64,000 nucleotides of DNA from Hymenobacter sp. APR13. GTDB lineage: Bacteria > Bacteroidota > Bacteroidia > Cytophagales > Hymenobacteraceae. Below are positions 1 through 64,000 of the stretch, one piece after another. The translations under genes and the position numbers were made by a program. The stretch's first letter is position 1; the number at the start of each line of letters is the position of its first letter. The stretch spans positions 1,553,001 through 1,617,000 of the forward strand of contig NZ_CP006587.1 of NCBI RefSeq assembly GCF_000737515.1. The letters run 5' to 3'. The notes below the pieces were generated by a model, which was given only the letters and a program-made list of their open reading frames with translations, was not told the DNA's origin and made no database searches.

Positions 1-1272
1 CAGCGGCTCCGCCAGGAGTTCCCGACCTCGGCCTACGCCCGGCTGGCCGCCGACCCCGAGTATCTGCGCCGCACCTCGCTGGTGAATGCGCAGGTGGTGG
101 TGAAGGTGGATTCGGCGTTTGCGCTTTACAAGGAACAGGAGTTCAAGAAGTCGTCGGCGGTGCTGGCGCGCACCACCAAGCAGTTTCCGGAGTCCGACCT
201 CAACGACCGGATAGCCTACCTGCGCGCCCTGATTGCACTGCGCACCCAGCCGCCGCTGGTGGCCCGGGCCGCGCTGGAGAAGTTCGCCACTGACTACGCC
301 TCCTCGCCGCTGGCCACCGAGGCCCGCACACTGCTGGGCTCCTACAAAAAGTATGAGGCCGGCGAAATCGTGGGGGCACTGGCCTCCACGCAGAAGCCCG
401 ACGTGTCGATGTTCCGGCCCGGCGAGGTGAACAACCGCATGCGCATTCTGTACGGCGAAAACGAAACCCCGGCGCCCCGCCCAGCGCCCGCACCAGCCAC
501 CAAGCAGCCCGCACCGACGGATTCCAGCCCTAAAACGGCACCAACCACCAGCACTTCTCCCGCAGCTACGGCTCCGGCCACCACTCCGGCGGCTCCCGCA
601 ACTACCCCAGCTACGCCAACGCCGGCCACGGATTCGGTGGCGGCCGCCAAACCGGCAGCGCCGGCCATGGACCCGGCCAAAGCGGCACGCATGGCTGCAG
701 CGCAGGCGCGGGCCCGCGGCAAGAAAGTCCCGAAAGCTGCCCCGGCTACCACAGCGCCGGCTGCGGCCCCCTCTCCTACTCCGGCAGCACCTGCTACCAG
801 CACTCCGGCTTCCCCGGCACCCACTTCTACCACTCCGGCCACTTCAGCTACGCCAGCGCCTGCTACCCCGGCGCCAGCAGTGCCTGCTCCAGCGTCCCCT
901 GCTTCGCCCTACACTGCCAATGCTGCCGCCGGCCATGCCGTAGTGCTCGTTTTCCCGAAAGGTGCCGCTGCCCTGAAAGACCTGCAGACGCAGCTCAGCG
1001 CCTACAACGGCCGCTTCTACCGTGCCAACAACCTGCAGGTGCAGCAGCAGCCCCTCGGCGACTCGCTGGAGCTGGTGGTGGTGCAGGGCCTGGTGGGCGC
1101 CAAAGTGGCCCAGAGCTACGGCCTGAAACTGCGCGGCCCCCAGTCGCCGCTTAGCAAGCTGCGCGGCGCGGGTTACCAAACCCTCATCATTGGTATTGAT
1201 AATCTGCCGCTGCTGCTTCAGCGCCGCGACGTTGAAGAGTATCAGCGCTTTTACCAGCAGACGTACCGTTAA
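1..1272 (+). CDS. C-terminal part of a TPR-type protein, possibly SprE/PorW-like (5' end outside window)
   Basis: The reading frame is open from base 1, so the gene begins upstream; no start inside the window is needed. The visible part begins with helical TPR-like sequence (QRLRQEFPTSAYARLAADPE and following, about 140 residues). A low-complexity linker of about 150 residues made almost only of Ala, Pro, Thr and Ser follows. The last ~110 residues form a compact alpha/beta domain (AVVLVFPKGAAALKDL onward). Long TPR lipoproteins of the SprE/PorW family are partners of the type IX secretion machinery, and the gld operon lies 5 kb away, so a T9SS role is plausible. The assignment rests on architecture and neighbourhood only; another periplasmic TPR protein is possible. 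Confidence 0.55.
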   Translation, partial: QRLRQEFPTSAYARLAADPEYLRRTSLVNAQVVVKVDSAFALYKEQEFKKSSAVLARTTKQFPESDLNDRIAYLRALIALRTQPPLVARAALEKFATDYASSPLATEARTLLGSYKKYEAGEIVGALASTQKPDVSMFRPGEVNNRMRILYGENETPAPRPAPAPATKQPAPTDSSPKTAPTTSTSPAATAPATTPAAPATTPATPTPATDSVAAAKPAAPAMDPAKAARMAAAQARARGKKVPKAAPATTAPAAAPSPTPAAPATSTPASPAPTSTTPATSATPAPATPAPAVPAPASPASPYTANAAAGHAVVLVFPKGAAALKDLQTQLSAYNGRFYRANNLQVQQQPLGDSLELVVVQGLVGAKVAQSYGLKLRGPQSPLSKLRGAGYQTLIIGIDNLPLLLQRRDVEEYQRFYQQTYR

Positions 1273-1276
1273 CTTG

Positions 1277-1381
1277 AATTAAGAATTAGTAATGAGGAAT
1301 TAGTAATTGCCTTACGAGCTGCAGAAATACGCAATGCAGCCCGTGAGTCAGTTGCCAATTCCTCATTCCTGATTCTTAATT
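1277..1381. repeat. AT-rich inverted repeat between TPR gene and PBP1A gene
   Basis: Arms 1277-1301 and 1357-1381 match at 23 of 25 positions in inverted orientation (core TAATGAGGAATT / AATTCCTCATTC). The spacer holds nothing recognisable. The arms lie directly after the TPR stop codon and end just before the PBP1A start, so the hairpin may terminate transcription of the first gene. This AT-rich repeat stands out from its GC-rich surroundings. Confidence 0.7.
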
Positions 1382-1395
1382 ACTAATTAAGAAAA

Positions 1396-3738
1396 ATGGC
1401 TTACCCCGCCACCAAGACCAAAACTACCTCCCGCAAACCTCAACACCCGGGCCGGTTCACGGGCCTGGCTCGCACCATGTGGCTGCTGTTTGGCGCCGGC
1501 GTAGTGGGCATGCTGCTGTTCGTATTTGCCGTCAGCATCAACTTTCTGAACCTGTTCGGGCAGATGCCCAACCTGAAGACGCTGGAAAGCCCCCGCAGTG
1601 AGCTGGCCTCGGAAGTGTACTCGGCCGATGGCGTGCTGATGGGCAAATACTTCCGCGAAAACCGCACGCCGGTGGCCTACGAAGAGCTGGCCCAGACCAC
1701 GATTGACGCCCTGATTGCCACCGAGGATGCCCGCTTCGAGGAGCACTCCGGCATCGACCCCAAAGCCCTGGCCCGTGTGGCATCTGGCGTGGTGCGCGGC
1801 GGCAAGAACGGCGGCGGCTCCACGCTCAGCCAGCAGCTGGCCAAGATGCTGTTCCGCACCCGCGAAGACCTCAACAACGGCCGCCTCAACGAAGCGCCGC
1901 TGCTGGGCATGGTCATCACCAAAACCAAGGAGTGGATTCTGGCCGTGCGCCTGGAGCGCAACTACACCAAGCGCGAAATCCTGCGCATGTACCTCAACAC
2001 CGCCGATTTTGGCTCCAATGCTTTCGGCATCAACGTAGCGGCCAAAACCTTCTTCAACAAGAAGCCGCGGGTGCTCACGCTCGAGGAGTCGGCGCTGCTG
2101 GTGGGGCTGGTGAACGGGCCGTCGTGGTTCAACCCGGTGCGCAACCCGGAACGCTCCAAGAAGCGCCGCGACTGGGTGCTGAGCCAGATGAGCAAGTACC
2201 AGTACATCGACGAGCCGACGTACGCTGCCACCATCCAGAAGCCCATCAAGCTGGACTACAAGGTGGAAAACCAGAACGAAGGTATTGCGCCCTACTTCCG
2301 CACCGAGCTCAGCAAAACCCTGCGCGACTGGGCCAAGGAAACCGACCACGACCTGTACTCCGACGGCCTGAAAATCTACACCACGATTGACTCGCGGATG
2401 CAGAAGTACGCCGAGTCGGCCGTGGCCGAGCACATGAAGCTGCAGCAGAAGTGGTTCGACCAGCACTGGAAAGGCCAGCAGCCCTGGCGCGACGAAAACG
2501 GCCGCCTGATTCCCAACTTCCTGAGCTCGTCCATCAAGCGCACGGCCCGCTACCAGTCGCTCAACGCCCGCTTCGAGGGCAACAAGGACTCCATCAAGTA
2601 CTACCTCAACAAGAAGTATAAGATGAAGGTGTTCACCTGGCAGGGCGGCGAGAAGGAAGTGAATATGTCGCCGATGGACTCGCTGGCCTACTACAAGCGC
2701 CTGCTGCACGCCGGGTTTATGGCCATGAACCCGCTCAACGGCCAAATCAAGGCCTGGGTGGGCGGCATCAACTACAAATACATCAAATACGACCACGTGA
2801 AGCAGGGCAAACGCCAGCCGGGCTCCACGTTCAAGCCGTTCGTGTACGTGGCCGCCATCGACCAGGGCTACTCGCCCTGCTACCAGCGCCCCGACGTGGC
2901 TACCACCTTCCCGGCCGAGCGCGGCCGGCCCGCCTACACGCCCCGCAACTTCGAGGGCTCGTTCTCGGGCCGCACCTTCACGCTGCGGCAGGCGCTGGCC
3001 CGTTCCATGAACTCCATCACGGCGTGGCTGGTGCAGAAGCTGGGCCCCGACGTGGTGGCCAGCTACGCCAAGCGCCTCGGCATCACCTCTCCCATCGAGG
3101 CCGTGCCCGCCATCGGCTTCGGCTCTTCTGACGTGAGCATCTACGAGCTGACCGGCGCTTACAGCACCTTCGTGAACAAGGGCGTCTGGACCGCGCCCAT
3201 CATGGTGACGCGCATCGAAGACAAAAACGGCAACGTGCTGCGCGAATTCGTGGCCCAGACCCGCGAAGCCCTCACGGAACAAACGGCCTATCTGATGACG
3301 CATATGCTGCGTGGTGCCACCGAAGAACAGGGCGGTACCAGCATCATCCTGAAGGGCGGCTTCAAGTTTCCATACGAGATGGGCGCCAAAACCGGCACCA
3401 CCAACAACTACTCCGACGGCTGGTTTATGGGCCTCACGCCCGACCTGGTGTGCGGCACCTGGGTGGGCGGCGAAGACCGCAGTATTCACTTCCGCACGGG
3501 CGCCTACGGGCAGGGCTCGCGCCTGGCGCTGCCGCTCTACGGCATCTTCATGAAGAAAGTGTACGCCGACAAGAGCATTGGCATCAACACTGGCCCGTTC
3601 CCCAAGCCCAGCAAGCCGCTGGACGTGGAAATCGACTGCTCGCGCTACTACAACGGCGCCACCCAGCGCGACACCATCCCCTACGACCAGAAGCTCGACC
3701 AGGTGGAGCTCGGCGACCTGAGCGAAGAGGATATCTAA
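1396..3738 (+). CDS. Bifunctional penicillin-binding protein 1A (transglycosylase/transpeptidase)
   Basis: 780 residues, a class A penicillin-binding protein that polymerises lipid II glycan strands and cross-links peptides on the outer face of the inner membrane. A short basic N-terminus precedes one membrane segment at about residues 25-50. The glycosyltransferase (GT51) domain carries the ATEDARFEEH motif with catalytic Glu110 and the later GGGSTLSQQLAK motif. The transpeptidase domain has GSTFKP with nucleophile Ser477, the SMNS motif about 60 residues later, and KTGTT at Lys665. All catalytic motifs are intact and the length is normal for the family. The ATG at 1396 fits the membrane anchor. 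A strong hairpin follows the stop codon, so it is probably transcribed alone. Confidence 0.95.
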   Translation: MAYPATKTKTTSRKPQHPGRFTGLARTMWLLFGAGVVGMLLFVFAVSINFLNLFGQMPNLKTLESPRSELASEVYSADGVLMGKYFRENRTPVAYEELAQTTIDALIATEDARFEEHSGIDPKALARVASGVVRGGKNGGGSTLSQQLAKMLFRTREDLNNGRLNEAPLLGMVITKTKEWILAVRLERNYTKREILRMYLNTADFGSNAFGINVAAKTFFNKKPRVLTLEESALLVGLVNGPSWFNPVRNPERSKKRRDWVLSQMSKYQYIDEPTYAATIQKPIKLDYKVENQNEGIAPYFRTELSKTLRDWAKETDHDLYSDGLKIYTTIDSRMQKYAESAVAEHMKLQQKWFDQHWKGQQPWRDENGRLIPNFLSSSIKRTARYQSLNARFEGNKDSIKYYLNKKYKMKVFTWQGGEKEVNMSPMDSLAYYKRLLHAGFMAMNPLNGQIKAWVGGINYKYIKYDHVKQGKRQPGSTFKPFVYVAAIDQGYSPCYQRPDVATTFPAERGRPAYTPRNFEGSFSGRTFTLRQALARSMNSITAWLVQKLGPDVVASYAKRLGITSPIEAVPAIGFGSSDVSIYELTGAYSTFVNKGVWTAPIMVTRIEDKNGNVLREFVAQTREALTEQTAYLMTHMLRGATEEQGGTSIILKGGFKFPYEMGAKTGTTNNYSDGWFMGLTPDLVCGTWVGGEDRSIHFRTGAYGQGSRLALPLYGIFMKKVYADKSIGINTGPFPKPSKPLDVEIDCSRYYNGATQRDTIPYDQKLDQVELGDLSEEDI

Positions 3739-3785
3739 AGCACGGGTTTTGCGGATTCTTCGTTGATTTCGCTGACTTTTACGGA

Positions 3786-3816
3786 ATGTGGCCGGGACAA
3801 CCCGGCCACATTTTTT
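3786..3816 (+). terminator. Rho-independent terminator after PBP1A
   Basis: An 11-bp GC-rich stem (3786-3796 pairing with 3801-3811, core TGGCCGGG/CCCGGCCA) with a 4-base loop is followed by a run of six T. It lies about 50 bases after the PBP1A stop codon, in the right orientation to end that transcript before uvrC. Confidence 0.9.
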
Positions 3817-3955
3817 GTTGTATTCCCTGCGCTGCTCCCTGTGCCGCGAACCTCTGTGTAAACGCGCTGCGTACCGGAGCAGCAAATTTCCAGCTGGCCT
3901 GCCCGCCACCTGCACAATCTGCGTAATCAGCGCAAAATCTGCGTCAATCTGTGAT

Positions 3956-5779
3956 ATGGCCGCCAAAGAACATCTACAGGAGCAAATCCGCCAGCTGCCC
4001 CACCGCCCGGGGGTGTACAAGTACTTCGGCGACGAGGACACCATCATCTACGTGGGCAAGGCCATCGACCTGCGCAAGCGCGTCAGCAGCTACTTCACCA
4101 AACAGGACCACAACAAGAAGACCCAGCAGCTGGTCAAGAACATCAAGCGCATCGAATTCACCATCGTGGATTCTGAGTCCGACGCGTTTCTACTGGAAAA
4201 CAACCTCATCAAGCAGCACCAGCCCAAGTACAACATCCTGCTCAAAGACGGCAAAACGTATCCGTACCTGCTGCTGACCAACGAGCGGTTTCCGCGCCTG
4301 ATTCCGACCCGCAACAAGCGCCCCGGCGACGGCCGCTACTACGGCCCCTACGCCAACGTGACGGGCATGAACCTGCTGCTGGAGCTGATCAGGGCGCTGT
4401 ATCCGCTGCGCACCTGCACCTACAACCTCTCGCCCGAAAACGTGGAGGCCGGCAAGTTCAAGCCCTGCCTGGAGTTTCACCTCGGCAACTGCAAAGCGCC
4501 CTGCGTGGCCAAGGAAGACGAGGAAACCTACAACGGCTACATCCAGCAGATCCGCCAGATCCTCAACGGCGACCTGCGCCTGCCCAAGCAGTACTTCCGC
4601 GACAAAATGACCCAGGCGGCGCAGGAAATGCAGTACGAGCTGGCCCACCAGTTCAAAATCAAGCTCGACCGCCTCGACGAATTCCAAAGCAAAAGCACTA
4701 TCGTCAACGCTTCGCTGTCCAACATCGACGTGTTCAGTATTGCCTCCACCGAGAAGCTAGCCTTCATCAACTACCTCAAGGTGATGAACGGCTCCATCAT
4801 CCTGACCCAGTCCGTGGAGGTGCAAAAGAAGCTCGATGAGCCCGACGACGAAATCCTAGCCCCCATGATTATGCAGATGCGGGAGGAGTTTGAGAGCCAG
4901 AGCAAGGAAATCCTGACCAACGTAGCCATTCCCGCATTGCCGCTGCCGGGCGTCGTCATTGCCCAGCCCCAGATCGGCGACAAGCGCAAGCTCCTGGAGC
5001 TAAGCATCAAGAACGTGCTCTACCTGCGTAAGGAGAAGGAAAGCATGAACGACCGGAGCAAGGACCTCAACGAGGTGCGCATCATGGAAACCATCCGCAA
5101 GGATTTGCGCCTTACGGAGCTTCCTAAGCACATCGAATGCTTCGACAACTCCAACTTCCAGGGCGACAACCCGGTGGCCGCCATGGTGTGTTTCCGCAAC
5201 GCCAAGCCCAGCAAGAAGGACTACCGCCACTACCACATCAAAACCGTTATCGGCCCCAACGACTTCGACTCCATGTACGAAGTGGTGTCGCGCCGCTACC
5301 GCCGCCTCGTGGACGAAGGTGCCAGTCTGCCGCAGCTAGTTATCGTGGACGGTGGCAAAGGGCAGCTCAGCATGGCCGTAAAGGCCCTGAAAGACCTGAA
5401 CCTCTGGGGCCAAATGGCCGTCATTGGCATCGCCAAGCGCCTCGAAGAAATCTACGTCCCCAACGACCCGCTCCCGCTCTACATCGATAAGAAGAGCGAG
5501 TCCCTGCGCCTGTTCCAGCGCATGCGCGACGAAGTGCACCGCTTCGGTATCACGTTCCACCGCAGCCGCCGCGACGCCGCCACGCTCAAAACCGAGCTGA
5601 CTGACGTGAAAGGCCTCGGCCCCGTCACGGCCGACAAGCTCCTGACTAAGTTCAAGTCAGTAAAGAAAATCAAGGAGCTGACCGAAGCACAGCTAGTTGA
5701 GGAAGTAGGCAAAGCCAAAGCCCGCATCCTGCTCACGTACTTCAGCGAGCAGGCAACGCCCACCGCCGCCGCCGAATAG
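3956..5779 (+). CDS. uvrC: Excinuclease ABC subunit UvrC
   Basis: 607 residues. UvrC makes the dual incision in nucleotide excision repair after UvrA/UvrB find DNA damage. The GIY-YIG nuclease domain is at the N-terminus (PGVYKYF...IIYVGKA), followed by the Cys-containing region FHLGNCKAPCVAKE. A UVR motif follows (about residues 200-240), then the RNase H-like C-terminal nuclease (IECFDNSNFQGDNPVAAMV, LVIVDGGKGQ) and helix-hairpin-helix motifs at the end (VKGLGPVTADKLLTKFKSVK). The ATG at 3956 is chosen because it starts MAAKEHLQEQIRQLPHRPGV, as usual for the family; the frame stays open further upstream without family-like sequence. The 130 bases before it contain phrases such as AATCTGCGT that recur in other gaps. 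It converges on gldN across a shared terminator. Confidence 0.96.
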   Translation: MAAKEHLQEQIRQLPHRPGVYKYFGDEDTIIYVGKAIDLRKRVSSYFTKQDHNKKTQQLVKNIKRIEFTIVDSESDAFLLENNLIKQHQPKYNILLKDGKTYPYLLLTNERFPRLIPTRNKRPGDGRYYGPYANVTGMNLLLELIRALYPLRTCTYNLSPENVEAGKFKPCLEFHLGNCKAPCVAKEDEETYNGYIQQIRQILNGDLRLPKQYFRDKMTQAAQEMQYELAHQFKIKLDRLDEFQSKSTIVNASLSNIDVFSIASTEKLAFINYLKVMNGSIILTQSVEVQKKLDEPDDEILAPMIMQMREEFESQSKEILTNVAIPALPLPGVVIAQPQIGDKRKLLELSIKNVLYLRKEKESMNDRSKDLNEVRIMETIRKDLRLTELPKHIECFDNSNFQGDNPVAAMVCFRNAKPSKKDYRHYHIKTVIGPNDFDSMYEVVSRRYRRLVDEGASLPQLVIVDGGKGQLSMAVKALKDLNLWGQMAVIGIAKRLEEIYVPNDPLPLYIDKKSESLRLFQRMRDEVHRFGITFHRSRRDAATLKTELTDVKGLGPVTADKLLTKFKSVKKIKELTEAQLVEEVGKAKARILLTYFSEQATPTAAAE

Positions 5780-5811
5780 CCCGGTTTCACCGAGCGCAAC
5801 AACCAACGAAA

Positions 5812-5841
5812 AAGCCCCAACCAGCTAACTGGTTGGGGCTT
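5812..5841. terminator. Bidirectional terminator between convergent uvrC and gldN
   Basis: A perfect 13-bp stem (5812-5824 with 5829-5841, core AGCCCCAACCAG) has a 4-base loop. An A-run precedes it, which becomes the U-tract for the minus-strand gldKLMN transcript; the plus side is only moderately T-rich. It separates two converging genes. Confidence 0.88.
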
Positions 5842-5905
5842 ATCTGTACAAAGCGAATCGACTACAAAATCCGTGTAATCCGATAAATCCGGCTAAATCC
5901 GTGAT

Positions 5906-6781
5906 TTAGAAAGACCACAGGTTGTACTCGTACTCGATGAGGTCGGAAGCCGCCTGCTGCGAAGCAAGGATACCCTGCTGCTGACCGCCGTAGATTTCGT
6001 CCAGACGAGCATCATTCGGGTTGGATACCTTCACGATGTACGAGTTGAACAGCCACAGCTCGAATGCATCAGCGAGGTTCTTGTGCTGGGCATCGTTCTG
6101 CGAGTTAAACCAGATGGCTTTGTCCGGATTGTTGCGGAACACCTTCACCAGGTCGCTGTACTTGAACGTTCCAATGGGCTTTTCAATACCCGAAGAGTTG
6201 GAGCTCAGCGTGGAAGGCACCAGCAGCGTGATGGTTTTGATATCGTGATACATCCGCGACCGTTTCTTGTCGAAGATCATATCCTCCTTCAATTCCATCT
6301 GATACAGGTCCTTGTAGCGGTAGGCATAGCTTGGAGCTGCTGCCGGGGCTTTGGGAGCTGCTTTAGCACCCTTCTTTTTAGGAGCCGCTCCCCAGTCGTC
6401 GCCGGTATCATCCGTGAAGCCAGCTGCACGTTCTTCGTCGCTCAGACCAGCATTCGATTCGGCGTACGACATATTAGACGTTACCTCGTTGCCAGTGAAG
6501 GTCGTGGTCAGCGAGTCGTTGCGGTAGGCAACTAACTCACCGCGCTTCACGGCTTCAATGATAACCCGGCTGATTTCCTTGCCTTCCGAGAACATGGGTT
6601 TGTTCTGCTTCTCGCGCAGATCCACGGCCCGCCAGATGGTCTTGCGGAACATGATATCCGAGTTCGGAATCGGACGGTACGAGCCATTGCTGCTCGCGGT
6701 GGTGGCTTGTTCCTGAGCCGAAGCCGCCCCCGACAGGGTGAGGCCGGCAGCCAGGACAGCGAAAGAGAGAACCTTGTTCAT
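5906..6781 (-). CDS. gldN: Type IX secretion system / gliding motility protein GldN (PorN)
   Basis: 291 residues with a signal peptide (MNKVLSFAVLAAGLTLSGAA, cleavage near residue 22). GldN/PorN is a periplasmic protein that forms rings with the lipoprotein GldK beneath the outer membrane in the type IX secretion system. The mature part contains the family pattern NSDIMFRKTIWRAVDLREKQ near the start and a conserved C-terminal region ending DLIEYEYNLWSF. A Lys/Ala/Pro-rich insert (KKKGAKAAPKAPAAAPS) sits at about residues 134-150. It is the last gene of the gldK-L-M-N operon, 45 bases after gldM, and is followed by a strong terminator. Confidence 0.95.
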   Translation of the reverse strand: MNKVLSFAVLAAGLTLSGAASAQEQATTASSNGSYRPIPNSDIMFRKTIWRAVDLREKQNKPMFSEGKEISRVIIEAVKRGELVAYRNDSLTTTFTGNEVTSNMSYAESNAGLSDEERAAGFTDDTGDDWGAAPKKKGAKAAPKAPAAAPSYAYRYKDLYQMELKEDMIFDKKRSRMYHDIKTITLLVPSTLSSNSSGIEKPIGTFKYSDLVKVFRNNPDKAIWFNSQNDAQHKNLADAFELWLFNSYIVKVSNPNDARLDEIYGGQQQGILASQQAASDLIEYEYNLWSF

Positions 6782-6826
6782 AATGCGTGAAAGCGAATCG
6801 CCCCTTTTTAGTTCACCAACTACAGC

Positions 6827-8413
6827 TTACAGCAACGGCACGTTGAACTGCTTGGACACGTTTACCTGCTCCGTGTTGCCCTGGAAGTTCATGCGCTGAA
6901 CCTCTTTTACTTCAATGTACAGACGGTCGCCTTCGCGGGCCTGGTCAACCACCCGGCTCAGGTCGGCGTTCGGGCCATTCACCGGAATCATTGGCATGGC
7001 CGGACGCTTGCCACGTACCAGCGTCACTTCGTAGCGGGTTACGCGGAAACGAGCATCGTCGGGAAGGAACGTGGCGAAGCCTGCATCAGCAACTGCCTTG
7101 AGGTTCATGTTGCGTACTGCCGTGATAGGCGTACCCTGCTTTTCGTTGGCCGGACGACCACCAACCCAGCACTGAATTTCTGGCTTAGGAATCGGACGAA
7201 CCTGGAAAGTCTGCGAACCGATAGGGTTGCCGCCGCTGCTAACGCTCAGCGTTACTTCTTTCGCGTTTGGCACCAGCGTTACTTCGCCTTTTGCAGAACC
7301 GGCAATCGTAGAAGCACCCGAGGCCGAGAAGCTAGGAGCATACTGAGCGCCCAAAGCTGGTACCTGCACGCTCAACTTGTTGCCGCACCGGAAATACAGC
7401 GCCTGCACCGAAGCCGACTGAATCTGCATCACCGGCTTGGTCACGGTGTAAGGCACCGTTACTTTAAACGTGGTGTCGCGGCCGTTCTGCTTGAAGCGGA
7501 TGGTACCGGTCCACTGCGCCTTGGCGTTGCCGGCCGCATCGAAAGAACCCGGACGAGCCGTGAATTCCACTTTGCCTTTGCCGGTGGAAGCATCAACCGA
7601 AAGCGGCGAGCCGTTCAGCGTCATGGTCGGGCGCAAGCCCGTGGCCGAAGCCGTCAGGAACAGTTCTGCCTTGTACTTGGTACCAGCAGCCACCGTGTTC
7701 GACTCTGCCGAGGCGAAAGCGCCTACTTTGTCGAATACGATGATGTTGCCACCTACTTTAGCCGATTGTGCAGCCAGAGCATCCGACTCGTACTTTAGTA
7801 CTTCGGTTTCTTTCTGCGACAATGTAGCCAAAGCAGCTACCAGCGGCGTGTTCTCGAAGTTCAACTCGGCGAAGTTCTTGGAGCGCTGCTCCGGATCCGT
7901 CACCATCTTGTCGTCCTTGGCATCGAGAGCCAGCGGCTCGGCACTGGGTACAAACGTCTTGATGTAAGAAGAATACTCGTTGAGTTTGTTCTTCATCTCA
8001 TAGGCTGCACCGTCTTTTTTGCCGCCGAGCATGGTGATAGCCACCTTGTCTTCGGCGCTCATGTTTTTGTACTCGTTTTTGCCTTTGGTGTTTTCCGTGG
8101 CCGTTACGAGTTTGTCGCGTACACCGCGCAGATAATCAATCATCTGCTTGGTACGCTCCCGAATTTCTTCGCTCTGCTTCAGAACGGCAACGTCGGCGGC
8201 AGTATTGCGGTTTTTTTCAACCTGGGCTGCAATGCCTTTAACCGTGCCATCGTTGGATTTCGATACCTTTTCGTTGATGCCGAAAAGGCTGTCATCCAAG
8301 AATTTGAACTTGAGCAGAATTGCTGAGTTTACTTGAAGGGCCAGAAGTGCAGTCAGTACCAGGTACATCATGCCAATCATCTTCTGCCGTGGAGTTTCTT
8401 TACCTCCCGCCAT
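6827..8413 (-). CDS. gldM: Type IX secretion / gliding motor protein GldM (PorM)
   Basis: 528 residues. GldM spans the inner membrane once and reaches across the periplasm; with GldL it forms the proton-driven motor that powers type IX secretion and gliding. A single membrane helix is at residues 13-32, preceded by MAGGKETPRQK; Arg9 matches the position of the functional Arg9 known from Flavobacterium johnsoniae GldM. A helical domain (residues ~35-220) and beta-rich domains follow, as in known GldM structures. The length is normal. It lies 58 bases after gldL and 45 bases before gldN in one operon. Confidence 0.96.
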   Translation of the reverse strand: MAGGKETPRQKMIGMMYLVLTALLALQVNSAILLKFKFLDDSLFGINEKVSKSNDGTVKGIAAQVEKNRNTAADVAVLKQSEEIRERTKQMIDYLRGVRDKLVTATENTKGKNEYKNMSAEDKVAITMLGGKKDGAAYEMKNKLNEYSSYIKTFVPSAEPLALDAKDDKMVTDPEQRSKNFAELNFENTPLVAALATLSQKETEVLKYESDALAAQSAKVGGNIIVFDKVGAFASAESNTVAAGTKYKAELFLTASATGLRPTMTLNGSPLSVDASTGKGKVEFTARPGSFDAAGNAKAQWTGTIRFKQNGRDTTFKVTVPYTVTKPVMQIQSASVQALYFRCGNKLSVQVPALGAQYAPSFSASGASTIAGSAKGEVTLVPNAKEVTLSVSSGGNPIGSQTFQVRPIPKPEIQCWVGGRPANEKQGTPITAVRNMNLKAVADAGFATFLPDDARFRVTRYEVTLVRGKRPAMPMIPVNGPNADLSRVVDQAREGDRLYIEVKEVQRMNFQGNTEQVNVSKQFNVPLL

Positions 8414-8472
8414 CGTGTCTGCCTATCTATATGTAAGGGTGGGACCGAAATTTTCCTCGCGTTGCGCCAGCC

Positions 8473-9282
8473 TTAGCTGGTGGCACGCATGGCGTTCAGC
8501 ATGTTGCCGTACACCCGGTTGAGCGAGTTCAGGTTGCCGGTGAGGGCCGCCACTTCGTCTTTGAATTTTTCGGTGTCTTTGCCGGCTTCGGTCATGTTCT
8601 GCATGGCCTGGCTGAGCGTGCCGTAGAACTGGTTCATGGACTTGAGATGCGTGTTGGCATCCTGCAGTTCCATTTCGTACACTGCGTTCAGAGCGCCCAG
8701 GTTCTTGGTTACGTTCTGCACTTGTACGTGGTACTCCTTGGCATCCTTGGTAGCATCAGCCATTGCGCCCATGGCCTGAGCCGTGTTGGAATAAGCTTCG
8801 TTGATGCGCTCCAGCGAAGTAGCAGCCGAGCGAACTTTGGCGGTGTACTCGTCGGTAGCGCTGGTAGCGTCGCCGAGGGTCGAGAGTTGCTGCGTGGTGG
8901 TGCTCAGGCGGTTCAGGCCCTGGCCCAGCGAGGAAATAGCCTCTGGAGTCACGTTAGCATCCTTCAGCATGTCGTCCAGCTTACGCGTGAGGCCTTTGCT
9001 GTTATTATTCTCTTCTACAAACCGGTTGCTGTTGGTCGAAGGGTCATAGCCTTCCGACAGTTCTGGGTATACCAAAGACCAATCGTGCTCTTTGGATTGT
9101 GGCTGGAATGCGCTCAGGAAGAAGATAACGGCTTCAGTACCGAGGCCAACGATCAGCATAATGTCAGCTCCTTTCCAGTGCTGAATTTTAAACAATGCCC
9201 CGATGATTACGACTGCGGCTCCGATGCCATAAATCTTGGGCATAAGAACATCATAGAGAAAACTACCGCCTTTAGCTGCCAT
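8473..9282 (-). CDS. gldL: Type IX secretion / gliding motor protein GldL (PorL)
   Basis: 269 residues. GldL is the inner-membrane stator-like partner of GldM. Two membrane helices are visible at about residues 15-33 and 41-59. Glu50, in GLGTEAVIFF in the second helix, corresponds to the membrane glutamate (Glu49 in F. johnsoniae) implicated in proton coupling. The rest is a long cytoplasmic helical region rich in Ala, Thr, Asn and Gln, with spaced heptad-like repeats (LSTLGDATSATDEYTAKVRS and related segments). The 89-base gap from gldK has no clear promoter, so co-transcription with gldK is likely. Confidence 0.96.
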   Translation of the reverse strand: MAAKGGSFLYDVLMPKIYGIGAAVVIIGALFKIQHWKGADIMLIVGLGTEAVIFFLSAFQPQSKEHDWSLVYPELSEGYDPSTNSNRFVEENNNSKGLTRKLDDMLKDANVTPEAISSLGQGLNRLSTTTQQLSTLGDATSATDEYTAKVRSAATSLERINEAYSNTAQAMGAMADATKDAKEYHVQVQNVTKNLGALNAVYEMELQDANTHLKSMNQFYGTLSQAMQNMTEAGKDTEKFKDEVAALTGNLNSLNRVYGNMLNAMRATS

Positions 9283-9372
9283 GTGAATTGATTGTTGGAA
9301 AGAAGTGGTGATTGGGTGAAAACGCGAAAAACTCGGGGTAAGGGAATTTGCTGCGGAAAGCAGGAGCGGTTC

Positions 9373-10392
9373 TTAGTTGAGGCTGTTATTGGTGCCCATG
9401 CCAATCTGAATCATGGCTGTGCGGAAACCAATGAAGGAACGCGAGGAATCCTGATACTCGAAGTTGCGGGTGCCCGTCTCGAGGAAGTAAGCAATGTCCT
9501 TCCACGAACCACCACGTACTACTTTGCGAGGCTCGTTATCATCGGGGTTAGTGGGGTTCATGTCCCATACCACCGGCACCGAGGCTTCCATATAGGCATC
9601 ATCACACCACTCCGACACGTTGCCCGACATATCGTAGAGGCCAAAATCGTTCGGGAAGAACGAACCAACTGGCGACGTGTAAGCGTAGCCATCGGAGGCG
9701 TAGTCGCCACGGCCTGGCTTGAAGTTGGCCAGCATGCAGCCTTTGGAGTTGCGCAGGTATGGACCGCCCCATGGATACGTAGCGAGGTCACGGCCACCAC
9801 GAGCAGCATATTCCCACTCAGCTTCCGAAGGCAGGCGGAAGTTTGGCGTTGGAGCCAGACCGGCTTCTTCGTTGGCGGCGTTTTTGTTTTTGGTGCGCCA
9901 GTTGCAGAAGTACTTGGCAGCAAACCAGTCAACCCCCACTACAGGATAGTCATCGAAAGCCGGATGGGTGTAGTAGTACTCCATCAGCGGGTCACCCATG
10001 TGGTAGGTGAAGTCACGCACCCACACCGTAGTGTCGGGGTACAGCTCCGTCATCACATATTCTTCGCCCAGCACGTCAATCGAGTCCTGCCGGATGGCAT
10101 TCATGAACTGACGATATTCGTTGTTCGTAATTTCAGTCTCGTCCATGTAGAAGCCGGCAATAGTTACCTGCTTGTTCATGTTCACCATAGATGCTGATAT
10201 ATCCTGGTCGGTCTGGCCCATGTGGAACGTACCACCGGGGCAGGGAACCATGCCGAAAGGAACTTCCTGAGGATTGAACTCGGGACGGTCCTCTGCTCCG
10301 ACGAGGTCACCCTGCGGGCCCTTGCCAAAACCACAGCCTCCCAAAATCAGAGCCGAAATGGCTACGAGAGGCAATACGAGAAACTTGTTCAT
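9373..10392 (-). CDS. gldK: Gliding motility lipoprotein GldK (PorK)
   Basis: 339 residues from the ATG at 10392, chosen because it gives a clean lipoprotein signal (MNKFLVLPLVAISALILGGC; lipidated Cys20); an extension of 21 residues upstream looks unlike a leader. The body is a formylglycine-generating-enzyme/SUMF1-like fold (PGGTFHMGQTD, TEITNNEYRQF, RLPSEAEWEYAARGG, NVSEWCDDAY, RGGSWKD). GldK has this fold without known catalytic use and forms periplasmic rings with GldN on the outer membrane. It is the first gene of the gldKLMN operon, with a good promoter about 60 bases upstream. Confidence 0.95.
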   Translation of the reverse strand: MNKFLVLPLVAISALILGGCGFGKGPQGDLVGAEDRPEFNPQEVPFGMVPCPGGTFHMGQTDQDISASMVNMNKQVTIAGFYMDETEITNNEYRQFMNAIRQDSIDVLGEEYVMTELYPDTTVWVRDFTYHMGDPLMEYYYTHPAFDDYPVVGVDWFAAKYFCNWRTKNKNAANEEAGLAPTPNFRLPSEAEWEYAARGGRDLATYPWGGPYLRNSKGCMLANFKPGRGDYASDGYAYTSPVGSFFPNDFGLYDMSGNVSEWCDDAYMEASVPVVWDMNPTNPDDNEPRKVVRGGSWKDIAYFLETGTRNFEYQDSSRSFIGFRTAMIQIGMGTNNSLN

Positions 10393-10452
10393 GTTAGGAA
10401 GAAAATGACTGTTGAGCCGGCGATATCCGAAGATTACAATTTTGTGAGCTGG

Positions 10453-10483
10453 CAAATCTAGCGAAACTTACGTTCGTGCGCAA
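10453..10483 (-). promoter_or_regulatory. Bacteroidota-type promoter for the gldKLMN operon
   Basis: On the minus strand TTG (10483-10481) is followed after 20 bases by TAGATTTG (10460-10453), matching the Bacteroidota -33/-7 pattern TTTG/TAnnTTTG with spacing one base longer than the usual 19. The predicted start point lies about 55 bases before the gldK ATG. No comparable site was found in the gaps before gldL, gldM or gldN. Confidence 0.7.
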
Positions 10484-10628
10484 GCCTATCGCTCAATGCC
10501 GGTCGTTTGTCTACGAACTGACGGTAATGCCAGTTAAACGATGAAGGGCAATGAGTTAGTGCGCGCAGTCTAGAAATCCTTTCTCCACATAATCAGGGCA
10601 CCGAAACGGTCCACTACAGCCAAAAAAT

Positions 10629-11618
10629 CTAGAAACTATACCGTGGCGTACGAATGGCCGGACGGATGAGCATGCCAGGCTTGGGCAGACGGTAAGACAG
10701 CATAATTTCGTGCGAGCTGAGTGCACGAGCATCTTGATTAAATGCAACAAAATCAAACGCATAGCCGATTCGCAGTGCGTTATCCTTGGCCAGCGCCAAG
10801 CCAGCCATGCCCGTGAACGATTCTTGGTAGCGGTAACCGAGCCCGCCCCAGAATTTGTCGTTGAACGTCGCACGTACGTTCGCCTCGTATGAATTATTTT
10901 TGAACGTGAATTTTCCGCTGTCACCAAACTTCCCCGGCATCACCATCTTCACTAATACAGAGGGCGTTACAACAACGGAAGAAGAGGCTTCAATATTGTA
11001 GCCGGCTGTCAGGTACGAATGGTTTTCGGCAATGAACTGGGCTGTGTTATCACCAGCCTCACTTCTGAATCTGTAGTTGGAGCGTAACAGATTGTTAGCG
11101 CTCAGGCCGGCATACAGCGTGGGCGACTCGTACCAGAGGCCGGCCCCCACATCGAACTTACTATCAGAGCCTTCCAGTGGAACGCTCGGGTCATTGGGGT
11201 CTATAAAGCGGTGCTTGCCGCTGCTCAGATTGTTGAATAACCCCTGTATACCCAAACCCAGTGTCCCTTCACCTACTTTTATGTGTTTGGAATAGGAGAG
11301 TTGGGCATTCACCATTTTCATTACGGCGAATTTGTCGTAGCTCACGCTCAGCCCAAGACCGCCACCAATAGCCCTAACCGGCAGCGAGGCAGTGAAAAGA
11401 CCTGTTTGAGGTGATCCACCATCGTCAAAGGAAGCATTGTATCCTAGGTATTGGTAGCGCCCGATTGTAGTTATTTCTCCTTGTCCTTTAATGCCTGCAT
11501 AAGCAGGATTGAGATACATGCCATTGAAGCCATAGTGCGTAAACTGTGGCTGCTGCTGCCCCAAGGCGGTACCTGCAGCCGCAGTCAGAAATAGCAAAGA
11601 AAGTAGAGTTCCTTTCAT
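10629..11618 (-). CDS. PorP/SprF family type IX secretion membrane protein
   Basis: 329 residues with a signal peptide (MKGTLLSLLFLTAAAGTALG). The start of the mature protein, QQQPQFTHYGFNGMYLNPAYAGI, is the hallmark of the PorP/SprF family. The rest is beta-rich with alternating aromatic residues, as expected for an outer-membrane barrel, and ends in Phe. Family members are T9SS outer-membrane components, often paired with a giant secreted adhesin such as SprB; no such adhesin is in this window. It lies 236 bases upstream of gldK on the same strand but has its own promoter at 11675-11705, and the gap contains the separate gldK promoter. Confidence 0.92.
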   Translation of the reverse strand: MKGTLLSLLFLTAAAGTALGQQQPQFTHYGFNGMYLNPAYAGIKGQGEITTIGRYQYLGYNASFDDGGSPQTGLFTASLPVRAIGGGLGLSVSYDKFAVMKMVNAQLSYSKHIKVGEGTLGLGIQGLFNNLSSGKHRFIDPNDPSVPLEGSDSKFDVGAGLWYESPTLYAGLSANNLLRSNYRFRSEAGDNTAQFIAENHSYLTAGYNIEASSSVVVTPSVLVKMVMPGKFGDSGKFTFKNNSYEANVRATFNDKFWGGLGYRYQESFTGMAGLALAKDNALRIGYAFDFVAFNQDARALSSHEIMLSYRLPKPGMLIRPAIRTPRYSF

Positions 11619-11674
11619 AGAAAGTCCTGATTTTGGGTTCGTTACAAGGAGAGTAAGGTAACGGAAGGTATTTC

Positions 11675-11705
11675 CAAATGTATGGAAAAAACCCTGTGCA
11701 ACAAA
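11675..11705 (-). promoter_or_regulatory. Bacteroidota-type promoter for the PorP/SprF-like gene
   Basis: On the minus strand TTTG (11705-11702) and TACATTTG (11682-11675) are separated by exactly 19 bases, a full match to the TTTG-N19-TAnnTTTG consensus. The predicted start lies about 50 bases before the ATG at 11618. The site sits just downstream of the hemD terminator, so the gene is clearly an independent unit. Confidence 0.85.
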
Positions 11706-11718
11706 TCCTGAGCAAAAA

Positions 11719-11756
11719 ACAAAAGAGGAAGCCGAATTACCGGCTTCCTCTTTTGT
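11719..11756 (-). terminator. Terminator after hemD
   Basis: A long stem (11719-11734 with 11741-11756, core AGAGGAAGCCG/CGGCTTCCTCT) is followed on the minus strand by a T-rich run, seen on the plus strand as AGCAAAAAAC. It starts 7 bases after the hemD stop and ends the transcript before the next promoter. Confidence 0.9.
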
Positions 11757-11762
11757 TTATGG

Positions 11763-12593
11763 CTATGCGCTTTGCTTGCCCGACTTATTTTTCTCTTTGC
11801 CTATGTCCGGACTGTGATGGTAGCGGATGTACGCCTCAATGGCTCCGGTCATGGATGGGGCGTTGGGATGGGGCGCCTCAATATCCAGTTCCAGCCCGGC
11901 ATCTATCACGGCTTTGGCAGTAGTAGGGCCGAAAGCAGCGATACGCGTACCATTTTGCTCGAAATCAGGGAAGTTGATGAACAACGAGCTAATGCCGGAA
12001 GGGCTAAAGAACGCAATGCAGTCGTACTTCACATCCGATAGGTCCGACAGGTCGCTGGCTACGGTGCGATAGATGACAGCTTCCGTGAATTTGAAGCCGT
12101 TGGCCCGCATGAACTCCGGAATATCGTCCTTGCGGATGTCGGAGCACGGATACAGGAACTTCTCCGTCTTGTGCTTCTTTATAACCTCGAACAGGTCGAC
12201 TGCGGTACGCTGACCAACGAACAGCTTACGCTTGCGCAACACGATATACTTCTGCAGGTAATTGGCGGTCTGCTCGGAGATGCAGAAGTATTTCATTTCT
12301 GCCGGCATCTCCAGTTTGGCTTCCTGGCAGATACGGAAGAAGTGGTCGACGGCATTGCGGCTAGTGAAAATCACAGCCGTATGCTCCAGAATATTTACTT
12401 TCTCCTTACGAAAATCTTTATACGAAACCGGCTGAACGTCAATGAATTCCCGGAAATCCACTTTGATACCGTACTTCTCTGCAATGGAGAAATAAGGCGA
12501 CACATCGTTGGTGGGCTTAGGCTGGGTGACAAGAATGCTACTGATTCGGTTAGCATGACGGCCCGTACCCGGTTTGTCTTTGCTCTCGGCCAT
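11763..12593 (-). CDS. hemD: Uroporphyrinogen-III synthase
   Basis: 276 residues. HemD closes hydroxymethylbilane with ring-D inversion to give uroporphyrinogen III in haem/sirohaem synthesis. HemD family features are RISSILVTQPKP near residue 15, AVIFTSRNAVDHFF (about 93-106), FLYPCSDIRKDDIPEFMRANG, CIAFFSPSGISSLF, and the C-terminal TRIAAFGPTTAKAVIDAGL. Sequence conservation in this family is low, so the call rests on these spaced motifs. A charged tail (GKEKNKSGKQSA) is extra. It sits next to a DUF4271 gene, a pairing often seen in Bacteroidota, and has a strong terminator behind it. Confidence 0.9.
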   Translation of the reverse strand: MAESKDKPGTGRHANRISSILVTQPKPTNDVSPYFSIAEKYGIKVDFREFIDVQPVSYKDFRKEKVNILEHTAVIFTSRNAVDHFFRICQEAKLEMPAEMKYFCISEQTANYLQKYIVLRKRKLFVGQRTAVDLFEVIKKHKTEKFLYPCSDIRKDDIPEFMRANGFKFTEAVIYRTVASDLSDLSDVKYDCIAFFSPSGISSLFINFPDFEQNGTRIAAFGPTTAKAVIDAGLELDIEAPHPNAPSMTGAIEAYIRYHHSPDIGKEKNKSGKQSA

Positions 12594-12664
12594 ATTGTAA
12601 AGAAAAGGGTAAGTCTAGGGCAATAAGAAAGATGATGGCAGCCTGGGACTTGAGCACCAAAGCC

Positions 12665-13867
12665 TTAGTAGGTGAAAACGATCAACTTAAGCAGAATGAC
12701 CAGTGGAATCACTTCTGTGGCGCAAAGGTACGAAAACAAATGCAGATTCAGCAGGGAGGATCTGCGATGAATTGTGCGGGCTACACGAATCACCGTACCC
12801 ACCAACAGCAAGGAAACCACCCCGTTGGATACCCATAGCACCGCCGCCGGCAGTGTTTGGTTGAGGCCCAGATAGAGTAGCATGACCAGCGGCAGGCAGA
12901 GCCCCAGGAAAAGCAGCGTCCGGATGAATTCCCGGTATTGGACGACTACCAGCTCGCCAACGTCGAAAATGTAGCCCATCAGCTCCAGAAACAGGTATTT
13001 GCCCATCACGAAGGCCGCAATGGTGGCGGTGTAGAGCAGTATCCGCAACACCAAGGCAGATTCGGGCACGTCGAACAGGCGCTGCAGCACGGCAATGTTC
13101 TGCACGTTGGTATGAATGGCCACCAGCAGCAACGCAAACGAGAGCGAGAACACCAGCACCAGCAGAATATTGAGCCAGGTAACGGTGGGCTTGACAAGGA
13201 ATTCCTGCTCGGCGGTGGACTTGCTCCACACGTTATCAACCTGATAGATACGCGCAAACCCAGGCTGATACACGGCCCGAATACTGCCATAGAGCAGCCC
13301 AATCAGGAGCAGAAACAGCAGAAACACATTTTCGCCGGGGTGGCTGCGTGCCAGCGGCTGGGCCAGCAGCCGGGCGGCGGGCGTTTTCACCAGCCCGGGC
13401 TGCGCCGCAGGGTCTGCGGTACGAACGTCTACAAAGGAGCTGAGGTTGGGGGCCACCTGCGGGTGCCACACACACAGCAGATGTGGCCCGGGCACCGAGC
13501 CCGCCGGAAGCAGCCGGGCCAGGTCCAGCGTATAATCTGACGCCTTTGGTGCCGTGAATACCAGCCGGTTATCGAGAAAAAGGCTCTGCCCGCTGCGAGC
13601 CGTGAACGACACGATAAACGGGCGCTGGGGCCGCAGCGTCAGCCACTGGTAATAGGCGTGGGCCGGGGCATGATAGTCGGGCAGGTAAATTACGAGCCGG
13701 TTGCGGCCCTCATCGTGGATGAGCCAGTCGGGCGAGAGGCCACTACGCAAGGCGGGGGGCAGCGGCCGGTACTCGGCGGCCGGGGCGGCGTAGCCAGCCA
13801 ACAGGCACAGCAGGCACAGGAGCCAGTGCTGTGCTGATACCCAGGTGCTGCGGTGCCGGCGACTCAT
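12665..13867 (-). CDS. DUF4271 family multi-pass membrane protein
   Basis: 400 residues. After a signal peptide (residues ~12-31) comes a periplasmic beta-rich region of about 145 residues (FIVSFTARSGQSLFLDNRL). Six or so membrane helices follow in the C-terminal half, beginning with FLLFLLLIGLLYGSIRAVY and ending LVILLKLIVFTY. This is the DUF4271 layout. Function is not established. Its place beside hemD and a polyprenyl-phosphate glycosyltransferase is common in Bacteroidota. It starts 17 bases after the transferase gene ends, so the two are probably co-transcribed. Confidence 0.85.
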   Translation of the reverse strand: MSRRHRSTWVSAQHWLLCLLCLLAGYAAPAAEYRPLPPALRSGLSPDWLIHDEGRNRLVIYLPDYHAPAHAYYQWLTLRPQRPFIVSFTARSGQSLFLDNRLVFTAPKASDYTLDLARLLPAGSVPGPHLLCVWHPQVAPNLSSFVDVRTADPAAQPGLVKTPAARLLAQPLARSHPGENVFLLFLLLIGLLYGSIRAVYQPGFARIYQVDNVWSKSTAEQEFLVKPTVTWLNILLVLVFSLSFALLLVAIHTNVQNIAVLQRLFDVPESALVLRILLYTATIAAFVMGKYLFLELMGYIFDVGELVVVQYREFIRTLLFLGLCLPLVMLLYLGLNQTLPAAVLWVSNGVVSLLLVGTVIRVARTIHRRSSLLNLHLFSYLCATEVIPLVILLKLIVFTY

Positions 13868-13884
13868 TGGAGGAATAGGCTGCT

Positions 13885-14952
13885 TCAGGAAGCAACCCGC
13901 TGCTCGGTGCTACGGCTGCGGTATACGCCCAGAAACACGCTCAACACGATGGAAAAGCCCACCAGGCAGCCAATCAGGATGGTGTTGCCGAGGTAGGCGA
14001 AGTTGATGACGAACAGAATCACGACAATGTTGAGCAGTGCCAGCAGCACTACGGTGCTGATCTGCTGGAAGCCCATGGCCAGAATCCGGTGGTGGACGTG
14101 GTTTTTATCGGGGGAGAAGGGCGAACGGCCGGCCATCATGCGCACGATGAACACGCGGAGCGTATCGAACAAAGGCACGAACAGGATACCAGCCGCTACC
14201 GACGGCGCCGACGACCCGAACGGCTGGCCCACTTTCAGGCCCATCTCAATGAACTGAATGGTGAGCACCGACACAATGAACCCGCACACCAGCGAACCGG
14301 TGTCGCCCATGAAGATGGTGGCCCGGTGGAAGTTGTAGCGCAGGAACCCGATGATGCCGCCCATCAGGCACACCGACACAAACACGTAGTTGCTGAAGCT
14401 CGGGCCGCCGTAGCGCACGAAATAGTAGCCCAGCGTGCTGACGATAGTCAGGACTATAGTACCGGCAAGGCCGTCGAGGCCGTCGATGAGGTTGATGGCG
14501 TTGGTGATGCCCACGATGGCTAGGAACGTGAAGGCGTAGCTGATGCCTATGGGCAGCTCCTGAATCCCGAGGATGCCCTGGAAGCTGGTCAGGCGCACAT
14601 CGGCCATAATCATGACGATGCCGGTAGCCAGCAGCTGGCCCACGAACTTCTTGGACACCGAAATCGACACCAGATCATCCTTGAGACCCACGAAGAACAG
14701 CACGATGCAACCGGCCAGCAGCTGCTGGATACCGTTGCCCAGATCGGCGAAGATGGTGAGGGCCGACATGAAGCCGGCAAACACGGCCACCCCACCTAAC
14801 CGCGGCGTCAGCGACTCATGCACGGTACGCACGTTAGGCGTATCGAGCATGTTTTTGAGGTGGGCGATATAGATAATGGACGGCACGGCGAACAGAGCCA
14901 CCAGAAACGCCCATAGAAAGGACAAGCTTAATTGTATTCCGAGGGGGGTCAT
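13885..14952 (-). CDS. Polyprenyl-phosphate sugar-1-phosphate transferase (WecA/TagO/MraY-like)
   Basis: 355 residues with about ten membrane helices. The enzyme transfers a sugar-1-phosphate (usually GlcNAc-1-P) from a UDP-sugar to undecaprenyl phosphate, the first step of O-antigen or capsule assembly. Diagnostic motifs are TPRLGG (~residue 50), the Asp pair in GLKDDLVS, NAINLIDGLDGLAG, FMGDTGSLVCGF and the HHR motif in KNHVHHRILAMG. The HHR motif and absence of MraY-specific sequence favour WecA/TagO over MraY. The acceptor sugar cannot be read from sequence. Confidence 0.92.
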   Translation of the reverse strand: MTPLGIQLSLSFLWAFLVALFAVPSIIYIAHLKNMLDTPNVRTVHESLTPRLGGVAVFAGFMSALTIFADLGNGIQQLLAGCIVLFFVGLKDDLVSISVSKKFVGQLLATGIVMIMADVRLTSFQGILGIQELPIGISYAFTFLAIVGITNAINLIDGLDGLAGTIVLTIVSTLGYYFVRYGGPSFSNYVFVSVCLMGGIIGFLRYNFHRATIFMGDTGSLVCGFIVSVLTIQFIEMGLKVGQPFGSSAPSVAAGILFVPLFDTLRVFIVRMMAGRSPFSPDKNHVHHRILAMGFQQISTVVLLALLNIVVILFVINFAYLGNTILIGCLVGFSIVLSVFLGVYRSRSTEQRVAS

Positions 14953-15009
14953 AAGCAGGCAGCTTGAAAGGAAGCAGTGAAGGCAGACGCCGGGAACTGC
15001 AAAGGATAG

Positions 15010-15426
15010 CTAGACGTGCAGCACACCATCCCGGCCGAGCAGGGTGATGGGCGTCAGGTTGGCGGGTACGATGGAATCGGGTACGAAGATGAACTTCTTA
15101 TCGAAAATCTGGGCGTCGCGGTAGTAGCTCACCCAATACTGGTTGTTGAGGTGAAACAGCGCGGGGTCGATGGGCTCGACCGGGACGGCGCTGCGGGCCT
15201 CCACCTCGGCAAATACGTGGCGCAGCGTGGAGGTCTTTACCGCCTCGCCGTCGGGCTGGGTGCCGTAGCCGTGCGAGTTGACGATGACGTTCTGCAGGGC
15301 GTAGTCGTTGTGATTGATCAGGTAAACCAGCCAGCCCTGCTTGCCTTCTTCGGTCGCCGCGGCTTCCTCGGGCACTACGGCTACTGTTACGCCCTCTACT
15401 GGGTCGAATTTGATGTCTTCTTTCAT
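15010..15426 (-). CDS. Small conserved protein translationally coupled to lipB
   Basis: 138 residues, no signal peptide and no membrane segment. The sequence looks like a compact soluble beta-rich domain (GWLVYLINHNDYALQNVIVN, KTSTLRHVFAEV, NNQYWVSYYRDAQIFDKKFIFVPD). I recognise the pattern as one found in other Bacteroidota proteins but know no function. Its ATG overlaps the lipB stop codon by 4 bases (ATGA), which points to coupled translation with lipoate attachment, though a functional link is not shown. Confidence 0.8.
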   Translation of the reverse strand: MKEDIKFDPVEGVTVAVVPEEAAATEEGKQGWLVYLINHNDYALQNVIVNSHGYGTQPDGEAVKTSTLRHVFAEVEARSAVPVEPIDPALFHLNNQYWVSYYRDAQIFDKKFIFVPDSIVPANLTPITLLGRDGVLHV

Positions 15427-16295
15427 GCGGATACTTCAGATACAGGCGCCGGCAGCACCGGATGCCCGGTGGCCAGCTGTAATTCGGCTTCGAACAGGCG
15501 CGCCAGATGGGGCAGCAGGCGCGCCGACACTTCGGCCAGCGGCACCTCGCGGCCCAGTTCCTGCGCCATAGACGTCACGGCTTTGTCGGTGATGCCGCAG
15601 GGCACGATGTGGCCGAAATACGACAGGTCGGTGTTGACGTTGAGGGCGAAGCCGTGCATGGTTACCCAGCGGCTGCATTTCACGCCCATTGCGCAGATTT
15701 TGCGCGGATTTGGGGCTCCTTCCTCGAAGTCGAACCACACGCCGGTGAGGCCCGCAATGCGGCCGGCCTGCAGGCCGTAGTCGGCCAGCGTCAGGATGAT
15801 GGCCTCTTCCAGCAGCCGCAGGTAGCGGTGGATGTCGGTGAAGAAGTTGTCGAGGTCGAGGATGGGGTAACCGACCAGTTGGCCGGGGCCGTGGTAGGTG
15901 ATGTCGCCGCCGCGGTTGATGCGGTGGAAGGTGGCGCCGTGGGTGGCCAGGCCGGCTTCGTCGAGCAGCAGGTGCTCGGGCTTGCCGCTTTTACCCAGCG
16001 TGTATACCGGCGGATGCTCGCACAGCAGTAGGTAGTTGGCCGTGGGCTGCGTGGCCTGGCCGGCTTCGATGGCGTGGCGGTTGTGGGTTTTCACGTGCAG
16101 CGTGTGGGCCAGCAGCTCCTCCTGATACGCCCAGGCCGCCTCATAGCCCATCAGGCCCAGCTGTTCTACCCGGATCAGCCGGTTGGCAGCAGGTGGCGAG
16201 GCACCCTCGGCCGGGGCCGGAGCCACGCCGGAAGACGCTACTGGAAGGGAATTTGCGGGCATGGCAATGGGCACTTGGCAACGAACAACACGCAC
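15423..16295 (-). CDS. lipB: Lipoyl(octanoyl) transferase LipB
   Basis: Up to 290 residues. LipB moves octanoyl from acyl carrier protein to lipoyl domains of 2-oxoacid dehydrogenases and the glycine cleavage H protein. Family motifs are LLCEHPPVYTLGKSG, RGGDITYHGPGQLVGYPILD, a Lys in RKICAMGVK and RWVTMHGFALNVNTDL, with the catalytic Cys in IVPCGI. All are intact. The core begins about 40 residues in; the start may be 16295 or the ATG at 16262, the region between being low-complexity Ala/Pro/Ser. A consensus promoter lies 55-90 bases upstream. A divergent yraN gene shares the upstream region. Confidence 0.93.
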   Translation of the reverse strand: MRVVRCQVPIAMPANSLPVASSGVAPAPAEGASPPAANRLIRVEQLGLMGYEAAWAYQEELLAHTLHVKTHNRHAIEAGQATQPTANYLLLCEHPPVYTLGKSGKPEHLLLDEAGLATHGATFHRINRGGDITYHGPGQLVGYPILDLDNFFTDIHRYLRLLEEAIILTLADYGLQAGRIAGLTGVWFDFEEGAPNPRKICAMGVKCSRWVTMHGFALNVNTDLSYFGHIVPCGITDKAVTSMAQELGREVPLAEVSARLLPHLARLFEAELQLATGHPVLPAPVSEVSA

Positions 16296-16356
16296 GTTTG
16301 CCGGACAGGAAGCTGAAATCTGCCTGAGGCAGTGAAAGCCTTCCCCGGAAAACGCA

Positions 16357-16386
16357 CAAAGTTACTAGATTCGAAGCCAAACTCAA
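16357..16386 (-). promoter_or_regulatory. Bacteroidota-type promoter for lipB
   Basis: On the minus strand TTG (16386-16384) is separated by exactly 19 bases from TAACTTTG (16364-16357), a full match to the -33/-7 consensus. It reads toward lipB and lies only about 45 bases from the divergent yraN start at 16430. Confidence 0.85.
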
Positions 16387-16429
16387 TTTGCTGGTCAGCA
16401 GCCAGCACGCCCTTCCACTCAGACCACCA

Positions 16430-16789
16430 ATGGCAACTGCCGCGCACGACCTGGGCCACGCCGGCGAGCAAGCCGCCGCCGATTATCTGGGCCGGCAGGG
16501 TCTGGAGGTACTGTACCGCAGCTACCGCCACGGTCGCGCCGAAGTGGACCTAGTGGCCCGGCAAGGCCAGCAGCTACTCGTGTTTGTGGAAGTGAAAGCC
16601 CGCTCCTCCAGCCAGTACGGCTACCCCGAAACCTTCGTGTCGGAGCGCAAGAAGCAACTGTTTCGGCTGGCTGCCGAGCAGCTACAGCACGACCTGGACT
16701 GGCCCGGCGACATCCGGTTCGACATCCTGGCCGTGACGCCCGTAGCCGGCGGCTTCCGCATCGAGCACTTCGAGGACGCGTTTTATTGA
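16430..16789 (+). CDS. YraN/UPF0102 family putative endonuclease
   Basis: 119 residues from the ATG at 16430 (MATAAHDLGHAGEQAAADYL), a start that matches the usual N-terminus of the family. It has a restriction-endonuclease-like core: an Asp in RHGRAEVDLVARQG and the ExK pair in LLVFVEVKARSS. The YraN family resembles Holliday-junction resolvases in fold, but its role is not well established. It is a single gene, divergent from lipB. A repeat of GTTGAA/TTCAAC-type sequence follows it at about 16796-16880. Confidence 0.88.
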   Translation: MATAAHDLGHAGEQAAADYLGRQGLEVLYRSYRHGRAEVDLVARQGQQLLVFVEVKARSSSQYGYPETFVSERKKQLFRLAAEQLQHDLDWPGDIRFDILAVTPVAGGFRIEHFEDAFY

Positions 16790-16881
16790 ATGGGTGTTGA
16801 AATGCTTAATGGTTGAATTGTTGAATGACTGGAGGTTCAACGCATTGACCTATCAACAACCATCCATTTGAACTCAACCAT
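16790..16881. repeat. Short imperfect inverted repeat between yraN and YwqK-like gene
   Basis: This gap between convergent genes holds repeated GTTGAA/AATGGTTGA motifs on the left (16796-16835) and complementary TCAACAAC/CAACCATTTA motifs on the right (16852-16885). Together they could form a long imperfect hairpin usable as a terminator in both directions. Confidence 0.5.
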
Positions 16882-17847
16882 TTACCGCTTACTGCCGGGG
16901 CGGTCGGTTACGGCGTCGCGCTTGTCGAACTTGTCTTTCTCGTAGACCATCACGCCGTTGCGGTTGTACTCTTTCACCAGCACCGGCTCGGTTACCTCCG
17001 GGTCGTAGCCCGACTCGCCGTAGGCATACACGTAGTGGCGGCGGTCCTTGGTGTTGCGGAAACCCCAGTACCGGGTCCACTCCCCTACTTTCTTGCCGTT
17101 CTCAAACTGCCCTTCCCACTCGCGCTTGCCGGTCTCGGTGAACTTCACGTAGTCGCCTTCCAGCTTGCCGTTCACGTAGGGCACCACCTCTTTCAGCAGC
17201 TTGTTGGCGGCGTCGTAGTAGGTCACGTTGGCGTCGCGCGGGAAGCCCATTTCATAGTGCTGCTTGTTTACAAGCACGTTGTCCTTGGTTAGCTTTTCCC
17301 AGCGCAGGTGCTTGGTGCCCATCGCGAAGAAGCCGGTTTCCACCAGCTTGCCGCCCTGGTACTTCTTGTAGGGGCCGTGCAGCACCTTATCAGTGGCCGG
17401 ATTCAGCTCGGTATTGGCCTTGAAGATCTTGCGCTTGCGGGGGTTGAAGTAGTACACCGAAATGGCGTATGCATTAGGCTGCTGAAACGCCTTGAGGTAG
17501 TAGAACACTTCCAGCACCTGGTTTTTACCTTTCGGCCCCGACTTGGTGAAGGCCTTCTTGATTCGCTCGCCGAGGAAAATGTTTTTCTTCTTCTTTTTGG
17601 CCTGCCGCTGCGCCAGCTTCTGCTTTTCCTTGTCGGCTTTTTCCTGCTCCTTGGTCAGGCCCAGCTTTTTGGCCTCCAACGAAGGCGCGTTGGTGGTGTC
17701 GCGGGTGGTGGTGAGCGTGTCGGCTACCAGGGCCGTGCTGCCGGCGTCGGGGCGGCTGTTGAAGGATACCGTCTTTTTGGAGCAGGCCTCCAGCATACCG
17801 GCGGCAGTCAGCAGCAACAACAGAATATGGGGGCGGAGAAAGCGCAT
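16882..17847 (-). CDS. YwqK/MORN-repeat lipoprotein
   Basis: 321 residues from the ATG at 17847, chosen because it gives a lipoprotein signal (MRFLRPHILLLLLTAAGMLEAC, Cys22). A Lys/Glu-rich coiled segment (about residues 60-95, KEQEKADKEKQKLAQRQAKK) follows, then repeated short beta hairpins of the YwqK/MORN type (KYQGGKLVETGFF, YYDAANKLLKEVVPYVNGKLEGDYVKF, REWEGQFENGKKVGEWTRY). Such proteins are often auto-labelled as YwqK-family antitoxins, but nothing nearby suggests a toxin partner; an envelope role is more likely. A lone -7 element TACGTTTG lies at 17885-17878, too close to be sure of. Confidence 0.8.
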   Translation of the reverse strand: MRFLRPHILLLLLTAAGMLEACSKKTVSFNSRPDAGSTALVADTLTTTRDTTNAPSLEAKKLGLTKEQEKADKEKQKLAQRQAKKKKKNIFLGERIKKAFTKSGPKGKNQVLEVFYYLKAFQQPNAYAISVYYFNPRKRKIFKANTELNPATDKVLHGPYKKYQGGKLVETGFFAMGTKHLRWEKLTKDNVLVNKQHYEMGFPRDANVTYYDAANKLLKEVVPYVNGKLEGDYVKFTETGKREWEGQFENGKKVGEWTRYWGFRNTKDRRHYVYAYGESGYDPEVTEPVLVKEYNRNGVMVYEKDKFDKRDAVTDRPGSKR

Positions 17848-18003
17848 TGGCAGAAATACAGGCAGTTTTCGCAGCATCAAACGTAAAGATAAAGGGATTT
17901 GGTGCCCATCGGAGTAGCTGAGTAATGGAGTAGCTGAGCAGCCTGCCAGAAGTGGGCGCCGGTGCAAGGCACAGGCTTTCTGCGCAGGGCCGCCGCTTCA
18001 AAC

Positions 18004-18038
18004 AAAAGCACCGGCCGCCACAGGCAACCGGTGCTTTT
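18004..18038 (-). terminator. Terminator after htpG
   Basis: Arms 18004-18014 and 18028-18038 (AAAAGCACCGG / CCGGTGCTTTT) form a perfect 11-bp stem with a 13-base loop. It lies 33 bases after the htpG stop, and the A-rich left side supplies the U-tract on the minus strand. Confidence 0.85.
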
Positions 18039-18070
18039 ATACCGTTTAAAACTACTGATACTTTTTTGTG

Positions 18071-19915
18071 CTACTCAGCGGCCAGCAAATCGGCGCTACG
18101 CTTCACAAACGCGGTTAGCGCCTCGCCTTTCAGCATGTTCTGGGCAAGCAGGGCCAAATCGAAGGCCTGGCGGGCCAGCTTCTGGCCGGCTTCGCCCTCG
18201 GCGTGCAGCACGCGCTGAGCCACGGGGTGGTTGGCATTCACGCTCACGGTGTAGCTGTCGGGCAGCGAGCCAAACATCTGCATGCCGCCGCCACCGCCGG
18301 AGCGCTGCATGTCCTTCATGCGGCGCATGAACTCGGGCAGCGTGATGATAACCGGCGCATCCTGCGGCGAGAGGGCCTCCACCTGCACGTGCATCTGCTC
18401 GTTGCTGATGGCCTCCTTGAACAGCTCCTGCAGCTTGGTTTTGTCGTCGTCGCTGAGGACGCTCTCGGTGGTTTCCTCTTTCTCGATCAGCTTACCAACG
18501 GTGTCAGCATCCACGCGCTTGAAGGTGGTTTTCTCCAGCTTCTGCTCCAGCTGCCCGATGAAGTGCGAATCGAGCGGACCGTTGAGCTCCAGTACATCGT
18601 AGCCGCGCTCCGTAGCGGCCTGCACGAAGCCGTGCTGCGCCTCGGCGTCGGTGGTGTAGAGCACTACCGTTTGCTCGTTCTTGTCTTTCTGGTTGGCCTG
18701 CACGAACTCCTGATACTCGGGCAGCGTGAACAGCTTACCGGCCACGTTCTGCACCAGCGCGAAGTCCTTGGCCTTATCGTAGAACTTCTCGTCGGAGAGC
18801 ATGCCGTACTTCACGAACAAGCCGATATCTGACCACTTGGCCTCGTAGCCGGCGCGGTCCTGCTTGAACAGGCTGCTGAGCTTATCGGCGACCTTCTTGG
18901 TGATGTAGGTGTTGATTTTGCGCACCGCGGCATCGGCCTGCAGGAAGCTGCGCGACACGTTCAGCGGAATGTCGGGCGAGTCGATGACGCCGTGCAGCAG
19001 CATCAGGAACTCGGGCACCACGTCCTTCACCTCGTCGGTGATGAACACCTGGCGCGAATACAGCTGGATTTTGTTGCGCTGGAACTGCAGCTCGTCCTTC
19101 ACCTTCGGGAAGTACAGGATGCCGGTCAGGTTGAACGGGTAGTCGACGTTGAGGTGAATCCAGAACAGCGGCGGCTCGGAAAACGGATACAGCTCTTGGT
19201 AGAACTTCACGTAGTCCTCGTCGGTGAGCTCCGAAGGCTGCTTGGTCCAGATGGGAGCCGTCTGGTTGATGGTTTCGCCCTCGAACTCGATTTCGATGGG
19301 CAGAAACTTGCAGTACTTGGTGAGGATGCCCTTCAGGCGGGCCGGCTCCAGAAACTCGTCGGAGTCTTCGGCCACGTGCAGCACCACGTCGGTGCCGCGC
19401 TCGGCCTTAGCGTGCTCGCCAGTGGGCTCTTCCAGGGTGAATTCGGTGCTGCCGTCGCAGGTCCAGTGGGCCGTGAGGGTGTCATCTTTGTACGACTTCG
19501 ACCAGATTTCCACTTCCTTGGCCACCATAAAGGCCGAGTAGAAGCCCAGGCCAAACTGGCCGATGATCTGGTCTTTGGTGGCGGCGTCCTTCTCCTTATA
19601 CTGCTCCACAAACTCCGTGGCGCCGGAAAAGGCAATCTGGTTGATGTACTTCTTGATTTCCTCGGCGGTCATGCCTAGGCCGCGGTCGGAAATCGTGATT
19701 TTGCGGGCCTCCTTATCCACGGTCACCCGCACTTTCAGTTCACCCAGCTCGCCCTTGAACTCGCCCAGCTGGGCTAGGCTCTTGAGTTTCTGGGTGGCAT
19801 CTACTGCATTGCTGACCAGCTCCCGCAGGAAAATCTCGTGGTCGGAATACAGGAACTTCTTGATGATCGGAAAGATATTCTCGGTATGGATCGAGATACT
19901 GCCTTTCTCTTGCAT
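18071..19915 (-). CDS. htpG: Molecular chaperone HtpG (Hsp90)
   Basis: 614 residues from the ATG at 19915 (MQEKGSISIHTENIFPIIKK); further upstream sequence is not family-like. The GHKL ATPase domain shows FLRELVSNAVDATQKL with the catalytic Glu and Asn, SDRGLGMTAEEI, and GQFGLGFYSAFMVAKEVE. The middle domain has LYSRQVFITD and DSPDIPLNVSRSFLQ with the gamma-phosphate-sensing Arg, followed by the dimerisation domain. All regions are complete. It is a cytoplasmic ATP-driven chaperone. It appears monocistronic with its own terminator; no promoter was confidently found. Confidence 0.97.
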   Translation of the reverse strand: MQEKGSISIHTENIFPIIKKFLYSDHEIFLRELVSNAVDATQKLKSLAQLGEFKGELGELKVRVTVDKEARKITISDRGLGMTAEEIKKYINQIAFSGATEFVEQYKEKDAATKDQIIGQFGLGFYSAFMVAKEVEIWSKSYKDDTLTAHWTCDGSTEFTLEEPTGEHAKAERGTDVVLHVAEDSDEFLEPARLKGILTKYCKFLPIEIEFEGETINQTAPIWTKQPSELTDEDYVKFYQELYPFSEPPLFWIHLNVDYPFNLTGILYFPKVKDELQFQRNKIQLYSRQVFITDEVKDVVPEFLMLLHGVIDSPDIPLNVSRSFLQADAAVRKINTYITKKVADKLSSLFKQDRAGYEAKWSDIGLFVKYGMLSDEKFYDKAKDFALVQNVAGKLFTLPEYQEFVQANQKDKNEQTVVLYTTDAEAQHGFVQAATERGYDVLELNGPLDSHFIGQLEQKLEKTTFKRVDADTVGKLIEKEETTESVLSDDDKTKLQELFKEAISNEQMHVQVEALSPQDAPVIITLPEFMRRMKDMQRSGGGGGMQMFGSLPDSYTVSVNANHPVAQRVLHAEGEAGQKLARQAFDLALLAQNMLKGEALTAFVKRSADLLAAE

Positions 19916-20044
19916 GGCGCGTGAAAAATGGAGGTGAACAAGTAAAAACCGGACGATCTGCCAGTGGCCCAAAGCCCTGACGTCGTTGGCCGGTGCGGTT
20001 CAAATCCTATTCCACCCTGCCGGGCGCTGTCATCCTGACAGCGT

Positions 20045-20518
20045 CTAGCGCCCAGCCGCCTGCCCTTCCGGCTGGCTTCTGGCGCAGCCATTGTGCCATT
20101 CCTGCTCCATGGCGGCCACCACGGCTTCGCTGTCGGCTAGCCAGTCCAGGGCCGAGTGGCCGTCGGAGAAGAAGTGCACTTGTGTATTGAGGTAGTAGCG
20201 GCCGTCATGCACCACGTTTTCCAGCACCAGCTGGTTGTGCAGGCTGGCCGGCAGCACCAGCGCCACGTGCTGCAGCGGCATGGTGCGGGCGCGGGGCAGC
20301 CATTCCTCGCTCAGCCACGCCTGTTCCTGAGCGCCCACCGGCGGCATGGTGCTGGTGTCGGCCAGCATGTGCGTGACGCCATAGCGGAGCGTGTAGCTAA
20401 GCAGCTGGTTGAGCGCCAGCTGAAAGGCTGGCAGTTGCATGGCTCCCCGCCACTGCCAACGTAGCAGCTTAAGAGAGGGCTGCAACTGCAGCAACATAGA
20501 ATCGTGGATATAGAGCAT
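20045..20518 (-). CDS. STAS-like protein of unknown role
   Basis: 157 residues from the ATG at 20518 (MLYIHDSMLLQLQPSLKLL); an upstream extension to 20587 is Arg-rich and unlike a protein start. The pattern of beta strand, helix, strand (LRWQWRGAMQLPAFQLALNQLL, THMLADTSTMPPVGAQEQAWL, HVALVLPAS) resembles STAS/SEC14-like cytoplasmic proteins that are common in Hymenobacter. No catalytic residues are visible. Ligand and partner are unknown. It is flanked by unrelated genes. Confidence 0.7.
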   Translation of the reverse strand: MLYIHDSMLLQLQPSLKLLRWQWRGAMQLPAFQLALNQLLSYTLRYGVTHMLADTSTMPPVGAQEQAWLSEEWLPRARTMPLQHVALVLPASLHNQLVLENVVHDGRYYLNTQVHFFSDGHSALDWLADSEAVVAAMEQEWHNGCARSQPEGQAAGR

Positions 20519-20650
20519 AGCCGCCCGCGCTGCCCTAACCCGGCAGCTTCGGATGCTACGAAAGTAGCGCGGCCCCTGGCGCGGCACCGGGGTTTTCGGC
20601 TGTTCCGGCCAGTATCCGGATGAACGGCTGCTTTTCGTCGGTGGAGAAAA

Positions 20651-20818
20651 TCAGGCAGCCAGCGCCCACTCCGGTGCCGTGCTACGGCCGGCCGTTGGGC
20701 TAGGCGGCGGCAGAGCCCGAGCTGGTGCGGGCGCGGGGGCAGCCGCCCGGAAAACAGTGGCGGGGCGGCGGTAGCCCTGCCGGGCCGGCCGGTAGCCGAA
20801 GGAAGGCTTCTTCGTCAT
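20651..20818 (-). CDS. Possible small Arg/Pro/Ala-rich protein
   Basis: A 55-codon frame starting MTKKPSFGYRPARQGYRRPA. It is basic at the N-terminus and then low-complexity Ala/Pro. Its ATG overlaps the stop codon of another tiny frame (20815-20904) by 4 bases. No family is recognised. In GC-rich DNA such a frame may be chance; the overlap and the protein-like start are the only support. Confidence 0.3.
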   Translation of the reverse strand: MTKKPSFGYRPARQGYRRPATVFRAAAPAPAPARALPPPSPTAGRSTAPEWALAA

Positions 20819-20904
20819 ACAAACAGGGCGTCGGGGGCAGAAATGGCGGCGGGGCGCAGCACTTGGGCAACGCGCACCAGCAGGCGGGCAGTCAGGTTTT
20901 TCAT
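20815..20904 (-). CDS. Possible 29-residue peptide upstream of the small basic ORF
   Basis: A 29-codon frame, MKNLTARLLVRVAQVLRPAA then ISAPDALFV, starts at 20904 and ends TGA, with ATGA overlap to the next frame. The N-terminus is amphipathic and basic. It could be a leader peptide or a small protein in its own right. No match is recalled; support is positional only. Confidence 0.3.
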   Translation of the reverse strand: MKNLTARLLVRVAQVLRPAAISAPDALFV

Positions 20905-21082
20905 GGAGCAAAGTGGCAATGGAATCTGGCGGCAAAGGTCCGGCAGGCATATTGCCCACACGTTTTCACGCAGTTATGCTTTCGTGAATTGGCAGCGGGC
21001 CGGGGTCGGTCAATTCCACGGTGCGGCAACCTGAATCGAAATTTCCGTGTACATTTGCCTTCGTTCGACACATTGTTGCATA

Positions 21083-21424
21083 ATGCAAACCCTTCGCTCC
21101 CGGCTGGCTATACTGCTGCTGCTCTGCTTTACGCGGGTGCTGCTGCCGGAGGCGTGGGTGCTGAACCTGCACGCCCACGAACACACCACCGAGGAGCCCA
21201 CGCAGCTGCCGGGGTCGTTCAAAAACAAAGCGCTGCTGAGTGCTAAGCACCAGCATTGCGCCGTCGACCACTTCTGCAACGTGCCATTTCAGTTGGCTAC
21301 GACCGTGCAGCTGCCCGAGGTTTTCCGGGTGTATGAGCGGAGCGTTGCTACCCCGGTAACAGCCGTCTGGTGGGCTGATCTGTGCCGCCCGGCCGATTTG
21401 CGCGGCCCGCCCAGCCTGAGCTAA
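21083..21424 (+). CDS. Small exported His-containing protein upstream of a TonB receptor
   Basis: 113 residues from the ATG at 21083. A hydrophobic segment at residues ~5-20 (LAILLLLCFTRVLLPEAWV) is a signal peptide or anchor. The mature part is rich in His and Cys-containing clusters: LHAHEHTTEEP and KHQHCAVDHFCNVPFQ. These could bind a transition metal; this is inference. A -7-like element TACATTTG lies at 21050-21057 without a matching -33 element. The stop is 147 bases before the TonB receptor, suggesting one unit with the receptor and the lipoprotein behind it. Confidence 0.7.
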   Translation: MQTLRSRLAILLLLCFTRVLLPEAWVLNLHAHEHTTEEPTQLPGSFKNKALLSAKHQHCAVDHFCNVPFQLATTVQLPEVFRVYERSVATPVTAVWWADLCRPADLRGPPSLS

Positions 21425-21571
21425 ACCCGTTTGTGGCCGCCCGGGCGGCTTCGGCGTTGCCTGCCGAAGCGCCCCGCGTCTGGTTTTCCAGACCCTCTCC
21501 CCTGCCCGCCGGCGTACGGCCAGGCACGGCGGCGGCCGGTTTAGTTGCTCACCGGCTCCTTCTCTTTTCCT

Positions 21572-23980
21572 ATGCTTTTCCGTGTCCCGGCTGCGCCGGG
21601 GGCGGCGTGGCGCTGGCTGTGGCTGCTGCTTCTGTGGCGCGCGGCGCAGGCGGCCAGCGCCCAGCCCGGGTGCACCCTGACCGTCAGCGGGCGCGTGGCC
21701 GACCACGAGTCGCGGGCGGCGCTGCCCGGCGCTACCCTCGTGGTGCTGGGCAGCCAGCAAGCCACTCAGACTGATGTCGACGGCCACTACCACCTGGAGC
21801 TGTGCCCCGGCACCTACCGCGTGCAGGTCAGCTTTGTGGGCTATGCGCCCGAGATGCTGGATCTGCGCCTGACCACGGCTCCGGTGGTGCGCGACGTGCA
21901 GCTGCACCCCGATGCCGTGCTGCTGCGCGGGGCCGTGGTGCGGGGCGAACGGCTGGCCGTGCCCACTACCCAGACCACGGCGGCCCTCACCGGCCAGGCC
22001 CTGCAGCAAACCCGCGGCCAGGCCCTGGGCGAAGCGCTGCAGCGCGTGAGCGGCGTAACGGCCATCCAGACCGGTCCCGGCATTTTCAAGCCGATGATTC
22101 ATGGGCTGCATTCCAACCGCGTGACGCTGCTCAACAACGGCGTGCGTCAGGAAGGCCAGCAGTGGGGCGTGGAGCACGGCCCGGAAATCGACCCGTTTAT
22201 TGCGTCCCGATTGACGGTGGTGAAGGGCGCGGCCAGCGTCCGCTACGGCTCCGATGCCATTGGCGGCGTGGTGCTGGTGGAGCCCGAACCGCTGCGCGAC
22301 TCGGCCGGTGTGGGCGGCGAGCTGAACCTGGTGGGCATGAGCAACAACGGCCTGGGGGCCGCCTCAGCCACGCTGGAAGGCAATTTCCGGCAGCTGCCGG
22401 CCCTGAGCTGGCGCGCACAGGGCACGCTGCGCAAGGCCGGCACCATGCGCGCGCCGGGCTATTATCTCAAAAATTCGGGCTTCGAGGAAGGCAACTTCTC
22501 CGGGGCCGTGGGCTGGAAAAAAGACGCGTACGGCGTGGAGGCTTTCTACAGCCAGTTCAACAGCCGCATCGGCATTCTGCCGGCCGCCCACGCCGGCAAC
22601 CAGTCCGATTTGCTGCTGGCCGTGGGCCGCGAACGGCCGCTGGAAACCACCGGCTTCAGCTACGACATCATCCGGGCCTACCAGCAGGTGCGCCACGACG
22701 TAGCCAAGCTCAGCGGCTTTGTGCGCACCGGCAACGCCGGCCGCCTGCAGCTCACACTCAGCCACCAAACCGACTTCCGCGACGAGTACGACAAGTCCCG
22801 CCCGCGCAACGACGAGCGGGCCGCGGCCGGCAAGCCGGAGCTGAGCTATACCAACCGCACCAGCATCGGGGAGCTGCTGTGGGAGCACCGGCCCTGGCAC
22901 GGCTTCACAGGCAGCGTGGGCGTGTCGGGCACGTACCAGGCCAACCGCTACGCCGCCGGCAGCCGGCAGTTCATCCCGTTCTACACCAACCTGACGGGCG
23001 GCGCTTTCCTGATTGAAAAGTGGCAGCAGGGCCGCTGGCTGCTGGAAGGCGGCCTGCGCCTGGACCGCCGCGACCTGGCCGTACGCCGCGCCGACCGCGA
23101 CACGACGGGCGCCTTCTTCGTGGACCGCACCCGCTTTCAGTACACCACGCCCGCCGCCTCGCTGGGCGCCACCTACGACGCCTCGGCTCACCTCACGCTG
23201 GGGTTGAACGCCGGCCTGACCCGCCGCGCGCCGGCCGCCAACGAGCGGTTCAGCGACGGAGTACACAACGGCATGTATGAGCTGGGCAACGATCTGGTGC
23301 CCGGCAACGCCCCGCTCACGCCCGAAACGGCCCTCAACGTGGGCCTGACGGCCACCTGGCACCACAACCTGCGCTTCAACGGCGAGCTGACTGTTTACCA
23401 GAACCGCATCCGGGGCTTCATCTACCAGGTGCCGCTGCTGCCGCTGGTCCAGACCATCCGGGGCGCGCACATCAGCTGGCAGTTTCTGCAGACCGATGCC
23501 ACGTTCCGGGGCCTGGATCTGAGCAGCTCCTACCTGCTCACGCCGCAACTGCTGCTGAACCTGAAAGGCTCGGTGGTGCGCACCCGCGACACCCGCGCCA
23601 ACGAGTGGCAGATTCTGATGCCCGCCGACCGCGCCGAAGTATCGGTGCGATACGACTGGCCCGCGACTGGCCCGGCCGGGCGCCTGCGCAGCCCCTACGC
23701 CCAGCTGGGCGGCGTGGCCGTGGCGCGCCAGACCCGCGTGCCCCGCAACTATGAGGCCCGCGACCTGCTAGCTCCGCCCGCCGGCTACGGCCTGCTGAAC
23801 CTGGAGCTGGGCGGCACCCTGCACTGGGGCCGCCTGCCGCTGGAGCTGAGCGTGGCGGGCTCCAACCTGCTCAACCACCGCTACCGCGACTACCTCAACC
23901 GCTACCGCTACTTCACCGACGAAATGGGCCGCAACGTGACGCTGCGCGTGCGCGTGCCGCTCGAATTCAGCCGCCGCTAG
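21572..23980 (+). CDS. TonB-dependent receptor (probable metal/metallophore uptake), copy 1
   Basis: About 802 residues from the ATG at 21572. A signal peptide is followed by a carboxypeptidase-like regulatory domain (CTLTVSGRVADHESRAALPG to about residue 110). The plug carries RVSGVTAIQTGPGIFKPMIH and NNGVRQEGQQWGVEHGPEID, and a 22-strand-type barrel ends VTLRVRVPLEF. Such receptors import scarce ligands across the outer membrane using TonB energy. The plug motif QEGQQWG-EH, shared with the receptor at 25018, together with the His-rich neighbours, suggests a transition metal such as zinc or copper rather than a sugar; this is inference. No SusD gene is present. Confidence 0.9.
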   Translation: MLFRVPAAPGAAWRWLWLLLLWRAAQAASAQPGCTLTVSGRVADHESRAALPGATLVVLGSQQATQTDVDGHYHLELCPGTYRVQVSFVGYAPEMLDLRLTTAPVVRDVQLHPDAVLLRGAVVRGERLAVPTTQTTAALTGQALQQTRGQALGEALQRVSGVTAIQTGPGIFKPMIHGLHSNRVTLLNNGVRQEGQQWGVEHGPEIDPFIASRLTVVKGAASVRYGSDAIGGVVLVEPEPLRDSAGVGGELNLVGMSNNGLGAASATLEGNFRQLPALSWRAQGTLRKAGTMRAPGYYLKNSGFEEGNFSGAVGWKKDAYGVEAFYSQFNSRIGILPAAHAGNQSDLLLAVGRERPLETTGFSYDIIRAYQQVRHDVAKLSGFVRTGNAGRLQLTLSHQTDFRDEYDKSRPRNDERAAAGKPELSYTNRTSIGELLWEHRPWHGFTGSVGVSGTYQANRYAAGSRQFIPFYTNLTGGAFLIEKWQQGRWLLEGGLRLDRRDLAVRRADRDTTGAFFVDRTRFQYTTPAASLGATYDASAHLTLGLNAGLTRRAPAANERFSDGVHNGMYELGNDLVPGNAPLTPETALNVGLTATWHHNLRFNGELTVYQNRIRGFIYQVPLLPLVQTIRGAHISWQFLQTDATFRGLDLSSSYLLTPQLLLNLKGSVVRTRDTRANEWQILMPADRAEVSVRYDWPATGPAGRLRSPYAQLGGVAVARQTRVPRNYEARDLLAPPAGYGLLNLELGGTLHWGRLPLELSVAGSNLLNHRYRDYLNRYRYFTDEMGRNVTLRVRVPLEFSRR

Positions 23981-24031
23981 GGCTGCTGCCTAGCTTTTCA
24001 ACCCTTTTTTCCACCTTCATTTTTCAGCATC

Positions 24032-24601
24032 ATGCACAATCCCCTGCTTTCCAAATCCTTGCTGGCTCTGCTGATTGCGGCACCCCTGTTCAGCGCCTGC
24101 AGCAACGACGATGACGACCCGACGCCCGACGAAGACAACGAGCAAATCACGACCCTGACTTACACGCTCACGCCGCAGGGCGGCGGCACGCCGGTTTCCA
24201 TCACCTACCGCGACCTGGACGGCGACGGCGGCGCGGCCGCGACCATCTCGCCGGCCACGCTGGTGCTGGCCCCCGGCACCACCTACACCGGCGCCGTAAC
24301 GCTGCTGGACGAAACCAAAACGCCGGCCGAGAACATCACGGCCGAAGTGCAGCAGGAAGCCGACGAGCACCTGCTGGTCTTCACGCCTTCCGGCGTAAAC
24401 CTGACCATCACGCGCACCGACCGTGACAGCAAGAACCTGGAAATCGGGCTGGCGACGCGGGCCGTGGCGGGCGCGGCCAACACGGCCGGCACCACCGGCT
24501 CGCTGAAAATCGCGCTGCGCCACCAGCCTGGCACCAAAGACGGCTCCGCCACCCCCGGCGACACCGACGTGGAAGTGACCTTCCCAACGGCTGTGCGGTA
24601 G
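24032..24601 (+). CDS. Acidic lipoprotein partner of the TonB receptor
   Basis: 189 residues. A lipoprotein signal (SLLALLIAAPLFSAC, Cys near residue 23) is followed by an Asp-rich stretch SNDDDDPTPDEDNEQ. The folded part has the pattern TLTYTLTPQGGGTPVSITYR-DLDGDGG, GTTYTGAVTLLDETKTPAENI, QQEADEHLLVF, and ends GDTDVEVTFP. I recognise this as a Bacteroidota family sometimes labelled 'type 1 periplasmic binding fold' and often found beside TonB receptors. The 51-base gap from the receptor implies co-transcription. A ligand-capturing or surface role is likely, but unproven. Confidence 0.75.
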   Translation: MHNPLLSKSLLALLIAAPLFSACSNDDDDPTPDEDNEQITTLTYTLTPQGGGTPVSITYRDLDGDGGAAATISPATLVLAPGTTYTGAVTLLDETKTPAENITAEVQQEADEHLLVFTPSGVNLTITRTDRDSKNLEIGLATRAVAGAANTAGTTGSLKIALRHQPGTKDGSATPGDTDVEVTFPTAVR

Positions 24602-25017
24602 GCTGGTGGCTTTCGGTGATGAGGTGACAGGTGACAGGTGACAGGTGACAGGTAAAAGAAGAACGTCATTCCGAGCTTGCGAGGAATCTCGCCAGCGGGC
24701 TAATTCCCCAAAACTGTATCACCTGAAACTAGTCGTCTGGCTCCCCCTCTCCACGGGAGAGGGGGCCGGGGGGTGAGGTACGGGCGAGATGCTTCGGCTG
24801 CGCCTCTGCATGACGCTCAACCTCATCACCATTCACCTCATCGCCAAAAAAATATAGCGGGGCTGGCTGCAAACGGCCCTGCGCCTTTTCTCCCTGGTTT
24901 GGTTGTGGAGAACAACGGGAAAGCTCCGGCCGGTGGTCGGAGCCTTCTTTTATTTGGGGCCAACGCATCCTGCGGGCTCTTTTGCCGTTCATTCGCCTGC
25001 GCTTACTCCTGCTTTTT
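24602..25017 (+). other. Intergenic region with tandem and palindromic repeats
   Basis: No gene is supported here. It holds four tandem copies of GTGACAG (24624-24651) and a single-arm copy of the CATTCCGAG...GAGGAATCT repeat (about 24665-24690). It also has a short GC-rich hairpin (CCCTCTCC/GGAGAGGG at about 24744-24765), a half-copy of the GAGATGCTTCG...TGCATGAC repeat (24786-24815), and a hairpin around 24922-24944 followed by T-rich sequence. The last element could terminate the upstream transcript. No -33/-7 promoter was convincing. Confidence 0.6.
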
Positions 25018-27468
25018 ATGCTTCGTTCTTTCCTCACGGCCGGCTGTCTGCTGGGTGCCGGCAGCGTGCTGGCCCAGACTCCGCCCGCCCGCCCGGCCCG
25101 CACAGTGGCCCCGGCTACGCCTGTTACCGGCCGCATCACCGATGCAGCCACCGGCGAGGCCCTGCCCGGCGCCACGCTGTACTTCTCCGACCTCAAGCAG
25201 GCCACGTCTACCGATGCCACCGGCAACTTCCGGTTTGGCAACCTGCCCAAAGGGCGGTTTCTGGTGCAGGTGCGCTTTGTGGGCTACACGCCGGTGGTGC
25301 GCACCGTAGACACCGGCAGCGGCCAGCCGCTCGACGTAGCCCTCACGCCCGCCGAAACCGAAATCGGGCAGGTGATTGTGACGGGCGTTTCGGCCAGCAC
25401 CGAGATGCGCCGCTCGGCCATTCCGACCAGCGTGGTGGACCAGACGCGCCTGCGCCAGACCTCGGCCACCAACGCCGTGGATGCTATTGCGCACACGCCC
25501 GGCCTCAGCCAGATTACCACCGGCGCGGCCATCAGCAAGCCCATTATCCGGGGGCTGGGGGCCAACCGTGTCATCACCCTCAACAACGGCGCCAAGCAGG
25601 AAGGCCAACAATGGGGCGACGAGCACGGCATCGAAATCGACGAGTTCGGCATCGACCGGGTGGAAATCATCAAGGGGCCTGGCTCCTTATTATATGGTTC
25701 CGACGGGCTGGCCGGCGTCATCAACTTCCTGGCGCCCGACCCGGTGGAGGACGGCCGCATTGTGGGCTCGGTGGCGGCCAACTACCAAACCAACAACCGC
25801 CAGCAGGGCTATTCGCTCTGGAATGCCGGCAACCTCAACGGCCTGAACTGGCAGGTGCGCGGCTCGGGCAAAGTGGCCGGCGCCTACCAGAACCGCTACG
25901 ACGGCCGCGTGTACAACTCCGGCTTCCGGGAGCTGAACGGCAGCGGCTACGTGGGCTTCAACAAAAGCTGGGGCTACTCCCACCTCACCGTCAGCAGCTT
26001 CAACCAGATTCTGGGGCTGATTGAGGGCGAGCGGGACTCCACCTCGGGCCGGTTTCTGAAGACCGTGAGTCTGGGTGGGGATGCCCTGGCCGGCGTGATT
26101 ACCGACGACGCCGACCTGCGCACGCTCAACCTGGACGTGCCGCGCCAGCAGATCAACCACCTGCGCATCGGCACCGACAACAACTTCATTCTGGGCCAGC
26201 ACCGCCTCACGCTGAACGTGGGCTGGCAGCAGAACCTGCGCCGCGAGTTCGGCAACCCCACTGATTACTACGAGAAGTCGCTGTTCTTCCAGCTGCGCAC
26301 CGTGGACTACGCTTTGCGCTGGTTTCTGCCCGAAATGAACGGCTGGAACACCACCGTGGGCGTGAGCGGCATGCAGCAGGAAAACCAGAACAAGGGCGTG
26401 GAATTCCTGATTCCGGCCTACCGCCTGCTCGACGGCGGCCTGTTCGGCGTCACCAAAAAGAGCTTCGGCAAGCTGGACCTCAGCGGCGGCCTGCGCTACG
26501 ATGCGCGCCGCATCACGGCCGATGCGCTGTACCTCAACGACGACGAGCAGCCGGTGCCCGCCGGCCAGGGCGAAACCAAGTTTGCCGGCTTCCGGAGCAC
26601 CTTCCGCAACGTGAGCGGCAGCGTGGGCGGGGCCTACAATTTCAACGACAAGTGGCTGCTGAAAGCCAACGTGGCCCGCGGCTTCCGGGCGCCCAACATT
26701 GCCGAACTGGGCTCCAATGGCATCCACGAGGGCACCGTGCGCTACGAAATCGGGGAGCCTGACCTGCGGGCCGAAACCAGCCTGCAGGTGGATGGCGGCC
26801 TGAGCTTCGTGTCGGACCACGTGAGCTTGTCGGCTGATGTGTTCCGCAACCAGATCAGCAACTACATCTTCCCGCGGGCTTTAAGCACGCCCACCGGCCA
26901 GGATTCGGTGTCGGTGGAAGGCGACCGGGTGTTCCGCTACGGGCAGGGCGACGCGCGGCTGGCCGGCGGTGAAGTCAGCCTCGACCTGCACCCCCACCCG
27001 CTCGACTGGCTGCACTTCGAAAACAGCTTCTCCATGGTGCGGGCGCTGCAGTTCGACCAGCCCGAAGGCCAGCAACGCCTGCCCTTCATCCCGGCCGACC
27101 GGCTGCAGTCGGAGCTACGGGTGAACTTCAGCAAGGTGGGCACCTCGCGGCTGCGCAACCTCTACGCCCGCGGCACCGTGGAGCACAACTTCCAGCAGAA
27201 CCGCATCTTCTCAGCCTTCGACACCGAAACCCGCACACCGGGCTACACCCTCGTGAACCTGGGCCTGGGCTCCGACCTGACCAACGCCAAAGACAAAACG
27301 CTGTTTTCGGTGTACCTGACGCTAAACAACGTGTTCGACGTGGCGTACCAGAACCACCTTAGCCGCCTGAAATACACGGCCATCAACTACGCCACCGGCC
27401 GGCAGGGCGTGTTCAACATGGGCCGCAACCTGAGCGTGAAACTGATTGTGCCGTTGTCGTTTAAGTAA
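25018..27468 (+). CDS. TonB-dependent receptor (probable metal/metallophore uptake), copy 2
   Basis: 816 residues from the ATG at 25018 (MLRSFLTAGCLLGAGSVLAQ), a clear signal peptide. A carboxypeptidase-like regulatory domain (TGRITDAATGEALPGATL to ~residue 115) precedes the plug, with PIIRGLGANRVITLNNGAKQ, EGQQWGDEHGIEIDEFGIDR and VEIIKGPGSLLYGSDGLAGV. The barrel ends LSVKLIVPLSFK. The motif combination PIIRGLG-NRV resembles the ZnuD group of zinc receptors in my recollection. It is a diverged paralog of the receptor at 21572 and is followed by a CDF metal exporter. Confidence 0.92.
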   Translation: MLRSFLTAGCLLGAGSVLAQTPPARPARTVAPATPVTGRITDAATGEALPGATLYFSDLKQATSTDATGNFRFGNLPKGRFLVQVRFVGYTPVVRTVDTGSGQPLDVALTPAETEIGQVIVTGVSASTEMRRSAIPTSVVDQTRLRQTSATNAVDAIAHTPGLSQITTGAAISKPIIRGLGANRVITLNNGAKQEGQQWGDEHGIEIDEFGIDRVEIIKGPGSLLYGSDGLAGVINFLAPDPVEDGRIVGSVAANYQTNNRQQGYSLWNAGNLNGLNWQVRGSGKVAGAYQNRYDGRVYNSGFRELNGSGYVGFNKSWGYSHLTVSSFNQILGLIEGERDSTSGRFLKTVSLGGDALAGVITDDADLRTLNLDVPRQQINHLRIGTDNNFILGQHRLTLNVGWQQNLRREFGNPTDYYEKSLFFQLRTVDYALRWFLPEMNGWNTTVGVSGMQQENQNKGVEFLIPAYRLLDGGLFGVTKKSFGKLDLSGGLRYDARRITADALYLNDDEQPVPAGQGETKFAGFRSTFRNVSGSVGGAYNFNDKWLLKANVARGFRAPNIAELGSNGIHEGTVRYEIGEPDLRAETSLQVDGGLSFVSDHVSLSADVFRNQISNYIFPRALSTPTGQDSVSVEGDRVFRYGQGDARLAGGEVSLDLHPHPLDWLHFENSFSMVRALQFDQPEGQQRLPFIPADRLQSELRVNFSKVGTSRLRNLYARGTVEHNFQQNRIFSAFDTETRTPGYTLVNLGLGSDLTNAKDKTLFSVYLTLNNVFDVAYQNHLSRLKYTAINYATGRQGVFNMGRNLSVKLIVPLSFK

Positions 27469-27480
27469 GTTAGCACGAGC

Positions 27481-27510
27481 AGTAGCGCGAACTACAAAGT
27501 TCGCGCTACT
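27481..27510. repeat. Perfect hairpin repeat after the second TonB receptor
   Basis: AGTAGCGCGAACT (27481-27493) and its exact complement (27498-27510) enclose the loop ACAA. The same sequence recurs at 51353-51375 and 51417-51439, so it is a dispersed element. It lies 12 bases after the receptor stop codon and could terminate transcription, though no T-run follows. Confidence 0.8.
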
Positions 27511-27542
27511 GTCTACGGTAAACCACTGCGCAAAATCCTCCC

Positions 27543-28496
27543 ATGCCCCACGACCACGCCGGCCACGACCACGCCCACCATCACCACGGTCCGCCCGCCG
27601 ATGGCAATTTTAGCCGGGCGTTTGGCTGGGGCATTGTCCTGAACCTGCTGTTTGTGGCCGGCGAGGCCGCCGGCGGGCTGTGGGCCAATTCCTCGGCCCT
27701 GCTCTCCGATGCGGGCCACAACCTGAGCGACGTGCTGAGCCTGGCCCTGGCCTGGGGCGCTACGCTGCTAGCCCGGCAGCGCGCCGCCGAGCGGTTCACC
27801 TATGGCTACAGAGGCGCCACCATTCAGGCCGCTTTGCTGAACGCGGCGCTGCTGTATCTGGCCCTGGGCTTTATTCTGTGGGACACCATCGACCATTTGC
27901 GCCACCCGGCTCCGGTGAACGGGCCGGTGGTGATGACGCTGGCCGGGCTGGGCATCCTCATCAATGGCTTCACGGCCTGGCTGTTTCGGAGCGGGCAGAA
28001 GGGCGACGTGAACGTGCGCGGCGCCTATCTGCACATGCTGACGGATATGCTGGTGTCGGTGGGCGTGGTGGTGGGCGGGGCGCTGGTGTACTTCACCGAC
28101 TGGCTCTGGCTCGATCCGGCCATCAGCTTCGTGATTCTGGCGGTGGTGGGCTTCGGCTCGTGGGGGCTGCTGCGCGAAACCGTGCAGCTAGGCCTGCAGG
28201 CGGCGCCGGCCGGCATTGAGGTGGCGGCGGTGCGGCAGTTTCTGCTGGCCCGCCCCGGTGTCACGGCCCTCCACGACCTGCACATCTGGCCCCTCAGCAC
28301 CCAGGACACGGCCCTGACCGTTCACCTCGTGCGCCCCGGTGCCACCAACGGCAACCAGTTCCTGCGCGAACTGCAGCACGATTTACTCCACGAGTTCAAC
28401 ATCCGCCACTGCACCGTGCAACTGGAAGACGAATTCCCGCTGATGGGCGCCCACGGCTGCTGCGACGAGCAGGTGGCAGAAGCCGAAACGGTGTAG
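27543..28496 (+). CDS. CDF family divalent cation exporter (ZitB/CzcD-like)
   Basis: 317 residues. Cation diffusion facilitators export Zn2+ or similar ions in exchange for protons. The His-rich N-terminus (MPHDHAGHDHAHHHHGPPAD) is typical of zinc-type members. Six membrane helices follow, with the metal site HNLSD in helix 2 (ALLSDAGHNLSDVL) and HMLTD in helix 5 (AYLHMLTDMLVSVGV). The cytoplasmic C-terminal domain contains VTALHDLHIWPLSTQD and a late HCTVQLE. Both HxxxD motifs are intact. The position behind two metal-type TonB receptors suggests a metal homeostasis group, although it has its own gap and may be separately expressed. Confidence 0.93.
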   Translation: MPHDHAGHDHAHHHHGPPADGNFSRAFGWGIVLNLLFVAGEAAGGLWANSSALLSDAGHNLSDVLSLALAWGATLLARQRAAERFTYGYRGATIQAALLNAALLYLALGFILWDTIDHLRHPAPVNGPVVMTLAGLGILINGFTAWLFRSGQKGDVNVRGAYLHMLTDMLVSVGVVVGGALVYFTDWLWLDPAISFVILAVVGFGSWGLLRETVQLGLQAAPAGIEVAAVRQFLLARPGVTALHDLHIWPLSTQDTALTVHLVRPGATNGNQFLRELQHDLLHEFNIRHCTVQLEDEFPLMGAHGCCDEQVAEAETV

Positions 28497-28588
28497 AGAC
28501 GCGTATTCGCGTCTCGTCGTTGGGGATGCTGTTTAGGCGGTGCCGTTCCGGTCGTTCGACGGCTAAACGCGAGTACGTGTCTCTACAC
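28491..28588. repeat. Inverted repeat overlapping the CDF stop codon
   Basis: Arms 28491-28512 and 28567-28588 (GTGTAGAGACGCG.../...GTCTCTACAC) match at 20 of 22 positions. The left arm includes the CDF stop codon TAG. The GTAGAGACGC core also appears in the repeat at 38653-38756, so they belong to one family. Confidence 0.75.
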
Positions 28589-28660
28589 TGTCAGGGCCGT
28601 CGATCCGCGCAGGATGACGGTAAATCTTCGTAATCTGCGGGCCCTAATTCCCTTTCCCGC

Positions 28661-29908
28661 ATGAATTCCCATCCTACTTCCTCTCCCCCCAAAACCACCG
28701 GCCTGCTGAGCGCCATTGTGGTGGTGGCCGCCCTGGGCTACTTCGTCGACATCTACGACCTGATTCTGTTCAGCATCGTGCGCGTGGAGAGCCTCAACGA
28801 GCTGGGCATTACGGCCAAGGAGGCCGTCACCAACCAGGGCCTCTACCTCATCAACATGCAGATGGGCGGTATGCTGCTGGGTGGCGTGCTGTGGGGCATT
28901 CTGGGCGACAAGAAGGGGCGCTTGTCGGTGTTATTCGGGTCCATTCTGATTTATTCGCTGGCCAACATTGCCAACGGCTTCGTGCAAAGCGTGGAGCAAT
29001 ACGCCTGGCTGCGGCTGATTGCCGGTATCGGGCTGGCCGGGGAGTTGGGCGCGGGCATCACGCTGGTATCGGAAACCCTGCCCAAGGAAAAGCGCGGCTA
29101 CGGCACCATGATTGTGGCCACCGTGGGCGTATCGGGCGCTATGCTGGCCTATTGGGTAGGCGCCAAATTTGGCTGGCGCAACGCCTATTTCGTGGGCGGC
29201 GGGCTGGGTTTGGCGCTGCTGGCGTTGCGGGTGGGCGTGTACGAGTCGGGCATGTTTGAGCAAACCAAAAAGAGTGACGTGGAGCGCGGCAACTTCTTTG
29301 CCCTGTTCACCAACCGGGCCCGGCTGGCGCGCTACGCCAAGTGCCTGCTGATTGGGGTGCCGCTGTGGTTTGTGGTAGGCATTCTGATTACACTGGCGCC
29401 CGAGTTCGGGGCAGAGCTAGGCATTACGGGGCCCGTGACGGCTGGCCTGGGCGTGTTCTGGTGCTACTTCGGGCTGGTGTTCGGCGACTTCGCCAGCGGC
29501 ACGCTCAGCCAGGTGCTGCGCAGCCGCAACCGGGCGCTGCAGCTGTTTCTGGTGTTCTGCGGCCTAATGGTGGCCGTGTACCTGTTTGCGTTGAAGGGCG
29601 CTACGCCCACCATTTTCTACGTGGCCTGCTTCGTGCTGGGCATTTCGGTGGGCTTCTGGGCTTTGTTCGTAACGGTGGCCGCCGAGCAGTTCGGCACCAA
29701 CCTGCGCGCTACCGTGGCTACTACGGCCCCCAACTTCGCGCGTGGCTCCGTGATTGTGCTCGTGCCGCTGTTTCAGGCGCTGCGCGGGCCGCTGGGGCTG
29801 CTGGGCAGCGCCGCCGTGCTGGGGCTGGTGTCGTTGGTGGTGGCGTTTTGGGCCGTGAGCAGCTTACCGGAGAGCTTCGGCAAGGATCTGGACTTCGTGG
29901 AAGATTAG
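28661..29908 (+). CDS. MFS transporter of the sugar/organic-acid symporter type
   Basis: 415 residues with twelve predicted helices. A Major Facilitator signature is visible in the loop after helix 2 (GGVLWGILGDKKGRLSVLFG), and the helix 4-5 region shows RLIAGIGLAGELGAGITLVS and ETLPKEKRGYGTM, as in metabolite:H+ symporters. Helix 1 carries YFVDIYDLILF, with Asp residues typical of this group. The substrate cannot be told. There is no catabolic operon around it to hint at one. Confidence 0.85.
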   Translation: MNSHPTSSPPKTTGLLSAIVVVAALGYFVDIYDLILFSIVRVESLNELGITAKEAVTNQGLYLINMQMGGMLLGGVLWGILGDKKGRLSVLFGSILIYSLANIANGFVQSVEQYAWLRLIAGIGLAGELGAGITLVSETLPKEKRGYGTMIVATVGVSGAMLAYWVGAKFGWRNAYFVGGGLGLALLALRVGVYESGMFEQTKKSDVERGNFFALFTNRARLARYAKCLLIGVPLWFVVGILITLAPEFGAELGITGPVTAGLGVFWCYFGLVFGDFASGTLSQVLRSRNRALQLFLVFCGLMVAVYLFALKGATPTIFYVACFVLGISVGFWALFVTVAAEQFGTNLRATVATTAPNFARGSVIVLVPLFQALRGPLGLLGSAAVLGLVSLVVAFWAVSSLPESFGKDLDFVED

Positions 29909-29977
29909 CACCAGCTCAACTTTGGCTTCTAGTGCGCGTACAAGGCGCGGATTTCATTTCGACTTCCGCCCCTTACT

Positions 29978-30358
29978 ATGAAAAAGATAGTTGCCATCCT
30001 GGCCGTTGCCGCCCTAGCCCTGCCCGCCTCCCACGCGCAGGCCCAAACGGCCCCCGACTCGACGCAAATGCGCCTGCAGATGCAGCAGCAGCGCGCCGCC
30101 GAAGCCAAAGCCGCCCTCGATGCCCGCAAGCAGGAGCGCGCTGCCACCGCTGGCAGCGTCGACAACACCAAGGCCCAAATGCGCGACCAGCAGAACGCCA
30201 TGCGGGAGCAGAAGCGCCAGATGAAAGAGCAGAAGCTGGAGCTTAAGCGCCAGCAGGCTACCGCCAAGGAAGCCCGCCGCCAGGAAAGCGCCGCCAAAAC
30301 GGCTATGCGCGACGAAAAGCGTAAAGCGCGTGAAGCCAAAAAATCGTCTGGCATGTAA
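29978..30358 (+). CDS. Small exported coiled-coil protein
   Basis: 126 residues with a signal peptide (MKKIVAILAVAALALPASHA). The mature part is almost entirely charged helix rich in Gln, Lys, Arg, Glu and Ala (RLQMQQQRAAEAKAALDARK and so on), ending KKSSGM. It should form a long periplasmic coiled coil. No family or function is recognised. A strong terminator follows 26 bases later. Confidence 0.75.
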   Translation: MKKIVAILAVAALALPASHAQAQTAPDSTQMRLQMQQQRAAEAKAALDARKQERAATAGSVDNTKAQMRDQQNAMREQKRQMKEQKLELKRQQATAKEARRQESAAKTAMRDEKRKAREAKKSSGM

Positions 30359-30383
30359 GCGCAGCTTCCAGCTGATCTACCCA

Positions 30384-30410
30384 AAAACTCCTGCTTCCGG
30401 CAGGAGTTTT
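30384..30410 (+). terminator. Terminator after the coiled-coil gene
   Basis: A perfect 11-bp stem (30384-30394 with 30400-30410, AAAACTCCTGC/GCAGGAGTTTT) has a 5-base loop and is followed by T-rich sequence. Confidence 0.92.
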
Positions 30411-30455
30411 TTTCTTGTTTTCCTTTCAGAATCACCTTTCCACACGCCCCCTTTT

Positions 30456-30905
30456 ATGGCCAATCAACCTACCAAAAACACCCCCATGCTCTACCCGTGG
30501 CACCATTTCGTGCTGCTGCCGGCCGCCCTCATTCTGGCTGGCTACGGCATCCGGCGCTACCTGGGCGTGTCCGGCGAAGACTCGGAGATTTCGCGCCTGT
30601 GGTTCACGGTGATGGCGCTGGCCGTGGTAGGCCTGGGCGTGTTGGTGATGCTGCGCCAGCACTACGCCCTGCAACTGCAGGACCGCCTGATTCGGCTGGA
30701 AGTGCGCCAGCGTTACTTTGAGGTGACCGGCCAGAGCCTGCGCCCCCTGGAAAACCAGCTCCAGCTCAGCCAGATCCTGGCCCTGCGCTTCGCCGGCGAC
30801 GCCGAGCTGGCCGAGCTCACGCAGGCCGCCATCCGCGAAAAGCTCAGCTCCAAAGATATTCAGGCCCGCATCCGCGACTTCCATTTCGACCATCTTCGGG
30901 TGTGA
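30456..30905 (+). CDS. DUF6526 family membrane protein
   Basis: 149 residues from the ATG at 30456. Two membrane helices at about residues 15-33 and 48-66 precede a cytoplasmic helical domain. The pattern matches what I recall of DUF6526: HHFVLLPAALILAGYGI, then LQLQDRLIRLEVRQRYFEVT, LQLSQILALRFAGDAEL and a terminal IRDFHFDHLRV. No function is established for the family. It stands between two terminator-like repeats and is probably expressed alone. Confidence 0.75.
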   Translation: MANQPTKNTPMLYPWHHFVLLPAALILAGYGIRRYLGVSGEDSEISRLWFTVMALAVVGLGVLVMLRQHYALQLQDRLIRLEVRQRYFEVTGQSLRPLENQLQLSQILALRFAGDAELAELTQAAIREKLSSKDIQARIRDFHFDHLRV

Positions 30906-30907
30906 TG

Positions 30908-31067
30908 TTGGGGTCTTGGGGTCTTGGGAGCTTAGGGACTTGGATTTTTTGGCCGACTTTTGCGTTAGGCCTTTTCGCACGTGGCGGTCAACAATCATCA
31001 TCGAGTAGATCCGAAAGCTGGCCAGCAGCACATCATCCAAGACCCTAAGCCCCCAAGACCCTAACAA
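30908..31067. repeat. Imperfect inverted repeat between DUF6526 and DUF4286 genes
   Basis: The left arm (30908-30942) contains two copies of GGGGTCTTGG and then GCTTAGGGACTTGGA. The right arm (31036-31067) contains TCCAAGACCCTAAGCCCCCA. They are complementary over most of their length. The right arm ends 3 bases before the next ATG. The ~90-base spacer has no recognisable content. Confidence 0.65.
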
Positions 31068-31069
31068 CC

Positions 31070-31372
31070 ATGATTCTATACAACGTCACGACCAGCCTCG
31101 ATCCGGAAATCGAAGATCAGTGGGTGTCGTATATGCAGCAGACCCACATGCCGGAGGTAATGGCGACCGGCTTCTTCGTGAAAAGCCAGCTCTGCCGGCT
31201 GCTCAACGAGGAAGACAACGGCATCACCTATGCCTCGCAGTACTACTGCGTGAGCCTGGAGCAGCTGGAAGAGTACCAGCAGCTGGCCGCCCCCGGCCTG
31301 ATCCAGGAGATGGAAAAGCACTTCGGTGGCCGCTACGCCTCCTTCCGCACTATGCTGGAAGTGCTGGGCTAG
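31070..31372 (+). CDS. DUF4286 family small protein
   Basis: 100 residues, cytoplasmic. The sequence MILYNVTTSLDPEIEDQWVS at the N-terminus, MPEVMATGFF and YYCVSLEQLEEYQQLAAPGL match the DUF4286 family, a dimeric ferredoxin-like alpha/beta barrel type found across Bacteroidota. Function is unknown. It is followed by a long inverted repeat and converges on a GNAT gene. Confidence 0.85.
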   Translation: MILYNVTTSLDPEIEDQWVSYMQQTHMPEVMATGFFVKSQLCRLLNEEDNGITYASQYYCVSLEQLEEYQQLAAPGLIQEMEKHFGGRYASFRTMLEVLG

Positions 31373-31392
31373 TCTGGCCCGATTGATAACAG

Positions 31393-31490
31393 AACGGCTG
31401 TCATTCCGAACGGAGTGAGGAATCTGGGCTTCTCCTGCTTGCTGGAGAGTTCAACTCAGATTCCTCATTTCGTTCGGAATGACAGCCGTT
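31393..31490. repeat. Long inverted repeat between convergent DUF4286 and GNAT genes
   Basis: Arms 31393-31426 and 31457-31490 (AACGGCTGTCATTCCGAACG ... and complement) are 34 bases each with only a few mismatches. The core CTGTCATTCCGA...GAGGAATCTG recurs at 37383-37463. The repeat lies between the stops of two convergent genes and likely ends both transcripts. Confidence 0.85.
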
Positions 31491-31496
31491 TTGCGT

Positions 31497-32003
31497 TTAC
31501 TCTCCTTGCTGCACGGCAGCTTCCGCGGCCGGGTGGCAGGCGTAGGCGTGGAGCTGCTCGTGGCTGAGGTTGCCGTTGTCCCACTCGGGGTCGAGGTTGG
31601 CGCCCAGCTTTTTGTAGAAGCCGATGGCGGGCTCGTTCCATTTCAGTACCTGCCACTTCATGCGGTTGGCGCCCGTTTGCCGGGCTTCGGCTACTACGGC
31701 ATCAAACAGCTGGCGGCCCAGGCCGGTGCCGCGCTGGTTTTCGGTGACTACCAGGTCTTCCAAGAACAGCATGCGGCCTTTCCAGGTGGAGTAGGCGGTG
31801 TAGTACAGCGCAATGCCGATGATGACGCCGGCCGCGTCTTCGGCCACGAAGAACTTGAAAATCGGCTCCGGGCCGAATCCGTCGCGCTGCATGTCGGCCA
31901 GCGTGTTGGTTACTTCCTGCGGCGCTTTCTCGTATTCGGCCAGCTCCTGAATCAGGGCCAGCACCTGCGGCAAATCGGCCTCCCGGCCCCGGCGGATGTT
32001 CAT
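31497..32003 (-). CDS. GNAT family N-acetyltransferase (SAT-like)
   Basis: 168 residues from the ATG at 32003 (MNIRRGREADLPQVLALIQE); the frame upstream contains a short TGAGTGG-type direct repeat and is not protein-like. The acetyl-CoA site is FLEDLVVTENQRGTGLGRQL. The C-terminal part WQVLKWNEPAIGFYKKLGA is typical of diamine (spermidine/spermine-like) acetyltransferases. The substrate is not certain; small amines or thialysine are possible. Confidence 0.85.
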   Translation of the reverse strand: MNIRRGREADLPQVLALIQELAEYEKAPQEVTNTLADMQRDGFGPEPIFKFFVAEDAAGVIIGIALYYTAYSTWKGRMLFLEDLVVTENQRGTGLGRQLFDAVVAEARQTGANRMKWQVLKWNEPAIGFYKKLGANLDPEWDNGNLSHEQLHAYACHPAAEAAVQQGE

Positions 32004-32077
32004 GGTAGTGAGTGGTGAGTGGTGAGTGGTGAAGGTACGGGGGCTGGTGAGGCCTGCTGCGCGTTTCCGGAAAGAAA

Positions 32078-32108
32078 AATGAGCAACAGCCCGGGGCCGT
32101 TGCTCATT
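32078..32108 (-). terminator. Terminator after the small lipoprotein gene
   Basis: A 10-bp stem (AATGAGCAAC 32078-32087 with GTTGCTCATT 32099-32108) encloses a GC-rich loop. The A-run on its left (GAAAGAAAAA) is a U-tract on the minus strand. It lies 25 bases after the lipoprotein stop. Confidence 0.75.
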
Positions 32109-32133
32109 CCTCACTATTCATTGCTCACGGCAA

Positions 32134-32355
32134 TTACATCACCGGTTGCATCTTCTTGATATCCTCGGTGGCGTTCAGGGCGTTTATCTCGCGGTTAGCG
32201 GGGTCTACTTTGCCGCCGGTCGTGTCGGCCGGAGCCGGATACTCGAGCGGCTTTACGGTCACGTTTTCGTCAGTTTTGTAATCGGGGTTGCTGCAAGACG
32301 TGGCAGACAGCATCAGCGAGCCGGCCAACAGACCGAAAAGGAGCGTTTTTTTCAT
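32134..32355 (-). CDS. Small lipoprotein of unknown function
   Basis: 73 residues. The lipoprotein signal is MKKTLLFGLLAGSLMLSATSC with lipidated Cys21. The mature peptide (SNPDYKTDENVTVKPLEYPA, then ADTTGGKVDPANREINALNATEDIKKMQPVM) is short, polar and Pro-rich. No family is recognised. It lies after the prolyl oligopeptidase gene on the same strand but is separated from it by a perfect 38-bp hairpin, so it is probably separately transcribed. Confidence 0.75.
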   Translation of the reverse strand: MKKTLLFGLLAGSLMLSATSCSNPDYKTDENVTVKPLEYPAPADTTGGKVDPANREINALNATEDIKKMQPVM

Positions 32356-32437
32356 ATAAAAAGCAGAAAGTCAGAAGCAATTACGAGCGTTGCGGCCGCG
32401 AAGATACGAAGCAGTTTGTGATGCATTACCAAAATAC

Positions 32438-32525
32438 AACGTCATGCAGAGCGAAGCGAAGCATCTCGCTAGTGTAGTGATTGTACCACACTAGCGAGAT
32501 GCTTCGCTTCGCTCTGCATGACGTT
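32438..32525. repeat. Perfect 38-bp inverted repeat at the end of the prolyl oligopeptidase gene
   Basis: Arms 32438-32475 and 32488-32525 are exact complements over 38 bases with a 12-base loop. The right arm ends one base before the stop codon of the peptidase gene. The core GTCATGCAGAGCGAAGCG...GCATCTCG also appears as a half copy near 24786-24815. Such a long perfect stem should act as a terminator and may be a mobile REP/MITE-like element. Confidence 0.92.
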
Positions 32526-34706
32526 CTACTTGCCGTACGGATTCACGCCCATGTTGTAGAAGGCGAAAGACCACACGTCGGCCCACTCCTCGATTTGGAG
32601 CTTGGTGCTTTTGCCGGCACCGTGGCCGGCATTTACATCTACTCGAATGAGTTGGGGCTTGGGGCCGGCGTTGGCGGCCTGCAGGGCGGCGGCAAACTTA
32701 AAGGAGTGCGCGGGCACTACCCGGTCGTCGTGGTCGGCGGTGGTAATCATGGTGGCTGGGTAGGTGGTGCCGGGCTTCAGCGTGTGCAGGGGCGAGAACT
32801 TGTAGAGGTTCTGGAACTGCGCATAGTTGTCACTGGTGCCGTACTCGGGGGCCCAGTTCCAGCCGATGGTGAACTTCTGGTAGCGCAGCATGTCCATCAC
32901 GCCCACGGCCGGGAAGGCCACGCCGCACAGGTCGGGGCGCTGGGTCATGGTGGCGCCCACCAGCAGGCCGCCGTTGGAGCCGCCGGCCATGGCCAGCTTC
33001 TCGGTGCTGGTATAGCCCTGCACTTTCAGGTACTCGGCGGCCGCAATAAAGTCGTCGAACACGTTCTGCTTGTTGGGCGTCATGCCGGCCTGGTGCCACT
33101 TTTCGCCGTACTCGCCGCCGCCCCGCAGGTTCGGAATGGCCAGGATACCGCCGTTTTCCAGCCACAGCATACGCGCCACCGAGAAGCCCGGCGTGAGCGA
33201 GATATTAAAGCCGCCATAAGCGTACAGGTAGGTCGGGTTCTGGCCGTTGAGCTTCACCCCTTTCTTGTGGGTGATAAACATCGGAATCTTGGTGCCGTCC
33301 TTGCTGGCGTAGAACACCTGGGTGGTCACGTAGTCCTGGGGCTTCACGTCCACGGTGGGGGCGCGGAACACGGTGCTGGTGTTCGAGGCGAGGTCGTACT
33401 TATAGATGGTGGTCGGGTACGTGAACGAGGTGAAGGCGTAGTACACCGACTTCGAGTCGCGCTTGCCACCGAAGCCGCTGGCCGTGCCGATGGCCGGCAG
33501 GGCCACATCGTGCTTGAACTCGCCGGTTTCGGTATACACCTTAATCAGGCTGCTGGCATCTTTCAGGTACGAGGCCACCAAGTAGCCGCCCACGTGGTCC
33601 ACGCCTTCCAGCTTCTGCTCGGTCTGGGGCAATACCTCTTTCCAGTTGGCCTCCTCGGGCCTTTTTGGGTCGATGAGCACCACGCGGTAGTTGGGGGCCT
33701 TGTAGTTGGTTTGCACCAGCAGTTGCCCGCCCACGTTGCCTACCACCGAGTTATTCTGCTCGTAGCTGTTAATGATAGTGGTGAAGCTATTGGCCTGCTT
33801 GGGGTCGGTCAGGTCGCGCACCAGCAGGCGGTTGCCGTCGGCTTTGCCATCGGTGAGGTACAGCACCAGGAACCGCTCGTCCTCGGTGGTGCCCACGGTG
33901 CGGAAGCCCAGGGCCATTTTGGGGTCTTCGTACACCAGCTTGTCGGCGCTCTGAGGCTTGCCGAGCTGGTGGTAGTACACCTTATGGTACTCGTTTTTGC
34001 CGGACAACTGGTTTTCGCCCTTCTTCGGGGCATCGTAGCGGCTGTAGAAGAAGCCGTCCTTGTACCAAGCCGCGCCCGATACCTTCACCCACTGCAACTC
34101 ATCGGCGAGCGGCTGGCGGGTTTTCAGGTCGAGCACCTTCAGCTTCTGCCAGTCGGAGCCGCCGCCGCTGGTGGCGTAGGCCATGTAGCGGTGGTCGTTG
34201 GAGAAGTAGGTGCCGGCCAGGGCCGTGGTGCCGTCAGCCGAGAACTTGTTGGGGTCGAGCAGCACATCGGGCTGGCCTTCGGCGCCGTCCTGCTGGGTGT
34301 AGAGCACCGCCTGGTTCTGCAGGCCGTCGTTTTTGCTGAAGTAGAGCTGACTGCCCTCCTGCTGCGGAATCCCGAATTTTTCGTAGTTCCAGAGCGTGGT
34401 GAGCCGCTCCCGGATTTTGTCGCGGAACGGAATCTGCTGGAGGTAGCCGAAGGTAACCTTGTTTTCGGCCGTCACCCAGGCCTTGGTGTCGGGCGAGTCG
34501 AGGTCTTCGAGCCAGCGGTAGGGGTCGGCCACGGAAGTACCGAAGTAGTCGTCCTTGTGGTCGACTTTCTTGGTGTCGGGGTATTGCACGGGAGCGGAAG
34601 TAATGGTAGAAACGGTAGCAGCGCCGGCCCCGGGGGCCTTCGACTGGGTGGAGCGGCACGAGGCCAGCGCCGCCAGGGCTACTACGGGAAGAACAAATTT
34701 CTGCAT
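32526..34706 (-). CDS. Prolyl oligopeptidase (S9A family), exported lipoprotein
   Basis: 726 residues. A lipoprotein-type signal (MQKFVLPVVALAALASC) places it in the periplasm or on the outer membrane. The N-terminal part includes the seven-bladed propeller (DPYRWLEDLDSPDTKAWV at its start). The hydrolase domain carries the catalytic triad: Ser577 in GGSNGG, Asp in DHDDRV (residues 658-663) and His695 in AGHGAGK. Family enzymes cut short peptides after proline. Length and motifs are complete. It is divergent from a TonB receptor, with a 192-base gap. Confidence 0.95.
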   Translation of the reverse strand: MQKFVLPVVALAALASCRSTQSKAPGAGAATVSTITSAPVQYPDTKKVDHKDDYFGTSVADPYRWLEDLDSPDTKAWVTAENKVTFGYLQQIPFRDKIRERLTTLWNYEKFGIPQQEGSQLYFSKNDGLQNQAVLYTQQDGAEGQPDVLLDPNKFSADGTTALAGTYFSNDHRYMAYATSGGGSDWQKLKVLDLKTRQPLADELQWVKVSGAAWYKDGFFYSRYDAPKKGENQLSGKNEYHKVYYHQLGKPQSADKLVYEDPKMALGFRTVGTTEDERFLVLYLTDGKADGNRLLVRDLTDPKQANSFTTIINSYEQNNSVVGNVGGQLLVQTNYKAPNYRVVLIDPKRPEEANWKEVLPQTEQKLEGVDHVGGYLVASYLKDASSLIKVYTETGEFKHDVALPAIGTASGFGGKRDSKSVYYAFTSFTYPTTIYKYDLASNTSTVFRAPTVDVKPQDYVTTQVFYASKDGTKIPMFITHKKGVKLNGQNPTYLYAYGGFNISLTPGFSVARMLWLENGGILAIPNLRGGGEYGEKWHQAGMTPNKQNVFDDFIAAAEYLKVQGYTSTEKLAMAGGSNGGLLVGATMTQRPDLCGVAFPAVGVMDMLRYQKFTIGWNWAPEYGTSDNYAQFQNLYKFSPLHTLKPGTTYPATMITTADHDDRVVPAHSFKFAAALQAANAGPKPQLIRVDVNAGHGAGKSTKLQIEEWADVWSFAFYNMGVNPYGK

Positions 34707-34898
34707 AGGATGGGAATAGCGGGAGAAGCGCCGAAGATAATCACAGATGCTACAGATTGGCCGGCAGCCGCAGATTCTTTAAGGTTTCACCAAGCCTGTC
34801 GGCTTGTCTGTAGCAACATATTTTTATTAAGAATTTTTCTAAATAGATTTTCAGGCGTTCCTTTGCAGCAATCTGGACTGATTCTAAAGAAACACACC

Positions 34899-37373
34899 AT
34901 GCTGAATCTTCGCCTGCTGGGCCTGACTTCTACCCTCGCCACCTGCGCCCTGGTGGCGCAAGCCCAGCAAACCGCCGCCATCCGGGGCCGCGTTACCACG
35001 GCCGACGGCCGCCCGGCCGAGGCCGTAACGGTGGGACTGAAGGGCCGCGGCCAGGGCACCATCACCAACAGCCAGGGCGAATTTGTGCTGGAGCGGGTGC
35101 GGCCGGGGCAGTACACGCTGGTGATTTCGGCCATCGGGCTGAAGGGCGACGAGCGGACGGTGACCGTGGCAGCCGGCCAGACCACCAGCGCCGACTTCAC
35201 GCTCACGGAAAGTGCTCAGCAGCTGCAGGAAGTGGTGGTGAGCGGTAGCCGCACCAACAAGTTTGCCCGCAAGCAGTCGGAGTACGTGAGCAAGATGCCG
35301 CTCAGCAACCTGGAGAATCCGCAGGTGTACGCCACTGTGGGCAAGGAGCTGCTCACCGAGCAGCTGGTGTTCACGGCCGACGACGCCACCCGCAACGTGC
35401 CGGGTTTGCAGCGCATGTGGGAAGCCACGGGCCGCGCCGGCGACGGCGGCAGCTACTACAACCTGCGCGGCTACATCACCCAGAGCCAGCTGCGCAACGG
35501 TGTGGCCGGCGGCGTGACCAGCAGCATCGACGCGGCGAACCTGGAGAAGCTGGAAGTCATCAAAGGGCCGTCGGCGACGCTGTTTGGCAGCGCGCTGACC
35601 TCCTACGGCGGCCTCATCAACCGCGTCACGAAGAAGGCCTACGATCAGTTTGGGGGCGAGGTGGCGTACTCGGCGGGCAGCTTCGGGCTGCAGCGCCTGA
35701 GCGCCGACGTAAACACGCCGCTCGACAAGCAGAAAAAGGTGCTGCTGCGCCTGAACACGGCCGGCCAGTACGAGCGCAACTTCCAGAATCGCGGCTTCCA
35801 GGGTTTCGACAAGAGCCTGGCCATTGCCCCGACCCTCACCTACAAGCCCACCGAGCGCCTCACCATCAACCTGGATGCCGAGCTGTACCGCAACCAGGGC
35901 GTGGGCAAGCAGCTTATTTTCTTCTACTTCCCGACTAGTGCCTTGCAGGCCTCGCAGCCTAAGGAGCTGGGGCTGGATTACCGGCAGTCGTACCTGGGCA
36001 ACGGGCTGAGTCTGGACTCGCGCAGCTCCAACTACTTCGCGCAGGTGAACTACCAGCTGGCGCCGGGCTTCACGTCGTCCACCAACTTCACGCACAGCCG
36101 CAGCTTTTCCGAAGGCTTCGGGGCCTACTTCTACGTGACGCCCATTGCCGACAGCCTCAGCTCCGGCGACCCCACGCGCCTGGGCAGCACCAACTTCCTG
36201 AGCCGCGCCGACCAATCGACGCGCGACAGCCGGGCCTTCACGACGGAGGTACAGCAGCTCTTCAACGGCGACTTTCAGGTGGCGGGCCTGCGCAACCGCG
36301 TGGTGCTGGGCCTCGACTACCTGAACGTGGACAACCAGCAGACGTTCTTCGGCAGCGTGTTTGGCGCGCCGGTGGCGCTGGGGCTGGGCAGCCAGGCCTA
36401 CACCGATTTCAACGGCCGGGCGCTGGCGGCGCAGTACGCGGCCGGCCCGCCTGACTTTACCTACCCCATCACCACCCAGCTCACCACCTACAGCGCCTTT
36501 GCCTCCGATGTGCTCAACCTCACGGAGCAGCTGAGCGTGCTGGCCGCCGTGCGTGTGGATCGGTTTGAGAACAAGGGCGGTTTGGTGGGCGGCGCGGTGC
36601 AGCCATTCAAGCAAACGGCCGTGTCGCCGAAGTTTGGCGTGGTGTATCAGCCGGTAAAGGACAAGGTATCGGTGTTTGCCAACTACCAGAACAGCTTCCG
36701 CAGCCCCGGCTCCTACCGCGCCTACAACACGGCCGCCCTACCCGACAGCACCGAGCTGCGCACGGCGCGGCTGGAACAGGCCAACCAGTGGGAAGGCGGC
36801 GTGAAGCTGGATGCCTTCGCCGGCAAGCTGACCACCACCCTGAGCTACTACGCCATCCGGGTGGATAACCTGCTGCGCACTGATCCGCGCCTGGAAGCCG
36901 CCGCCAAGTTCGCCCAAACCCAGGACGGCACCCAGCGCAGCCAGGGCCTGGAGCTGAACGTGGTAGCCAACCCGTTCGAGGGTTTCAACGCCGTGGCCGG
37001 GTTCAGCTACAACGAATCCAAGCTGACCCGCGCTGAGGAAGGCGTAAACGGCCGCCGCCCCGCCACGGCCGGCTCGCCGTACCTGGCCAACCTGTGGCTG
37101 AGCTACCGCCTGCCTGCCGGCCCGGTGCAGGGCCTGGGCCTGGGCGTCGGCGGCAACTACGCCAGCGACAACAAAATCGTGAATACCGGCACCAACGTGT
37201 TTACGCTGCCCAGCTACACCGTGCTCAACGCCTCGGTGTTCTACGACCAGCCCCGTTTCCGCATCTCGGCCAAGGTTGATAACCTCACCAACCAGCAGTA
37301 CTGGATCGGCTACTCCACCATGAACGCGCAGAAAGTGCGCAGCGTGGTGGGCAGCGTGGCGTATAAGTTTTAA
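34899..37373 (+). CDS. TonB-dependent siderophore receptor
   Basis: 824 residues from the ATG at 34899 (MLNLRLLGLTSTLATCALVA). Carboxypeptidase-like domain (RGRVTTADGRPAEAVTVGLK) to ~residue 105; plug with VPGLQRMWEATGRAGDGGSYYNLRGY and VIKGPSATLFGSALTSYGGL; barrel with siderophore-receptor patterns (NYQLAPGFTSSTNFTHSRSF, KFGVVYQPVKDKVSVFANYQ, LEQANQWEGGVKLD) and an end MNAQKVRSVVGSVAYKF. The pairing with the PepSY protein 107 bases downstream supports ferric-siderophore uptake. The -7-like element TTCCTTTG lies about 35 bases upstream; no Fur-type box was evaluated. Confidence 0.92.
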   Translation: MLNLRLLGLTSTLATCALVAQAQQTAAIRGRVTTADGRPAEAVTVGLKGRGQGTITNSQGEFVLERVRPGQYTLVISAIGLKGDERTVTVAAGQTTSADFTLTESAQQLQEVVVSGSRTNKFARKQSEYVSKMPLSNLENPQVYATVGKELLTEQLVFTADDATRNVPGLQRMWEATGRAGDGGSYYNLRGYITQSQLRNGVAGGVTSSIDAANLEKLEVIKGPSATLFGSALTSYGGLINRVTKKAYDQFGGEVAYSAGSFGLQRLSADVNTPLDKQKKVLLRLNTAGQYERNFQNRGFQGFDKSLAIAPTLTYKPTERLTINLDAELYRNQGVGKQLIFFYFPTSALQASQPKELGLDYRQSYLGNGLSLDSRSSNYFAQVNYQLAPGFTSSTNFTHSRSFSEGFGAYFYVTPIADSLSSGDPTRLGSTNFLSRADQSTRDSRAFTTEVQQLFNGDFQVAGLRNRVVLGLDYLNVDNQQTFFGSVFGAPVALGLGSQAYTDFNGRALAAQYAAGPPDFTYPITTQLTTYSAFASDVLNLTEQLSVLAAVRVDRFENKGGLVGGAVQPFKQTAVSPKFGVVYQPVKDKVSVFANYQNSFRSPGSYRAYNTAALPDSTELRTARLEQANQWEGGVKLDAFAGKLTTTLSYYAIRVDNLLRTDPRLEAAAKFAQTQDGTQRSQGLELNVVANPFEGFNAVAGFSYNESKLTRAEEGVNGRRPATAGSPYLANLWLSYRLPAGPVQGLGLGVGGNYASDNKIVNTGTNVFTLPSYTVLNASVFYDQPRFRISAKVDNLTNQQYWIGYSTMNAQKVRSVVGSVAYKF

Positions 37374-37382
37374 ATCTATGAC

Positions 37383-37463
37383 CTGTCATTCCGAGCGAAG
37401 CGAGGAATCTGGCGTACTCATCAAAAAGTAAACACAGATTCCTCGCTTCGCTCGGAATGACAG
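37383..37463. repeat. Perfect 29-bp inverted repeat between TonB receptor and PepSY gene
   Basis: CTGTCATTCCGAGCGAAGCG... (37383-37411) pairs exactly with 37435-37463. It begins 9 bases after the receptor stop and ends 17 bases before the PepSY ATG. It is the same family as 31393-31490. If it terminates transcription, it would uncouple the two iron genes; partial read-through is possible. Confidence 0.9.
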
Positions 37464-37480
37464 TTGTTTTCCGCCTCACT

Positions 37481-38617
37481 ATGAACATGTTCAAGAAAAC
37501 TGTCGGAAAGCTGCACCTGTGGCTGGGGCTGGCCTCGGGGCTGATTGTGTTCATCGTGAGTTTGACGGGGGCCATTTTCGTGTTTCAGGACGACATCCGG
37601 GACCTGACGGAGCCGTGGCGCAAGGTGGAGGTCCAGCGTAAGGCCTACGTGCTGCCTTCGCAGCTGCAGGCGGCGGCGCTGGCCGGGCACCCGGGCGTAG
37701 ATGCCGCTTCCACCTGGGTCACGTACTTCGGGCCGGAGCGCTCGGCTACCGTGTTTTTTACGGATAAGAGTGGTGTGCCCACGCAGGTGTACCTGAACCC
37801 CTACACCGGCCGGGTGTTGCACGAGCAAGATTTGCGCACGCACTTCTTCACCATCGTGCAGGAAATCCACATGCACCTGCTGCTGCCCGAGGCCATAGCC
37901 AAGTGGGTGGTAGGCGGCGGTGTGAGCGTATTCGTGGTGATGCTGCTCACGGGCCTGGTGCTGTGGTGGCCCAAGCGCAAGCAGGAACGCAAGCAACGCT
38001 TCACCATCAAGTGGGGGGCCCGCTGGCGGCGCGTGAACTACGATTTGCACAACGTGCTGGGCTTCTACGCGGCCAGCATCGGGCTGGTGCTGGCGCTGTC
38101 GGGGCTGTTTATGCTGTATCCGTGGCTGCTGGAGCCGCTGGTGCTGGCCGTGGATGGCGGCCGGCCGGCCCCCCAGGAAATCATGAAAACCAAGCTCGAC
38201 ACCCTGCAGCCCGCCACCGCCGCGCCCCAGCCCCTGCCGGATATCGTGTACCGCACGGCGCGTCGCCTCTCCCCCGACCACGAGATGATTCTGCTGGGCC
38301 CCACCGGCACGGGCAAGGACCCCGCCTTCTGCTGGACCTACCGGAAAGCCCTGCACTACTACCACCGCGACGAGTACGCCTTCCACCCCGTTTCGGGCCA
38401 GCTGCTGGAGTCTCGTTTCCACAACACCAAAAGCGCCGGCACCAAGCTCTCCGACATGAACTACGACCTGCACGTGGGCCAGATCCTGGGTTTCGGCGGC
38501 AAGCTCGTGGCCTTTCTGGTGAGTTTGATCTGCGCCAGCCTGCCCGTCACCGGCACCATCATCTGGTGGGGCCGACGCCACAAAACCAAGAAGAAGCCGC
38601 GGCTGCAGGCAGTATAA
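37481..38617 (+). CDS. PepSY-associated membrane protein (siderophore-iron reductase type)
   Basis: 378 residues from the ATG at 37481 (MNMFKKTVGKLHLWLGLASG). The first helix with HLWLGLASGLIVFIVSLTGA is diagnostic of PepSY-TM proteins. Three further helices are near residues 145-165, 195-215 and 340-362, separated by periplasmic PepSY domains. Conserved histidines are present in HLWLG, QEIHMHLLLP and NYDLHNVLGFY. These proteins are coupled to siderophore receptors and thought to reduce iron in the periplasm; the reductase role is inference. Confidence 0.9.
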   Translation: MNMFKKTVGKLHLWLGLASGLIVFIVSLTGAIFVFQDDIRDLTEPWRKVEVQRKAYVLPSQLQAAALAGHPGVDAASTWVTYFGPERSATVFFTDKSGVPTQVYLNPYTGRVLHEQDLRTHFFTIVQEIHMHLLLPEAIAKWVVGGGVSVFVVMLLTGLVLWWPKRKQERKQRFTIKWGARWRRVNYDLHNVLGFYAASIGLVLALSGLFMLYPWLLEPLVLAVDGGRPAPQEIMKTKLDTLQPATAAPQPLPDIVYRTARRLSPDHEMILLGPTGTGKDPAFCWTYRKALHYYHRDEYAFHPVSGQLLESRFHNTKSAGTKLSDMNYDLHVGQILGFGGKLVAFLVSLICASLPVTGTIIWWGRRHKTKKKPRLQAV

Positions 38618-38652
38618 TTCTGATTCAGCAGCTGTTTGAGTTAGCCATAAAC

Positions 38653-38756
38653 GATGTAGAGACGCAATATTTTGCGTCTCCTCGTTGAACGACCGGTCCT
38701 GCGCCATCTGAACAACGTCAGCAACGACGAGACGCAAAATATTGCGTCTCTACATC
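38653..38756. repeat. 35-bp inverted repeat with inner palindromes
   Basis: Arms 38653-38687 and 38722-38756 match at 34 of 35 positions; each arm holds its own palindrome (GAGACGCAATATTTTGCGTC). It lies between the convergent ends of the PepSY gene and the MotB/ZorB-like gene. Another element, AGCCCAGGGCTTCAGCCCTG (about 38772-38791), follows. Confidence 0.85.
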
Positions 38757-38804
38757 ATGTCAACGCTACGTAGCCCAGGGCTTCAGCCCTGGGGCGTGAG
38801 AGGC

Positions 38805-39482
38805 TTATTGCATCCGCCCCACCTTCGGAATCACCTGAATCAGGAAGCGTTTGTTGTCGCCTTCGCGGCGGCCCTGGTAGCGGCCGGTGCCGTAGAAGCC
38901 GCTGCCCCCAATGATGAGCTCGATGCCGCGGTCCTGGCCGAAATTGAGGCCGTTCTGCTTCCAGAGGTTGAGCAGGTTGAGGGCCCGGCGGTAGCTGAGC
39001 TGGTAGGTGGTCTGCTCCTCGCGGGCGTTGCGCGGGTCGCCCTGGGGGTAGCGCGCGGCCATGCCCTCCACTATCACGAGGTAACGCACGGGCTGGTCGG
39101 TTTTGATGCTCTTGAGCACCGTGCGCAGGGTGCGGCCGGCTTGCAGCAGAGCAGGCTTGTAGCTGTCCTGGATTTCGTCGCGGCCGGCTTTGAACTGCAC
39201 GGGCACCAGCAGCTCGTGCCGCTCGTTGGTGGGGTCGTAGCGGAAGTAGCGGCCCTCCAGCTGCTGCAGGGAGCGTCGGATTTTGGTAATCTGCTCCAGC
39301 TCGGCGGCCTTGGCTTTCAGCTCGCCGTTGGCCTGCTTCAGCTCCCCTTCCCGGTCCTTGAACAGCTTGAAGCTGTACACGAACAGCACCAGCATCACCA
39401 CGAACAAGGACGTCATCAGGTCCACGTAGCTGGGCCAGAAGAAGTCGTTGCTTTGGCGTTTGTTGGAGGTGGCGTTGTTCAT
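38805..39482 (-). CDS. MotB/ZorB-like membrane protein with OmpA domain (last gene of motor-cytoskeleton cluster)
   Basis: 225 residues. One membrane helix at 20-39 (YVDLMTSLFVVMLVLFVYSF) contains Asp21 at the position where MotB and ZorB have their ion-carrying aspartate. A coiled coil of about 30 residues follows (REGELKQANGELKAKAAELE). The C-terminal half is an OmpA/MotB peptidoglycan-binding-like domain (LLVPVQFKAGRDEIQDSYKP, YLVIVEGMAARY, LSYRRALNLLNLWKQNG). It should pair with the MotA/ZorA-like protein at 39994 as an ion-driven motor across the inner membrane. It is the 3'-most gene of the cluster. Confidence 0.8.
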   Translation of the reverse strand: MNNATSNKRQSNDFFWPSYVDLMTSLFVVMLVLFVYSFKLFKDREGELKQANGELKAKAAELEQITKIRRSLQQLEGRYFRYDPTNERHELLVPVQFKAGRDEIQDSYKPALLQAGRTLRTVLKSIKTDQPVRYLVIVEGMAARYPQGDPRNAREEQTTYQLSYRRALNLLNLWKQNGLNFGQDRGIELIIGGSGFYGTGRYQGRREGDNKRFLIQVIPKVGRMQ

Positions 39483-39504
39483 GAAAAGGAGGCAATACGA
39501 TGTT

Positions 39505-39981
39505 CTAAAACCTGTTGCTAGATGTCCTTACATTGTTGATTTCAATCAACTTAACAACCTGCTTTTTCAATGAAACAGAGGAGTCGTAAGTGACGCATTT
39601 ATCACTAATGATCTTCGAATAGTAGTTGTTAACGAGTTGCCTATGCTCCAGCTGGCCTCTGCCATTTTGAGCATATTGCAATTCATTTCCAACCTTGATA
39701 ACAACCCGATAATTAGCAGACGTGTGGTTGGTCGCGCTCCGTCCAAAATAATAAACGCCGTTACCTCCGCATACTTCCAGTGTCTTCACAATAGTGTCGG
39801 CGGCAAAGATGTATTTCGTCCTATCAACGTCCGGACGAATTATCAATCGTTTGATAAGCTCATCGTTGTACAGGTTGTTGTACTGAGCAGGAATTTTGAC
39901 TCTGACTATCCCGCTTTGCTGAGCATACCCGACGAATGAAGAACTCAGACAAAATCCTAAAACCGCTAGACACTTCTTCAT
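39505..39981 (-). CDS. Small exported protein, AT-rich, interleaved in the motor cluster
   Basis: 158 residues with a signal peptide (MKKCLAVLGFCLSSSFVGYAQ). The mature part (GIVRVKIPAQYNNLYNDELI..., YIFAADTIVKTLEVCGGNGVYYFG...) has no recognised family. Base composition is visibly richer in A+T than the genes on either side, with codons such as ATA, TTA and AAT. Spacing is 12 bases after the ZorA-like gene and 22 bases before the ZorB-like gene, so it sits inside an operon between two proteins that are expected to work as a pair. It may be a late insertion. Confidence 0.7.
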   Translation of the reverse strand: MKKCLAVLGFCLSSSFVGYAQQSGIVRVKIPAQYNNLYNDELIKRLIIRPDVDRTKYIFAADTIVKTLEVCGGNGVYYFGRSATNHTSANYRVVIKVGNELQYAQNGRGQLEHRQLVNNYYSKIISDKCVTYDSSVSLKKQVVKLIEINNVRTSSNRF

Positions 39982-39993
39982 AAACGCTAAGGG

Positions 39994-41454
39994 CTACTGC
40001 GGCTTCACCCCGCCAAACAGCTTGTCCATAAACCGCTGGAAACGGTTCTTCGACGTGGCTTTCACCAGCACCGTGTTCAGGCTGGAGAGTTCCAGCAGCA
40101 GCTTGGCTTGCACCTGCGAGTCCAATTCGATTTTGCGCAGCAGCTCGCGCTGGGTGGCCGTGACGTCGCGGCTGAGGTCGGCTTGTTGCACGTTGAGGTT
40201 CTGGAAGGGCTCCAGCTGTTTCAGCAGCTTCTCGAAGACGTTGTCGGCGTTGAGCTGCTCGAAATACTGCTGCCACTTCTCGTAGGCCAGCTGGGCCTGC
40301 CGCTCGTTGTAGGCCAGGCGCTTGTTCATCACGTCGGCGAGGCCCACGCCGGCCTGGTCGATGTGCTGCTCGGCGCGGTCCTTGAGGTTGCGCAGCTCCA
40401 CCTGGTGTTTCTGGAAGAAATCCAGCATCAGCTGCACCGAGTTGTTGTTGCCGCCGATGTACTGGCCCAGGTCGTTGATACCTTTTTCGAAACCCCGCAG
40501 CCGGTCCAGAATACTGTTCACGGCCTCGGCGGAGTGGTAGCCGTTCTGCAGCATCTCGTTCAGGCGCTGCTGGTAGCCGGTGAAGGCGCTGAACATTTCC
40601 GCCGACTCGCGCACTTTCTCAAACACCAGAATATTGGCCGCCGCCATCTTGTCGTAGCCGATGGTGTCGAGGCGCTCCAAGAAGTCGCTCTGCACCCGGA
40701 TGTTCTGCGTCACTTTCTCCATGAGCGGGTTGAACAGCTCCACCTGGCCCACAAACTGCTGGTTGAAGGCATCGAGCACCGACTTGAGGTTGGTGAGCGA
40801 GCTGGCCATATCGGCGTGCAGCACCGGCAGCAGGCGGGCCTGCAGGAAGGTGTAGTACTGGTTCTGGAGCCGATCCAGCTGGTGGCGGGCCTGGCGCAGC
40901 ACGCCGTTGCCGAGCAGCGTGAGCAGCAGCCCCACAAAGGAGCCCGTCATGGCAATGAGCACGCCGGTGAGGAAAGGCGTCAGCGCGTTTTCATCCGACA
41001 CGCCGTTGCGGGCAATGCCCACGAGGCCCAGAATCACGCCCAGAAACGTGCCCAGCAGCCCCAGGTAGAGGGGAGTGGCCACCTCGGCCTGCACTGCATT
41101 GTCCAGCACCTCGCTCTGGCGCTCCGAAATGTCCTTCAGAATCCCAAAATCGGCCGCTGCGCCCTTGTTGTGGCGCAGGTAGTCGTTGGTATCGAGTAGG
41201 ATTTCCTGGAACTCGGGCGAGGCGTTTTCGGCCTTGAGCAGGTTGGAGGCGAAGGATTCGGGCGGGGCGTCGGCGGCGTACTCGGGCAGGTCGCGGCCGT
41301 CGGGCAGCACAATGCGGTGCTCCACGCGCAGGCTTTCCTTGGGCGGATACAGCACGGCCAGTCGCCGGGCATTGGCCCGCGTCCGCAGAAACGTGCGAAT
41401 CTGCAGCCCCACCACCACGGTCACCACCAGAACTTCGAGGATGATTTCAAGCAT
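39994..41454 (-). CDS. MotA/TolQ/ExbB/ZorA-like ion channel subunit with long helical tail
   Basis: 486 residues. Membrane helices are at about 3-20, 127-147 (TPLYLGLLGTFLGVILGLVG) and 162-184 (LTGVLIAMTGSFVGLLLTLL), the latter two resembling the MotA/TolQ/ExbB proton channel core. The remaining ~300 residues are cytoplasmic and helical (LDRLQNQYYTFLQARLLPVL and on), much longer than MotA or ExbB but like the ZorA tail of Zorya phage-defence systems. It ends FQRFMDKLFGGVKPQ. With the ZorB-like protein downstream it forms an ion-powered unit. ZorC/D/E-type genes are absent. Confidence 0.8.
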   Translation of the reverse strand: MLEIILEVLVVTVVVGLQIRTFLRTRANARRLAVLYPPKESLRVEHRIVLPDGRDLPEYAADAPPESFASNLLKAENASPEFQEILLDTNDYLRHNKGAAADFGILKDISERQSEVLDNAVQAEVATPLYLGLLGTFLGVILGLVGIARNGVSDENALTPFLTGVLIAMTGSFVGLLLTLLGNGVLRQARHQLDRLQNQYYTFLQARLLPVLHADMASSLTNLKSVLDAFNQQFVGQVELFNPLMEKVTQNIRVQSDFLERLDTIGYDKMAAANILVFEKVRESAEMFSAFTGYQQRLNEMLQNGYHSAEAVNSILDRLRGFEKGINDLGQYIGGNNNSVQLMLDFFQKHQVELRNLKDRAEQHIDQAGVGLADVMNKRLAYNERQAQLAYEKWQQYFEQLNADNVFEKLLKQLEPFQNLNVQQADLSRDVTATQRELLRKIELDSQVQAKLLLELSSLNTVLVKATSKNRFQRFMDKLFGGVKPQ

Positions 41455-41481
41455 AGAACAGTAAAGTACGGCATTCCCACG

Positions 41482-41582
41482 CTGTCATCCTGACGAAGGA
41501 AGGACCTTATCACGTTAGAACAAGCCACTATTACGAGGTTCGTTCAAACGTAAAAAGGTCCTTCGCAAGCTCAGGATGACAG
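41482..41582. repeat. Imperfect inverted repeat between ZorA-like gene and Pro/Ala-rich gene
   Basis: Arms 41482-41507 (CTGTCATCCTGACGAAGGAA...) and 41556-41582 (...CTCAGGATGACAG) are complementary with small gaps. This resembles the CTGTCATTCCGA family in outline. It may weaken transcription between two cluster genes. Confidence 0.65.
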
Positions 41583-41589
41583 ACGGTGT

Positions 41590-43020
41590 CTACTCAAACC
41601 GGATGGCAGCTTTCTGCTCGATCTGCCAGGAGCCGGCGGCTTTGCGCAGCACGCCTTCTTCCTCCGTCACGATGCGCGTGACCGGACCGGCGGGCTGCTG
41701 GTATTTGCAGGCTTCACGCAGGGAATATTGCGCGCTCTGGATGGCGTAGGCGTGCACGGCGGGGTTCTGCGTTACGCTGAACGTGGCCAGCTCGGGCCAC
41801 TGCGGGTCCAAGTGAATCTCGTAGATGCTGTCGTGCTGGGGCTCGTCGGAGAAGTCGTACTCGTTGAACACGCCGTTTACGGGTACCTTCACGTAGCGCG
41901 TGCGGGGCAGGTCGGCGGCGGATACGGCCGGGGCAGCGGCGGGCGCAGTTGGCAGCTGCACGGGCGGTATCAGGCTGTCGAACTCCTCCTGCGGAGCGGC
42001 GGGGCTGGTTACCGGGGCAGCCGGGGCAACCGTGGGCGGCACCGGAGCCGGCGCGGGCGCTGCAGCCGGTACGGGTGGGACTACCGGGGCCGGCGCAGGC
42101 GCTACGGGCTGCGGAGCCGGGGCAGCGGGAGCTACGTTGGCTTTAGGCGCGGCCTGACGCTTCTGCAACTCCTGCTCCACGCGCTGCTGAATCAATTGTT
42201 CCAACTCGCGCAGCTGGGCCGGCGAGAACCGCTCGGCGGGTTTGCTGCTGCTGCCGGGCGTTGTTTGCAGGGCCAGAATTTCGTCCCGACGTTTGTCGAT
42301 GCGGGCGCTCAGCTCCTTCTGAAACTCCCCGAGGCTCTTGCGCATCAGTGCGTACAGCACCAGGCTCAGCAGGGCCAGAATCAGCCCCAGAGGGCCGAAA
42401 AACTTGTTCATCAGGCTTTCCCCGGCCCCGGATGCGGCGGCTGGTGTAGGAGTAGCCACACCCGCCTCGTCCAGACCAGCGTCGCCGGGGGCGGCAGCCG
42501 TGGCCTCGTCGGTGGTGGCGGTGGTGTCCACGGTTTCGGTTTCGGCGGCGGCTTCGGCCGCGGGCAGGTCGCCGATGGGCGTGCCCTGGTCGAGGTAGTT
42601 TTTCAGGGCCGTTTCCAGCTTCGTTACGCCGGCCAGCCGGGCGGCATTGCCCTTGCGCGAAGGAGACGTGCGCAGCCGGTTGATGATTTCGCGCACCAGC
42701 GTCTGCAGGCGGGAGTTGTCGGAGCCCAGGCCCTTGTACATCACGCCCTGCACTTCCAGCGGTTGGTACAGCGCCGAGTACACGCGCTGCTCATCGGCCT
42801 TGATGCTGCCGGCAAACTCCTTCAGCGGACCGCCGCATTTCAACTGGCTTTTCAGTTCCGGGTGGCCCGTGTCTTCGTATACGAACTTGGCCGTAGCGCA
42901 CCAGATTTGCACTTTGCGCTCCTCCAGCGTGGGCTGGCCGAGGGGTGTTTGGGCATGGCCGCCCGCCGCGAGCAGCAGCAGGCCGGTAAGCAAAGAAGCA
43001 ACGCGGCGGGAAAGGGTCAT
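41590..43020 (-). CDS. Pro/Ala-rich single-span membrane protein of the cluster
   Basis: 476 residues. A signal peptide (MTLSRRVASLLTGLLLLAAG) is followed by a periplasmic helical domain with Cys41 and Cys62 in ATAKFVYEDT/KSQLKCGGPL-type sequence (to ~residue 140). One membrane helix (MNKFFGPLGLILALLSLVLY, near 204-226) leads to a cytoplasmic coiled coil (GEFQKELSARIDKRRDEILA). A ~90-residue Pro/Ala linker and a compact C-terminal domain (YVKVPVNGVFNEYDFSDEPQ..., HAYAIQSAQYSLREACKYQQ) follow. No known family is recognised. It could connect a periplasmic sensor with cytoplasmic cluster partners. Confidence 0.75.
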   Translation of the reverse strand: MTLSRRVASLLTGLLLLAAGGHAQTPLGQPTLEERKVQIWCATAKFVYEDTGHPELKSQLKCGGPLKEFAGSIKADEQRVYSALYQPLEVQGVMYKGLGSDNSRLQTLVREIINRLRTSPSRKGNAARLAGVTKLETALKNYLDQGTPIGDLPAAEAAAETETVDTTATTDEATAAAPGDAGLDEAGVATPTPAAASGAGESLMNKFFGPLGLILALLSLVLYALMRKSLGEFQKELSARIDKRRDEILALQTTPGSSSKPAERFSPAQLRELEQLIQQRVEQELQKRQAAPKANVAPAAPAPQPVAPAPAPVVPPVPAAAPAPAPVPPTVAPAAPVTSPAAPQEEFDSLIPPVQLPTAPAAAPAVSAADLPRTRYVKVPVNGVFNEYDFSDEPQHDSIYEIHLDPQWPELATFSVTQNPAVHAYAIQSAQYSLREACKYQQPAGPVTRIVTEEEGVLRKAAGSWQIEQKAAIRFE

Positions 43021-43047
43021 AGGGTGTTGGGGGTAGAAAGGAACGGA

Positions 43048-43570
43048 CCTGGTTCCCAGGGTTGAAACCTTGGGCTAGTCAGCGGAAGGATAAGCGGGAG
43101 CAGCCGTTATCAACTATTCGGTTTCAAGTAGCCATTTATTCTGAAGATTCCTTCTGCCTCGTCAAATGGAATGGAGTGTTTACACAAAGCCTGTCGAACC
43201 CACGAGCTAAAATCAGAAGTGGACTTATCTACCAACTGCCCCACATAGGTTCGGCGGGTCGAATCAATTTCTATCCACTCTATTATTCGTGCATCCCCGA
43301 GCTTGACCCATTCCCAGTCAAGGTGACAAAAGCTACTCCCAGCCACCGGGTCATCCAAATACTTGATGCGTACCTCCGGATTGAACTCTGGATGAGAAGT
43401 CATTTCCTGCGCCAGTTCCTTCCATTTCGTCCGGTTCATGACGGATGAAAGCTGGTTCGCGAAAATGAACTCCGTTAGCTTGTCATTTTGCATAAGACCA
43501 GACACTTTACTGCTAATCTTTTCAGAAGCATAGCCGCTGCCTAGCCCAGGGTTTCAACCCTGGGCCACCG
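43048..43570. repeat. Inverted repeat pair flanking the small AT-rich gene at 43110
   Basis: The left copy 43048-43085 (GGTTCCCAGGGTTGAAACCT..., CAGCGG) and the right copy 43534-43570 (CCGCTGCCTAGCCCAGGGTT...) are inverted relative to each other with few mismatches. They bracket one gene only, in the manner of terminal repeats. A third, lone copy is near 38772-38791. Confidence 0.75.
43110..43505 (-). CDS. DUF6678-like small protein, AT-rich, bracketed by inverted repeats
   Basis: 131 residues, cytoplasmic. The pattern MNRTKWKELAQEMTSHPEF ... ARIIEWIEIDSTRR ... WVRQALCKHSIPFDEAEGIF, RINGYLKP resembles DUF6678 as I recall it (usual start 'N-TKW-EL'); the true start may be the second ATG at residue 23 (43439). 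Base composition is richer in A+T than neighbours. It sits between two cluster genes and inside an inverted repeat pair, which suggests later insertion. Function is unknown. Confidence 0.65.
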   Translation of the reverse strand: MSGLMQNDKLTEFIFANQLSSVMNRTKWKELAQEMTSHPEFNPEVRIKYLDDPVAGSSFCHLDWEWVKLGDARIIEWIEIDSTRRTYVGQLVDKSTSDFSSWVRQALCKHSIPFDEAEGIFRINGYLKPNS

Positions 43571-43581
43571 CGCCAGTAGTG

Positions 43582-46500
43582 TTACGCCTGCAGTTCGCGG
43601 CTCAGGTTGTACAGCGCCTGTTTCAGCGGCAAGAAAAACAGGGTTTCCGGCAGAGTTTCGTCGCTGGAAAGCTGGCGCTGGAACTGGTGCAGGCCCAGGC
43701 TCAGGCTGTCCTCGATTTCGCGGAGCAGGATGTCTTTCACGCGCTGACGGTCCACGTCCACGCCTACTTCGCGCAGGTAGGGCGCTACGTCGTCGCCTTC
43801 GAGCACGAGGGTGAGGTAGTTGCGCACGTTGTCGAGCACCGTGTTTTTCAGCTCGGCATCTACCTGGTTTAGTTTGAGGCGCTGCTGGTTGAGTTCGGTG
43901 CCTTCCACGGCGCCGCTGTACTTCACGGGCTTGATGTTGTCGTAGTCGGTGGTGGTTTTCTCCTCGAACAGCACGCCGCCGTTGGTGGTGGCTTCCTTGG
44001 GGTTGTCGGCCAGGATGACGCGGAAGTTATGGGGCGGCTCCACGCCCGTCACAGCCTGGAAGATGGCCTTCGTAATCTTCTCAATGGCCACCAGCGAGCT
44101 GCCGCCGGCCAGCAGGCGCAGGTAGAGGCTGCCTTTGCCCGAGAAGCACAGGTAGCGCGGCGTTTTAAGGCCGAGGTGCTTGGTAAGCTGGGCCGTGTGG
44201 TAGATGATGCTGGTGTAGTGCAGGTAGAACAGCACCCGCAGCTGCCGGCCCTTACCGAGGCCCAGCGCCTGGGTGAAGCGCAGGGCATCATCGTACTTGA
44301 ACAGCAGGCTGGTCACGTCGGCGGAGCCGAAATCGGTATTGCTGAGGGCGGCGCGCAGGTAGCCTTTGTACTCCTGGTTTTGCTCGGAGTCGGGCAGGCT
44401 TTCCACGTGGCCCACACCGAGGCGCAGCAGGCCGTTCTGCTTGGGCGCGCCCTGCACGCGGGCGTAGCCATCGCCCCACAGGTCATCACCGGCGAAGCGG
44501 AACGAGGTGCTGTAGGCCGGTTTCTGGTCGGCGAAGAGCAGCAAGTCGGTGGTGCCGCCACCGATGTCGATGTTCACCACGTTTTCGTCGCGGTTGGGTA
44601 CTACCTGGTTGGTGGCGGTGAGGTAGTAGTACGGGGCCACCGACTCGGTGAGGCAGATAGTAGCGCGGCGCGTTTTGAACACCTGCTGGAACGACTCATC
44701 CCACACCTGCTGGAACTGGTTGCGCAGGAACCCATCGAAGCTCAGCGGCGCAAACCACACCACGCGGGTGTCTTCCAAGATGCCACCGTGCAAGGCCGCC
44801 TTGTGGCGCAGCAGCAGCAGAATTTCCCGGAAAAACGCCTCAATGCGGGCCACGCCCTGCGGGTCCAGCTCGGCCGACCACTTCAGGTTGGTCACGAACC
44901 GGTTCTGGGGCAGCTCGGCCGTGTTTTCGGTGTTGATGCTGAAGCCGATGTTGATGTTGCTGAGCACCTTGGCCGGCTCGTTGGCAAACGACGTAGTTTC
45001 GCACACGGCCGTCCGAATCGGAAACTCATACACCGAGCCGCCTTCGCCCACGAACGAGGGCACAAACTCGCGGTTTTGTAGCGTGGCAATGTTGTCCCAG
45101 ATCTGGCCGGCGCCCGTACGGTAGCGTTGCGCGGCCGAAAGCCCCTGATCAGCTACCGGCGCGTGCAGCCACTCCACCTGTACATCGGCCTCGCCAATGG
45201 TAAGTGGGCGCGGATGGGCGCTCGGCGAATCGGCGTAGGCAATGTGGGTGTTGGTGGTGCCGAAGTCGACAGCAAACGTGAAGCGGCGGGTGCCGCGGTC
45301 CAGCTCGCGCCAGCGCGGCACCAGCAGGCCCCGGGCCGGCTCCGCCCCGATGGTGGCGGGCGGGCAGGTCAACTCCGCAAGGTCGAAGTGGGTGCCAGTG
45401 ACTTCATAGTAAGTGCTGCCGGCAGTAGCCATACTCTTCTGGGTGCGCTCATAACGGGTGGCGCGGCGGGCGGCCCCCTGCTCCGTAATTCGCTCCCCAT
45501 TCACGAAGAACGTGAGGTCGTAGCGGCGGTTGAGCATGGTGGGCGCGTTGTCGGCATCCACCAGCATCACTTTGTAGAGGTCATTGTACTCGGGCTGGTA
45601 GCGCACCTTGTAGAACGGGAACACGCCCACGCCCACGGCGGCCTTCACAATGCGGCCCTTCTCCAGAATCTCGCGGCCCTGGGCGTCCTTGGGGTTCTGC
45701 GGATTATGGTAGTAGCTGCGCTCGAAGGTGATGAAGCGGCCCGCCTGCACCGGCACCCGCAGCTGCACGCGCACGTGGCTCAGGTCGATGGTGAAGGTAA
45801 GCAGCTCGGCCAGCTCGTTTTCGGTGAAATACTCAAAAAACGCCTGTTTCAGCGGCAGCAGGTACGGAAAACGCGCCCGGCCCTGACCATCAGCCCCGTA
45901 CTGGAACGTGACTTTGCCGGTGTGGAAGCGCTGGGTGTTCAGCTCGTAGGGCAGCTCCACCAGGGAGTCTTCCAGCAGGTCGCCCACCGTCAGGTAGGGG
46001 TACTTGAAGCCTTTGCCGGGCAGCACGCGGCTTTCCAGCGCCACCTCGTCGTAGTAGGGCACCGGCGTGCGGTCGTCCCAGGGCTGGCCGTTGAGGTAGT
46101 TGGCGCCGGGCATCGTCAGGTTGGGGCGCAGCACTAACGGGCGCGGCCGGCCCGTCGTCGATTCGCGGGTGGGCTGGATGAACAGGTCGGAGCTGGTCAC
46201 GGCCGACTGGTCGGCGCGGCCAGGCAGGGGCACGCCTTTCACGCTCACCAGGTTGCCCTGTACGTCGGCCAGGGCCGGGTAGCGGGCGGCAAACTGCTGG
46301 GCGCTCCGGTCGCCCTGCATCTGAAGCTGGTTGATTTTCGAGCGGTCGAGGCCGGCGTATACGCTACCGGCAAACTCGCGGCGCTGCAGCTGCGGATAGG
46401 CCAGAAACAGCTCGTACACGAACTCCCGGAACTGCGGGTCGCGGTCTTCGAGCAGCACGGTCTGCTGGTCGAAGTAGTGGCCGCGGGCCTGGGGCCGCTC

Positions 46501-47046
46501 CAGGTCCAGGGGCGTCACGGCGGGGCCGGTGAACAGGATGGTCAGCGGCGAGGTACCGCCCAGCAGGCGCGTACCGCCCGCCAGCTCCGGCGACTCATAG
46601 TACACCAGGTACATGTCGGAGAAGTCGCGGAACCGCTCGTCCTGCATGTACAGCTGCAGGGTTTCGCCTAATAGGCGCGTGCCCTCGTCTTGCCGCATCC
46701 GGCGGATTTCGGCCTCGGCATTCCAGCGGCGCAGCGTGATTTTACGGCCGGCCTGGGTGTAGAGGTGGTAGTTGTAGAGCAGCTCCAGCAAATCCCAGAA
46801 GTGGGTGGTCAGCTCGTGGTACACCGAGCCGGGGTTGCGCTGCCCCTCCCGGGCCAGGAAGTCGAAAGCCGTTTCAAACAGGTGCATCCGCGCAAACGGC
46901 GTCGGGATGCTCACGGCCAGGTTGCGCGACTTGCCCCCCGCGGGGTCGGTCACGGTGTTGATTTCGGTGCTGGTGACGGGGGCGGTTTTCTGCCAGCCCT
47001 GCACCTGCTGGGAGCCGTTGTTATGTAAGCGAAGGACTTTGGCCAT
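43582..47046 (-). CDS. Giant actin/Hsp70-fold ATPase with unique N-terminal half
   Basis: 1154 residues, no signal peptide. The first ~585 residues have no recognised family and look globular (FETAFDFLAREGQRNPGSVY, SVKGVPLPGRADQSAV). The second half is an ASKHA-type ATPase: phosphate-1 loop VDFGTTNTHIAYADS with Asp594, phosphate-2 loop VNIDIGGGTTDLLLF with Asp827, and a later Gly-rich adenosine-type segment (RYLCFSGKGSLYLRL). Bacterial members with this fold work as chaperones or filaments. The substrate-binding domain of Hsp70 is missing. It is the largest product of the cluster and probably the ATP-driven cytoplasmic component. Confidence 0.85.
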   Translation of the reverse strand: MAKVLRLHNNGSQQVQGWQKTAPVTSTEINTVTDPAGGKSRNLAVSIPTPFARMHLFETAFDFLAREGQRNPGSVYHELTTHFWDLLELLYNYHLYTQAGRKITLRRWNAEAEIRRMRQDEGTRLLGETLQLYMQDERFRDFSDMYLVYYESPELAGGTRLLGGTSPLTILFTGPAVTPLDLERPQARGHYFDQQTVLLEDRDPQFREFVYELFLAYPQLQRREFAGSVYAGLDRSKINQLQMQGDRSAQQFAARYPALADVQGNLVSVKGVPLPGRADQSAVTSSDLFIQPTRESTTGRPRPLVLRPNLTMPGANYLNGQPWDDRTPVPYYDEVALESRVLPGKGFKYPYLTVGDLLEDSLVELPYELNTQRFHTGKVTFQYGADGQGRARFPYLLPLKQAFFEYFTENELAELLTFTIDLSHVRVQLRVPVQAGRFITFERSYYHNPQNPKDAQGREILEKGRIVKAAVGVGVFPFYKVRYQPEYNDLYKVMLVDADNAPTMLNRRYDLTFFVNGERITEQGAARRATRYERTQKSMATAGSTYYEVTGTHFDLAELTCPPATIGAEPARGLLVPRWRELDRGTRRFTFAVDFGTTNTHIAYADSPSAHPRPLTIGEADVQVEWLHAPVADQGLSAAQRYRTGAGQIWDNIATLQNREFVPSFVGEGGSVYEFPIRTAVCETTSFANEPAKVLSNINIGFSINTENTAELPQNRFVTNLKWSAELDPQGVARIEAFFREILLLLRHKAALHGGILEDTRVVWFAPLSFDGFLRNQFQQVWDESFQQVFKTRRATICLTESVAPYYYLTATNQVVPNRDENVVNIDIGGGTTDLLLFADQKPAYSTSFRFAGDDLWGDGYARVQGAPKQNGLLRLGVGHVESLPDSEQNQEYKGYLRAALSNTDFGSADVTSLLFKYDDALRFTQALGLGKGRQLRVLFYLHYTSIIYHTAQLTKHLGLKTPRYLCFSGKGSLYLRLLAGGSSLVAIEKITKAIFQAVTGVEPPHNFRVILADNPKEATTNGGVLFEEKTTTDYDNIKPVKYSGAVEGTELNQQRLKLNQVDAELKNTVLDNVRNYLTLVLEGDDVAPYLREVGVDVDRQRVKDILLREIEDSLSLGLHQFQRQLSSDETLPETLFFLPLKQALYNLSRELQA

Positions 47047-47080
47047 TTGCTGCTTGGAAAGGTCTTTTTTGGGTGTGGTT

Positions 47081-47569
47081 CTAACGATAATTCTCTAGCA
47101 ATCTGCCTATATCATGCTGCGGGTTATCCGCAAACAGATCATCATACCCACCGAAAGCATTTTTCTCTGTAGTCGGAATAAAAGTCAGGGTAGCGTACTC
47201 ATTGTGATAAATATGAGACGACAATTTCTTACCGTCTGCAAATGAGAAGACTACTTCTACCTCCCAGTCGCCAGGTATTCGCCCTTGGCCTATTCGGTAT
47301 TTAGATAAGCCCTTGTAATAGCGTACCAGCGTGTTGATAAACGTTGAGTCTTTTATGACTACAGCTTTATTAACGATAGATGGCCTGGAAGGAAAAGGCG
47401 CTAAGGTGACTGATGTGACATTAGCTGCTTCTAGTTTCTGAAGTTCTAATTGTCCCTGTTGCACATGGGTACGACTAGAGGAAGACGAAGAAACCTGTAG
47501 CACAAGAAAACCTGCTAAGAACCCTAATAGAAGCAAGCCTTTAATCTTGATACTCATCCTACAAGTCAT
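47081..47569 (-). CDS. Small membrane-anchored protein, AT-rich, interleaved in the cluster
   Basis: 162 residues. An N-terminal membrane segment (IKGLLLLGFLAGFLVLQVSS) precedes a stretch of six Ser and a periplasmic alpha/beta domain (WEVEVVFSFADGKKLSSHIY, LTFIPTTEKNAFGGYDDLF). The start could be Met1 or Met5. It is clearly richer in A+T than its neighbours. It lies 34 bases before the ATPase gene and about 90 bases after the tubulin-like gene. No family or function is recognised. Confidence 0.7.
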   Translation of the reverse strand: MTCRMSIKIKGLLLLGFLAGFLVLQVSSSSSSRTHVQQGQLELQKLEAANVTSVTLAPFPSRPSIVNKAVVIKDSTFINTLVRYYKGLSKYRIGQGRIPGDWEVEVVFSFADGKKLSSHIYHNEYATLTFIPTTEKNAFGGYDDLFADNPQHDIGRLLENYR

Positions 47570-47599
47570 TCAGGTAAACAACATCAGCGCGCGGGCAAA

Positions 47600-47654
47600 C
47601 CACCCCAGCCGCGCCTTCGGCACGGCGTCCCCTCCTTTCCAAGGAGGGGAGTTT
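47600..47654. repeat. REP-like repeat with CCCCTCCTT hairpin, copy A
   Basis: Contains the perfect hairpin TCCCCTCCTT (47628-47637) / AAGGAGGGGA (47641-47650) next to a CCACCCCAGCC segment. Two further copies lie at 49129-49187 and 49242-49280, so copies flank the tubulin-like gene on both sides. The hairpin begins just after the tubulin-like stop and may end or attenuate that transcript. Confidence 0.8.
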
Positions 47655-47659
47655 TCGTT

Positions 47660-49108
47660 CTACACCACTTTCACTTTCTCCTCAAACGCCTTATCGGTCA
47701 CATTATAGAACAGCTCCAGCAGCTTGCGGAAGTTGTCGGGTTCCTGGATGGACTTCTCGGTTTTGTTGAGGTTGTCGAGCAGGTAGTTGTGGCTGAGGCC
47801 CTTGTTGAAGAAGTCGTTCCACTTCTTTTCCACCGGCTTACCCAGGATCATGGCGTTGAAGTCGTCGGTCTGCAGGTCGAAGGGGCGGAAGGCGCGGCGG
47901 TTTTGGGCCAGCTCTTGCAGCCACTGGTCTACGCCCGAGTCCTGGCTGTGCAGGAAGGTGTTCAGCTCCCGGAAGATGGGCTCGTTGCGCATGGCGTAGT
48001 CCAGCTTCAGATTGTCGGCGTAGGGCGCTTTGTCGGTGGGCAGGTGCTGCTTGTGGTAGCGCGTGAAGTACAGGAACTGCGTGAGCTGCTTGGCCATGAT
48101 TTCCCGCGTCTCATCGGGCAGGTGGCTGAACTGAATTTCCGGCGCGTCGGTCTGTAGGCCGTACTCGTGGAAGTGCGGGCCGCCGGTGCGCAGCTCGGTG
48201 GGCGAGTAGCGCATGAAATCCACGATGCTCAGGGCCGCCAGCAGCTCAATCACGTGGGCCTTGTTCTTCTGCTGGGTACCGCCGGGCTGGTTTTCGTAGG
48301 GCGTGTCGGGCGTGTCGGCGAGGTAGTACAGCGCGTCGAGACCCTGCAGGTTGTGCTCGTAGTAGCTGAGCGCCGCCTTGGTCTTGGTGAGGAAGTTGTT
48401 GGAGTCGATGACGGCGTTGTCCTCGCTCTGGAGGGCGAAGTAGGGCATCACCGTCACGGCGCCGGTGGGGGCGTCGCGCAGGTAACGGGCGTTACTGAGG
48501 CGGGTGTTCGAATCCTTCAGGTTCTTGAGCATCAGCGGGAAGCCCGCCGCGCCCGTGCCGCCGAAGATGCTCGACACGAAGAACACCCGGTCGCCGTCCT
48601 GGAAATTATCGGCGAAAAACCGCATTTCCGGGCTTTCCACCAGCTTATTCAGCACAATGCTGCCCACGTTGGGTGAGCCGCGGAAGCCAATGGTGAGCGG
48701 GCTTTCCAGGTTATCCTGCGTAAACAGCAGATCCACCAACCCTTTCGAGTCCACGCTCAGCCCGTCGTAGCTCAGGTACTGCCGGAAGCTCTGGTTGATG
48801 CCGCCGAAGTCGAAGATGAAGGTGTCCTTCACCGAGCCGTTCACGTCCTGCGAAATGCCGCTCAGCGTGCTGATGTCTGTCTTGAAGAAGCCTTCTTCGC
48901 GGGGGCCGAGGCGCTTGTAAATCTGCTGGTAGCTCTGCAGCAGCTGCACCGTGCGGTTCATGTCGCCGTTGTGCGCGTCGGGGTCGATGATGATGGGCAC
49001 CACCCGGTCGCAGTTGGGCAGGTCCACGCCCGCCGCCAGCAGCATCGTGAGCGAGCGAATCACGCGGGAACCCGTGCCGCCAATACCGAATAAAAAGAGT
49101 TTAGCCAT
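47660..49108 (-). CDS. FtsZ/tubulin-like protein (Tubulin_2 type)
   Basis: 482 residues, cytoplasmic. The N-terminus MAKLFLFGIGGTGSRVIRSL has the G-x-G-G-x-G phosphate loop of the tubulin/FtsZ nucleotide fold. Residues 179-191 (SSIFGGTGAAGFP) match the tubulin signature loop that binds GTP phosphates. The rest is unlike FtsZ: no C-terminal FtsA/ZipA-binding tail and no recognisable T7 catalytic NxDxxD motif in my reading. This fits the FtsZ-like families linked with VWA and OmpA-domain proteins in a predicted membrane-remodelling system. GTPase and polymerising ability are inferred. Confidence 0.82.
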   Translation of the reverse strand: MAKLFLFGIGGTGSRVIRSLTMLLAAGVDLPNCDRVVPIIIDPDAHNGDMNRTVQLLQSYQQIYKRLGPREEGFFKTDISTLSGISQDVNGSVKDTFIFDFGGINQSFRQYLSYDGLSVDSKGLVDLLFTQDNLESPLTIGFRGSPNVGSIVLNKLVESPEMRFFADNFQDGDRVFFVSSIFGGTGAAGFPLMLKNLKDSNTRLSNARYLRDAPTGAVTVMPYFALQSEDNAVIDSNNFLTKTKAALSYYEHNLQGLDALYYLADTPDTPYENQPGGTQQKNKAHVIELLAALSIVDFMRYSPTELRTGGPHFHEYGLQTDAPEIQFSHLPDETREIMAKQLTQFLYFTRYHKQHLPTDKAPYADNLKLDYAMRNEPIFRELNTFLHSQDSGVDQWLQELAQNRRAFRPFDLQTDDFNAMILGKPVEKKWNDFFNKGLSHNYLLDNLNKTEKSIQEPDNFRKLLELFYNVTDKAFEEKVKVV

Positions 49109-49128
49109 GAGTTGCTGATGTTGAACAA

Positions 49129-49280
49129 AACTCCCCTCCTTGGAAAGGAGGGGACGCGGCGGCTTTAGCCGACGCTGGGGTGGTTGATTCGTTGCTGATG
49201 TTGTTTATCAAAACAACCCAAACGTCATCGTCCAACGATTATCAACCACCCCTAGCCCCTCCTTTCCAAGGAGGGGAACT
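49129..49280. repeat. Inverted pair of REP-like repeats, copies B and C
   Basis: Copy B (49129-49187) and copy C (49242-49280) face each other. Both contain CCCCTCCTT...AAGGAGGGG and a GGGGTGGTTGA/TCAACCACCCC flank. Between them is a duplicated GTTGCTGATGTTG phrase (49111-49123 and 49191-49203). They fill the gap between the tubulin-like gene and the small membrane protein gene. Confidence 0.8.
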
Positions 49281-49297
49281 AACTTTTAGCTTTAGCT

Positions 49298-49690
49298 CTA
49301 GAACGGTGTCGTGCTGGCGTTGGTGGAGGCGCGCTTGAGCAGCATGGAGAACAGGAAAAACCAGAACATACCCAGGATGGCGTTCCAGGTGGCCAGCCAG
49401 TAGATGTAGCTGTGGTCGGTGACCTGCTGGGCGTTGGTCTGCCAGATGGTGACGAAGAAGGAAATCAGCGCATTCAGACCCAGGAAGATGGCCCAGTGCC
49501 GGCCCTTGTTGAAGGTAGCCACGCCCATGGCCCGGTTGATGAGCAGATAGAACATCACCACCAGCCCCAGCGAAACGCCCAGGTTCAGCAGCCCCAGGTT
49601 GGGGAAGATAACGTCGCGGTACACGGGGGTATCGGCGGGTGGTTGGGGGGCGCCGATGAGTTCGTAGAGGAAACGGAAGAGTGCTTTCAT
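49298..49690 (-). CDS. Three-helix membrane protein of the cluster
   Basis: 130 residues. Membrane helices are at about 32-52 (LGLLNLGVSLGLVVMFYLLI), 66-83 (WAIFLGLNALISFFVTIW) and 98-118 (WLATWNAILGMFWFFLFSML). There is a short polar tail ASTNASTTPF. No family is recognised. It lies between the VWA lipoprotein and the tubulin-like gene, and may be a membrane tether for the tubulin-like protein; this is inference. Confidence 0.75.
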   Translation of the reverse strand: MKALFRFLYELIGAPQPPADTPVYRDVIFPNLGLLNLGVSLGLVVMFYLLINRAMGVATFNKGRHWAIFLGLNALISFFVTIWQTNAQQVTDHSYIYWLATWNAILGMFWFFLFSMLLKRASTNASTTPF

Positions 49691-49857
49691 GAAAGGAAGT
49701 AACGCGAAGTTTCCCTTCGCGGGTGATGGAACGATACGACGAGGGGCGAAATTGTCAGGGGCGCGAAGCTTTTGCTTCGCGCGGTGTTGAACGACTATCG
49801 TGCCAAGTAATGTGGCGAGCAGTGTGCGTTTGTACGCGAAGCAAAGGCTTCGCGCTA
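49691..49857. repeat. Repeat-filled gap with GCGAAGC hairpins
   Basis: Contains three short palindromes built on GCGAAG/CTTCGC: ACGCGAAGTTTCCCTTCGCG (49702-49721), GCGCGAAGCTTTTGCTTCGC (49761-49780) and TACGCGAAGCAAAGGCTTCG (about 49833-49852). These can pair with each other or within themselves. No gene is supported; a promoter for the small membrane protein was not recognised. Confidence 0.65.
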
Positions 49858-51228
49858 CTACTCGGCGGGCTGTACGGTCAGGGGCAGCTCAAACACCGGG
49901 CGCTTCTCCCCGGCCGCCTGCGGCTCCAGGCCATCGAGCAGGGAGATGAGGGCGAAGGTTTTGGGCGCGGGCGTGCCATCGTTGCGAGTGGTCCACTGGG
50001 CTACCCAGGCGGGGCGCTGGTCCTGGAGACGCAGCACCAACGGGCGGGCCGCTTTGGGCGCTTTCGTGAGGCGGATTTTGGCGAAGTGCGTGAACTTGCT
50101 TTCCGGGCCGCTGCTGGCCTTGGTCTGGGCTGAGGCAGCCTGCACGTCGAGCAGCTTGGCATCCGTGTCCACGCCCTGCAGGGTCAGGTTCTGCTTAAGG
50201 TAGGCCACGTCGCGGTACTGGCCGGGCATCTGCGCCAGGTTCAGGCCCACCACAAACTCCACCGGCTGCTGCGCCGAGGCTTCCGATACGGCCACCACGC
50301 GGTAGGCGTCGGCGGTGCGCTTGCTGGCCCCGGCGTCGCCGTAGTACCAGCTGCCCTTATTCTGGAACTTGCTCAGCAGCGAATACGCCGGCCTTGGGTA
50401 CGTAACGCCGAAGTGGGCCTGCTTTGCGGGCTGCTGCTCCAGCAACGCGGCATCAAACTGCCGCACCGCCGCCGCCGGCCCCAGCACCCAGATGTAGTAG
50501 GGAATTTCGGTGTCGCAGCAGGCCGTTTTCTTACCGGCCGCCTTCAGCGCTGGGTAGTATGTGCCCCGGAAATCCGAGGTGTAACCGTACACCGACACGG
50601 CCAGCTCCGGCTGCGCGCCGTTGCGCTGCAGGGCGTCAGTAATGTCGGTTTTGATGTAGGGAATGGCCCCGGCGTTTTTCGGGGAGTAGATGAAGTCCGA
50701 AATCAGCACGCTCACGGTGCTAGGCTGGTAGTAGCGCGTCATCAGCGTATCGAGCACGGCGGGCAACTCGGTGCTTTTGGCTGGCTGCTGAATACCACTG
50801 CGCACCGTTGCCGAAATACCCTGGTAGGTATCGGCGTAAGGCTTCTCCTTGATGCGGAAAAACGCCTTTTTCCGGGCGGCCGGCGTCCGGTTGATTTCCG
50901 AGAGCAGCTGCGCCACATGCTGCTGAAACTTAGTATTCTCGCCGCTGGCCCCGGTTTTGGGCATGAAGCCTTCCATCGAGCCCGATACTTCCAGGAACAC
51001 GTTCACGGCCTGCAACGGCTGGGCAGCGGCGCCACTGACCACATCAGTAGCTTCTTCGGAAGCATCGGGCGTCGGCGTGGCGGCGGGCGTAGCAGCCGGC
51101 GTTTCCGTTTTGGTATCCGCGGCGGCCTCCTCTCCTTTCATATCGGAGCGGGAGTAGCAGCCGGGCAGCAGGAGCAGCGTCAGGCCCAGGGCGGGCAGCA
51201 GGCGGGGGAAGGAGGTCGGGTAGCGCAT
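49858..51228 (-). CDS. VWA-like lipoprotein (first gene of the motor-cytoskeleton cluster)
   Basis: 456 residues from the ATG at 51228, which gives a lipoprotein signal (LGLTLLLLPGC, Cys24). A Thr/Ala/Pro/Glu-rich linker of about 45 residues leads to a von Willebrand A-like fold: VNVFLEVSGSMEGF at 76-89, with Glu80 where the metal site normally has Asp (DxSxS), then STVSVLISDFIYSPKN. The C-terminal part is beta-rich (VVAVSEASAQQPVEFVVGLN). Lipidation places it outside the inner membrane, on the opposite side from the tubulin-like and ATPase proteins. VWA proteins are known companions of this FtsZ-like family. Confidence 0.78.
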   Translation of the reverse strand: MRYPTSFPRLLPALGLTLLLLPGCYSRSDMKGEEAAADTKTETPAATPAATPTPDASEEATDVVSGAAAQPLQAVNVFLEVSGSMEGFMPKTGASGENTKFQQHVAQLLSEINRTPAARKKAFFRIKEKPYADTYQGISATVRSGIQQPAKSTELPAVLDTLMTRYYQPSTVSVLISDFIYSPKNAGAIPYIKTDITDALQRNGAQPELAVSVYGYTSDFRGTYYPALKAAGKKTACCDTEIPYYIWVLGPAAAVRQFDAALLEQQPAKQAHFGVTYPRPAYSLLSKFQNKGSWYYGDAGASKRTADAYRVVAVSEASAQQPVEFVVGLNLAQMPGQYRDVAYLKQNLTLQGVDTDAKLLDVQAASAQTKASSGPESKFTHFAKIRLTKAPKAARPLVLRLQDQRPAWVAQWTTRNDGTPAPKTFALISLLDGLEPQAAGEKRPVFELPLTVQPAE

Positions 51229-51494
51229 CGGGCTAAAGTAACGACAATCTGCCCGCAGCGGATACATGGAGAGTAACTGAGTAGCGGAGTAACTGAGTAA
51301 TTGTTCTGTCAACCAGCACAATTACTCAATTACTCCGCTACGTCGTTGGCAGTAGCGCAAACTTTGTAGTTCGCGTATTCACGCCGCAAGAAGAACCTGC
51401 CCGAACGGCGCGGGGACGCGAACTACAAAGTTCGCGCTACTTAGCTACCTGGCAGCACGATTACTCCGTTACTCCGCTACGCAGTTACTCTCCC
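51229..51494. repeat. Nested inverted repeats upstream of the cluster
   Basis: The outer arms 51269-51303 (GAGAGTAACTGAGTAGCGGA...) and 51460-51492 are complementary. An inner partner of the left arm is at 51319-51341. Inside them lies a pair of the element TAGCGC(A/G)AACT.../...AGTTCGCGCTA (51353-51375 and 51417-51439), also present at 27481-27510. The sequence between the VWA gene and the NDP-sugar gene is almost entirely repeats. The only -7-like motif for the cluster is TACTTTAG at 51240-51233, too close to the ATG to be convincing. Confidence 0.75.
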
Positions 51495-52496
51495 CTAGCT
51501 GTAGTCGATTTCCGTGTTGTCGCCGATGTTGAGGCTGTGGCGGGTGCCGCGGAACAGGGCGTCGGAGCCCACGATGCAGTCGTGCATCACGGCGGAGCGC
51601 AGCTCGGAGTAGGAGCCGATGATGGAGTCGGTCAGGATGGTGTTCTTGACGATGGTCCGGTCGCCGATGGCCACGTTAGGGCCGATGATGGAGCCGCTGA
51701 TCTGGCAGTCGTGGCCGATGCTGACGGGCGGGATAATGATGGTATCCGGAAACTCGGGGTACTCACGGCGCTTCAGGAACTCGGGGCGATTGAGCAGGCG
51801 GGCGTTGGCTTCCAGCAGGCTCTCCTTGCGGCCGCAGTCAAACCAGTTATCCACCGGCGTGGTGGTCATTTCGGCCCCGTCCTGAATCATGAGCATGAGG
51901 GCATCCGTGAGCTGAAACTCGCCGTGGGTACGCTGGTCCTGGTCGATGATGCGCTCCAAGGCCGAAGCCAGCCAGTCGGGGTTGGCAATCTTATAGAGCC
52001 CCACCATGGCGTAGTTGGACTTCGGAATGCGCGGCTTCTCCACCACTTTCGTCACGCGGCCACCAGCGCCAGTTTCCACCAGCCCAAACAACGAAGGCGT
52101 CTTCACTTCTTTCACTGCCAGCACGTTGCCGGGCATGGCCATCATATGTGGCAGGTCGATGTCCACGATGGTGTCGCCGAGCAGAATCAGAATGCCGTCG
52201 GCTTCGTGGCGGAACTGCTCCCGTGCCAGCCAGAGGGCGTGGGCAATGCCCTCGCGCGGCTCCTGTACGACAAATGAGCACCGTAGCTGCGGATACTGGC
52301 GGCGCACGTAGCTCTCAATCTTTTCGCCGAGGTAGCCGATGATAAAGACAAACTCCTGAACGCCGGCCACGCTCAGCCGGTCGATAATATGCCCCAGGAT
52401 GGTGTTGCCGGCTACCGGGACCAGGGATTTGGGCTGCGTGTGCGTGTGCGGGCGCAGGCGCGACCCAATGCCCGCGACGGGAATAATGGCTTTCAT
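51495..52496 (-). CDS. NDP-sugar nucleotidyltransferase (glucose-1-phosphate thymidylyl/uridylyltransferase-like)
   Basis: 333 residues. The nucleotidyltransferase fold starts MKAIIPVAGIGSRLRPHTHTQPKSLVPVAG with the signature loop and Lys, followed by GILILLGDTIVDID (metal-binding Asp) and VVEKPRIPKSNYAMVGLYKI. The C-terminus is a left-handed beta-helix of hexapeptide repeats (IGPNVAIGDRTIVKNTILTD). Such enzymes activate sugar phosphates for polysaccharide synthesis. The exact sugar and nucleotide are uncertain. No sugar-modifying genes are adjacent. Confidence 0.9.
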   Translation of the reverse strand: MKAIIPVAGIGSRLRPHTHTQPKSLVPVAGNTILGHIIDRLSVAGVQEFVFIIGYLGEKIESYVRRQYPQLRCSFVVQEPREGIAHALWLAREQFRHEADGILILLGDTIVDIDLPHMMAMPGNVLAVKEVKTPSLFGLVETGAGGRVTKVVEKPRIPKSNYAMVGLYKIANPDWLASALERIIDQDQRTHGEFQLTDALMLMIQDGAEMTTTPVDNWFDCGRKESLLEANARLLNRPEFLKRREYPEFPDTIIIPPVSIGHDCQISGSIIGPNVAIGDRTIVKNTILTDSIIGSYSELRSAVMHDCIVGSDALFRGTRHSLNIGDNTEIDYS

Positions 52497-52689
52497 GAAC
52501 TACTGGCGTGGCGTAAGTCCGCAAAATAGCGAATCGAGGCGGGAGCAACGCCAAACACAACCGCTGTGGCGCGAATTCGTACTTTGCCGGCAGAAGGCCG
52601 CCTGTTTCAGCATACCCGGCCATATTGCCGGCCCCGGCCACCCTCTTTCTGCTCTGTTTTCTCTCCCTTTCATTTCTTTCCTACTCTTT

Positions 52690-53268
52690 ATGAAACGCTT
52701 TCTTCTCTACTTTGCCGGCCTCGTGCTGCTGCTTTCCCAGTCGTCGTGCGGCTACAATGGCATGGTTGAGCGCGACCAGGCTGTAAAATCTCAGGTTGGC
52801 AACGTGCAAAGTGCCTACCAGCGTCGTTCCGACCTGATTCCGAACCTGGTGAACACCGTAAAAGGCGCCGCCAACTTCGAGAAAACCACCCTCACCGACG
52901 TAATTGAGGCCCGCGCCAAGGCCACCAGCGTGCAGCTCAACGCTGACAACCTGACGCCCGAAAACCTGAAGCAGTTTCAGGAAGCCCAGTCGCAGGTAAG
53001 CGCCGGTTTGGGCCGCCTACTGGCCGTATCGGAAAACTACCCCGAGCTGAAGGCCAACGCCAACTTCCAGGAGCTGCAGGCCCAGATTGAAGGCACTGAA
53101 AACCGCATCAACGTAGAGCGTAACAAGCTTAACACCGTTACCAACGACTACAACGGATTCGTGAAGTCCTTTCCAAACAACATTTTTGCGGGGATGTTCG
53201 GCTTCAAGGAGAAGCCTTACTTTGAGGCTGATGCTGCAGCGCAGAAGGCGCCTACGGTTCAGTTCTAA
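52690..53268 (+). CDS. LemA family protein
   Basis: 192 residues from the ATG at 52690. A lipoprotein-like signal (MKRFLLYFAGLVLLLSQSSC, Cys20) is followed by the LemA hallmark: NGMVERDQAVKSQVGNVQSA, YQRRSDLIPNLVNTVKGAAN, then a long helical hairpin and ERNKLNTVTNDYNGFVKSFP. Function is not well defined. The next two genes encode TPM-domain proteins, a standard LemA neighbourhood. A TACTTTG element (52580-52586), about 104 bases upstream, is a possible -7 box. Confidence 0.93.
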   Translation: MKRFLLYFAGLVLLLSQSSCGYNGMVERDQAVKSQVGNVQSAYQRRSDLIPNLVNTVKGAANFEKTTLTDVIEARAKATSVQLNADNLTPENLKQFQEAQSQVSAGLGRLLAVSENYPELKANANFQELQAQIEGTENRINVERNKLNTVTNDYNGFVKSFPNNIFAGMFGFKEKPYFEADAAAQKAPTVQF

Positions 53269-53353
53269 TTTATTGGTTGTCGGTTGTTGGTTGTCGGGCC
53301 TGCCTGCAGGTTCTTGCGGCCGGCAACCGACAACTGCTTACTGACCACTGCCC
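53269..53353. repeat. Short inverted repeat between lemA and TPM gene
   Basis: GGTTGTCGGTTGTTGGTTGT (53275-53294) faces CCGGCAACCGACAACTG (53321-53337), enough for an imperfect hairpin. It may attenuate transcription between lemA and the TPM genes. Confidence 0.5.
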
Positions 53354-53815
53354 ATGAACAACCCTCTCACCACAGAGCAGGAAAAGGCCTTGGTAGAGGC
53401 CATCCGGCAGGCTGAAATCCTGACCTCGGGCGAAATCCGGGTGCATCTGGAAGACCACTGCCCTACGCCCGACCCGCTGGACCGGGCAGCGCAGGTGTTT
53501 GCCGAGCTCAACATGCATAAAACGGCGCAACGCAACGGTGTGCTATTCTATCTAGCCTGGCAGAGCCGGCAGTTCGCCGTTATCGGCGACGCTGGCATCA
53601 ACGCCGCCGTACCCGACGACTTCTGGGAAACCACCAAGGAAAACGTGCTCCAGCTGTTTCGGCAGGAGAAATATGCGGGCGGACTCGAAAATGGCATCCG
53701 GCTGGTAGGCGAGCAGCTGCAGCGCTACTTCCCCTACGACGCCGCCACCGACCAGAACGAGCTCGACGATTCCATTTCCTTTGGTGGTGGCACGCCCCAG
53801 CCTCCCCGCAAATGA
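53354..53815 (+). CDS. TPM domain-containing protein (cytoplasmic)
   Basis: 153 residues without signal peptide. The TPM domain is visible from LTTEQEKALVEAIRQAEILTSGEIRVHLED through VLFYLAWQSRQFAVIGDAGI to RLVGEQLQRYFPYD. The family is linked to phosphatase activity in a few cases and to membrane-protein upkeep; the role here is unknown. Its stop overlaps the start of the next TPM gene by 4 bases (ATGA), so translation is probably coupled. Confidence 0.9.
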   Translation: MNNPLTTEQEKALVEAIRQAEILTSGEIRVHLEDHCPTPDPLDRAAQVFAELNMHKTAQRNGVLFYLAWQSRQFAVIGDAGINAAVPDDFWETTKENVLQLFRQEKYAGGLENGIRLVGEQLQRYFPYDAATDQNELDDSISFGGGTPQPPRK

Positions 53816-54639
53816 CACACTCCACTCTGTTACGGCCGCCGCTCTGGCTGCGGCCGCTGCTGGTAGCGCTGCTGCTGGCTGTCTGCTGGGCTGGCGTTGC
53901 CCAGCAACTGCCCCCGCGCCCCAACCCGCCACGCCTCGTCAACGACTTGGCCGGTATGCTGCGGCCGGATGAAGTGCAGGCACTTGAGCAAAAGCTGGTC
54001 GCCTACAACGATTCCACGTCTTCGCAGATTGCTGTTGTAACCGTACCCACGCTGGGCGGCGACGACATTGCCAATTTTGCGCAGCAGCTCTACGAAAGCT
54101 GGGGCATTGGCCAGAAAGGCAACAACAACGGCGTCCTGATCCTGATTGCGGAGCAGGAACGCAAAGCGCGCATCCAGCCCGGTTACGGCCTAGAAGGTGC
54201 TATTACCGATGCGCTGTCCAAGCGCATTATAACTAATACCATCGTTCCGGCGTTCCGCGAGAAGCAGTATTACATCGGCATTGACAAAGCGGCAGACCAG
54301 CTGATTGCGCTGGCGGCAGGTGAGTACAAGGCCGACCAGACCAAAGCCCCGGCCCGCACCCGTTCCAACGACAGCAGCGGCTCCGGCTGGATGTTCTGGC
54401 TGATTATCGGAGCGCTGGTGCTGTTTATGCTGCTTCGCAACCGCGGCGGCGGCGGCGGCGGTGGCCGCAACCGCGGCTTTGGCGGCGGCATGATTCCGCC
54501 CATCATCTTCGGCGACTTCAGTGGCGGCCGTGGCACCTTCGGGGGCGGCGGTGGGTTCGGCGGCGGCAGCTCCGGCGGCGGCTTCGGCGGGTTCGGCGGC
54601 GGCAGCTCCGGCGGCGGCGGCGCCTCCGGCGACTGGTAA
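53812..54639 (+). CDS. Exported TPM domain protein with Gly-rich tail (YgcG family)
   Basis: 275 residues. A signal peptide is at residues ~10-30. The TPM domain follows (LVNDLAGMLRPDEVQALEQK, SQIAVVTVPTLGGDDIANFA, NGVLILIAEQERKARIQPGY). A single membrane helix near 184-204 (WMFWLIIGALVLFMLLRNRG) separates it from a tail made almost only of Gly, Ser and Phe. This is the common YgcG layout. It forms an operon with lemA and the short TPM protein. Confidence 0.93.
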   Translation: MTHSTLLRPPLWLRPLLVALLLAVCWAGVAQQLPPRPNPPRLVNDLAGMLRPDEVQALEQKLVAYNDSTSSQIAVVTVPTLGGDDIANFAQQLYESWGIGQKGNNNGVLILIAEQERKARIQPGYGLEGAITDALSKRIITNTIVPAFREKQYYIGIDKAADQLIALAAGEYKADQTKAPARTRSNDSSGSGWMFWLIIGALVLFMLLRNRGGGGGGGRNRGFGGGMIPPIIFGDFSGGRGTFGGGGGFGGGSSGGGFGGFGGGSSGGGGASGDW

Positions 54640-54723
54640 ACGAGTAGCTGAGTGGTTGTTCTGGTGCCTGCTTTACGTGCACTCGAACGATTACTCAGCT
54701 ACTTTTCTAGCCCTGTTGCTCAG
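54640..54723. repeat. Imperfect inverted repeat between convergent TPM and exonuclease genes
   Basis: CGAGTAGCTGAGTGGTTG near 54640-54658 faces ATTACTCAGCTACTTTTC (about 54689-54706) and a second GCTCAGCTACTGA. It belongs to the AGTAGCTGAGTAA family also seen at 17918-17940 and 51269-51303. It probably serves as a terminator. Confidence 0.6.
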
Positions 54724-55323
54724 CTACTGATTTACTGCTTTGTATACCGGCAACTCGTAGAATGGGCGCAGAAGCTGCACTACGTCCAAGGCGTCAGCCA
54801 GAGCTTGGTGGGCCACGGTGTCGTCTGAGAAACCGGCGCGGGCCTTGCATATCTGCATGGTGGGCAGGCGGGTGTCTTTGTGCCAGTTGAGGTAGAAGGC
54901 AGCCGGATCGAGCATGGCGGGTTCGGCGCGTACCAACATGCCGTAACCTGGTAACTGACGCAGGAAGCCTAAGTCGAAGGATGCAATGTTCTTGCCGGCC
55001 ATCGCTACTGCTACGCAGTCTTTTTTATCAGTTTTGAATCCCTGGGCCAGCAGAAACTCCCGCAGTTGGGGCAGCAACTCGTCGGGGGTGCACAACTCGG
55101 GGTTGGGTTCTTTGCGGGCCAACTCCTGTAGTAAACCAGCATTTAGAGCCAAGGCCCCGGCCGTCCCGGTTAGCTCCGGATACCGCACCACCCGGCGAAA
55201 CGCCGGCAGCTCAGCTAGCGGCAGCAGGTGCCGGGTGTCTTCCACCACGGCGGCCAGCTCCAAAATCTGGTGCCGCTCAGGGTTGCCGCCGGTGGTTTCA
55301 AGGTCGAGGGAGATGTAGCGCAT
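54724..55323 (-). CDS. 3'-5' exonuclease of the DEDDh family
   Basis: 199 residues. Exo I carries the acidic pair in MRYISLDLETTGGNPERHQI, Exo II is VAMAGKNIASFDLGFLRQLP, and Exo III is the His-Asp pair in AHQALADALDVVQLL. These define a DnaQ/RNase T-like exonuclease. The substrate (DNA proofreading, RNA or nucleotide clean-up) is not clear; it is too short to be a polymerase fusion. It stands alone between repeats. Confidence 0.88.
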   Translation of the reverse strand: MRYISLDLETTGGNPERHQILELAAVVEDTRHLLPLAELPAFRRVVRYPELTGTAGALALNAGLLQELARKEPNPELCTPDELLPQLREFLLAQGFKTDKKDCVAVAMAGKNIASFDLGFLRQLPGYGMLVRAEPAMLDPAAFYLNWHKDTRLPTMQICKARAGFSDDTVAHQALADALDVVQLLRPFYELPVYKAVNQ

Positions 55324-55768
55324 AGGGGCTGCTTACGGCATACCGAGCGGCTGGTTTGAGCCATGCCGCTTGCGTCTCTGCAACTATACGCCAGAGCCGG
55401 CCACGCTGCTGCGCGCAGCTTATTGCCGTAGTGGCGCACCCTATACGCTCCGGCCCGACGGCACAACCGCACTTCCGTCCATGCCACGGCGGCGGCAGCA
55501 ACGTCCACCCAAACCACTACTCCCCTTACTCACGCCAACTGGCCGGATGGCTACTGCCGTCAGACAGAAGCATTGACAGCGCGCCAAACCGGGTTACATA
55601 TAGTTAATGCAATAAATAGCAACCGCTTACGCACTGCTCATTTTCTTTCTTTTATGCTTATCTGTCAATCCCAACTACCTATATTTACAAGGCACCACCT
55701 GCCATTGCTTGCGCTATATTGCGGGCAGGCACGGGCATTATCCAAGTTATTTACTTTCTGTATTTGCT
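55324..55768. other. Gene-poor gap before an AT-rich gene
   Basis: The first ~240 bases are GC-rich; a 68-codon frame (55370-55576, TTG start) is not supported by any family. The last ~170 bases are strongly A+T-rich and contain TATATTTACA and TATATTG-like motifs that could act as -7 elements for the gene at 55769. I see no clear -33 partner and no repeat pair. Confidence 0.5.
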
Positions 55769-56509
55769 ATGCTACGACTCGTATTACTCACGGCTTTGCT
55801 GGCGGCTGGTTACCCTTCGCTCTGCCAGCAGCTACCTGACAGTACTACCCTGACCTACAATCCGGCAGCGTATGTCCGGCAGGAATATTATCAAAACGAA
55901 ATAGGCTTGACTAAATTATACAACGGCCCCGAATACATTGATTACACCAAGCTCTATACTACTATCAAAGGGCACCAGTTCTTTTTATCAGACCAGAAGC
56001 TGAACGGTAGCGTCACGTACGACAATCATTTATTCGAGAACGTAAAAATAGCCTACGACATAGCACGCAACCAGGTAGTTGTGCAGCATGCCAATAACCC
56101 ATTCACTTTACGGCTCATCAACAAAGACATACAGAATTTCACTATCGACGGCCACTACTTTACGCGGATAGTTGCGGACAGCAGCAACCAGGCCGTTATT
56201 AAGACTGGTTTTTATGAGTTGCTGCTAGACAAAAGCTTCAGGGTTTTTGCACAACGCAGAAAGGGTACGCTGGAGAAGATAGAGGAGCAGAAAATTATTT
56301 TAGAATTCAATCCTGAAATCCGATTATACCTGGAAAAGTCCGGCATTTTTTATGATATCAACAGCCGGAAAAATCTTATTCTGGCATTAGGAAGCAAGGA
56401 AGTTGAGTTAAAAAAATACATAAAAAGCAACAAGCTTAAATTCGACACAAAACAGAGGGAATCCAGCATTATAAGTGCCGTTAATTATTTCGAGCAGCTG
56501 CCCCGTTAG
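55769..56509 (+). CDS. Exported protein of unknown function, AT-rich
   Basis: 246 residues from the ATG at 55769, which gives a signal peptide (MLRLVLLTALLAAGYPSLC). The mature part has repeated YxxxK/Y patterns (YNGPEYIDYTKLYTTIKGHQ, DQKLNGSVTYDNHLFENVKI) and a basic C-terminal helix region (LKKYIKSNKLKFDTKQRESS). No family is recognised. Composition is much richer in A+T than the next gene, implying different ancestry. It lies 35 bases before the TonB receptor, but its composition suggests it is not an old member of that operon. Confidence 0.75.
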   Translation: MLRLVLLTALLAAGYPSLCQQLPDSTTLTYNPAAYVRQEYYQNEIGLTKLYNGPEYIDYTKLYTTIKGHQFFLSDQKLNGSVTYDNHLFENVKIAYDIARNQVVVQHANNPFTLRLINKDIQNFTIDGHYFTRIVADSSNQAVIKTGFYELLLDKSFRVFAQRRKGTLEKIEEQKIILEFNPEIRLYLEKSGIFYDINSRKNLILALGSKEVELKKYIKSNKLKFDTKQRESSIISAVNYFEQLPR

Positions 56510-56544
56510 GCAACTCTTTCATATATCTCCCCCGCTCTTCCGCT

Positions 56545-59328
56545 ATGATACCTTTCTATCGACGACTACTGCTAGTGCTGCTGTGCCTGACGGGGGCAGG
56601 GCGCGAGGTGAGTGCCCAGCAACGGCCGCCGGACCGGGTGAGCGGCCGCTTCGACCATACGCTGTTCATCGACTTCGTGCGGCAGCTGGAAACCCAGGTG
56701 CCTACGCACTTTTTCTTTGAAGAAGCCGCCGTCGATAGTGTTTTTGTGACGCTGGAGGCCCACGACGAGCCCGTGGAAGCCGTGGTGGCGCGGGCGCTGC
56801 AGGGCACGGCCTTTTCGTGGGTGGCCGACGAGGAGCACCGCATATTCGTCACCGCTGGCCCGCGCATCAGGACAGAGCTGCCGGCCGACTTTTTCCGCCC
56901 CGGTACCGGCGGCGCCCCCGCTGACCTCCCTTCTGACGAGCCGCTACCGGCTACCACGGTAGCGGGCCGGGCACGCTACGTGCGCGAGGCCGAAGTACGG
57001 CTCTACGAAATTGGCACCGGAGGCACTGGCAACGGGCGGGCGACACTGGCGGGGCATATCCGGGACCTGAAATCGGGGGAACCCACCATCGGGGCGACCA
57101 TCTACGTTGGCGCAACCGGCGTGGGCACCAGCACCGACCAGTTCGGCTACTACTCGCTCACGCTGCCCACGGGCCGCCACGAGCTCAACATCCGGGGCAT
57201 TGGCACCAAAAACACCCGGCGGCAGGTGCTGCTGCGCTCCAGCGGCAAGCTGGAAATTGAGGTGGAGGAGGACATCACCCCGCTGAAAGAGGTGGTGATT
57301 GAGGCCGAGAAAGACAAAAACGTGTCGGGGATGCAGATGGGCCTGGAAAAGCTCGACATCAAGACGATGCGGCAGGTGCCCACGGCGTTCGGCGAAACCG
57401 ATATTCTGCGGGTGGTGCTTACGCTGCCCGGCGTGAAGTCGGTGGGGGAAGGCAGCACCGGCCTCAACGTGCGCGGCGGCAGCACCGACCAGAACCTGAT
57501 TCTGTTCAACGGCACGACCATCTACAACCCGTCGCACCTGTTCGGCTTCTTCTCGGCCTTCAACCCCGATATTCTGCAAACGGTAGAGCTCTACAAGAGC
57601 GGTATTCCGGCCAAATACGGCGGCCGGTTGTCGTCGGTGCTGGAAATCAAGACGCGTGAGGGCAACAAGAAGAAGCTGGCCGGCTCCGGCGGCATTGGGC
57701 CGCTCACCAGCCGCCTGACGCTGGAAGGCCCTATTGTGAAGGACAAGAGTGCCTTTATCGTCAGTGGCCGAGCCAGCTACTCCGACTGGCTGCTGCGCCG
57801 TCTCGACAACAGCAGCTTCCGGCAGAGTGCCGCCGCCTTCTCGGATGTTTCGGCGCACGTCAACCACCAGATCAACGAGAAAAACACGCTCTATGCCACC
57901 GGGTATCTGAGCTCCGACCGGTTCCGGCTGGCCAGCGACACCACCTACCAGTACCAGAACCGCACGGCCAGCCTGAAATGGCAGCACAACTTCAGCAACC
58001 GGCTGTACGGCGTGTTTACGGGTGCTTACAGCGGCTACGCGTACGATATCAGCAGCGAGAAAAACCCGGTTAATGCGTCGCGGCTGCAGTACGACATCAA
58101 CCAGAACAGCCTGCAGGCCGACTTCAGCTACTTCCCGAATGCCAAGCACACTATCGATTTTGGGATCAGCTCGCTGTTTTATAGCATTTCGCCCGGCAGC
58201 CTGTTGCCGCGCGGCGAAAGCTCGCTGATTGCCCGAAAGGTTCTGCCCAGGGAAAAGGCCAGCGAAAGCGCCCTCTACGTTTCCGACCGGATTGATCTGA
58301 CGCAACGCCTGTCGCTCTCGCTGGGCCTGCGCTACTCGCTCTTCCAGGCGCTGGGGCCGCGCGACGTGTACGGGTACGACCCCGGCCTGCCGAAGTCCGT
58401 CAGCACCATCGCCGACACCACCCGCTACGGCTCCGGCAAGGTGCTGGCCACGTACCACGGCCCCGAATACCGGGTGTCGGCCCGCTATTCGCTTTCCGAG
58501 AATTCTTCCGTGAAAGCCAGCTTCAACCGCACGCGCCAGTACATCCATCAGCTGTCGAACACGGCCTCGGTGTCGCCGGCGGACATCTGGAAGCTGAGCG
58601 ATTCGCACGTGCGGCCCCAGGTCGGCGACCAGGTGTCGGTGGGCTACTACCGCAACTTCAAATCCAACACCATCGAAACGTCGGTGGAAACCTACTACAA
58701 GTCGTTGCGCGACTTCGTGGATTACAAGAGCGGGGCCACACTGCTGCTCAACGACCACATCGAAACCGACATTGTGAATGCGCTGGGCAAGGCCTATGGG
58801 GTGGAGCTGATGGTGAAGAAGCTCACCGGCAAGCTCAATGGCTGGGTGAGCTACACGTACTCCCGCTCGCTGGTGCAGGTGAATGCGGGCACCACGGCCG
58901 AGATGATCAACGGCGGCCGCTACTACCCCAGCAACTTCGACAAGCCGCACGACGTGACGATGATCGGCAACTACCGGTTCAGCCGCCGCTTCAGCACCTC
59001 GCTCAATTTCACCTACAGCACCGGCCGGCCCATTACGCTGCCGCTGGCCAAGTACTACGTTGCCAACTCCCTGCGCGTGTACTACTCTGACCGCAACGCC
59101 TACCGCGTGCCCGACTACTACCGGGCCGACCTGGCCCTGAACATTGAGGGCAGCCACAAGGTGAAAAAGCTGGCCCACAGCTCCTGGACGGTGGGGGTGT
59201 ACAACCTGACCGGCCGCCAGAATCCGTATTCCATCTACTTCAAGGCCGAGGAAGGCAAAATCAATGGCTACAAGCTGTCGATTTTCGGCCGCCCGATTCC
59301 GACTGTCACCTATAACTTCCGATTCTAG
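56545..59328 (+). CDS. TonB-dependent receptor with STN domain
   Basis: 927 residues. A signal peptide precedes a secretin/TonB N-terminal (STN)-like domain (FDHTLFIDFVRQLETQVPTH to ~residue 105), as in receptors that talk to an anti-sigma factor. A carboxypeptidase-like domain (LAGHIRDLKSGEPTIGATIY, ~170-255), a plug (LRVVLTLPGVKSVGEGSTGL, NVRGGSTDQNLILFNGTTIY) and a barrel ending FGRPIPTVTYNFRF follow. No sigma/anti-sigma pair is present. It is followed directly by a DUF4249 gene and a MG2/plug protein, a trio seen elsewhere in Bacteroidota. Confidence 0.93.
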   Translation: MIPFYRRLLLVLLCLTGAGREVSAQQRPPDRVSGRFDHTLFIDFVRQLETQVPTHFFFEEAAVDSVFVTLEAHDEPVEAVVARALQGTAFSWVADEEHRIFVTAGPRIRTELPADFFRPGTGGAPADLPSDEPLPATTVAGRARYVREAEVRLYEIGTGGTGNGRATLAGHIRDLKSGEPTIGATIYVGATGVGTSTDQFGYYSLTLPTGRHELNIRGIGTKNTRRQVLLRSSGKLEIEVEEDITPLKEVVIEAEKDKNVSGMQMGLEKLDIKTMRQVPTAFGETDILRVVLTLPGVKSVGEGSTGLNVRGGSTDQNLILFNGTTIYNPSHLFGFFSAFNPDILQTVELYKSGIPAKYGGRLSSVLEIKTREGNKKKLAGSGGIGPLTSRLTLEGPIVKDKSAFIVSGRASYSDWLLRRLDNSSFRQSAAAFSDVSAHVNHQINEKNTLYATGYLSSDRFRLASDTTYQYQNRTASLKWQHNFSNRLYGVFTGAYSGYAYDISSEKNPVNASRLQYDINQNSLQADFSYFPNAKHTIDFGISSLFYSISPGSLLPRGESSLIARKVLPREKASESALYVSDRIDLTQRLSLSLGLRYSLFQALGPRDVYGYDPGLPKSVSTIADTTRYGSGKVLATYHGPEYRVSARYSLSENSSVKASFNRTRQYIHQLSNTASVSPADIWKLSDSHVRPQVGDQVSVGYYRNFKSNTIETSVETYYKSLRDFVDYKSGATLLLNDHIETDIVNALGKAYGVELMVKKLTGKLNGWVSYTYSRSLVQVNAGTTAEMINGGRYYPSNFDKPHDVTMIGNYRFSRRFSTSLNFTYSTGRPITLPLAKYYVANSLRVYYSDRNAYRVPDYYRADLALNIEGSHKVKKLAHSSWTVGVYNLTGRQNPYSIYFKAEEGKINGYKLSIFGRPIPTVTYNFRF

Positions 59329-60477
59329 ATGCGCGCTATCCTACCCCTGCTTGCTCGTTTATCGTTGTTGTGGAGCCTGCTGCTCGGCAGCTGCATTGAG
59401 CCCTACCTACCGGAAGATATCGGCTCGACCCGCAGCTTTCTGGTGGTCGATGGCTTCATCAACCTCAGCGGCCCAACCACCATCCGCCTGTCGCGCACCT
59501 ACGACGTGAAAGCCGGGGGCCAGCCGCCGGCCGAGCTGCGCGCCGCCCTGTATATCGAATCCGAAAACGGCCAGCGCTATCCTTTGGCTGAAGGGGCGGA
59601 CGGCGTGTATACGGCCGCGCCGCTGCCGCTGGTAGCGGGCAACCAGTACCGGCTGCATATCACTACCGAGGCCGGGCTCCTGTACGCCTCCGAATTTGTG
59701 CAGGCCAAAGCCACCCCGCCCATCGACAGCGTGACGTGGCGCCCCAGCGCGAACGGCCTGACCGTGTACGTGAATGCCCACGACGACACCCGCGCCACGC
59801 AGTACTACCGCTGGGAGTTTCAGGAAACCTGGGAAATCAAGCCGCTGCTGGTGCCCACCGTGGCCTACATCAACCGCTCGGTGCGCCCGATCGTGACGCC
59901 TTACCCGGAACTCTGCTGGGCCAGCCAGCTGTCGACGCCTATCCAGCTCAGCAAAACCACGGCCCTCACCCAGGATGTGGTGGCCGATTATCCGCTTATT
60001 TCCATGAGTACGACCAGCCAGCGCCTGCTGCGCAAATACAGCATTCTGGTGAAGCAGTACGCCCAGACGCCGCAGGAATACCAGTACTGGGAGCAGCTCC
60101 AGAAGAACACGGAAAACATCGGGACCTTGTTTGACCCGTTGCCGTCGCAGCTTACCGGCAACGTGAAGTGCCTCAACGACGGCCAGGAGCTGGCCCTGGG
60201 GTACGTAGGCGCGCACGGCATCAGTGAGCAAAGACTCTTCATCGGCCGCGACCAGCTGCCGCGAGCCTGGCGCCCCCTGACCGGCTACGAGGACTGCATT
60301 CCGCCTGACACCGTGGAGCTGTCGGCTATCCACAACATCTTCGGGGGCAACAAGGTGGTACCCGTGCGGGCTGTGTATACAACAGGCGGGGCGTTGCGGG
60401 GCTACACGTCCGCCACCAAAGACTGCGTGGACTGCCGGCTGCGGGGCACTTCCGTCCGGCCCAGCTTCTGGCAGTAG
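59329..60477 (+). CDS. DUF4249 family lipoprotein
   Basis: 382 residues. The lipoprotein signal is LPLLARLSLLWSLLLGSC (Cys20), followed by IEPYLPEDIGSTRSFLVVDG and FINLSGPTTIRLSRTYDVKA, the usual start of DUF4249. Its ATG directly follows the TAG stop of the receptor, so the two are tightly coupled. DUF4249 proteins are thought to be surface lipoproteins working with a TonB receptor in a role like that of SusD; this is inference. The ligand is unknown. Confidence 0.92.
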   Translation: MRAILPLLARLSLLWSLLLGSCIEPYLPEDIGSTRSFLVVDGFINLSGPTTIRLSRTYDVKAGGQPPAELRAALYIESENGQRYPLAEGADGVYTAAPLPLVAGNQYRLHITTEAGLLYASEFVQAKATPPIDSVTWRPSANGLTVYVNAHDDTRATQYYRWEFQETWEIKPLLVPTVAYINRSVRPIVTPYPELCWASQLSTPIQLSKTTALTQDVVADYPLISMSTTSQRLLRKYSILVKQYAQTPQEYQYWEQLQKNTENIGTLFDPLPSQLTGNVKCLNDGQELALGYVGAHGISEQRLFIGRDQLPRAWRPLTGYEDCIPPDTVELSAIHNIFGGNKVVPVRAVYTTGGALRGYTSATKDCVDCRLRGTSVRPSFWQ

Positions 60478-60481
60478 CAGT

Positions 60482-62914
60482 ATGCTGTACTCAGACCTTA
60501 TGCTACTTGTTCGTTTTCTGCGCCTGCGCCACTGCTATCGGCTGGCGCTCCTGCTGCTGGCGGGGCTATCTGGTGGCGCCGGCGCCTATGGCCAGGCGCC
60601 TGACTTCAGCGCACTTGCCCGCCGGTTTGCCGGCTACCAGCAGAAGGCCGTTCCGGAGAAGCTGTTTCTGCACCTCGACCGGCCGCTGTACCTGAGCGGC
60701 GAAACCCTGTGGTTCAAGGCCTACACCGTAGACGGCACATACAACCGCCCCCTGGCTATGAGCAGCGTGGCGTACGTGGAAGTGCTGGACGCCCGCAACA
60801 CGCCCGTGCTGCAAACCAAAATTGCGCTGGCCCAGGCGACCGGGCACGGCTCGTTCCTGCTGCCCGCCAGTATGCCGTCGGGCACCTACCAGGTGCGGGC
60901 CTACACCAGCTGGATGAAGAATTTTGGGGCGGAATCCTTCTATCAGCAGGCCGTGACGGTAGTCAATACGTTCACGACGGCCGGTGCCCAGGCGGCCAAA
61001 GACTCGGTGGCCTATGACGTGCAGTTTTATCCGGAGGGCGGCAACCTGGTAGCGGGTCTCAGCAGCAAAGTGGCTTTCAAGGCCGTGAATGCCGTGGGCC
61101 AGAGCGTGGCAGTTGAGGGCCGCGTGCTCAACCAGCAGAACAAGCCCGTGGCTACCTTCCGCACGCTGCGCCACGGCATGGGCAGCTTTATGCTGACGCC
61201 TGAAGTTGGCGCCACCTATAAGGCCATCGTGACGGTGCGCAACGGGCCAACCATCAGCCGGGACTTACCGCGGGCCTTTCCGCAGGGTGTGGTGATGCGC
61301 CTGGAGCGCACTGCCTCCCGGCAGCTCACCATTGCCGTGCAATCGACGCAGAAGCAGCCGGAAGCCGTGTTTCTGCTGGCGCACGCACGCCAGCAGGTGG
61401 TGGTAGCGGCGCAGAGCCAGCTTATCGACGGGCAGGCTACTTTCACCGTCGATGCACAACAGCTGCTCCCCGGTGTGTCGCACTTTACCGTGTTTGGGGC
61501 CAACCAGCAGCCGCTGTGCGAACGGCTGTTCTTCCAACCACCGCCGCCGCCCCTGGCCATTACGGCGGTTGCTGATCAGCAGGCCTACCCCACCCGCGGC
61601 AACGTGCGCATTGCCGTAGCCACCCCCGGCGCCACAGATTCCCGGGCCAACCTATCGATGGCGGTGTATCGGCTGGATTCTCTGAGTGCCAAACCGGGGC
61701 CGGACATCCACAGCTACCTGCAGCTCACCGCCGACCTGCGAGGCAGGGTGGAAAACCCGGAGTACTACCTGCAGTCCACGGCCCCAGACCTGCCGGAAGC
61801 TACCGACAACCTGATGCTTACGCAGGGCTGGAGCCGCTTCAAATGGGAGCAGGCGCTGGCCGCTACCCCACCGGTTTTCACGTACCTGCCGGAATTGCAC
61901 GGCCCGGTTGTGGAGGGCCGGGTGCTGCACCCGGTCAGCGGCCAGCCCGTGGCAGGCATCACCACGTATCTGTCGTCGCCGAGCCTTATCGTACAACTCA
62001 ACAATGCCGTCAGCGACGCCAGGGGCCGGGTACGTTTTGAGATGAACGACCTGTACGGGCCGCGTGACCTGATCATGCAAACCAACCCGGCCCAGGACAG
62101 CACCTGCCGCCTGGAAATTCTGCCGGCTTTTGCCAGCCAGTACACCCCCGCTTTCCCCATGGCAGCCGCGCCCGCCCTGCGGCTGCAGCCCAGCTACGCC
62201 GCGCGCCACCTGCAGGCGCAGCTGCAAACCCAGTATTTCGGGAAGTACCGCAACCGGTATACCCCACTTCGGCCCGACAGCGCCGCCTTCTACGGCTCGC
62301 CCGACGAGACCTACCTGCTGGACAAGTACACGCGCTTCAAGGTGATGGAAGAGGTGATGCGGGAGTACGTACCGGGCGTCATCGTCAGGATCCGGAAAGA
62401 CGGCTTTCATTTCCTGGTCATAGACAAGGTAAACCAGACCGTATTGGATGAAAACCCGATGGTGCTGCTGGACGGGGTGCCCGTGTTCAACATCAACAAA
62501 ATCATGGCGATGAACCCGCTCAGCATCCGCAAGCTGGATGTTATGGATGCGCGTTACTTCCACGGTTCCGCCATCTACGACGGGGTGGTGAGCTTCTCCA
62601 CTTACAAGGGTGATCTGGAAGGCTTCAAGCTCGACCCGCGGGTGCTGGTGCAGCAGTACGAGGGCCTGCAGGCACAGCGCGAGTTCTACGCCCCCCGCTA
62701 CGAAACCGCCGAAGCCCGGCAAAGCCGCCTCCCCGACCTGCGCAACCTGCTGTACTGGAACCCGGCCATCACCACCACCGGGCCCACCGCCAGCACTGTG
62801 GATTTCTATACCGGCGACCAGCCGGGCCGCTACTTGGTGGTGGTGCAGGGTTTGGCCTCCACCGGGCAGGCGGGCAGCACCAGCTTTGTGCTGGAAGTGA
62901 AGGGTGCGCTGTAA
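60482..62914 (+). CDS. MG2-like (macroglobulin-domain) protein with TonB plug-like C-terminal domain
   Basis: 810 residues with a signal peptide at ~20-38. The first domain is macroglobulin/MG2-like: EKLFLHLDRPLYLSGETLWF, KAYTVDG, SGTYQVRAYTSWMKNFG. Other beta-sandwich repeats follow (FYPEGGNLVAGLSSKVAFKA). Around residues 640-720 is a plug-like segment, NPMVLLDGVPVFNINKIMAM, NPLSIRKLDVMDARYFHGSA and IYDGVVSFSTYKGD, as in TonB receptors but with no barrel. It starts 4 bases after the DUF4249 stop. Presumably it acts at the outer membrane with the receptor. Confidence 0.88.
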   Translation: MLYSDLMLLVRFLRLRHCYRLALLLLAGLSGGAGAYGQAPDFSALARRFAGYQQKAVPEKLFLHLDRPLYLSGETLWFKAYTVDGTYNRPLAMSSVAYVEVLDARNTPVLQTKIALAQATGHGSFLLPASMPSGTYQVRAYTSWMKNFGAESFYQQAVTVVNTFTTAGAQAAKDSVAYDVQFYPEGGNLVAGLSSKVAFKAVNAVGQSVAVEGRVLNQQNKPVATFRTLRHGMGSFMLTPEVGATYKAIVTVRNGPTISRDLPRAFPQGVVMRLERTASRQLTIAVQSTQKQPEAVFLLAHARQQVVVAAQSQLIDGQATFTVDAQQLLPGVSHFTVFGANQQPLCERLFFQPPPPPLAITAVADQQAYPTRGNVRIAVATPGATDSRANLSMAVYRLDSLSAKPGPDIHSYLQLTADLRGRVENPEYYLQSTAPDLPEATDNLMLTQGWSRFKWEQALAATPPVFTYLPELHGPVVEGRVLHPVSGQPVAGITTYLSSPSLIVQLNNAVSDARGRVRFEMNDLYGPRDLIMQTNPAQDSTCRLEILPAFASQYTPAFPMAAAPALRLQPSYAARHLQAQLQTQYFGKYRNRYTPLRPDSAAFYGSPDETYLLDKYTRFKVMEEVMREYVPGVIVRIRKDGFHFLVIDKVNQTVLDENPMVLLDGVPVFNINKIMAMNPLSIRKLDVMDARYFHGSAIYDGVVSFSTYKGDLEGFKLDPRVLVQQYEGLQAQREFYAPRYETAEARQSRLPDLRNLLYWNPAITTTGPTASTVDFYTGDQPGRYLVVVQGLASTGQAGSTSFVLEVKGAL

Positions 62915-63072
62915 GGCAGCCGCCATTTTCAGCGCCTTTTGCGGCGAAAACTCCGGGTGGGTCCTGCAAATTAAAGCGCGCCGGCCACCGCGCCGCCCAG
63001 AAGTTGCGTAACCCGGAGGCCGGGCCGCGGGTTGTGCTGGCCCGGCCCGTTGCCTTCCGTACCTTCGCCCCT

Positions 63073-64000
63073 ATGACTCCTGACGCCCCCGCCGCCCAGC
63101 CCCACAAGCTTTTCCTGCTCGACGCCTTCGCCCTGATTTACCGCGCCCACTTTGCCTTCAGCAAGAACCCGCGCGTGAACTCCAAGGGCCTCAACACCGG
63201 AGCCATCCTGGGCTTCACCAACACGCTGGTGGAGGTGCTGCAGAAGGAAAAGCCCACCCACATCGGGGTGGCGTTTGATGCCGCCAAGAAGACGTTCCGC
63301 CACGAGCAGTACGCCGAGTACAAGGCCCAGCGCCAGGCCATGCCCGAGGATATCGGCCTAGCCATTCCCTACATCAAGCAGATCATCAAAGCCTTCCACA
63401 TCCCCATTTTGATGGTGGAAGGCTACGAGGCCGACGACGTGATTGGCACGCTGGCCCGCCGCGCCGAGGCCCAGGGCTTCGGCGAGGTGTTCATGATGAC
63501 GCCCGATAAGGACTACTGCCAGCTCGTGACGGACTGCATCAAAATCTACCGGCCGGCCTTCATGGGCAACGCCGCCGAAATTCTGGATGTGGCGCACGTG
63601 CTGCAGCGCTTCGAGGTGGAGCGGCCCGAGCAGGTGATTGACATTCTAGGGTTGCAGGGCGACGCTTCTGACAACATTCCGGGCATTCCGGGCATCGGCG
63701 AAAAAACGGCTAAGACCCTGATTCAGAAGTACGGCTCCGTCGAAAACCTGATTGCTAACGTCGACCAGCTCAAGGGCAAGCAGCAGGAAAACGTGCGCAA
63801 CTTCGCCGAGCAGGGCCTCATGAGCAAGGAGTTGGCCACCATTCACCTCGACGTGCCCATCGAATTTGAGGCCGACAAGCTGGTGCTGGATCAACCTGAT
63901 GCTGACCAGCTGCGGCAGCTGTTCGACGAGCTGGAATTCCGCCAGCTGGCCGCCCGCGTGCTGGGCGGCGGCAGCCCCGCCGGCGTGAGTGCCGCCCCGG
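63073..64000 (+). CDS. polA: DNA polymerase I, N-terminal 309 codons (3' end outside window)
   Basis: The ATG at 63073 begins MTPDAPAAQPHKLFLLDAFA. The 5'-3' exonuclease domain shows LIYRAHFAFSKNPRVNSKG, AFDAAKKTFRHEQYAEYKA, EGYEADDVIGTLARRAEAQG, MTPDKDYCQLV and the H3TH motif LGLQGDASDNIPGIPGIGEK. The metal-binding aspartates are present. The frame is still open at base 64000; the proofreading and polymerase domains would follow. The enzyme fills gaps in repair and removes RNA primers. TACCTTCG (63060-63067), just upstream, resembles a -7 box but has no -33 partner at the right distance. Confidence 0.95.
   Translation, partial: MTPDAPAAQPHKLFLLDAFALIYRAHFAFSKNPRVNSKGLNTGAILGFTNTLVEVLQKEKPTHIGVAFDAAKKTFRHEQYAEYKAQRQAMPEDIGLAIPYIKQIIKAFHIPILMVEGYEADDVIGTLARRAEAQGFGEVFMMTPDKDYCQLVTDCIKIYRPAFMGNAAEILDVAHVLQRFEVERPEQVIDILGLQGDASDNIPGIPGIGEKTAKTLIQKYGSVENLIANVDQLKGKQQENVRNFAEQGLMSKELATIHLDVPIEFEADKLVLDQPDADQLRQLFDELEFRQLAARVLGGGSPAGVSAAP

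Follow-up and report, generated by a model that had tools for sequence, protein, structure and literature searches.

Tubulin-fold and actin-fold proteins normally form separate filament systems. The closest printed precedents for the locus described here are the FtsZl1/vWA operons of 2010 (PMC2875224) and the tubulin/vWA or HSP70 conflict systems of 2020 (PMC7159879), and a MotA-type stator is absent from both as far as the available text of the two papers goes. FtsZl1 is equated with Tubulin_2 in the available part of PMC9871819, and in that of PMC12204202 vWA-type proteins next to 5:2 motors are proposed to be force transducers. Within the open-licence PMC literature, with preprints outside the scope, we found neither a reported function for the FtsZl1/Tubulin_2 family nor a prior description of the present cluster.

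Here, we describe a gene cluster of Hymenobacter sp. APR13 that encodes a tubulin-like protein (TUB) and an actin/Hsp70-like protein (ACT). Sequence comparisons and predicted structures show these two putative NTPases to be one genetic unit with the proteins VWA, TM3 and PA, which a ZorAB/MotAB-type stator (MOTA and MOTB) usually joins, and the conserved gene set suggests a previously undescribed envelope machine. An operon that pairs both folds, with a fusion of the two in one lineage or more and, as a rule, a stator, would offer a genetic handle on the way in which cytoskeletal NTPases may exert force on the envelope, and the FtsZl1/Tubulin_2 family gains a tractable partner set in environmental bacteria.

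The gene cluster and its products

The seven conserved genes are all open frames on the minus strand, between positions 38805 and 51228 of the 64-kb window (by which we mean the whole stretch of DNA that was analysed). The earlier note on this DNA had placed seven core genes in one direction here, and this is confirmed. Three further genes on the same strand are interspersed among them and are not conserved; with these counted, the spacing between adjacent genes is 12-189 bases.

VWA (456 aa), 49858..51228, minus strand: lipoprotein, Cys24; MIDAS-like FLEVSGSM and SDFIYS motifs
TM3 (130 aa), 49298..49690, minus strand: inner-membrane protein with three hydrophobic regions (hydropathy)
TUB (482 aa), 47660..49108, minus strand: predicted tubulin/FtsZ fold of the Tubulin_2/FtsZl1 kind; G-box SIFGGTGAAG
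P162, 47081..47569, minus strand: variable accessory, non-core; one hydrophobic N-terminal segment (hydropathy)
ACT (1154 aa), 43582..47046, minus strand: predicted actin/Hsp70-fold ATPase domain at about 586-1036
DUF6678 gene, 43110..43505, minus strand: variable accessory, non-core; PF20383, E=1.4e-35
PA (476 aa), 41590..43020, minus strand: one TM helix (203-231), Pro/Ala-rich linker, conserved C-terminal region
MOTA (486 aa), 39994..41454, minus strand: ZorA/MotA-like channel subunit; three hydrophobic segments (hydropathy)
P158, 39505..39981, minus strand: variable accessory, non-core; secreted-type by eye
MOTB (225 aa), 38805..39482, minus strand: ZorB/MotB-like; one TM helix with Asp21, OmpA-like periplasmic domain

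The flanking genes (PepSY, NTP transferase, LemA, TPM) are of the housekeeping kind. Scans of the 64-kb window gave 0 Rfam matches and 0 tRNAs, and the scan for promoters and terminators stayed near chance level. Among all 40 Hymenobacter loci of the genome contigs (L001-L040), 37 have the seven genes in identical order; the other three (L020, L021 and L039) each stop at a contig end. P162 is present in 3/40 of these loci (36-40% identity), P158 in 4/40 and the DUF6678 gene in 1/40.

The lipoprotein with a VWA-like site that the earlier note had described stands in part. Cys24 is invariant (19/19 rows), a lipobox-like pattern is found at 37/44 loci, and an acidic-x-S motif at all 44 (seen by eye at L107 and L127, matched by pattern at the other 42). 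The protein would presumably be located on the periplasmic or outer-membrane side. The vWA fold, on the other hand, is unproven: 0/19 family members match the Pfam vWA models at E<=0.01, and a PDB profile search with VWA returned no vWA at E<=5, the label referring to the motif alone. As to the other two membrane proteins of the core, Y48, W66, S115 and P129 of TM3 are invariant in the 19 rows aligned, and PA has a signal-like N-terminus (by eye) ahead of its helix, with no Pfam family common to more than 1/17 of its members.

For TUB, the model (pLDDT 84.7) predicts a tubulin/FtsZ fold, and the PDB entries among the 50 matches listed are tubulin, FtsZ, CetZ or TubZ, where chains of microtubule complexes were counted as tubulin by length. 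In the GGTGxxG G-box, G183-G186 (GGTG) are invariant in 19/19 aligned rows. N282, H285 and E288, likewise invariant in 19 rows, give a conserved NxxHxxE at the position of the T7 loop, with the register taken from sequence only; the canonical catalytic T7 loop of tubulin/FtsZ is NxDxx(D/E). The Tubulin_2 family (PF13809) is matched by 12/19 members of the TUB family at E<=0.01 and by the fused relative P0065 with 34 bits, above the cut-off of 27, whereas the window's own protein remains below it with 14.6 bits. A plain FtsZ duplicate can be rejected, since FtsZ is encoded elsewhere in the genome.

In the case of ACT (pLDDT 83.2), residues 586-1036 are predicted to adopt the Hsp70/MreB fold, and the PDB entries among the 50 matches listed are MreB/Mbl, Hsp70-family proteins and ParM. 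Beyond the ATPase domain there are a long strand-rich N-terminal region and a helical C-terminus. The window's protein has the phosphate-1 (VDFGTTN), phosphate-2 (IDIGGGTTD) and adenosine (FSGKGS) motifs, whose patterns are found in 42, 43 and 41 of 47 rows, respectively; they are incomplete at L113, L118, L119 and L121 and lacking at the distant L101, L124 and L125. The Hsp70 score is as high as the MreB score, and ACT may be a chaperone-like switch instead of a filament. Some relatives carry the label 'cell division protein FtsA' in public records. A plain FtsA duplicate was nevertheless rejected, as the ACT profile has hits in 77/296 genomes of the phylum but only 6 or 7 of these are long or fall within an open frame as large as ACT; the remaining hits, short motif matches that probably belong to FtsA, were left out of the counts.

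The predicted folds thus agree with the earlier note, which had described an FtsZ/tubulin-like binder linked to Tubulin_2/FtsZl1 and an actin-fold ATPase of 1154 residues. The two proteins are fused in P0065 (L112). A second, distant fusion is probable at L153, beside a MotA-like gene; the candidate MOTB-like gene of that locus aligns over no more than 16 columns (hhalign probability 9%, E=0.0035) and has no PADLOC match.

MOTA scores 21.4 against PF01618 in hmmscan, just under the cut-off of 22.9, and 23.4 in the genome search, which is over it; it also matches the ZorA2 model of PADLOC (E=1.9e-4). Its T136, S172 and T179 are invariant in 16 rows and lie inside hydrophobic segments, where they may line the pore, and the protein appears to bear a long cytoplasmic helical tail. 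MOTB matches ZorB1 of PADLOC (E=6.8e-13) and, in the PDB profile search, 8vvn (8e-11, 'MotB-related') and 8qyd (2.9e-7), whose companion entries 8qyh and 8qyy contain ZorA. The membrane residue Asp21 is invariant in 15/15 rows, and the Asp is kept in 33/33 loci with MOTB. A canonical Zorya system can be rejected, because the curated NCBIfam cut-offs are far from reached (ZorB1 25.1 vs 400 bits, ZorA 14.7 vs 500) and, at E<=1, none of the ten cluster proteins matches ZorC, ZorD or ZorE of PADLOC.

Occurrence in other genomes

In 241 genomes of the order Cytophagales, all 61 that bear ACT also have TUB, in 57 cases within 12 kb. We also surveyed 50 loci, among them only five of L001-L040, with the short loci L041-L052 and L068-L097 left out and L127 and L058 included though some of their ORFs are split. 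All seven genes are present in 33 of the 50, and ten others have the five-gene core of VWA, TM3, TUB, ACT and PA. The earlier note's expectation that these genes co-occur in other genomes is therefore borne out, and a chance neighbourhood can be rejected on the basis of the shared order in Hymenobacter, the ACT/TUB co-occurrence across the order and the 50-locus survey. All parts are kept even in G040 (9.0 Mb, one contig), where VWA/TM3/TUB, ACT/PA/MOTA and MOTB are located at three separate sites. Across the phylum Bacteroidota the cluster is rare: of 296 genomes, 6 or 7 have a long ACT match and 9 have TUB. ACT, TUB and MOTB are all absent from G477, a genome of the host family, and the system is thus dispensable.

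The stator is an optional and not a constant part of the cluster. The ten core-only loci lack it, and on the ACT tree (47 of the 50 loci; the short L100 and L123 and the broken L127 left out) at least three changes between presence and absence are needed. Among the 61 ACT genomes, 37 keep MOTB, 33 of them within 12 kb, and the MOTB hit is missing in 24, so that ion flow cannot be the source of force throughout. The ion-channel pair of the earlier note is consequently right as a stator by its membrane Asp and ZorB profile hits, but not as a constant member.

Possible functions

We consider it quite possible, if tentatively, that the genes encode a conserved trans-envelope machine that belongs to the chromosome and not to a defence island. 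TUB and ACT would co-assemble in the cytoplasm under the control of GTP and ATP, and TM3 and PA would hold the assembly at the inner membrane. MOTB would anchor the stator in the peptidoglycan, and ions passing the Asp of its membrane helix would turn MOTA, whose cytoplasmic tail would act against the assembly. VWA would be a binding protein or sensor on the periplasmic or outer side, and the force transmitted across the envelope could remodel or repair it locally or serve attachment. Since some loci have the core alone, the stator would supply power or sensing, whereas VWA/TM3/TUB/ACT/PA would be constant. In support of this reading are the linkage and fusion of TUB and ACT, the retention of all parts in G040, the conserved ATPase motifs and MOTB Asp, and the proposed role of vWA-type proteins as force transducers. 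Against it are the unproven vWA fold, the departure of TUB from the canonical T7 loop, the missing or incomplete ATPase motifs at some loci, the absence from G477 and the rarity in the phylum. The use of ion flow, GTP and ATP and the functions proposed in the earlier note are likewise inferences. That the tubulin-fold and actin-fold NTPases co-assemble into a hybrid cytoskeleton, driven by or driving a peptidoglycan-anchored, ion-powered rotary stator, is rather doubtful; if true, GTP, ATP and an ion gradient would be three energy sources of one envelope machine.

Zorya-type anti-phage defence, in which the ZorAB-like stator would sense the envelope damage of phage injection and TUB/ACT would form a containing or killing assembly, is less favoured, and we regard it as unlikely. 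The resemblance of MOTB to ZorB speaks for it, as does the replacement of divergent cassettes by one another: the ACT sequences of Hymenobacter do not form a single clade (AU p=0.00017), and at L059/L060, where a clade-II cluster occupies the site that the cluster has in the window, an orphan PA of the window's type (49-51% identity) adjoins it. Such swapping within Hymenobacter is also the behaviour of defence loci, which keeps defence in consideration and counts against the machine reading. Further in favour are the variable DUF6678 gene with its weak match to ThsB of PADLOC (TIR-like, E=0.0038), a relative of the MOTA-MOTB pair that has genes of the DarT and NADAR types next to it on the IMG/VR contig L150, and the variability of VWA and PA, the proteins that probably reach the periplasm, which have the lowest median identities (73.3% and 56.6%). 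Against this, TUB (93.8%) and ACT (93.4%) are better conserved than the neighbouring nucleotidyltransferase (86.8%; medians over 40 clade-I loci), and the ZorC/D/E partners are unmatched. TUB has 0 matches in 50,697 phage records and ACT one in 72,556 plasmid records, that one being a 1.77 Mb replicon; cargo of mobile elements was rejected on these grounds, although TUB is borne, with VWA and TM3 adjoining, by three possibly viral IMG/VR contigs, which speaks for defence. Finally, 28/29 listed Hymenobacteraceae genomes carry the cluster, and each of the 36 positive Hymenobacter genomes has one locus. Together with the housekeeping flanks, this near-universal, single-locus carriage leads us to prefer a chromosomal machine exerting force on the envelope to phage defence.

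Likewise unlikely is a stress or conflict system dependent on NTPs, such as Kaur et al. 2020 predicted, or a stress system of the Ter type. ACT would there be an Hsp70-like switch or chaperone, TUB an effector assembling with GTP, VWA a partner and the stator an add-on. At E<=1, none of the ten cluster proteins matches a GTPase or GAP1-like family of Pfam, VWA as a lipoprotein would be outside the cytosol, and the near-constant carriage in the host family is unlike that of a variable conflict system. We find it quite improbable that TUB alone drives membrane remodelling or vesiculation as envisaged by Makarova and Koonin 2010, with ACT as an FtsA-like membrane tether and the stator as a bystander: this reading agrees with the Tubulin_2/FtsZl1 kind of TUB, the FtsA labels and the ten core-only loci, but not with the retention of MOTB close to ACT, also after the break-up in G040, or with the separate FtsZ of the genome.

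Comparison with known systems

By analogy only, the proposed machine resembles the Agl-Glt gliding machine, whose actin-fold protein, ion-driven stator and vWA lipoprotein form a single chain of force across the envelope. In Myxococcus, these parts are MreB, the AglRQS motor and the vWA lipoprotein CglB; to our knowledge, that machine has no tubulin.

The FtsZl1/vWA/OmpA operons, in the available text of PMC2875224, share with the cluster the Tubulin_2-type and membrane proteins, a vWA-type protein, which is putative here, sometimes an OmpA-domain protein, and the presence of FtsZ in the same genome. They differ in that GTPases and protein kinases are frequent, if not constant, partners, whereas none of the ten cluster proteins matches a P-loop GTPase or protein kinase family of Pfam, and 'Hsp70' and 'MotA' occur 0 times in that main text; ACT may belong to the unnamed families of its supplementary lists. 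The DO-GTPase/GAP1 systems (PMC7159879, available text) have a tubulin-fold protein with vWA in one theme, HSP70 in another and an association with membranes, but their tubulin theme is restricted to Firmicutes and Actinobacteria, and 'MotA' occurs 0 times. With the proposed force transducers next to TolQ-like motors (PMC12204202, available text) the cluster has in common that the genes of a 5:2 ion motor are linked to that of a vWA-type protein, putative here, in bacteria with two membranes. Those proteins are tethered to the inner membrane and no tubulin or actin partner is named for them, whereas VWA is a separate lipoprotein of unproven vWA fold.

Relative to Zorya ZorAB, as described in the available text of PMC11890865, the cluster lacks ZorC/D/E, scores far below the NCBIfam cut-offs and has other partner genes, but MOTA and MOTB share the membrane Asp, the Ser/Thr positions, the OmpA-like domain and the long ZorA-type tail. 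Judged by these similarities, ZorAB-like motors appear here with partners other than those of Zorya.

The gene cluster and its linkage

The window (G000:C1:1553001-1617000) belongs to a 5.0 Mb genome of the genus Hymenobacter, and the cluster occupies one strand:

38805-51228, minus strand: core cluster of seven genes, transcribed in the order VWA (lipoprotein with MIDAS-like motifs), TM3 (three-helix membrane protein), TUB (tubulin-like), ACT (actin/Hsp70-like ATPase), PA (Pro/Ala-rich membrane protein), MOTA and MOTB (MotA/MotB-like stator pair)

All seven genes were found in one order in 37 of the 40 named Hymenobacter loci; the other three stop at contig ends. The ACT proteins of H. rigui and Hymenobacter sp. 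BT190 are 100% identical to that of the window. Three accessory genes are interspersed with the window's core genes (P162, found in 3/40, DUF6678 in 1/40 and P158 in 4/40 Hymenobacter loci), and they are not counted in the core.

Among 241 genomes of the order (E≤1e-6), TUB was found in 70, ACT in 61 and MOTB in 44. TUB is present in all 61 ACT genomes and lies within 12 kb of ACT in 57 of them, while MOTB is present in 37 of the 61 and within 12 kb in 33 of these 37. The Fisher p-values for these co-occurrences, which ignore shared ancestry, are 6.8e-48 and 1.8e-20. The four distance exceptions for MOTB are two genomes with the gene near a contig end (G383 and G433), one with short contigs (G368), and G040, where the separation is real: a single 9.0 Mb contig holds VWA/TM3/TUB, ACT/PA/MOTA and MOTB at three sites, with every part kept. 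Nine genomes of the order have TUB with no ACT match at E≤1e-6; in the five examined, a distant ACT lies nearby in three (L132, L133/L155 and L136) and none was found in L134 and L137. Phylum-wide the distribution is sparse: of 296 genomes, 9 have TUB and 6 or 7 have a long ACT match.

A hairpin palindrome with a 10-bp stem, TCCCCTCCTTTCCAAGGAGGGGA, flanks TUB on both sides (window 49109-49297 and 47570-47659; genome C1:1600628, 1602132 and 1602255). It has 27 genome matches at ≤1 mismatch, against 0 for the reversed control, and several copies are paired in opposite orientation about 100 bases apart. Judged by sequence, it is a REP/MITE-like intergenic repeat. Upstream of the VWA gene there is also an inverted repeat (window 51281-51341), with 28-nt arms that are 93% complementary and a 5-nt spacing.

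The stator pair as a module

In a comparison of 50 loci, the complete set of seven genes is present in 33, and a further 10 have the five-gene core (VWA to PA) without MOTA and MOTB. L127 and L058 are included in these counts despite having TUB, and in L127 also ACT, broken into pieces. The presence or absence of the stator requires at least three changes on the ACT tree (43 rows). Since the stator is optional, we suggest that its role is to power, or to sense for, a core of constant composition (VWA/TM3/TUB/ACT/PA).

In the two otherwise complete clusters with split genes, TUB and ACT of L127 (7067-12354) and TUB of L058 (6317-7800) are each in two ORFs, which may represent decay or assembly errors.

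Downstream of PA, 5 of the 10 stator-less loci (L099, L113, L114, L116 and L128) encode a related protein of about 430-530 residues, and L117 carries both this protein and the stator. A WG-repeat match was obtained for three members of the family (L099, L113 and L117). The similar-sized downstream protein of L098 has a weak SH3 match and is barely similar to the others.

MOTB occurs without ACT in seven genomes of the order. In the three f18 loci examined MOTA adjoins MOTB, and G412 has a tandem pair of MotB-like genes with no MOTA match. Solitary MOTA-MOTB pairs of this subfamily, with TUB and ACT absent, were observed in L129, L130 and L140. On a virus-database (IMG/VR) contig, L150 1503-5687, such a pair adjoins a gene resembling the DarT toxin and another, of the DUF6939 family, that weakly matches a NADAR antitoxin.

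Fusions, distant relatives and cassette replacement

In L112 and in the protein relative P0065, TUB and ACT form a single polypeptide. The two proteins start alike and were counted as a single lineage. L153 is probably a second fusion (hhalign E=3.7e-6 for the ACT part and 1.3e-8 for the TUB part); a MotA-like gene follows it (1.7e-6), and a possible MotB-like gene has a match of only 16 columns at 9% probability.

Among distant loci, L152 (Prevotella) retains VWA-TM3-TUB-ACT-PA, and L148 and L149 retain VWA-TM3-TUB-ACT-MOTA-MOTB with no PA match, MOTB being truncated by the locus end. L136 combines TUB and ACT with an HSP70 gene and a weak VWA match (5e-18), L154 with three TerD genes and an OmpA gene, and L101 with an OmpA gene. 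In two protein searches (7992 candidates scored; the best 120 of each, largely the same set and most without a name), the named ACT relatives among the matches listed are all Bacteroidota. On the IMG/VR contig L151 (8210-17269), a VWA-TM3-TUB-ACT-PA cassette adjoins genes that by eye are putative phage structural genes.

We now turn to carriage. ACT is present in 28 of the 29 family genomes listed; the list is ordered from near to far kin, and 160 genomes that gave no match lie outside it. The single exception, G477, also lacks TUB and MOTB. Within the genus 36 of 37 genomes are positive, with one locus each and split matches in four, and the negative genome is only 82% complete. The family's ACT forms one clade (SH-aLRT 97, in a quick tree with long-branch warnings elsewhere). 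The ACT of the genus is not one clade: three divergent types interleave with other genera of the family, and genus monophyly is rejected (AU p=0.00017, 25 rows). Two clade-II genomes have their cluster at the window's chromosomal site, next to an orphan PA gene:

L059 15756-17351: orphan window-type PA gene, adjoining the divergent clade-II cluster
L060 2575-4188: orphan window-type PA gene, adjoining the divergent clade-II cluster

The orphan PA is 49-51% identical to the window's PA, compared with 26% for the cluster's own PA, and we read it as left behind when the whole cassette was replaced. A further eight clade-II/III genomes have the nucleotidyltransferase flank at a distance from the cluster. 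Taken together, the carriage counts, the non-clade genus, the orphan PA and the distant flank argue that the cassette is almost always retained, one per genome, yet its types have been swapped.

Across 40 clade-I loci the median identities of TUB (93.8%) and ACT (93.4%) exceed that of the neighbouring nucleotidyltransferase (86.8%), and the most variable cluster proteins are PA (56.6%) and VWA (73.3%).

Proposed working and known systems

The gene linkage, the motifs, the TUB-ACT fusion and the predicted folds are established at the level of sequences and structural models. In the machine that we propose, TUB and ACT would co-assemble, the two would be tethered to the membrane, and force would be generated.

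No description of a combined tubulin-actin-stator system was found in searches of open-licence PMC papers. Kaur et al. (2020) predicted GTPase-centred tubulin/vWA and HSP70 conflict systems; none of the GTPases described there was found in the window's cluster. The nearest motor is ZorAB; Zorya's partner proteins were not found in the cluster. vWA proteins adjoining 5:2 motors were proposed in 2025 as force transducers (PMC12204202). Closest in kind to the cluster are the FtsZl1/vWA/OmpA operons, described in 2010 in a paper whose main text, as far as available, names neither an actin/Hsp70 ATPase partner nor MotA.
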